Virus record (IMG/VR): IMGVR_UViG_3300008516_000402
Span: 1-21,888 of that record
Length of the DNA: 21,888 nt
From: a virus
Strand: one strand, 5' to 3'
In this document: positions 1 through 21,888 of the stretch, one piece after another
How the letters are laid out: every line of letters begins with the position of its first letter
How positions within the stretch are numbered: position 1 is the first letter of the stretch
Translations under genes and position numbers: made by a program
Notes under the pieces: generated by a model
Told to the model about the DNA's origin: nothing
Databases searched by the model: none
What the model saw: the letters and a program-made list of their open reading frames with translations, nothing else

Positions 1-128
1 TCCTTCGTCGCGTTCTGGAGCGTCATCGTCTGGCCGCAGCACTTGGGCCAGCCCTTAGAGAGACACTCGCCGAAGTTGACTCTCTCCTCGCGTCCGCACG
101 TTGAGCAAACGCATACGGTGACGGCCAT
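1..128 (-). CDS. Small zinc-ribbon-like protein, C-terminus beyond window
   Basis: Partial gene: the first 42 residues are visible and the frame runs off the left edge. The ATG at 128-126 follows an AGGGGTG ribosome binding site about 8 bases upstream. The visible part has Cys6, Cys8, Cys11, Cys22 and a Cys30-Cys31 pair in a GWPKCCGQTM context. The CxxC at 8-11 with the later CCG is the layout of a short zinc ribbon, so metal binding is likely; no catalytic function can be read. It is the first gene after the tmRNA in the direction of transcription, separated by two short repeats. Cysteine-rich miniproteins of this kind recur elsewhere in the window. Confidence 0.75.
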   Translation of the reverse strand, partial: MAVTVCVCSTCGREERVNFGECLSKGWPKCCGQTMTLQNATK

Positions 129-142
129 CGAATTTACACCCC

Positions 143-179
143 TTTAGCCCTCGGCCTAAATTTAGTCCCTCGCCTAAAT
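143..179 (-). repeat. Tandem imperfect 19-bp repeat after tmRNA
   Basis: Two units at 143-161 and 161-179 differ by one small insertion each (tttagccctcggcctaaat and tttagtccctcgcctaaat). Each begins tttag and ends ctaaat, so each can also form a 5-6 bp stem. They lie between the CCA end of the tmRNA and the next ribosome binding site. A role in 3' processing or termination is possible, but there is no U tract. Confidence 0.55.
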
Positions 180-180
180 C

Positions 181-547
181 TGGTGGAGGCGGCGGGAATC
201 GAACCCGCGTCCGGTTGTGCTTCCACTGGCGGCTCTTCACGTGCGTGGTCGGTGTTCTGTGTCCGGCACGCCGACAAGCCTCTCGGGTTGCTTCCCCCGA
301 CTCCAGCCGGGTCTTTCCCCCGACAAGCCAGAGGTCTTTCCCTCAGCCAGCCGTAGTTCGTCCCGATCCCCGTTACGACGGCAACCTCACAGAGTCGGGG
401 GCTGCTCTAGGCAGCCATTGCGTGGGCACCGAAGTGCCCGTGCACCACCTTTTTGGCGGTTAGTGTTTGGTCGATTTTTGCGGGGCCTTCGACCAACCCC
501 GGCACGCACCGACAGTTTTCACACCCCGTCGATACCAATTCGCCCCC
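181..547 (-). ncRNA. ssrA: Transfer-messenger RNA (tmRNA)
   Basis: One-piece tmRNA of about 367 nt, which rescues stalled ribosomes and tags the unfinished protein. The 5' end GGGGGCG (547-541) pairs with CGCCUCC before an encoded ACCA (3' end at 181), giving a 7-bp acceptor stem with one G-U. The 5' hallmark GGTATCGACGGG and the T-arm GGACGCGGGTTCGATTCCCGC match the family. Pseudoknot PK1 is clear at 501-467: CGGGG/CCCCG interleaved with TTGGTCGA/TCGACCAA. The resume codon is GCC (457-455) after ACTAACC; the tag reads AKKVVHGHFGAHAMAA and stops at TAG (409-407), which sits in the loop of a GGCTGC/GCAGCC hairpin as in bacterial tmRNAs. A UUCG hairpin lies inside the tag frame (439-424). The 5' end is 10 bases after the stop of the preceding gene, so it is probably cut from a longer transcript. 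Confidence 0.96.
407..457 (-). other. tmRNA tag-peptide reading frame
   Basis: Sixteen sense codons from GCC to GCC, then TAG, encode AKKVVHGHFGAHAMAA. The C-terminal AMAA resembles the ALAA/AVAA degron read by ClpXP in bacteria. Codons 6-11 are built from a perfect 6-bp stem closed by a C(UUCG)G tetraloop (439-424). Confidence 0.9.
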
Positions 548-557
548 ACACCTCCTC

Positions 558-986
558 TCACTTGAGCGCCTTACGACGCTGCATGTTCTCCTGCGCTTCC
601 TGCTCGTGCATCTGCATCTGCTCGTGACGGAACTCCTCCGTCGTCTGCTCGGGTGGCTCGCGCCGGAGCATCTCCACCGGCTCACGCTCGTTCGGCACGA
701 GGATCGAGTCAACACTGATCCGGTTCTTATCAAGGAGCATCTTGAAGAGCCGCTGGTAGACCTCGATCTGTATCTCCTGCTCGCGCATCGTCTTGCCGTG
801 CTGCTTGAGGATGATCCACTGCGCCTCGTTCTCCTTCCGGCCAGCCTCGATCTCGGTGACGCGGCTCTCCAACGTGTTGACCGTCGTGAACATCCATGTC
901 GCGATGAAGATGACGAATCCGAAGAGGAGCTTCTCGATGATCGTCCACATCGTCTTCGCGCCCTTGGTCAGCTTAGCCGTTTCCAT
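558..986 (-). CDS. Membrane-anchored coiled-coil protein (142 aa)
   Basis: Function unknown. The ATG at 986-984 overlaps the upstream stop (TGATG) and follows GGAGG, which makes it a better start than the longer in-frame option. Residues about 18-40 (LLFGFVIFIATWMFTTV core) form one hydrophobic transmembrane segment. A charged, heptad-like helix follows to about residue 95, and the C-terminus is rich in Glu, Gln, Met and Arg. The topology resembles small phage spanins or inner-membrane anchors, but no lipobox or partner gene is seen. It is the last protein gene before the tmRNA, with 10 bases between. Confidence 0.8.
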   Translation of the reverse strand: METAKLTKGAKTMWTIIEKLLFGFVIFIATWMFTTVNTLESRVTEIEAGRKENEAQWIILKQHGKTMREQEIQIEVYQRLFKMLLDKNRISVDSILVPNEREPVEMLRREPPEQTTEEFRHEQMQMHEQEAQENMQRRKALK

Positions 987-1201
987 CACTTGCCTCCGAT
1001 CAGGTCCGAGGGAACCCCTATGACTGTCAAGACATCCCCGTTCTTCATTCGGACCTTCATGCACTGCTCGAAGGCCAGCCTTTGGACGCGGACCGGCGTG
1101 GCCGATGACACGTCGTCGGTGTTGATAACACCGCGCTTGGTCTCAGGAGCGTAGGCTCCCATCGGAATATCCCAATCAACGATCTTCGCTTCGACGATCA
1201 T
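986..1201 (-). CDS. Hypothetical protein (71 aa)
   Basis: I do not recognise this protein. It is small, mixed alpha/beta in composition, with one cysteine and no membrane segment. Its start overlaps the stop of the SbcD-like gene as ATGA and its own stop overlaps the next gene as TGATG, so it is translationally coupled on both sides. The strict operon packing is the main reason to accept it as real. Confidence 0.7.
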   Translation of the reverse strand: MIVEAKIVDWDIPMGAYAPETKRGVINTDDVSSATPVRVQRLAFEQCMKVRMKNGDVLTVIGVPSDLIGGK

Positions 1202-2202
1202 ACCCGCGCCTCCGCGATGAACTTCATGCCCGCCTTCACCAGCGGCTCGGGCTCCTCGACTCCCTTGTACTCGCAGTACCGCCGGAGGACCTGCTCCTGC
1301 GAATCCTGCGAGCGTATATTGAGCCTCGGTTTGATCTCTGTGGTCTCAAGGACCTCGTTTTCGACCCAACGCGTGCGATCTGAGGCCCTCTCAGCGATCT
1401 TCTCTGCGTTCGCCCTGTCAGTTGTCACGATCCGGGCGAAGTCCCCCTCACGGACGCTATCGGCGTCCTCGGGGTTACGGAGGAGGTGGAAGCGTGGACT
1501 CTCAACGTTTTCATGGAATCGGACCTCAGCGGTCACATCATCGAATGTGCAGAATCCACGCTCCCCTCCTGCATCCCGGTAGTCAATCTGAATTGGTGAT
1601 CCGACATACCGGACGTTCTTCGCGACCTCCACCGGCTCGTGCACGTCGCCGAGGAAGACCCGCTTGAATTTCGTCGGCTGGAGATAGGCGAGCGGGATGC
1701 CCCCACGTCCCTTGGGGACCGCCCCCTCGACCATCATGTGAGTAAAGAGGAACTGACACTTCTCGCGGACCATTCGCGTGACCTGCGCGCGGAAGTATTC
1801 GTGATCCTCAGTCCACGGGATCAGTCCGAACTTCTTGCTGCCGCCGAACTGCGGCTCATCAACGACGAGCCCGTATCTCTGGAGGATGCGAAGGCTGTTG
1901 ATCGACGGGTTGCGAAGGTAGCTGTCATGGTTCCCGACAAGGAAGGTGAGCCGGAGATCGTCAGCGTCGTCGAGCACTTCGGCCAGCGCGTGGAGGACCG
2001 GCAACGGGATCGAGGTCCGCGAGTTGAAGATGTCTCCGGCGAAGATCAGCCCGAGGCAATTCTCTTCAAGACAGGTCCGGATGATCCACGAGAGACAAGA
2101 GACCGTATCCATGAGCCGCGTGGTCAGCCCCGACTCGTGTATCGTCGAGAACCGATTCTGCTCATCGAACTGGAGGTCAGCCGTCACACCCCACTTAGCC
2201 AT
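1198..2202 (-). CDS. SbcD/Mre11-like metallophosphoesterase
   Basis: A 334-residue calcineurin-type phosphoesterase of the Mre11/SbcD/T4 gp47 group, expected to trim DNA ends with an SbcC/gp46 ATPase partner. Visible motifs: AD-x-Q at 8-11 (motif I, normally D-x-H), GDIFNSR at 56-62, GNHD at 90-93, THMM at 154-157 and GDVH at 185-188 (normally GHxH). GSPIQIDYRDAGGERGF near 201-217 matches the Mre11 pattern after motif V. I placed the start at the ATG at 2202, which gives the N-terminal MAKWGVTADLQ; the longer frame upstream is low-complexity shadow sequence. It overlaps the upstream gene by 8 bases. No SbcC homologue is inside this window. The two ligand substitutions make metal use uncertain. 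Confidence 0.88.
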   Translation of the reverse strand: MAKWGVTADLQFDEQNRFSTIHESGLTTRLMDTVSCLSWIIRTCLEENCLGLIFAGDIFNSRTSIPLPVLHALAEVLDDADDLRLTFLVGNHDSYLRNPSINSLRILQRYGLVVDEPQFGGSKKFGLIPWTEDHEYFRAQVTRMVREKCQFLFTHMMVEGAVPKGRGGIPLAYLQPTKFKRVFLGDVHEPVEVAKNVRYVGSPIQIDYRDAGGERGFCTFDDVTAEVRFHENVESPRFHLLRNPEDADSVREGDFARIVTTDRANAEKIAERASDRTRWVENEVLETTEIKPRLNIRSQDSQEQVLRRYCEYKGVEEPEPLVKAGMKFIAEARV

Positions 2203-2740
2203 CGGGCATCTCCATCTTCGCAAGGTTGGCGTCGGAGTCCTCAAGTGAGCAGTCACCCCGGTGACAGTGCTTCTCGCAGAACTGGTAGTAGTACCCGCCG
2301 CTGATCGACTCCGGTCCGGCGGCCTCCTTGCTGAACGTGCCGCACTTGGAATATATCCGTTCGAGACGGAACTTGTGGACCGCTCTCTCCTTGCAGCCGG
2401 GCTGATCGCAGAGGTCCTTCTCAATCTTGAGAATCTCGGAACTCACGTCGTTGCCGTCCCGATCCCCGTACCCGCTGTCCATGCTGTCATGCTTGCCCGC
2501 AATGGTCGCCAGCGCGTGGTCCATGTTCATGAATCTCAGCGTGAAGAGTAGGTGACCCTTGAAGGAGAAGTCCGCGTGAATCGAGAAGCGCCACTCGGCT
2601 CCGGAGATGTGCGAGTCCTTCCACCGCTCGACGATGTGCAGATGAATATCGTCGAAGAACTCGAACTCCCGGAGCCGCCTGTGGCTCGGCCGCCTGAGAG
2701 CGGCTTCCACCTCGCTGGCCTCTTCCCGCTCACTGCTCAT
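2195..2740 (-). CDS. Hypothetical protein with Cys/His-rich C-terminus (181 aa)
   Basis: Not recognised. The N-terminal half is charged (MSSEREEASEVEAALRRPS). The C-terminal part carries CDQPGC near 110, an isolated Cys near 133 and FCEKHCHRGDC near 154-164. That spacing suggests one or two structural zinc sites, with CEKHC resembling the second half of a zinc finger. GGAGG precedes the ATG at 2740. It overlaps the upstream zinc-ribbon gene by 11 bases and the SbcD-like gene by 8, so the three are probably co-translated. Confidence 0.78.
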   Translation of the reverse strand: MSSEREEASEVEAALRRPSHRRLREFEFFDDIHLHIVERWKDSHISGAEWRFSIHADFSFKGHLLFTLRFMNMDHALATIAGKHDSMDSGYGDRDGNDVSSEILKIEKDLCDQPGCKERAVHKFRLERIYSKCGTFSKEAAGPESISGGYYYQFCEKHCHRGDCSLEDSDANLAKMEMPDG

Positions 2741-2927
2741 CGGTCTTGACCTCCCCGTCCTTCCAGTAGTGCAACCGGCCGCACGTGCACTTGAGCTTCC
2801 GATCCTCCGTCCGCGACGGAGCGAGCATGATCCACCGGCCGCACGGACAGTTGTACCGGGCGATGTCCTTGATCGGGTCCCACTTCGGGGCCGTCTTCGG
2901 TCTCGGTGTGAAGCCGCCCTGTACCAT
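2730..2927 (-). CDS. Small zinc-ribbon protein (65 aa)
   Basis: A likely stand-alone zinc ribbon: CPC at about 27-29 and CTC at about 47-49, separated by about 18 residues rich in Arg and Lys, followed by GRLHYWKDGE. I start it at the ATG at 2927-2925, which overlaps the upstream stop as TGATG; a TTG one codon earlier is possible. No enzymatic motif is present. Such ribbons bind nucleic acid or protein; nothing in the sequence decides between them. Confidence 0.75.
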   Translation of the reverse strand: MVQGGFTPRPKTAPKWDPIKDIARYNCPCGRWIMLAPSRTEDRKLKCTCGRLHYWKDGEVKTDEQ

Positions 2928-3139
2928 CAATCACCAGCCTTCTCTTCCAGCCACTTGGCGTGCGCCTCCATGATGTCACGCCAGACCTGTTTCGTGATCG
3001 ACCTCGACGCCTGATCTATGATGAGGTAGCTTCCAGACACCGGATTCCTCACCCGAAGAAGCGTGACGCCGTCGTGAAAGACCGCCTCGAAGAGATGATC
3101 GTTCGCTTCGATGTGTCCCCACACGTAACTCGTCAGCAT
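2927..3139 (-). CDS. Hypothetical protein (70 aa)
   Basis: Not recognised. The centre is beta-rich (AVFHDGVTLLRVRNPVSG, then SYLIID) and the C-terminus is a helix ending WLEEKAGD. Its ATG overlaps the stop of the helicase gene as TGATG and its stop overlaps the next ATG in the same way, so it sits inside a tightly coupled operon. Confidence 0.7.
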   Translation of the reverse strand: MLTSYVWGHIEANDHLFEAVFHDGVTLLRVRNPVSGSYLIIDQASRSITKQVWRDIMEAHAKWLEEKAGD

Positions 3140-4410
3140 CAGGCAACCTCCAACGCTTCATAGAAGTCGAGTGCCTCTCTGCACGCCTGAACCTTCTTCG
3201 CGTCGAGCGGTGCCGACAGCGACAGGCCACCGACGCTCTTCACGCGTGAGAGCGCGACGTACACTTGCCCCTTCTCGAAGCATGAGGCCACGTCACAGTG
3301 TAGGGAGTCCAGCGTCATCCCTTGGCTCTTGTGAATCGTCAGCGCCCACGCGAGCTTGAGCGGCATCTGGTGCATCGTGCAGAGGACCTTCTGGTCCGCA
3401 TCCTTGTATTCCCACTCGACCGGATCGACGTCGTAAGTACAGCCGTCGGACACGACCTGAACCCGGCCCTCCTCAAACCCGATGACCTTGCCCCGCTGCC
3501 CGTTGACAACACTGAGGTGGCCGTCTTCGTATCTGTTACGGAGGAAGATCACTGGAGCGCCGACCTTGAGTTCAACACAGAAGTCGGCGATGCAGTTCTT
3601 GACGAGCTTCTCGGCGTACTTGTCAGCGTCGCCCTCAAACGTGGCTTCGTACTCACGCACCTCGCCCGGTAGCTGAGTGAGGTACTGCATGTTGACCTCG
3701 AAGACCTTCTGGTTCGTCGAATACAGGCGGGTGGGCTCGTCAAGCTCGACGCCGACGCGTTCCCTGAAATACTTGTCCGTATCGAAAGGGACAACGCCCC
3801 GCCGAATACGGAGGAGGTGCTTGAGGAGTTCCTCGTCGTCTTGCCGAAAGCACGTTTCGAGGTGGACCGTCTGGAAGTCTGCACGCTCCCACGCCGGGGA
3901 CTGGAAGGCGTACTTCGTTGCGACCTTCATGGACCGCTTGATAACGGGCGGGAGTTGAAGGAAGTCTCCCGAGAAGACCAGTTGGATGCCACCGAACGGA
4001 GCGGTGCTCGTTCGGTGCCGCTTGATCCACCAGTCCATCATCTCCAAGTAGTCACCGGTCAGCATCGAGACTTCGTCGACCACGAGGACCTCAGTCTTCC
4101 GAAACCGCTCTTCGATCTTCTCAAGGCGCGGGACGTATCCACGCGCGAAGTCCTTGCGGAGCGAGTCCTTGTTGAAGGCGATCCCGGTCCCGAGGTACGA
4201 GTGAATCGTCGAGCCACCGACGCGGATAGCGGCGACGCCCGTGGAGGCGGTCACGTACACGTTCTTGCCGTCCATGTGAAAGCCGTCGATGATCTGGTTG
4301 ACAACCTCAGACTTGCCGACGCCTCCGGGTCCGGTCACAAAGACGTTGCGACCGTCCATCGCGAGGTCGTAAGCCTCTCGCTGCTCAGGACTGAGGATCA
4401 ACTCTGACAT
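3139..4410 (-). CDS. Pif1-like superfamily 1B DNA helicase
   Basis: A 423-residue 5'-3' DNA helicase with the full motif set: Walker A GPGGVGKS at 27-34; motif Ia ASTGVAA at 55-61 followed by GGSTIHS; Walker B VDEVSML at 111-117; motif III GDFLQLPP at 148-155; ETCFRQ near 185-190; motif V ALTIHKSQGMTLD at 356-368; and motif VI VYVALSRVKS at 383-392. The STGVAA and GGSTIHS blocks and the ETCFRQ arginine block favour Pif1/Dda over RecD2 or UvrD. AGGAGG lies 5-6 bases before the ATG at 4410, which is preferred to a start 14 codons upstream. In phage T4 the related Dda helps replication restart and clears proteins from DNA; a similar job beside the polymerase and recombinase is an inference. Confidence 0.94.
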   Translation of the reverse strand: MSELILSPEQREAYDLAMDGRNVFVTGPGGVGKSEVVNQIIDGFHMDGKNVYVTASTGVAAIRVGGSTIHSYLGTGIAFNKDSLRKDFARGYVPRLEKIEERFRKTEVLVVDEVSMLTGDYLEMMDWWIKRHRTSTAPFGGIQLVFSGDFLQLPPVIKRSMKVATKYAFQSPAWERADFQTVHLETCFRQDDEELLKHLLRIRRGVVPFDTDKYFRERVGVELDEPTRLYSTNQKVFEVNMQYLTQLPGEVREYEATFEGDADKYAEKLVKNCIADFCVELKVGAPVIFLRNRYEDGHLSVVNGQRGKVIGFEEGRVQVVSDGCTYDVDPVEWEYKDADQKVLCTMHQMPLKLAWALTIHKSQGMTLDSLHCDVASCFEKGQVYVALSRVKSVGGLSLSAPLDAKKVQACREALDFYEALEVA

Positions 4411-4426
4411 GACGCCTCCTATGTAG

Positions 4427-4645
4427 CTAGTTCCCGTACCTCGGGCGCTCATCGAGAAGCACTGCGTCGAGGTGGTGCTTCTCGGTCGCCTCGTCGATCA
4501 TGACGTAATACACCCCGGTCACTGGATCGAGGAGGACCTCGCGATCCGAATGAATGTGCCCCCGACGCTTCACCTCGTCGATCCGCTCCTCAAAGGGCCA
4601 AGTCTCGGGCATGTCCACGAAGTCATACCTGTAATCGTACGCCAT
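4427..4645 (-). CDS. Hypothetical protein (72 aa)
   Basis: Not recognised. Short, acidic and rich in Tyr and Asp at the N-terminus (MAYDYRYDFVDMPETWPFEE). The start at 4645 overlaps the preceding stop as TGATG and follows GGAGGATCGGCTG. Sixteen bases separate it from the helicase start. No domain or motif can be assigned. Confidence 0.68.
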   Translation of the reverse strand: MAYDYRYDFVDMPETWPFEERIDEVKRRGHIHSDREVLLDPVTGVYYVMIDEATEKHHLDAVLLDERPRYGN

Positions 4646-4977
4646 CAGCCGATCCTCCGCTTGGAACCCGTGCTCCATTCCGGCTCGTGATTCTCACACT
4701 GAGCCTTCGCCCGGTCCAGCGGACGGCCGCAGAGGTCAACGTGCTGGTAGGATTCGCCTTCCCTCGATACACGGATCACGTTGACACCGAGCCGCTTGGA
4801 CGTGAGGACCAGCCGCGCCTTGTCCTGATCGAACAGGTGAGCGGCGTCCTTGTGCTTCTTGAAGGGAGCCGGGGCGTTCGGATATGCTCCCGCCCCGCCG
4901 AACAGGTGAAGCGCCTGTCCACCGTCGGCCGCGTACGCCACGGCCTCCTTCATCTCTCTTTCCTTGAACAGCTTCAT
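4645..4977 (-). CDS. Hypothetical protein, faintly DUF4031-like (110 aa)
   Basis: The layout of an N-terminal helix (EREMKEAVAYA), a loop, then HLFDQDKARLVLTSKRLGVNVIRV faintly recalls DUF4031, a small uncharacterised family in phages and bacteria that ends in a His-Tyr-Asp block and an Ala/Gly helix. This is pattern memory, not an alignment, and should be treated as weak. Two Cys near the C-terminus (positions about 83 and 94) lie in a basic tail. It overlaps both neighbours by a few bases (ATGA and TGATG). Confidence 0.65.
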   Translation of the reverse strand: MKLFKEREMKEAVAYAADGGQALHLFGGAGAYPNAPAPFKKHKDAAHLFDQDKARLVLTSKRLGVNVIRVSREGESYQHVDLCGRPLDRAKAQCENHEPEWSTGSKRRIG

Positions 4978-5336
4978 TTTCGTCCTGTGGCAATGACCTG
5001 AAAGCCGTCGCCGATCTCCTCAAACTTCTCGCTGAGCGCGAGGAACTCCTTGAGAGGCTTCATCCCCTGCCCGATCTCGTTGCCGTCCTTGAGGACGCTG
5101 TAGCTCACCTTCACGTCCATGTCCACACACGCTTCGAGAGTCCGGATACGTTCCTCCATCCTCTTAATCTGATCCTGAGCGTACCGGGTCGAGTCCTCCG
5201 CGTTGCGGGCACCCTCATACGCCACGTGCGCGCGCTGTCTGACAGCGTTGAACTGGAAGTGCGTCATGAAGAGGCACGCACCGCAGATTCCGGCGGCGAT
5301 GACGGCAACGATGGCGCTCAGGTTCTCGGTCTTCAT
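4974..5336 (-). CDS. Small membrane protein with coiled coil (120 aa)
   Basis: One N-terminal transmembrane segment at about residues 7-24 (LSAIVAVIAAGICGACLFM core). A helix then continues to about residue 70, with heptad-like Ala, Arg and Glu pattern (QDQIKRMEERIRTLE), and a short beta-rich C-terminal part follows. The bulk probably faces one side of the membrane. GAGGAGGGACC precedes the ATG. The gene overlaps the 3D-domain gene by 4 bases, so the two may act together at the envelope. No lipobox or holin signature is seen. Confidence 0.75.
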   Translation of the reverse strand: MKTENLSAIVAVIAAGICGACLFMTHFQFNAVRQRAHVAYEGARNAEDSTRYAQDQIKRMEERIRTLEACVDMDVKVSYSVLKDGNEIGQGMKPLKEFLALSEKFEEIGDGFQVIATGRK

Positions 5337-5932
5337 CGGTCCCTCCTCACGTCCACGATCTCACGCCGACCGTCTGACCAGACTCGTAGCGTGGCGTGCT
5401 TGTGCCCCCACAAGAGAGCGCGCCGATGCGGCGAGTACCAGCGACCGTTGATCCTCTTGCTCACCGTCATGAGGACTTCGATCTGCCGGTGCCTGTTCTG
5501 CTTGGTCCGGTCATTCACCATGCTGGCCGTGCCGGGCTTGTTGTATAGCGGCACGAATAACATGGTCCTGTTATCGACCTTGATCCACTCTTCGAGGTCC
5601 GGGCTGATCGCGATGATGTAATCCTGCGGATGAATCCGATGCGTGGTGGCCGTGATCCCTCTCGAACTCCGGCCGCAGCATCGCACGCACGGGCAGTAGG
5701 CACGGATGATGATCGTCGTTTCCCAATAGGTGGGCTTGGTCTCGCGCGCGGGCGTGCGCACACTCGCGGGCGCGGGCGTACGCGCGCGTGTGTTCATCCT
5801 CACCTTCGGACGCCGCTTGCTGTACCCGTGGTCCACCGCGACGAATGCGCAGCCGAGACAGAGGGCAGCGAAGACGCCCCATCCAGTGCTCCGCAGCGTC
5901 GCAGAGAGAAGCCCTATGATCCAGCGTGCCAT
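5333..5932 (-). CDS. Membrane-anchored 3D-domain (double-psi beta-barrel) protein
   Basis: A 199-residue protein with an N-terminal hydrophobic anchor or signal segment (about 5-33, Ala/Gly/Leu-rich) and a Pro/Arg/Thr-rich linker. A C-terminal barrel of the 3D/MltA-tail type follows: AYCPCVRCCG near 78-87, GITATTHRI, then DYIIAISPDL, MLFVPLYN and VNDRTKQNRHRQIEV. The 3D family usually ends with an Asp-containing D-x-G block and IDVYF; here the first Asp is kept (VND) and the second block reads IEV. Related domains cut or bind peptidoglycan, so an envelope role such as lysis or DNA entry is plausible but unproven. AGAGGG lies upstream of the ATG. Confidence 0.72.
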   Translation of the reverse strand: MARWIIGLLSATLRSTGWGVFAALCLGCAFVAVDHGYSKRRPKVRMNTRARTPAPASVRTPARETKPTYWETTIIIRAYCPCVRCCGRSSRGITATTHRIHPQDYIIAISPDLEEWIKVDNRTMLFVPLYNKPGTASMVNDRTKQNRHRQIEVLMTVSKRINGRWYSPHRRALLWGHKHATLRVWSDGRREIVDVRRDR

Positions 5933-5975
5933 CGTGCCCTCTTCTCTCCCCCTGCATGATTGTAAGCGAGAATCG

Positions 5976-6899
5976 TCACAGGTCCAGCCTTACCTTCCAA
6001 CGATGTCCGTCCTTGTCAGCCTCCTCCGGCCCGATCCATGTAGCCGGGATCACTATCGTCTTGCCCTTCATCTTCGTGTACTTGTCACTCGTGAGGGTCC
6101 GGAAGTGGCGGCGTCTCTCGTGGGGCCGCTTCCTGCCTCCAGCCTTCGTCGGGAAGCCGAGCGTGTCCCTGATCTCCTTCGGAGTCAGGAGCGTGTATAT
6201 CGGACGGTTCTGACTCCGCGCGATCTTCGGCCGCTTGCTCTTCTTCCTCTTGCCCGGCTTGAAAGGCTTCATGCCGAGCCGCTTCTTCTCGACGATGAAT
6301 CGGGACGGGTTGTTGAAGTGGAAGACCTCGGCAAGCGCCACGCGCACGTTGCGTAGGGTCACCGCTGTCAGACCCACGTGAATATCGCTGCTCTTCTGAA
6401 ACTGCTTCGGGTGCACGAGGACCTCATCCTTCGTCGCGAGGAGAGTCCAGTCAGTGTCCCCGGCGATCCGAAACTCCCCGGCTTTGTCATCCGGCCGCAC
6501 CAGCACGTCCTTGACCTTGCCGACCGAGACGATGCACGCGTCGGCGGGAAACTGACTGAACAGCTTCCGCGTTGCCTCCTTGTCTTCCTCCGAGTCGTTG
6601 AACTCGTCCGGTGGCGCTTTCGCTGACACGGCCTCGATGAAGTACCGGACGCCTCCGACTCCGCGCTGCTCCTTCTCGCTGTCCCACAAGACCACGCATG
6701 ATGCCGTGTCCTCGATAGCCACGTGCGGGAACGGAAGGAAGAAGTGCTCGTGTAGGAACTCGGCCTCCTCGTCGGTGATCCGATCCTTGATGACCTCGTG
6801 CGCCCGGCCGGGGAACACGAACAGCCGTGCCCGGTTGAGGACCTCTGCCATCTGCGGGAGATGGTGCTCAGCGATTCCGCATAGTTGGTCGAAGTACAC
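5976..6899 (-). CDS. Conserved phage-type hypothetical protein (307 aa)
   Basis: Function unknown. The start is GTG at 6899-6897, one base after the upstream stop and preceded by AAGGG. The N-terminal third has the LPFPHVAIED type of motif, and the C-terminus has HERRRHFRTLTSDKY followed by KGKTIVIPATWIGP. Both blocks recur in large hypothetical proteins of many phages and mobile elements, where the end usually reads H-R-R-G-H-x-R...W-V-x-x-x-x-V-G. A basic patch (KPGKRKKSKRPK) sits at about 218-229. No catalytic motif is evident. Confidence 0.8.
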   Translation of the reverse strand: MYFDQLCGIAEHHLPQMAEVLNRARLFVFPGRAHEVIKDRITDEEAEFLHEHFFLPFPHVAIEDTASCVVLWDSEKEQRGVGGVRYFIEAVSAKAPPDEFNDSEEDKEATRKLFSQFPADACIVSVGKVKDVLVRPDDKAGEFRIAGDTDWTLLATKDEVLVHPKQFQKSSDIHVGLTAVTLRNVRVALAEVFHFNNPSRFIVEKKRLGMKPFKPGKRKKSKRPKIARSQNRPIYTLLTPKEIRDTLGFPTKAGGRKRPHERRRHFRTLTSDKYTKMKGKTIVIPATWIGPEEADKDGHRWKVRLDL

Positions 6900-6900
6900 G

Positions 6901-7164
6901 TCAGCCCTTCTTCTTGGCGTTCTTACGCTTGATCGTCCGGGCCAGCGCGGCGATGCTCTTCACGGTGACGAGCGGACCGAGGCGGCTCAGTTCCTTGACC
7001 TTGGGGGTGTACCGCCCCTCGTACTTCACGCGCGCGAAGCGACAGGCGTTCTTCTCTGCCGCGCCGACGCTCCCGGCCCCGACGACGTAGGACTCGTTGA
7101 AGGTCTTGCGATCCTCGCCTATCCCCTTCGCCAACTCGACGGTCACGACGAATGCCTCAATCAT
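6901..7164 (-). CDS. Hypothetical protein (87 aa)
   Basis: Not recognised. It opens with beta-rich sequence (MIEAFVVTVELAKG) and ends in a basic tail (TIKRKNAKKKG). It overlaps the preceding gene by 8 bases and is followed by the GTG start of the 307-residue protein one base after its stop. AAGGGG precedes the ATG. The short lysine-rich end is a small version of the tails on the recombination proteins of this window. Confidence 0.7.
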   Translation of the reverse strand: MIEAFVVTVELAKGIGEDRKTFNESYVVGAGSVGAAEKNACRFARVKYEGRYTPKVKELSRLGPLVTVKSIAALARTIKRKNAKKKG

Positions 7165-7678
7165 CTTTCTTCCCCTTCTTCGGCGGGAGCAATTCCAAGG
7201 CCGGGGTGCCCTTCACCGTGATCGGTGACAGCATCTTCCCCGACGCGTACGCCGCTTCGATCTGCGGGATGTACTCCTCAGCCATCGTCTTGCCGCTAGG
7301 CAGGACGAGGTACGCCATGAACTCGCACTCGACGGTGCTGATTCCCTCGTCGACGGCGACCAGCTTCCCCTTGAGCGAGATAGCGAGCGCGCGCCAGTGG
7401 CGTCGGCACTCCTTCTCCCACGCCTCGGCGACGATCTCGGGGTGCCGTTCGCGACCAGTCGGGGTGAGCTTGATGTCCTCGTCCTCCGGGTCCGGGAGAC
7501 GGATCATCATCTTGTAGTGCTTGCCTTCGAGTTGGAAGACGACGGCAGCGAGGTTCTCCTGCGCGTCCCACATGACGCCGAACTTCGAGGCCCCGTAATT
7601 GGTGAGGAGCTTCTCGATCTCAGCCTTGCTCTTCGCTGAAGAGACCTTGGTCCCGTCGGCATAGCTGCGTCTAGCCAT
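7157..7678 (-). CDS. Conserved phage/mobile-element hypothetical protein (173 aa)
   Basis: This matches, from memory, a widespread uncharacterised family in phages and integrated elements. The family opens with a basic Met-Ala-Arg, then a helix of the KSKAEIEKLL type with YGA next, has a RRHWRAL block followed by SLKGKLVAVDEGISTVE, and ends PQIEAAYASGKM. Those blocks are at about 16-30, 90-115 and 137-147 here. No biochemical role is known to me. The start at 7678 overlaps the exonuclease stop as TAATG, with GGAGAG upstream. The position beside the exonuclease suggests, but does not show, a part in DNA metabolism. Confidence 0.82.
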   Translation of the reverse strand: MARRSYADGTKVSSAKSKAEIEKLLTNYGASKFGVMWDAQENLAAVVFQLEGKHYKMMIRLPDPEDEDIKLTPTGRERHPEIVAEAWEKECRRHWRALAISLKGKLVAVDEGISTVECEFMAYLVLPSGKTMAEEYIPQIEAAYASGKMLSPITVKGTPALELLPPKKGKKDD

Positions 7679-8640
7679 TATTGATCTCTCCGCTTGGCCG
7701 CACGCTCAAACGGCCGAAGGTACATGTCCGGCGATCCGAGAACCGACTTGAAGGCCAGCCCCTTACAGAATCGTAGGAAGCCCATCCTATCCACAAGCGG
7801 CTTCTCTGCAAGCCGCTTCTTGAGTCCCTTCGTCCCGCCGAAGGAATCGGTCATGTCGATCCCACGGATGACGTGGCCGAGCCGCTCAGCGTCGGCCACG
7901 ATGCTCGCCTCGAACTTACGGGGCTTCTGCTTCCGACCGAGGAGGTTGGCAAGGGTGTCCAGTTGCTTGAGCGGTTCGTCGGAGTTGAGGACACCCGCGT
8001 GCTCCTCGATCACCTGCACTGCTCGCTTCGGGCCGCAGCCGTCCGCGCCTTTGATTGAGTCAGACGGGTCCCCGACGAGCGCGCGGTACAGGACGTAGTG
8101 CTCCGGCCCGATCCCGACGTACTCCTCGAAGTTCTCCGCGTCCACCCAATGCTTACCGTTGAGAAACCAGACACGAGCGCCCATTCGGACCGTCTGCCAC
8201 ATGTCCCGGTCGCCCGACACAACGATGGGCGTGTCGCCACGGCGGGCAAAAAGCCGGACTGCGGCGGCAATACAGTCGTCGGCTTCGCGATCCTGATACG
8301 CAAGGCAGACCACACCGAGGAGTTCCAACATTTTCCTCGCCGTGTGAAGCTGTGCGAACGCTCTCTCCTTATCCTCGTCGGTGAGGAGCTTGCGCTTCTC
8401 CTTGCGTTCAGCCTTGTACTCGGGAATATGGTCCAGACGGTCCGAAGGGACCCCGTGATCGAAGAAGGCGTAGACACCGGCTGCATTCACGAGGGGAAGG
8501 GACAAGAACGACTTGAGCGAGCCGAGCGTCCCGTACACGCCACCGGTCCACAGGCCCCCGGCCTTGAGATCGTCGAGCGCCGAAGCCATGATGGCTCGGG
8601 TGATAAGGTTGTTAGCATCGACTAGAACAGGATTCAACAA
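7678..8640 (-). CDS. 5'-3' exonuclease / flap endonuclease (PIN-like, T5 D15 / Pol I N-terminal type)
   Basis: A 320-residue nuclease that would remove RNA primers and 5' flaps. Metal-binding acids fall in order: Asp8 (LVDANN), Asp61 (FFDHG), Glu119, Asp121 and Asp122 (READD), Asp144 and Asp146 (SGDRD), Asp191 and Asp194 (GDPSDSIKG). The last block opens the helix-three-turn-helix with GADGCGPKRA. Tyr75/Lys77/Arg79 fit the arch. The window's Pol I-type polymerase has no such N-terminal domain, so this gene supplies it separately. The start must be one of two adjacent TTG codons (8640 or 8637); AAGGA lies 8 bases upstream. They sit in one arm of a 13-bp palindrome. Confidence 0.93.
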   Translation of the reverse strand: MLNPVLVDANNLITRAIMASALDDLKAGGLWTGGVYGTLGSLKSFLSLPLVNAAGVYAFFDHGVPSDRLDHIPEYKAERKEKRKLLTDEDKERAFAQLHTARKMLELLGVVCLAYQDREADDCIAAAVRLFARRGDTPIVVSGDRDMWQTVRMGARVWFLNGKHWVDAENFEEYVGIGPEHYVLYRALVGDPSDSIKGADGCGPKRAVQVIEEHAGVLNSDEPLKQLDTLANLLGRKQKPRKFEASIVADAERLGHVIRGIDMTDSFGGTKGLKKRLAEKPLVDRMGFLRFCKGLAFKSVLGSPDMYLRPFERAAKRRDQ

Positions 8641-8647
8641 TTTGTTG
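8635..8647. promoter_or_regulatory. 13-bp palindrome at exonuclease start (copy 1)
   Basis: CAACAA-T-TTGTTG is perfectly symmetric around one base. It lies between the TAA of the upstream gene and the exonuclease, and the two TTG start-codon candidates fall in one arm. A near-identical copy is at 16668-16682; on the minus strand both read TAA, then G(G)ACCAACAA, one or two A/T bases and TTGTTG. A dimeric repressor operator or a translational control site are the simplest readings. Confidence 0.6.
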
Positions 8648-8651
8648 GTCC

Positions 8652-8912
8652 TTAGTCTGCCCCGGCCGCTTCACGGGCGGCCTTCTCTTCGGGAAGCGTC
8701 CGAGCGTCCACGTCACGATCCACGAGCCGCATGATCGACTGCGAGACGGGAACGGCGATGAGACCGCGCGCGGAGTTGACAGTCGAGATTTCTATCTCGC
8801 CCTTCTTGTCCTTGATCTCATACTGATAACCGCCGACCTCCACCCGGAGGCCGTCCACCGGGAGATCGAAGGTGGTGTAGCGCGAGTCCCTGATGTGCGA
8901 CAGAATCTTCAT
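8652..8912 (-). CDS. Hypothetical protein (86 aa)
   Basis: Not recognised. The first 60 residues are beta-rich (TTFDLPVDGLRVEVGGYQYE core) and the last 25 are a charged helix (LPEEKAAREAAGAD). GGAGGGCACG precedes the ATG. Just upstream, a 10-bp GC hairpin (8929-8957) separates it from the second ParB gene, and a palindrome follows its stop, so its expression may be set independently of both neighbours. Confidence 0.72.
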   Translation of the reverse strand: MKILSHIRDSRYTTFDLPVDGLRVEVGGYQYEIKDKKGEIEISTVNSARGLIAVPVSQSIMRLVDRDVDARTLPEEKAAREAAGAD

Positions 8913-8928
8913 CGTGCCCTCCGAGGTT

Positions 8929-8957
8929 GGGGGCGGGTGTTAGATGAACCCGCCCCC
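8929..8957 (-). other. Strong GC-rich hairpin after the second ParB gene
   Basis: A perfect 10-bp stem, GGGGGCGGGT with ACCCGCCCCC, closes a 9-base loop. It lies in the 86-base gap between the ParB stop (8999) and the next start (8912). No U tract follows on the minus strand, so it is not a standard intrinsic terminator; it could block 3' exonucleases, pause transcription or set translation of the next gene. Confidence 0.6.
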
Positions 8958-8998
8958 CGTTGACGAGACGCCCCCTGCCTCGCGGCCTGCGTCCCGCC

Positions 8999-9970
8999 CT
9001 AGTCGTCGTCCGGCTTGTACTTCGCAGCAGCAGCCTTCACGAGGCACTCAAACCTCGCGTTGGTCCGGCACTTCGACTCGACGTCGGGGAGCATCCATGT
9101 GGTAAGGTCGCCCCTCGCACGCAGCGCGTATCCAAGCGCGCCCCGAAGTTCGTGATAGTCAACGGTGCCGACAGAATCCTCCTCTGCGTTGACGTAGTAA
9201 TACGCCATCTCAGCAAGCAGGGCGTTCTGCTCACGGAGCCCAAGCCGTACTCTGAGATTGGCGTCACGCTCCTTGCCTTTACGGCGCTTGGAATCCGAGA
9301 GGTCCGAGACCCTGCCCGCGCTCGCCATCACTTCTCTCGCAAGTTTGTTGATCTCCTTGGCAGTGATGCCGGGATGGAGGTCCTTCCTGATCTTCCTCTG
9401 CGTGTCGGCGTCGATCTTAGCAAGAGTGATCCCGGCATGGACGGAGAGGGACCCCTCGATCACACGAGCCCTGATATCTGCCGGAGCCCCGGCGAGAATG
9501 AGTGCCCGGCGAACGCGCATGGGCTCAACTGCCATCTTCGTAGAAATCGACTGGATTCCCCACCCGTCCTTTCGAGCACGCTTGGCAACGTCCCCGATCT
9601 CGATCATGTTCAGGTTGACCCGTCCGTCCTGTGAGTTCTCGGCGACCGCGAGGGCTTGTGCCTCCAACGCCGTTCGGATGTCCTCTCGGACGGTGACAGG
9701 AACCGTCTCCATGTTGAGGAGGCGCGCGACGCGGAGCCGTCTCTCACCAGCAATGAGGTCGAAGTGACCTCGCCGCCCACGCGTCGGTCTGACAAGGAGA
9801 GGTTGAAGGATTCCTTCCTTCTTGATGCTGGCCCGCAGCGTACTCAGGTCACCGGTGACTTGGCGAGGGTTATGCCCCTTGACGATCCGGACCCTGCGCG
9901 TCTCGACACGCGTGAGCGCACCGTCCTTTTCGCGGGGACCTTTGATCCCCGGCACGAGTGTAGCTCCCAT
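8999..9970 (-). CDS. ParB-like DNA-binding protein (second of a tandem pair)
   Basis: A 323-residue ParB/Spo0J-type protein. The ParB/Srx nucleotide-binding domain spans about 25-115, with HNPRQVTGDL at 33-42, GERRLRVA at 75-82 and AENSQDGR at 110-117; GERR and EN-x-x-R-like blocks form the CTP pocket in known ParBs. A helix-turn-helix follows at about 135-160 and the charged C-terminal helices end KYKPDDD. It is a clear paralogue of the gene at 10028-11149, matching it over most of its length but lacking the long lysine-rich N-terminal tail. No ParA ATPase is in the window, so classical partition is not demonstrated. GAGAGGAG precedes the ATG. Confidence 0.9.
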   Translation of the reverse strand: MGATLVPGIKGPREKDGALTRVETRRVRIVKGHNPRQVTGDLSTLRASIKKEGILQPLLVRPTRGRRGHFDLIAGERRLRVARLLNMETVPVTVREDIRTALEAQALAVAENSQDGRVNLNMIEIGDVAKRARKDGWGIQSISTKMAVEPMRVRRALILAGAPADIRARVIEGSLSVHAGITLAKIDADTQRKIRKDLHPGITAKEINKLAREVMASAGRVSDLSDSKRRKGKERDANLRVRLGLREQNALLAEMAYYYVNAEEDSVGTVDYHELRGALGYALRARGDLTTWMLPDVESKCRTNARFECLVKAAAAKYKPDDD

Positions 9971-10027
9971 TACCGCCGCTCCTCTCTGCCCGGCCGTCCC
10001 GTAGAGAACGCCCGAATGACCGACGCT

Positions 10028-11149
10028 CTAGTCCTCGTCGGGCTCGAACTTGACGGCGGCGGCCTTCACTCTGCTCTCGAACTTCGCGTTGATCGCAGCC
10101 GCAGCCTTCACGTTCTCCTCGACCTTCGGGTCGATATCGGGGAGTATCCACGAGGCAAGGTCACCCCGCGCCCACAGCATGAGCCCGAGCGCACCACGAA
10201 GCTCGTGGTAATCCGTGGTCCCGACCGCATCCTTGTCTGCGTTGACGTAGTAGTAAGCCGCCTCGGCCATCGCGGCGTTCTGCTCCCGCAGCCCGCGCCG
10301 GACCACGAGACTGGCGTTGCGCTCCTCCCCCTTGAGGCGCGTCGAGCCGGACGCGGACGCGCTGGCCCCGCCCTTCTCGGCTTGCTTCTTGGCGAGATCG
10401 TTGATCTCCTTGGCCGTGATGCCGGAGTGCAGCGACTTCTTGATCTTCTCGCGCGCCTTGGCGTCGAGCTTGCCGATGGCGATCCCCGCATGAACGGAGA
10501 GCGTGCCCTTCATGACCTGATTCTGGATGTTCTCGGGCGTCTTCATGAGTGTGAGGTACCGCCGGATACGCTCCGCGTACGTCCCCATCTCAGTAGCGAT
10601 CCTGCTGACACCCCACCCGGCCTTGGACGCCTCCATCACGACGCGGCCAACCTCAATCGCGTTGAGATTGTAACGGCCGTCCTCCGAGTTCTCCGCGACA
10701 GCCGTCGCCCGAGCCTGCAGGGCGGTGGTGATATCCTCGCGGATGATGACGGGTACCGTGGAGAACTTGAGAGCGCGAGCGACGCGGAGCCGCCGCTCAC
10801 CGGAGATCAGGTCGTAGTAACCCGGCTTCCCCTTGGTGGGTTTGACGAGGAGGCTCTGCACGATCCCGTTGGCCTTGATGTTAGCCGCCAGCGCGTCGAG
10901 ATCGCCCGTCACCTGACGCGGGTTGTGTCCCTTGACGATGAGGACCTTACTCGTCAAGATGCGCGTTGAGGTGCCTTCCTTCTTTCCGGAGCCCTTGACC
11001 CCCTCGATGGGCGTAGAGGACCCCTTGCTCGGAGTCTTCTTCGGAGGCGGGCTCTTCTTCGCCCCCGACTTCTTCTTCGCCCCCTTCTTGCTTGGAGACT
11101 TCTTCTTGCCCTTGCTCGGTCCCTTCTTCTGCTTCTTCTTCGCCGCCAT
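10028..11149 (-). CDS. ParB-like DNA-binding protein with lysine-rich N-terminal tail
   Basis: A 373-residue ParB-type protein, first gene after the promoter at 11235-11207. Residues 1-58 form a disordered Lys/Ser/Pro/Gly tail (24 or more Lys) like a histone H1 tail. The ParB domain covers about 65-160 with HNPRQVTGDL at 75-84, GERRLRVA at 117-124 and AENSEDGR at 152-159. The helix-turn-helix lies at about 178-202 (GWGVSRIATEMG). The C-terminal 120 residues (REQNAAMAEAAYYYVNAD, DYHELRGALG) match the downstream paralogue. Uses of phage ParB-like proteins include plasmid-prophage partition, genome condensation and transcription control; no ParA is present here, and no parS array was recognised. 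Confidence 0.92.
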   Translation of the reverse strand: MAAKKKQKKGPSKGKKKSPSKKGAKKKSGAKKSPPPKKTPSKGSSTPIEGVKGSGKKEGTSTRILTSKVLIVKGHNPRQVTGDLDALAANIKANGIVQSLLVKPTKGKPGYYDLISGERRLRVARALKFSTVPVIIREDITTALQARATAVAENSEDGRYNLNAIEVGRVVMEASKAGWGVSRIATEMGTYAERIRRYLTLMKTPENIQNQVMKGTLSVHAGIAIGKLDAKAREKIKKSLHSGITAKEINDLAKKQAEKGGASASASGSTRLKGEERNASLVVRRGLREQNAAMAEAAYYYVNADKDAVGTTDYHELRGALGLMLWARGDLASWILPDIDPKVEENVKAAAAINAKFESRVKAAAVKFEPDED

Positions 11150-11169
11150 TTTGCCACTCCCTTCTGCCC

Positions 11170-11186
11170 GAGCCCGTTTTGGGCTC
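11170..11186 (-). promoter_or_regulatory. 5' leader hairpin of the parB operon
   Basis: A perfect 6-bp stem GAGCCC/GGGCTC with an AAAAC loop lies in the leader, between the inferred transcription start near 11200 and the ribosome binding site (AAGGGAG). It could protect the mRNA 5' end or affect translation of the first ParB. Confidence 0.5.
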
Positions 11187-11206
11187 TGTTCCGCGTGACC
11201 CGATAA

Positions 11207-11235
11207 ATAGTACCCGGCCCGTGCGGGCCTGTCAA
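11207..11235 (-). promoter_or_regulatory. Sigma70-like promoter with palindromic operator, parB operon
   Basis: On the minus strand TTGACA (11235-11230) is followed after exactly 17 bases by TACTAT (11212-11207), a consensus -35 with a -10 matching the four best-conserved positions. The spacer holds GGCCCG-CA-CGGGCC, a perfect 6-bp inverted repeat, which is where a repressor would block polymerase. Autoregulation by the ParB pair is the obvious candidate, but no binding data support it. Confidence 0.75.
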
Positions 11236-11250
11236 TACTTTTTTTCCAGA

Positions 11251-11273
11251 AAATCCCGCATGAGGCGGGATTT
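11251..11273 (-). terminator. Intrinsic-type terminator of the recA operon
   Basis: A perfect 9-bp stem AAATCCCGC/GCGGGATTT with a 5-base loop overlaps the recA stop codon and is followed by TTTTCTGG on the minus strand. The U tract is short, so termination may be partial. It sits just before the next promoter. Confidence 0.65.
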
Positions 11274-12429
11274 ACTCTTCCTCCTCAGATTCCTCCGGAG
11301 AGGGCAAATAGTGCTCGTTGATGGCCTCTGCGAATACAGCCTCGGCTCCGATCCGGAAATCCTCGTCGCCCAAGACCTTGAGCCACTCGGACCTCTTGAA
11401 CTTCATGTCCGTCCACGGGACCTTGTAGTAACCGCCCCCACTCGGCTTGATGATGGTGGCCTCGATGAGGAAGTGCCACATGGTCATCTCGGGACTCGGC
11501 CCGTACGTAAAGTCGAGGACCCACTCGGCCTTGCGGTGCGGCGGGAACAGACGGCTCTTCACCGTCGAGGTCTTGATCGTGTACCCGGTAGGATCGGCTT
11601 CCTGCCCGGCATCGCGTCGGCGCTTGATGACGCGGCAGTCCACACGCTGAGACGCGGCGAACTTCACAGCACGCCCGCCCGGCGTCTCCGTCTGTTTGAG
11701 GAAGCTGCTCCCCCCGAATTTGTCCCGGACCTGATTGACCCACAGCATGTGCGCCCGGACCTTGGCGATCCGCCGGTACATCTTCCGGCAGCCCTTACTC
11801 ATGGCCTTGGCGATGAGCGCGACGTGCGCGTCGGACGAGGACTTCTCGTCAAGCTCCGCACGCGGCACGCTCCCGGCGATGGAGTCCCACACGATGAGGA
11901 ACGGATGCTTCGGTGGCTTCGCGGTAAGCTGATCGACCGTCGCCCACACGATGTCCCAACCCTCTTCGATGTCAGTGGGCGTTGCGTAGATCAACCGCTT
12001 GGCGTCGATCTGGAGTTGCTTCATCTTGTCCGGATCGAGCGCCACCTCGAAGTCCAACAGCAGTGCCTCTCCCCCCTGCCGCTGACAACTCCGGATGGCA
12101 AGGTGCGAGAGGGCCGACTTACCCGAACCCTCGGGTCCGAAGACCTCGCTGGCCCGGCCGACGGCCCACCCCCCACCGAGGATCAGATCGAGATGGGCGA
12201 AGCCGGTAGGTATCCACTCCTTCACCTCTGACAGGACGCCCTTGTCAGAGAGGAGCCGGATGTTCCCCTCGTCGCGCTTCTTCTGCTTGAGCTTCTTCCG
12301 GACGGCCTGCACGACGTCGTCGCTCGTGGAGGCGTCCGACTTCTTCTTCCCGGACTTACTTTTTCCGGGGCTTTTTGCCGGGGCCTTTTTGACTGGCTTT
12401 TTTCTTCCCATCTTGTCCTTGAGCCCCAT
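11272..12429 (-). CDS. recA: RecA recombinase
   Basis: A 385-residue strand-exchange recombinase. Walker A GPEGSGKS is at 98-105, catalytic Glu128 lies in DFEVALDP, Walker B LIVWD at 178-182, WVNQVRDKFG at 230-239, and the L2/primary DNA site reads KQTETPGGRAVKFAASQRVD at 245-264. These blocks are closer to bacterial RecA than to T4 UvsX. Residues 1-50 form an added Lys/Pro/Ser-rich tail absent from ordinary RecA; the C-terminus is acidic (PSPEESEEEE) as in RecA. AAGGAG lies 7 bases before the ATG at 12429, which lies inside the 3' end of the preceding gene (74-base overlap). It is the last gene of the operon started at 14685. Confidence 0.95.
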   Translation of the reverse strand: MGLKDKMGRKKPVKKAPAKSPGKSKSGKKKSDASTSDDVVQAVRKKLKQKKRDEGNIRLLSDKGVLSEVKEWIPTGFAHLDLILGGGWAVGRASEVFGPEGSGKSALSHLAIRSCQRQGGEALLLDFEVALDPDKMKQLQIDAKRLIYATPTDIEEGWDIVWATVDQLTAKPPKHPFLIVWDSIAGSVPRAELDEKSSSDAHVALIAKAMSKGCRKMYRRIAKVRAHMLWVNQVRDKFGGSSFLKQTETPGGRAVKFAASQRVDCRVIKRRRDAGQEADPTGYTIKTSTVKSRLFPPHRKAEWVLDFTYGPSPEMTMWHFLIEATIIKPSGGGYYKVPWTDMKFKRSEWLKVLGDEDFRIGAEAVFAEAINEHYLPSPEESEEEE

Positions 12430-12709
12430 ACCCCATCTCCTTCATCGCCCATGCAGCGATCTCTTCGATAGTCTCGCACTCGGCCACCGCCAAGGCGACC
12501 TCATTGTCGAATTCCAGTTCTGTGAGGAGCGACTGGAGAAGAGCCGTGCGCAGGTCAGTCTTGATAGCGTCCAACTCGTTCGCGATCATGACCTGATCGG
12601 TGCCTTGTAGCGTCCGGGTCACCGTCGCCTGCGGTTTGAGATACTGGTACTCCGCGAGCTTGATAACCGGGCTCGCCGAGAACGTGACAACGTCGCCTTT
12701 GCCAAACAT
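12356..12709 (-). CDS. Hypothetical protein of the recombination operon (117 aa)
   Basis: Not recognised. It starts MFGKGDVVTFSASPVIK behind a perfect GGAGG at 6 bases; the longer in-frame start upstream lies in hairpin DNA and is less likely. Residues about 45-95 are helical and acidic (LTELEFDNEVALAVAECETIEE split over two helices). The last 20 residues are a lysine-rich tail (DGKKKASQKGPGKKPRKK). Its 3' 74 bases also encode the lysine-rich start of RecA in another frame. Lying between SSB and RecA, it may assist the recombinase, but there is no motif to show this. Confidence 0.78.
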   Translation of the reverse strand: MFGKGDVVTFSASPVIKLAEYQYLKPQATVTRTLQGTDQVMIANELDAIKTDLRTALLQSLLTELEFDNEVALAVAECETIEEIAAWAMKEMGYGAQGQDGKKKASQKGPGKKPRKK

Positions 12710-12720
12710 GCCTGACCTCC

Positions 12721-12795
12721 CCTCCGCGTTGTCGGAGGACTGCGGCCGGGGGGAGCGCGGGTGCTCCCCCCGACCCAACAACTGCCGACGTTGTT
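12721..12795 (-). other. Array of three hairpins between SSB and next gene
   Basis: In the transcript three stems follow each other. AACAAC/GTTGTT with a 7-base loop overlaps the SSB stop (12795-12777). CGGGGGGAGC/GCTCCCCCCG is 10 bp with a 6-base loop (12772-12747). CCTCCG/CGGAGG has a 6-base loop (12738-12721) and contains one of two adjacent Shine-Dalgarno sequences. No U tract follows any of them. Processing, 3'-end protection of the SSB message or translational tuning are the candidate roles. Confidence 0.6.
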
Positions 12796-14035
12796 ACTTC
12801 TTGCCCCTCTTCTTCTTGCCTGCGAGCTTCTTCTTCATCCCGCCTGTCTTCGACTTCCCCTTCTTCCCGGCGGGCTTGCGGGGAGCCGACTTCTTGGGTG
12901 CGCTCTTCTTCGGTGTGGTCTTCTTCGCCGACTTGGCCGGACCCTTCTTCTTGGAGGGACCCTTGGCGGGCTTCTTCTCCTCGGTAGGCTCGGCCTCAGC
13001 GGGCTCATCGGGTTCCGGGTTCTCGACGTTCGTCACGTTGTCCGGATAGATGGTCCACGGCTCGTCGGCGTCGTTCTCGTCCCGGACCTTGAGGCAGGTA
13101 TCGCCCTCATCGTCCTCGGTGACCTCCAGCACAACGTTGGTGATCTCCTCGCCTTGGTACTCGAACGTCACGAGGGTCTCTCCGGGAACGACGGGCTCCT
13201 CGTTGAGGAAGAAGCCCTCATCGGTGCCGTCGTCATCGCCGCCCCCCTCGCCGTCCTCATCGCCACCGCTGCTCGTCATGCTGACCTCGGGAGTCTCCTC
13301 GTCCGACTGCCCCTTGAGCGGGCATCGCGCCTTGATCTCGTCGAGCCTCTCATCAGGGATGGCCTCGCCGGTCAGGACCTCGTAGAGGTTCTGCAACACG
13401 TCGAGGTTGATGCGATAGAAGAACTTCATCGGGTCGAAGTTCTTGCACGCCGCCGCTATGGCCTCGATGTACTCGGGGTCCTCCGAGATTGGCGATGACT
13501 CCAGCGGCCTCACCTTCCACTCCGTCTCGATCCCGGAGCCTTCCTTGCGGACGCGAACGTCGGAGCCCGTCTTGAAGTCCGTGATGTCCTTGCCGTCGTC
13601 CTCGTCCAACAGGAGGTCAACGATCTCGGAGTAGACGGTCTTCTTCGCGCGGTGAATCTTGATGTTCGGGGCCTCGGCCTCGCCGGGATCGTCCTGATCG
13701 ACGACGGCCATCCAGTATTCGCGTGTGATCCTGCAGTTCTCCTTGGCGAACTTCTTCTGCTCGTCGTCACCGGTCATCATGATGTGGTTGTAGGCTTCGA
13801 GGACGGGACACGGGACGCCGAACGCCTCGGGGGACGTGGTGGCCTTGTCCTCGCCGAGGGTGGGTCCGTAAAACGAGACGTACGGTGCGCCGGGGACCTC
13901 CGTCCCGCCCGAGCGCGGAAGGATTCTCATGCGCATCTTGGTAAAGCTCTTGTTGTCGATGAGACGGCTCTGGTTCATGCCCCGCTTCTGAGCGCGGAGC
14001 TTGCTCCTCAATGTCTCGCTTACCTGCGTTGGCAT
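12794..14035 (-). CDS. gp32-like single-strand DNA binding protein with basic C-terminal tail
   Basis: A 413-residue protein whose core (about 50-240) follows the T4 gp32-type SSB pattern of many phages: FYGPTLGEDK, FGVPCPVLEAYNHIM, TGDDEQKKFAKE, then YWMAVVDQDDPGEAEAPNIK, HRAKKTVYSEIVDLL and SDVRVRKEG. The zinc-finger ligands of T4 gp32 are not all present (only Cys76 and Cys101 nearby). An acidic stretch (about 246-275) is followed by a small beta-rich domain (277-335), a second acidic stretch, and a 60-residue Lys/Ala/Pro/Ser tail (354-413). Known SSBs end in an acidic tail, so this basic end is unusual. It sits between the UvsY-like candidate and recA. Confidence 0.82.
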   Translation of the reverse strand: MPTQVSETLRSKLRAQKRGMNQSRLIDNKSFTKMRMRILPRSGGTEVPGAPYVSFYGPTLGEDKATTSPEAFGVPCPVLEAYNHIMMTGDDEQKKFAKENCRITREYWMAVVDQDDPGEAEAPNIKIHRAKKTVYSEIVDLLLDEDDGKDITDFKTGSDVRVRKEGSGIETEWKVRPLESSPISEDPEYIEAIAAACKNFDPMKFFYRINLDVLQNLYEVLTGEAIPDERLDEIKARCPLKGQSDEETPEVSMTSSGGDEDGEGGGDDDGTDEGFFLNEEPVVPGETLVTFEYQGEEITNVVLEVTEDDEGDTCLKVRDENDADEPWTIYPDNVTNVENPEPDEPAEAEPTEEKKPAKGPSKKKGPAKSAKKTTPKKSAPKKSAPRKPAGKKGKSKTGGMKKKLAGKKKRGKK

Positions 14036-14104
14036 CGTTCTGATCTCCGTTGACCTTTTGACTTCTCGCCTTGCGAGGCTGTGCCCGTTGTGGCCGAATG
14101 CCGG

Positions 14105-14632
14105 TTAAGAGCTTCGCCCCTCGATGGCCTCAGTCTTTCGGTCGAGTAACTTGCGAATGACGAAATCGCGGTTCCCCACGGAATCGCGAATGGCTCGTAG
14201 TATGCCGTGTTGCTTTCTGAGCGCGTCGACCTTGATCTGAATGCTCCGGACTTCCGTGCTGATATCCACGTGTGCCTGCAGAGTCTCCTTCGCGATGTAC
14301 CGCTCGTCGGTCTCGGTCCGGTAATACTCTTTGTGTGTCAGCCACGTCTCTCCGGTCTGGTGCGCGAGCTTAACCTCCTCGGCCCTGACTTGGGCGAGTG
14401 AGCGCTCGGTCTGGTACGCCCAAAAAGCGAACCGGGCTGGACTGCGGCGGGCCTCGTGTTCGAGAGCAATAGGTCCATCTGGAACGCATAGCTCCTCCTC
14501 CACATTGACGGTGATGATTCTCCCGTTCTCCAGTTTGATGGTGACAGCTTCGACAGCAGAGAGGAAGTCCTCGCCGTGCCGGGGCGTAGGTTTCCCCTTG
14601 GTGGGAGCCTTCTTGGGCTTTTTCTTCGCCAT
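14105..14632 (-). CDS. UvsY-like recombination mediator candidate (175 aa)
   Basis: First gene after the promoter at 14685-14657. Residues 1-18 form a Lys/Pro tail; 20-55 are beta-rich; 56-170 are helical. The helical part follows the T4 UvsY layout as I remember it: an aromatic-rich helix (ARFAFWAYQTERS), a long charged helix, a Tyr-Arg loop (YYRTETDERY), K-E-x-x-x-x...VD, then LRKQHGILRAIRDSVGNRDFVI, which parallels the UvsY ending in Ala-x-x-x-Arg-x-Phe-x-Ile. UvsY loads UvsX onto SSB-coated DNA. The shared operon with SSB and RecA supports the call, but the similarity is remote. GGAAGG precedes the ATG. Confidence 0.6.
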   Translation of the reverse strand: MAKKKPKKAPTKGKPTPRHGEDFLSAVEAVTIKLENGRIITVNVEEELCVPDGPIALEHEARRSPARFAFWAYQTERSLAQVRAEEVKLAHQTGETWLTHKEYYRTETDERYIAKETLQAHVDISTEVRSIQIKVDALRKQHGILRAIRDSVGNRDFVIRKLLDRKTEAIEGRSS

Positions 14633-14656
14633 CTGCCTTCCGTCCGTGACGCGCGT

Positions 14657-14685
14657 ATGATACCAGAGCAGCGTAGGACTGTCAA
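14657..14685 (-). promoter_or_regulatory. Sigma70-like promoter of the recombination operon
   Basis: TTGACA (14685-14680), a 17-base spacer and TATCAT (14662-14657) on the minus strand give a perfect -35 and a 5/6 -10. The likely start is near 14650, about 20 bases before the UvsY-like ATG. The -35 lies in a small palindrome, GACT-TGAC-AGTC. A short spacer and near-consensus boxes suggest recognition by host polymerase early in infection. Confidence 0.82.
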
Positions 14686-14698
14686 GTCGTTTTTCGGC

Positions 14699-14962
14699 TC
14701 ATCCGGAAAATTCCTTGAGGTCCACCGTCCGTTCTATCCGAAGCTCGACTTTCCTGCAACGTGCGTATGCGACGACAGCGCCACTTTTCGTGTCTGCGAT
14801 CTCGCACTTATAGCGGAGGTCGCACTCCTTCCGATCCTCATTGGTGCATAGCCACCGTTCGATATCGTGTGCCGGGACGTTGACCAGAGCCTCGACACTC
14901 TGCGTCGTCCATCCTCGGGCCTTGAAGGCTTGTTTTATTGGCAGCTTCTTCTTTCGCGCCAT
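14699..14962 (-). CDS. Small Cys-containing basic protein (87 aa)
   Basis: Not recognised. It begins with a basic stretch (MARKKKLPIKQAFKARG), then a helix and four cysteines at about 39, 47, 53 and 69 (WLCTNEDRKECDLRYKC and YARC), which could hold one zinc ion. It is the last gene of the transcription unit upstream of the promoter at 14685; a weak, bulged stem overlaps its stop. GAGGGG directly precedes the ATG, unusually close. Confidence 0.7.
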   Translation of the reverse strand: MARKKKLPIKQAFKARGWTTQSVEALVNVPAHDIERWLCTNEDRKECDLRYKCEIADTKSGAVVAYARCRKVELRIERTVDLKEFSG

Positions 14963-14966
14963 CCCC

Positions 14967-15233
14967 TCACTGACCGATCTCCCCCTGTTGCCCCTCGACG
15001 TTCGGGAGGCCCGTGTCCACAGTGAAGTCAGCGTCCTTCAACTGCTCGGCCTCCTCTTCTTGTAGCTGCTCGGCAGCGTCAGCTTCCTCGGCCGCCTGCA
15101 TCCCGCTGCTTGCCGGGACGTTTCCGCAGCACCCTTTCTCCATGCAGTCCTCGCACAAGTTCTTCCCGCACTCGGCGCAATAGTCATGAAGCTCGTACCC
15201 GGAGGTTGTCTTGTGACAGCGTTCGCACTCCAT
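14967..15233 (-). CDS. Zinc-finger protein with acidic tail (88 aa)
   Basis: The first 38 residues hold CERCHK, then YCAECGKNLCEDC and CC, a treble-clef or B-box-like double zinc site with about eight Cys/His ligands. The remainder is acidic and helical (AAEEADAAEQLQEEEAEQ) and probably disordered. This pairing of a zinc finger with an acidic tail suggests a protein-protein or nucleic acid adaptor; no enzyme motif exists. AAGGGGACG precedes the ATG, 12 bases after the upstream stop. Confidence 0.75.
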   Translation of the reverse strand: MECERCHKTTSGYELHDYCAECGKNLCEDCMEKGCCGNVPASSGMQAAEEADAAEQLQEEEAEQLKDADFTVDTGLPNVEGQQGEIGQ

Positions 15234-15245
15234 CGTCCCGTCCCC

Positions 15246-15557
15246 TTACCAGTCGCAGTACCCGTGCTCCAGACAGATCGCACCGAAGACCGCGCCGACG
15301 GCGATGTCATAGAGTTCCTGCACTGCCTCGTCGTCCACCGGAGTCTCGATCCCCAAGGTAGTTTTGACCGACTGCCCGACGGTCTCCTTGTACTCGCAGA
15401 ACTCCTCGCGGATCACGCCTTCGATCTCGTGGGAACTGACGAGAGCACCGACTCCCTTCTCATCGAGCCTCTTCCGAAGCTCCTCCTGAAACCGGCGGAC
15501 GCCCATCTCGATATCGTGCTCCGATACCTTCGGCCGTACGTGCTTGTGTTTCGCCAT
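15246..15557 (-). CDS. Hypothetical protein (103 aa)
   Basis: Not recognised. I start it at the ATG overlapping the metallo-beta-lactamase gene stop (TGATG), preceded by GGAGAG. It is mainly helical, basic at the N-terminus (MAKHKHVRPKVSEHDIEMG) and more hydrophobic at the C-terminus (YDIAVGAVFGAICLEHGYCDW). The last helix is too short and too polar to call a membrane segment with confidence. Confidence 0.72.
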   Translation of the reverse strand: MAKHKHVRPKVSEHDIEMGVRRFQEELRKRLDEKGVGALVSSHEIEGVIREEFCEYKETVGQSVKTTLGIETPVDDEAVQELYDIAVGAVFGAICLEHGYCDW

Positions 15558-16426
15558 CACATCTCTCCGTACCCGAACACCTGCCCCTTCTGTACGAACC
15601 CGGAGAAGCCGTCGGCTTCCGCATCCTGTTTCGGGTTCGGCTGATAGTGCATGAGCCACATCTTCTCGCGCGTCTCCTCGGAAAGCGTAAGGAGATCGCT
15701 GTAGTGCGCGTGGACCCTCGACTTGAATGGAGCCGTCTCGCAGTCTTGGAAGATCACGTCGGCCTTGTCATAGAAGTGCTGAATCTGATTCGGGCAGAAC
15801 TGCGTGTCGCCCGTATAGAAGATCGTCGGGTGCGGCGGATCGTCAGCGTATTTCCTCGGGGCCGTCATCATGAGCCCGTAACTGTGCACGATGCTGTACC
15901 CGCTCATGACGTGGACCGTCTGCACCGGCTGGAGGTTGATCCCCTCCCACGTGAACTCCTCGTTCGCCTTCAGGGGCACGCAATCGAAGTAGTCAGTGAG
16001 CGTCATCTGCTTGCCTTCGATGGACTCCAGCCCGCCGCGAAGGCTGCACTCCCACAGGCGGCGCATGAGGTCCTCGTTGGCCCACAGCTTCGGCCGCCAG
16101 TTGAACGGCACGTCCTTGTGGAATAGCTCAGCGCCGGGGATCGACCAGTCCACCTTCGGCGAGAAGTATGTCATGAAGGCGAGCCACTCCAGACCGCCGA
16201 TGTGGTCAGCGTGGAGGTGACTGATGTACACGCCGTCGATGGTGTCAAGGTACGTCGGGACCTTCGACGGGATCGGGGATCGGGCGAACGCCTCGGGCAA
16301 CGCGAAGCGCGCGTCCGAGCCGCAGTCGATCAGGAGACGACGCGAGTTCTTCTCGACAATCGCCATCGTCTGATAGTAGTCCGGGCTCGTGAAGGCCGAG
16401 CCGCACCCCGCGAATACGATGTCCAT
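15557..16426 (-). CDS. Metallo-beta-lactamase-fold hydrolase, RNase Z-like
   Basis: A 289-residue MBL-fold phosphodiesterase. The N-terminus MDIVFAGCGSAF matches the RNase Z strand-loop; the metal motif SHLHADHIGG (HxHxDH) lies at about 80-86, a second-site His in TVHVMSG near 171-173, GDT near 208-210 and HYSD near 242-245. These are the conserved metal ligands of the RNase Z/ElaC group. Possible substrates are tRNA 3' ends or cyclic nucleotides; some phage MBL enzymes of this type (Apyc1) degrade cyclic pyrimidine signals of Pycsar immunity. The sequence alone does not choose. The start at 16426 overlaps the upstream stop (TAATG). Confidence 0.88.
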   Translation of the reverse strand: MDIVFAGCGSAFTSPDYYQTMAIVEKNSRRLLIDCGSDARFALPEAFARSPIPSKVPTYLDTIDGVYISHLHADHIGGLEWLAFMTYFSPKVDWSIPGAELFHKDVPFNWRPKLWANEDLMRRLWECSLRGGLESIEGKQMTLTDYFDCVPLKANEEFTWEGINLQPVQTVHVMSGYSIVHSYGLMMTAPRKYADDPPHPTIFYTGDTQFCPNQIQHFYDKADVIFQDCETAPFKSRVHAHYSDLLTLSEETREKMWLMHYQPNPKQDAEADGFSGFVQKGQVFGYGEM

Positions 16427-16656
16427 TACTTCCGCTCCTCCTCGACTTTGATATCGAGCCACGGACCGTTCGGGTCCTTGCTCGCCCTGATGGTGATTAC
16501 CTGCGGGACGGCCTTGTCAGGCTTGCGTAGGGTGATCGTCTCATCATCCCGTGTACCGGTCGCCGAGACAACCTCCGCACCCATCGGCGTGGCGAGGTCC
16601 ACTGCAGCCTCAGCCAACCGCCGCACCTGCGCCAGCGAGTCGCCCGTGATAATCAT
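16426..16656 (-). CDS. Hypothetical protein (76 aa)
   Basis: Not recognised. It starts MIITGDSLAQVRRLAEAAVDL behind GGAGG at 4 bases; the longer in-frame start lies inside the polymerase gene and is rejected. The sequence suggests an alpha-beta-beta-beta mini-fold ending in a charged tail. The palindrome at 16668-16682 lies in the 28-base gap between it and the polymerase stop, so it is a candidate for regulation through that site. Confidence 0.72.
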   Translation of the reverse strand: MIITGDSLAQVRRLAEAAVDLATPMGAEVVSATGTRDDETITLRKPDKAVPQVITIRASKDPNGPWLDIKVEEERK

Positions 16657-16667
16657 CGTGCCTCCAT

Positions 16668-16682
16668 CCAACAAATTGTTGG
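16668..16682. promoter_or_regulatory. 15-bp palindrome after the polymerase gene (copy 2)
   Basis: CCAACAA-A-TTGTTGG is perfectly symmetric about one base. It begins two bases after the polymerase TAA and ends just before GGAGG of the next gene. Copy 1 at 8635-8647 has the same context, including TAAG(G)ACC on one side. A repressor operator is the simplest reading. Confidence 0.6.
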
Positions 16683-16684
16683 TC

Positions 16685-19600
16685 TTACGCCGCCGCCTTG
16701 TACGCCATGAGTTCCCAAAGCTCATCCGTGTTGACCGGATCGCGGACGGGCTTGCCCTCTTCGTCGAAGAGTTCCTCGTCAGACTCGTTCTCCTCGGTCA
16801 CAACCGTCGGGTCGAACCCGACCAACTGACCCCATGAGACACCCATCTCACAGTCCGCGACGATGGGGACCTTGAGCCAGTCCCACTCGATTCCCGGTAG
16901 GACCTGATCGGAGAGTTCCGGGAGATTCTCCATCACCTCCTTGGCGAGGGACGCGATCTCCATCACCTCGTCAACGTGACAGTCGAAGACGATGTTGTCA
17001 TGGACAGTGAGAATCATCTTGGACCTGTATTCGCGCTCGCGCATCTCAGCGTTGATGAGGACCAGAGCCATGAGAGTCATGTCCGACGCACCGCACTGGA
17101 TCGGGGCGTTGACGCTCTGACGAAGCGCCCTCGATCTGATCTCACGGTCGTCGCTGAATGCCTCGGGGACCCGGCGCTTGCGGCCGGTGAAGGACTCGAC
17201 GAAGCCATCGCGTTGAACCTGCTGCTGCAGCCGGTCAATCGCGAGCCTGAGAGCCGGACGGACAGCGTAGAACGCCTCGATGAGGTCCGCCCCCTCCTCG
17301 AAGGTGATGAAGATGCCATCTTTCTTGAGCGTCGTCATGAGAGCGGCCGGGCCACCCTGATAGAGCACGCCGAAGTTGACCCGCTTCGCTCGCGTACGCT
17401 TCTTGTACTGGTCATCGTCAGGGAGCGCTAGGTACTCCGTCTTGCTCAGCCCCTCGCTCGTCTGCGCGACGTCGATTGCTGTGAGCGTGTGGAGGTCCTC
17501 ACCGTTCTGGTACGCCTCGATCATCGTGGGCTCGTTGAAGTACGACGCGGCGATCCGAAGCTCGATCTGCGAATAGTCAAGCTGGAGGATCACGCCCTCG
17601 TCGCCGAACCGAGAGACGTAGGCACGCTTCACCTTCCCCGCGTCCTTGTTCGGGATGTTCTGGAGGTTGGGCTCACGCGAAGCGAGGCGGCCGGTCACCG
17701 TGCCGTGGATCAGGTACGTGCCGTGGACGCGGCCGTCCACATCGAGAAGGTCTCGAAGAGGAGCAATGAAGGTCCCGTGAAGCGTCTCTGCCTCGCGGTA
17801 CTTGAGGATCAGCGGCGCGAGATCGTTGCCCTTCCGTTCGTAATCGTGGAGCACGTCCGCCTTCGTCGTGAAGAACTCCCACTCCTTCTTCTCGACGGAC
17901 GCATTGACTATCTCCGAGAAGCTGACCTCCGGCTCGCCCCTCTTCCTCCGGGTCTCGTTGCGTTGCTTGAGCCGGGCGGCCAGTCGCGAGAATCCCGTGT
18001 CCGTCATCTCTATCGGACGGAGGTCGTAGTAATCGAAGAGGACCTTCCGAAGTTGAGTCGGGCTGCCGGGGTTGAAGTCAAACGTCACGACCTTGTTGCG
18101 AGCCTTCTCCGTTTTCATCTTGGCCCGCTTCGCCTTCTCCGTCGCTATCGTGTCAGCGACGAACTGACGGACCTTCGGGAGCTTGGCGATCTGCGACGAG
18201 AAGTCCTCCATCTTCGCAGTGTATTCTTCATCGAGAGCGGCCACGATATCAGCGTCCACCATCGCGCCAGTGTACTCAAGGTCTGCAAGCTGCTCAGAGA
18301 GCACCGGCAGGAAATGCTCGGCAAGCGCTTGGAGCTTCTCGCTGTTGACGTACTCGGGTTCCTCACGGATGCCGTTGTAGACCCGGAGCGTGACGTCGGC
18401 GTCCATCCCCGCGTACGGGAAGAGAAGCGAAGCCGGGATGTTCGCATAGGAGCCGCCGTTGTCAGGGTTGGCCGCTCTGTTGTTGGCGATGAAGTCCTCA
18501 AGCTCCTTCTCGTAACCGCCCATGCCCGTGTACGCGAAGGCCAGCACCTTGAGCCCGTGCGTGCCCCGCCGCTCGTCGATCACCAGATGCGTGGTCATCG
18601 TATCGAAGACGTTGGTAGGCTCAACGCCAAGGGCGTGCCGGATGTGCTGACGGTCGAACTTCTCGTTCTGCGCGACCTTCGGAAGGTCCTCATCGAGAAA
18701 GAAGTTGCGGAGCGCCTTCGTGATCCGCACGCGGTCCTTCTTCTTCGGGCCACCTTCCCGCCACGGAGATTCCGCATGATCGAACGGGACGGTGTACCCG
18801 ACGCCCTCCTCATTTGAGAAGGAGAAGCAGAGGAGCTTGGGGAACTCGTCTTGGAACGGCGTCAGTGATCCGGTCTCTGTATCGAAGGCAACAGGATCGC
18901 CGTCCGCCCGAAACGCGTCGAGAAGATCGCACACATCATCCGCGTCATCGAGGACGTAGTATTCGCCCTTCCCCATCGGTGGCGTGTACTCCCCCGATAT
19001 ATAGTCAGCCGCGTGACAGATGGCCTTCCCAAACTTCTCCGTCGTCTCGTCCATCTTCATGCGGTTGACATAGCTCGGGTGCATACAGGCGAGGACGTCG
19101 AGGTCTTCGAGTCCGGGGAGCGTCGATTTGAGGAACTTGTCATGGAACGTAAGGATGCCCGTGTGCCCGGTCACCGCTTCGAGAGCCGGACCACCGAGGA
19201 TCACGACGAGCTTGGGCTTGCGAGCTTTGATCTCCCGCACGAGTTGATAGATGCAGGACCGCACTTCGGTCTTGCCGGGGTTGCGGTTCCTCGGCGGCCG
19301 ACAGCGACAGATGTTGGTGTAGGCCACGTCCTTGCTCGGCTTGAGACCGACCTGTGGGAAGATGTCCTCAACGAACTGACGGACGAGTCTTCCCGCTTCG
19401 CCGATGAACGCCTCGCCGTTTGTATCCTCCGTCGCACCGGGAGCCTCGCCGACGAATAGGACCTCGACGTGCTTGTACTTGCTCTCGACGCGACGGCTCT
19501 TGACGACGTGCTTGTCTTCCTTGGCGAGGATTTTATCGGCGTCCCTCCCGAAGAGGGGCCGGAGCTTCTCGAAGTCCCTGCTGTACGGCAAGAGCGGGCA

Positions 19601-19741
19601 CCAGAGGCACCCGCTCTTCGGCTCGTCGGGGGCGGGCTCGACCAGCGGTCGGTCCGCCACGATGATACCGTTCTCAGTCTTGATCTTGGTAGGAATCCGT
19701 GTGTTGACGGGTTCCTTCGTTGTCTTCTTCGGAGCGACCAT
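16685..19741 (-). CDS. Fusion of uracil-DNA glycosylase and family A DNA polymerase
   Basis: A 1018-residue replicative polymerase. Residues about 40-250 form a family-4-type uracil-DNA glycosylase: CLWC at 45-48 with Cys147 and Cys163 as the four 4Fe-4S ligands, GEAPGATED at 99-107, the NICRCRPPRNRNPGKTE block at 143-159, and HPSYVNR at 221-227. The 3'-5' exonuclease covers about 260-465 with Asp287/Glu289 (FDTET), Asp381 and YAGMDAD at 443-449. The polymerase domain covers about 470-975: TVTGRL at 681-686, PNLQNIP at 691-697, motif A LDYSQIELR at 721-729, motif B KRTRAKRVNFGVLYQ at 781-795, motif C VHDN at 913-916 (usually VHDE). The 5' nuclease is a separate gene. GAGGAAGT precedes the ATG. 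A similar fusion is known in SPO1-type phages. Confidence 0.96.
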   Translation of the reverse strand: MVAPKKTTKEPVNTRIPTKIKTENGIIVADRPLVEPAPDEPKSGCLWCPLLPYSRDFEKLRPLFGRDADKILAKEDKHVVKSRRVESKYKHVEVLFVGEAPGATEDTNGEAFIGEAGRLVRQFVEDIFPQVGLKPSKDVAYTNICRCRPPRNRNPGKTEVRSCIYQLVREIKARKPKLVVILGGPALEAVTGHTGILTFHDKFLKSTLPGLEDLDVLACMHPSYVNRMKMDETTEKFGKAICHAADYISGEYTPPMGKGEYYVLDDADDVCDLLDAFRADGDPVAFDTETGSLTPFQDEFPKLLCFSFSNEEGVGYTVPFDHAESPWREGGPKKKDRVRITKALRNFFLDEDLPKVAQNEKFDRQHIRHALGVEPTNVFDTMTTHLVIDERRGTHGLKVLAFAYTGMGGYEKELEDFIANNRAANPDNGGSYANIPASLLFPYAGMDADVTLRVYNGIREEPEYVNSEKLQALAEHFLPVLSEQLADLEYTGAMVDADIVAALDEEYTAKMEDFSSQIAKLPKVRQFVADTIATEKAKRAKMKTEKARNKVVTFDFNPGSPTQLRKVLFDYYDLRPIEMTDTGFSRLAARLKQRNETRRKRGEPEVSFSEIVNASVEKKEWEFFTTKADVLHDYERKGNDLAPLILKYREAETLHGTFIAPLRDLLDVDGRVHGTYLIHGTVTGRLASREPNLQNIPNKDAGKVKRAYVSRFGDEGVILQLDYSQIELRIAASYFNEPTMIEAYQNGEDLHTLTAIDVAQTSEGLSKTEYLALPDDDQYKKRTRAKRVNFGVLYQGGPAALMTTLKKDGIFITFEEGADLIEAFYAVRPALRLAIDRLQQQVQRDGFVESFTGRKRRVPEAFSDDREIRSRALRQSVNAPIQCGASDMTLMALVLINAEMREREYRSKMILTVHDNIVFDCHVDEVMEIASLAKEVMENLPELSDQVLPGIEWDWLKVPIVADCEMGVSWGQLVGFDPTVVTEENESDEELFDEEGKPVRDPVNTDELWELMAYKAAA

Positions 19742-19852
19742 ACTTCCTCAATGTGCAGGGGGCGGCCGAGTTTTCAACCCCGGTACCCGCCAGTGTACTC
19801 CGGCTCTCACCGGCCGACGGGCCGCGCGTCCGCCCCCGCCCTGTCGCGCTCC

Positions 19853-20188
19853 TCAAACGGAGACGGGTTCGGAGACGGGATCGCAGACGACGGCCACGCT
19901 CTTGCCGAGAGCCTCGGCGAAGCGCGGAAGCAGGTAGCTTCGGAAGCCCTGCTTGCCGTTCTCTAGGCGTGACACCTGCGCCTGACTGATCCCTATCTTC
20001 TTCGCCATCTCCGTCGTGGTCATGCCTCTGCCCTCGCGCGCACGCGAGAGCGAGAGCCCGATTGCTCGCTGCACGGGGGTGATTTCGAGAAAGCCCGCTC
20101 TCCCCCCCTGCGGGCCACCCGACTTCTCGGCGGTCTTGACCTCGACCTCGGCCATGACATCGCCACCAATGTTCACTGTGACTCTCAC
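19853..20188 (-). CDS. XRE-family helix-turn-helix regulator (111 aa)
   Basis: The C-terminal half (about 55-95) is a Cro/C1-type HTH: MTTTEMAKKIGISQ, then AQVSRLENGKQGF, with the Ser-x-Leu-Glu-Asn-Gly block typical of XRE. The N-terminal 45 residues carry a short beta-rich region and a Gly-rich linker. The start is GTG at 20188-20186, with AAAGGGG 5-7 bases upstream; an ATG 11 codons later is the alternative. It is the only clear sequence-specific repressor candidate in the window and lies directly upstream of the polymerase gene, making it a plausible binder of the twin palindromes or promoter operator. A 111-base gap with no clear promoter separates it from the polymerase. Confidence 0.83.
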   Translation of the reverse strand: MRVTVNIGGDVMAEVEVKTAEKSGGPQGGRAGFLEITPVQRAIGLSLSRAREGRGMTTTEMAKKIGISQAQVSRLENGKQGFRSYLLPRFAEALGKSVAVVCDPVSEPVSV

Positions 20189-20219
20189 TGTTTTCCCCTT
20201 TCCTATCACGGGTCCCCCC

Positions 20220-20438
20220 TCACTCGCGTGCCGCTTTCCGCGCGCCCACGCGATCCATTGGGACCGGCCTGTCGTTCGGCAGGAGGAACACGTGCGGATG
20301 CCGCTTGTAGTGCTCCTCCCAACAGCCGTCCCGAACACCACACGTCTGACAGGCGGGGACCCGCTCAGGGTTCCCGAAGCACGGCGGCGACGCCGACACG
20401 ACGTCGGTGTGCTGAGGAGTTTGCGAATCCCCGCCCAT
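20220..20438 (-). CDS. Small Cys-rich protein (72 aa)
   Basis: The ATG at 20438 follows GAGGTGAGA and is two bases after the upstream stop. The central part holds PPCFGNPERVPACQTCGVRDGCWEEH split as Cys, then Cys-x-x-Cys, then Cys, giving four likely metal ligands. The CFG-x(n)-C-x-x-C-x(n)-C layout recurs in small phage proteins. It could be a zinc or iron-sulfur site; function unknown. Confidence 0.72.
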   Translation of the reverse strand: MGGDSQTPQHTDVVSASPPCFGNPERVPACQTCGVRDGCWEEHYKRHPHVFLLPNDRPVPMDRVGARKAARE

Positions 20439-20440
20439 TC

Positions 20441-20644
20441 TCACCTCACTCCCATCAGGTCCTTCTTGGCCTCGACGCACGTGGGGCAGTAGTCCCCGCG
20501 CCTCTTATCGCGCGTCGAACGGATTTTCCACCCCGCCTTCTTCGCGCGCTCGCGGAGCTTCCGGCAGTTGCCTTTCTTCGGGGTGATCTTCCCGAACGAG
20601 GCACCACAGCCTTCGCCGTCACAGATCAGTTCTGCTCGAATCAC
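20441..20644 (-). CDS. Small zinc-ribbon protein (67 aa)
   Basis: GTG start at 20644-20642 overlapping the preceding stop (GTGA), with GGAGAG upstream. Cysteines at about 8 and 13 (CDGEGC) and a C-terminal YCPTC form a four-ligand zinc ribbon; between them lies a basic helix (RKLRERAKKAGWKIRSTRDK). The basic helix would suit nucleic acid binding, but no family can be named. The longer in-frame start lies in the upstream gene. Confidence 0.75.
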   Translation of the reverse strand: MIRAELICDGEGCGASFGKITPKKGNCRKLRERAKKAGWKIRSTRDKRRGDYCPTCVEAKKDLMGVR

Positions 20645-21153
20645 TTCTTGCTCTCCTCTCCAGCCGCGACAGCCTTCTCGGCCTCGGCCGCTTCGTGCTC
20701 CTGCTTGGCGTGAAAGGCTATGAAGATGTGCGGATTCTTGGCGGCCCACTTCGCCGCCGTCTCCATCCGCCGGACGTCGCCCTCCTTGGCCCCTCCAAAC
20801 TTCATCGCCTCGGCGACGGTCATGAGGACGACGGCGTAGTCTCCGGCCTCGCTCCCGCCCGCTTCCTTCACGAGCGAGTCCTGCAGCGACTTGACCGTAA
20901 GCTCCGCACGCTTCCGGGCCTGTATCTCTTCGTCGAGCTTCCGCTGCACCGAGTTGGTCTTGCCCTTCTCCGTGGCAATGTCCCTGTCCCGCTGCTGGAC
21001 GTCGGCCACCGCTTTCTTCGTCGTTTCGTCAAGTGCCGCGATCCGCTGCTTGAGCTTGTGGGTTTCCTGAGCGACACGGCGACTGACCTCCGTTGCCACC
21101 GACTCGATGATGTGCCTCTCGAACCGCTCCTTGCCCTTGTCGCCGTCGCCCAC
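20641..21153 (-). CDS. Coiled-coil protein (170 aa)
   Basis: GTG start at 21153-21151 with a perfect AGGAGG 6 bases upstream. Residues about 15-95 form a long charged coiled coil (KLKQRIAALDETTKKAV, then RKLDEEIQARKRAELTV). A compact helical part follows (about 105-150, GGAKEGDVRRMETAAKWAAK) with an Ala/Glu/Lys-rich end. No membrane segment. A structural or scaffold-like role is possible; nothing specific can be read. Confidence 0.78.
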   Translation of the reverse strand: MGDGDKGKERFERHIIESVATEVSRRVAQETHKLKQRIAALDETTKKAVADVQQRDRDIATEKGKTNSVQRKLDEEIQARKRAELTVKSLQDSLVKEAGGSEAGDYAVVLMTVAEAMKFGGAKEGDVRRMETAAKWAAKNPHIFIAFHAKQEHEAAEAEKAVAAGEESKK

Positions 21154-21162
21154 AGTGACCTC

Positions 21163-21888
21163 CTATCCTTTCAGTCTGACGCCGTAACGCACGAGCGTCT
21201 GGTAGCCCGCGTCTGTGATCCCGGTCTTGCGGGCGGCCGGGGCCGAAATCGAGTCCCACAGGGCAGCACCCGGACCGTCGTCCTCCATCACCGCCTCCAC
21301 AAACTTCGCTGCTATGACGGCGTCGAACTTTCCGTACGACGCCATCATTTTATCACACGCCTGCGCCGCGTAACCTATCGCGTCCGCCATGTGACCCATC
21401 GGAACAGCGACCGTCTTGAGTCCATCGGCGACGGCCTTCATTCCGGTCTTGACCATATTCGTCGTCTCTGCCTCGACGAACTCTTTGGGCGACTTACAGA
21501 AGTCAGCGTACCTCCCCGTCCGGTAGACCAGATACTTGAAGTCTCCCGCAAGCTCCTCTGCCGCCGTCTTCTCTGACGCCACAAGCCACGCTTTGACGAA
21601 CTCGGGGTCCGCCTCACACGCCTCAAAGCTGATCGTCGACGTACGGGTCGCGGGCTCGTGCGTTATCCGTTTGGCCGTCACCGTCAGCGTTGCCATCGAG
21701 AGGTTGACGTGGACGGAGAACTCTATCTTCGGGATCGCCTTCGGACCCTTCTCGATGAAGTATGGACACTCCATCGCGCCGAGAATTCTCAACTCCATCT
21801 CGGCGTAGTCGATCAGCTTGGGGATGCTGGAGAGATTCGGCCCCTTGCAGGAGATGCGGCCTGACACGACGCCGTGAGGCACGAAGAC
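21163..21888 (-). CDS. Partial ORF with shortened family A polymerase signature, N-terminus beyond window
   Basis: The frame is open to the right edge. Its visible start reads HGVVSGRISCKGPNLSSIPK followed at once by LIDYAEMELRILGAM. In family A polymerases the same two blocks (TGRLSS...PNLQNIP and DYSQIELR) are separated by about 22 residues; here only 1-2 intervene. After this the protein is not polymerase-like: no O-helix or VHDE block appears, and the remaining about 200 residues (from about 21770 down to the stop at 21163) are an unrecognised helical protein. No good ribosome binding site precedes any internal ATG, so translation from upstream is favoured. It may be a rearranged polymerase remnant joined to another gene. 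Confidence 0.7.
   Translation of the reverse strand, partial: VFVPHGVVSGRISCKGPNLSSIPKLIDYAEMELRILGAMECPYFIEKGPKAIPKIEFSVHVNLSMATLTVTAKRITHEPATRTSTISFEACEADPEFVKAWLVASEKTAAEELAGDFKYLVYRTGRYADFCKSPKEFVEAETTNMVKTGMKAVADGLKTVAVPMGHMADAIGYAAQACDKMMASYGKFDAVIAAKFVEAVMEDDGPGAALWDSISAPAARKTGITDAGYQTLVRYGVRLKG

Follow-up and report, generated by a model that had tools for sequence, protein, structure and literature searches.

A probably functional one-piece tmRNA gene within a tailed-phage operon, with a shortened allele in a sister phage

In this study, we characterized a tmRNA gene in a virus record whose entire 21,888 bases form the stretch analysed here (the window), a fragment of a tailed-phage genome. 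ARAGORN made a single prediction in the window, a one-piece tmRNA (ssrA) of 367 nt at exactly 181-547 on the minus strand, which also carries the tmRNA parts and the two upstream genes located below, with the tag AKKVVHGHFGAHAMAA*. The Rfam covariance model RF00023 matched the same interval over its full length (model positions 1-374) at 112.1 bits, the gathering score being 47 bits, and the E-value of 1.9e-43 excludes a match by chance. An earlier note on this DNA had proposed a tmRNA with all hallmarks in a phage replication region and had suggested a covariance search; both programs return the gene at this position, and the hallmarks it named, GGTATCGACGGG, an encoded CCA, the acceptor stem, PK1, the resume codon and a tag frame, were all found.

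The base pairs of the acceptor stem, T arm, P2, PK1 and helix 5 were checked one by one. The acceptor stem joins GGGGGCG (tmRNA 1-7; 541-547) to CGCCTCC (tmRNA 357-363; 185-191) in seven of seven pairs, including G3-U361, and ends in an encoded CCA (181-183) seen both in the RF00023 match and in the sequence. A G3-U pair at this third position has been reported to be completely conserved and to act as the alanine identity determinant (PMC3985003). The T arm (tmRNA 340-356; 192-208) has five of five standard stem pairs, its outer pair being G-C, and the P2 connector helix pairs GTGCGTG (tmRNA 39-45; 503-509) with CACGCAC (tmRNA 301-307; 241-247) at all seven positions. Upstream of the resume codon, pseudoknot PK1 (tmRNA 47-81; 467-501) consists of CGGGG/CCCCG and UUGGUCGA/UCGACCAA, with 5 + 8 pairs, all standard. 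The resume codon GCC is preceded by UAACC, in which U occupies position -5 and A position -4; their E. coli equivalents are U85 and A86, and it is mainly A86 that sets the resume frame (PMC2481249). Helix 5 (GGCUGC/GCAGCC, six of six pairs; tmRNA 132-148; 400-416) holds the UAG stop in its loop. For PK2-PK4, a scan of the GC-rich mid-region for simple H-type pseudoknots, which overlooked PK1 as well, gave a best candidate in the window that was matched by 43 of 100 shuffles.

The tag frame runs from the GCC to the UAG at 407-457, as given by ARAGORN and by translation. Its product AKKVVHGHFGAHAMAA has 16 residues, the most frequent tmRNA tag length being 10 (PMC11915505), carries a net charge of +2 and three histidines, and starts AKK, without the usual AND/ANN start. 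In viral contigs with a common 27-nt tail pattern, 32 distinct tags are predicted, most of which start with AN and most of which are neutral or acidic. The -AMAA end is conventional and is also found in the viral tag ANNDNYAYAMAA and in AEDNFAMAA of Ignavibacteria. The earlier note did not recognize the tag; within viral contigs it is indeed unfamiliar, since a degenerate tag pattern searched against 2.9 million of them, rather than against the complete 97,179-sequence tmRNA database, retrieved the sister contig only. By itself, a new tag sequence is ordinary. The frame also contains a 6-bp UUCG hairpin, GGGCAC-UUCG-GUGCCC (tmRNA 109-124; 424-439), established by pair check; perfect hairpins of this kind occur twice in the window, against 0.055 expected from mononucleotide shuffles. 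Read on the opposite strand (419-444, plus), the tag hairpin followed by a T-rich run resembles a terminator, a site that may be due to chance, as shuffles expect 1.6 in the region. Unusually long tags also make up a family elsewhere, in the viral contigs L169 (5215-5622) and L193 (7984-8393), whose predicted tags of 30 and 18 residues have EADAILAQFG in common and end in (V/M)AA.

The neighbours of the tmRNA are phage replication genes, in keeping with the setting proposed at the outset. Directly upstream, a 168-aa ORF without a family match (558-1064) stops 10 bases before the tmRNA, exactly the spacing behind a phage protein gene that had been claimed, and is itself preceded by a gene for an SbcD-like nuclease subunit (1198-2199; PHROG 100, E 1.4e-45). 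The window further encodes a UvsX/RecA-like recombinase, SSB, two ParB-like proteins, an exonuclease, a Dda-like helicase and a family A DNA polymerase. On the tmRNA strand, a promoter scan detected nothing promoter-like immediately ahead of the gene. Directly downstream of the CCA, at 143-178, lie two tandem 18-nt copies of the TTTAG...CTAAA type, possible processing or termination hairpins, of which the sister has a diverged version. Beyond the tmRNA, the sister contig continues with an SbcC-like gene, a PDDEXK nuclease, a terminase-like gene (weak TerL match) and a T4-like portal gene. With SbcD on one side and SbcC, the weak TerL match and the portal on the other, the tmRNA is part of a tailed-phage genome; its place is the sbcD-sbcC interval, shortly ahead of the terminase and portal genes.

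The sister phages, G001 and G013, are two IMG/VR contigs from one sample. Large blocks of G001 are 100% and 98% identical to the window, and G013 shares with it an identical block of 2,047 bp before extending beyond the tmRNA. The tmRNA allele of G013 is 284 nt long, scores 108.1 bits with RF00023 and is 83 nt shorter overall: by alignment, 84 nt are missing from its pseudoknot region behind the tag (tmRNA 153-236; 312-395 in the window) and one base has been gained, with the acceptor stem, PK1 and the tag all kept. Such a loss would be tolerable in principle, because E. coli tmRNA has been reported to do without its last three pseudoknots in vitro (PMC3985003). The H-type scan, blind to PK1, which was checked by hand, found shuffles as good as the best candidate of this allele in 10 of 100 cases. 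Seven substitutions separate the two alleles within the gene, and two of them jointly turn the outer T-stem pair from G-C into U-A. This compensated change, a single event between two alleles, suggests that the tRNA-like end is under selection. The identity between window and G013 runs from base 2442 down to base 396, where divergence starts; an assembly strain switch could therefore have made one of the two allele junctions. Relative to G001 and G013, identity changes abruptly from 100% to about 88-93% or back, with indels, at 7680-8065, 396 and 2443-2569, which reflects either strain recombination or assembly switching.

In four further contigs (G002, G006, G008 and G010), much of the order of replication and packaging genes is the same. 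In G002 and G006, sbcD and sbcC nearly adjoin with no tmRNA between them, and the short gap in G010 contains none either. G008, which belongs to the same group (PolA 53%, TerL 60%), also carries a one-piece tmRNA; it is found at a separate locus, encodes the tag ANPFAQQSRVAA, and has little sequence similarity to the window tmRNA beyond the conserved ends. Among 17 further relatives found through TerL, no tmRNA match exceeded the cut-off, and searches with SbcD and the helicase across viral contigs returned the two sister contigs only. The related contigs are fragments or of unknown completeness, hence tmRNA absence from them is soft evidence. As most relatives are without a tmRNA and G008 has a different one elsewhere, the gene looks like accessory cargo that was probably acquired at least twice. 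The earlier note had also proposed looking for smpB in the rest of the genome; an SmpB model found none in the window, the one sister screened (G001) or the relatives, records that are fragmentary or of unknown completeness. Given this result, the phage tmRNA probably relies on the SmpB of its host.

Searches for close relatives of the RNA itself gave little. Against 50,697 phage records, BLAST returned no match spanning 80% of the query, those listed being short and at the 3′ end, and a plasmid search yielded a single 32-nt match, also at the 3′ end. The rare 5′ motif GGGGNNGANNTGGTATCGACGGG occurs in only five stretches among 84,980 species genomes, four of which are tmRNAs of Ignavibacteria, Verrucomicrobia and Bacteroidia; we name no donor host from this motif, because the matching bacterial tmRNAs are otherwise dissimilar.

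With bacterial one-piece tmRNA (ssrA, RF00023), the window gene shares its 367-nt length, the TLD, G3-U, PK1, the resume codon, the stop in the helix 5 loop and CCA. It differs in its location in a phage operon, its 16-residue tag and the extra UUCG hairpin within that tag, and it has GGUAUCGAC where the RF00023 consensus reads GGaUUCGAC. Carriage of a tmRNA gene by a tailed phage is familiar from the mycobacteriophages Bxz1 and Wildcat and Bacillus phage G, the early examples (PMC4131195), and from OM43 phage Melnitz (PMC9004378). The Melnitz tmRNA shares its operon with a transcription coactivator (PMC9004378), and co-oriented phage genes likewise surround the window tmRNA, which, unlike that of Melnitz, is one-piece. 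In Wildcat, the tmRNA is the most highly expressed lytic gene (PMC7474061), and some huge phages carry both tmRNA and SmpB (PMC7162821). The remark in the earlier note that few phage tmRNAs are described is too strong: a 2022 survey found them in 402 of 18,146 phage genomes (2.3%), with 133 unique structures (PMC9004378), a curated database listed 79 unique phage tmRNA sequences in 2025 (PMC11915505), and the 27-nt tail pattern by itself retrieves 38 ARAGORN tmRNAs in viral contigs. The gene described here is thus one more well-supported phage tmRNA and leaves the understanding of trans-translation unchanged. What it adds is an allelic pair, long and naturally shortened at one locus in close sisters, which constitutes a small natural experiment on what a phage tmRNA needs, and a patchy occurrence among relatives, in line with tmRNA having been acquired repeatedly as translation cargo.

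Judged from its sequence, 181-547 is a complete tmRNA within a phage operon and is probably working. The gene, its structure, its phage context, the compensated structural change and its sporadic presence in the phage group lead us to favour, with fair assurance, a functional phage-borne ssrA that would draw on the SmpB, AlaRS, EF-Tu and proteases of its host to add rescue capacity during infection. Its RNA would probably be transcribed together with the replication operon, and host tRNA-processing enzymes could plausibly trim it out of the polycistronic transcript, as the earlier note had supposed. Host AlaRS would then charge it with alanine via the G3-U pair, and host SmpB and EF-Tu would bind the charged molecule. 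As in ordinary trans-translation, a stalled ribosome would restart at GCC, append the tag ending in -AMAA and stop at UAG. With broken mRNAs becoming more abundant during infection, the phage would likely benefit from added ribosome rescue and from having truncated proteins cleared by the host's proteases.

A less active role is conceivable, in which a bacterial ssrA was acquired and retained by chance as passive cargo with little function. The sporadic distribution would suit this, with the sbcD-sbcC gap of G006 and G010 and nearly all relatives searched lacking a tmRNA, as would the 84 nt lost from one allele. However, the core elements are unbroken in both alleles and the T-stem substitution is compensated; PK1 and the tag are also identical across both contigs, although the identical 2,047-bp block limits the weight of that identity. 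We therefore consider passive carriage unlikely. A host origin, with an ssrA gene lying where a prophage joins host DNA or brought into the contig by misassembly, has the precedent that tmRNA genes are frequent integration sites of genomic islands (PMC11915505), but the sister contig has phage genes on either flank, distinct alleles occupy the same place in two contigs, and no integrase was present among the proteins searched, which makes a scar or contamination extremely improbable.

The unusual tag invites two other readings. In one, the phage tmRNA would interfere with the host, competing for SmpB or AlaRS, damping or redirecting host trans-translation, or marking host proteins differently. 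The TLD-only phage form DS6A has been reported as inhibitory to tmRNA (PMC11915505; PMC4131195), selective tagging of host proteins has been suggested for phage Melnitz (PMC9004378), and the tag found here is atypical, basic and His-rich. Unlike DS6A, however, the window encodes a complete tmRNA with a resume codon, a stop and an AMAA end, and no feature indicates inhibition, so that we regard interference as quite unlikely. In the other, the tag would be reprogrammed, its basic His-rich body and UUCG hairpin altering recognition or slowing tag translation and thereby redirecting the fate of tagged proteins instead of merely adding rescue. A reprogrammed tag seems to us very doubtful. The missing AND/ANN start, the +2 charge, the three histidines and the stable hairpin might, for their part, weaken tagging or degradation, and so count against the favoured functional reading.

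Apart from the tmRNA, several genes of the window deserve mention. The family A DNA polymerase (16685-19741, minus) has 1018 residues and combines an N-terminal uracil-DNA-glycosylase superfamily domain and a 3′-5′ exonuclease in one protein. A metallo-beta-lactamase-fold protein (15557-16462, minus) matches the Pfam family Anti-Pycsar_Apyc1 (PF23023) at 94 bits, with a cut-off of 50, and had no match in PADLOC; by this domain assignment it is a candidate counter-defence phosphodiesterase against cyclic-nucleotide defence. The two ParB-like proteins are encoded by neighbouring paralogues (8999-9970 and 10028-11149, minus) with a DNA identity of about 66.6%, probably a tandem duplication.
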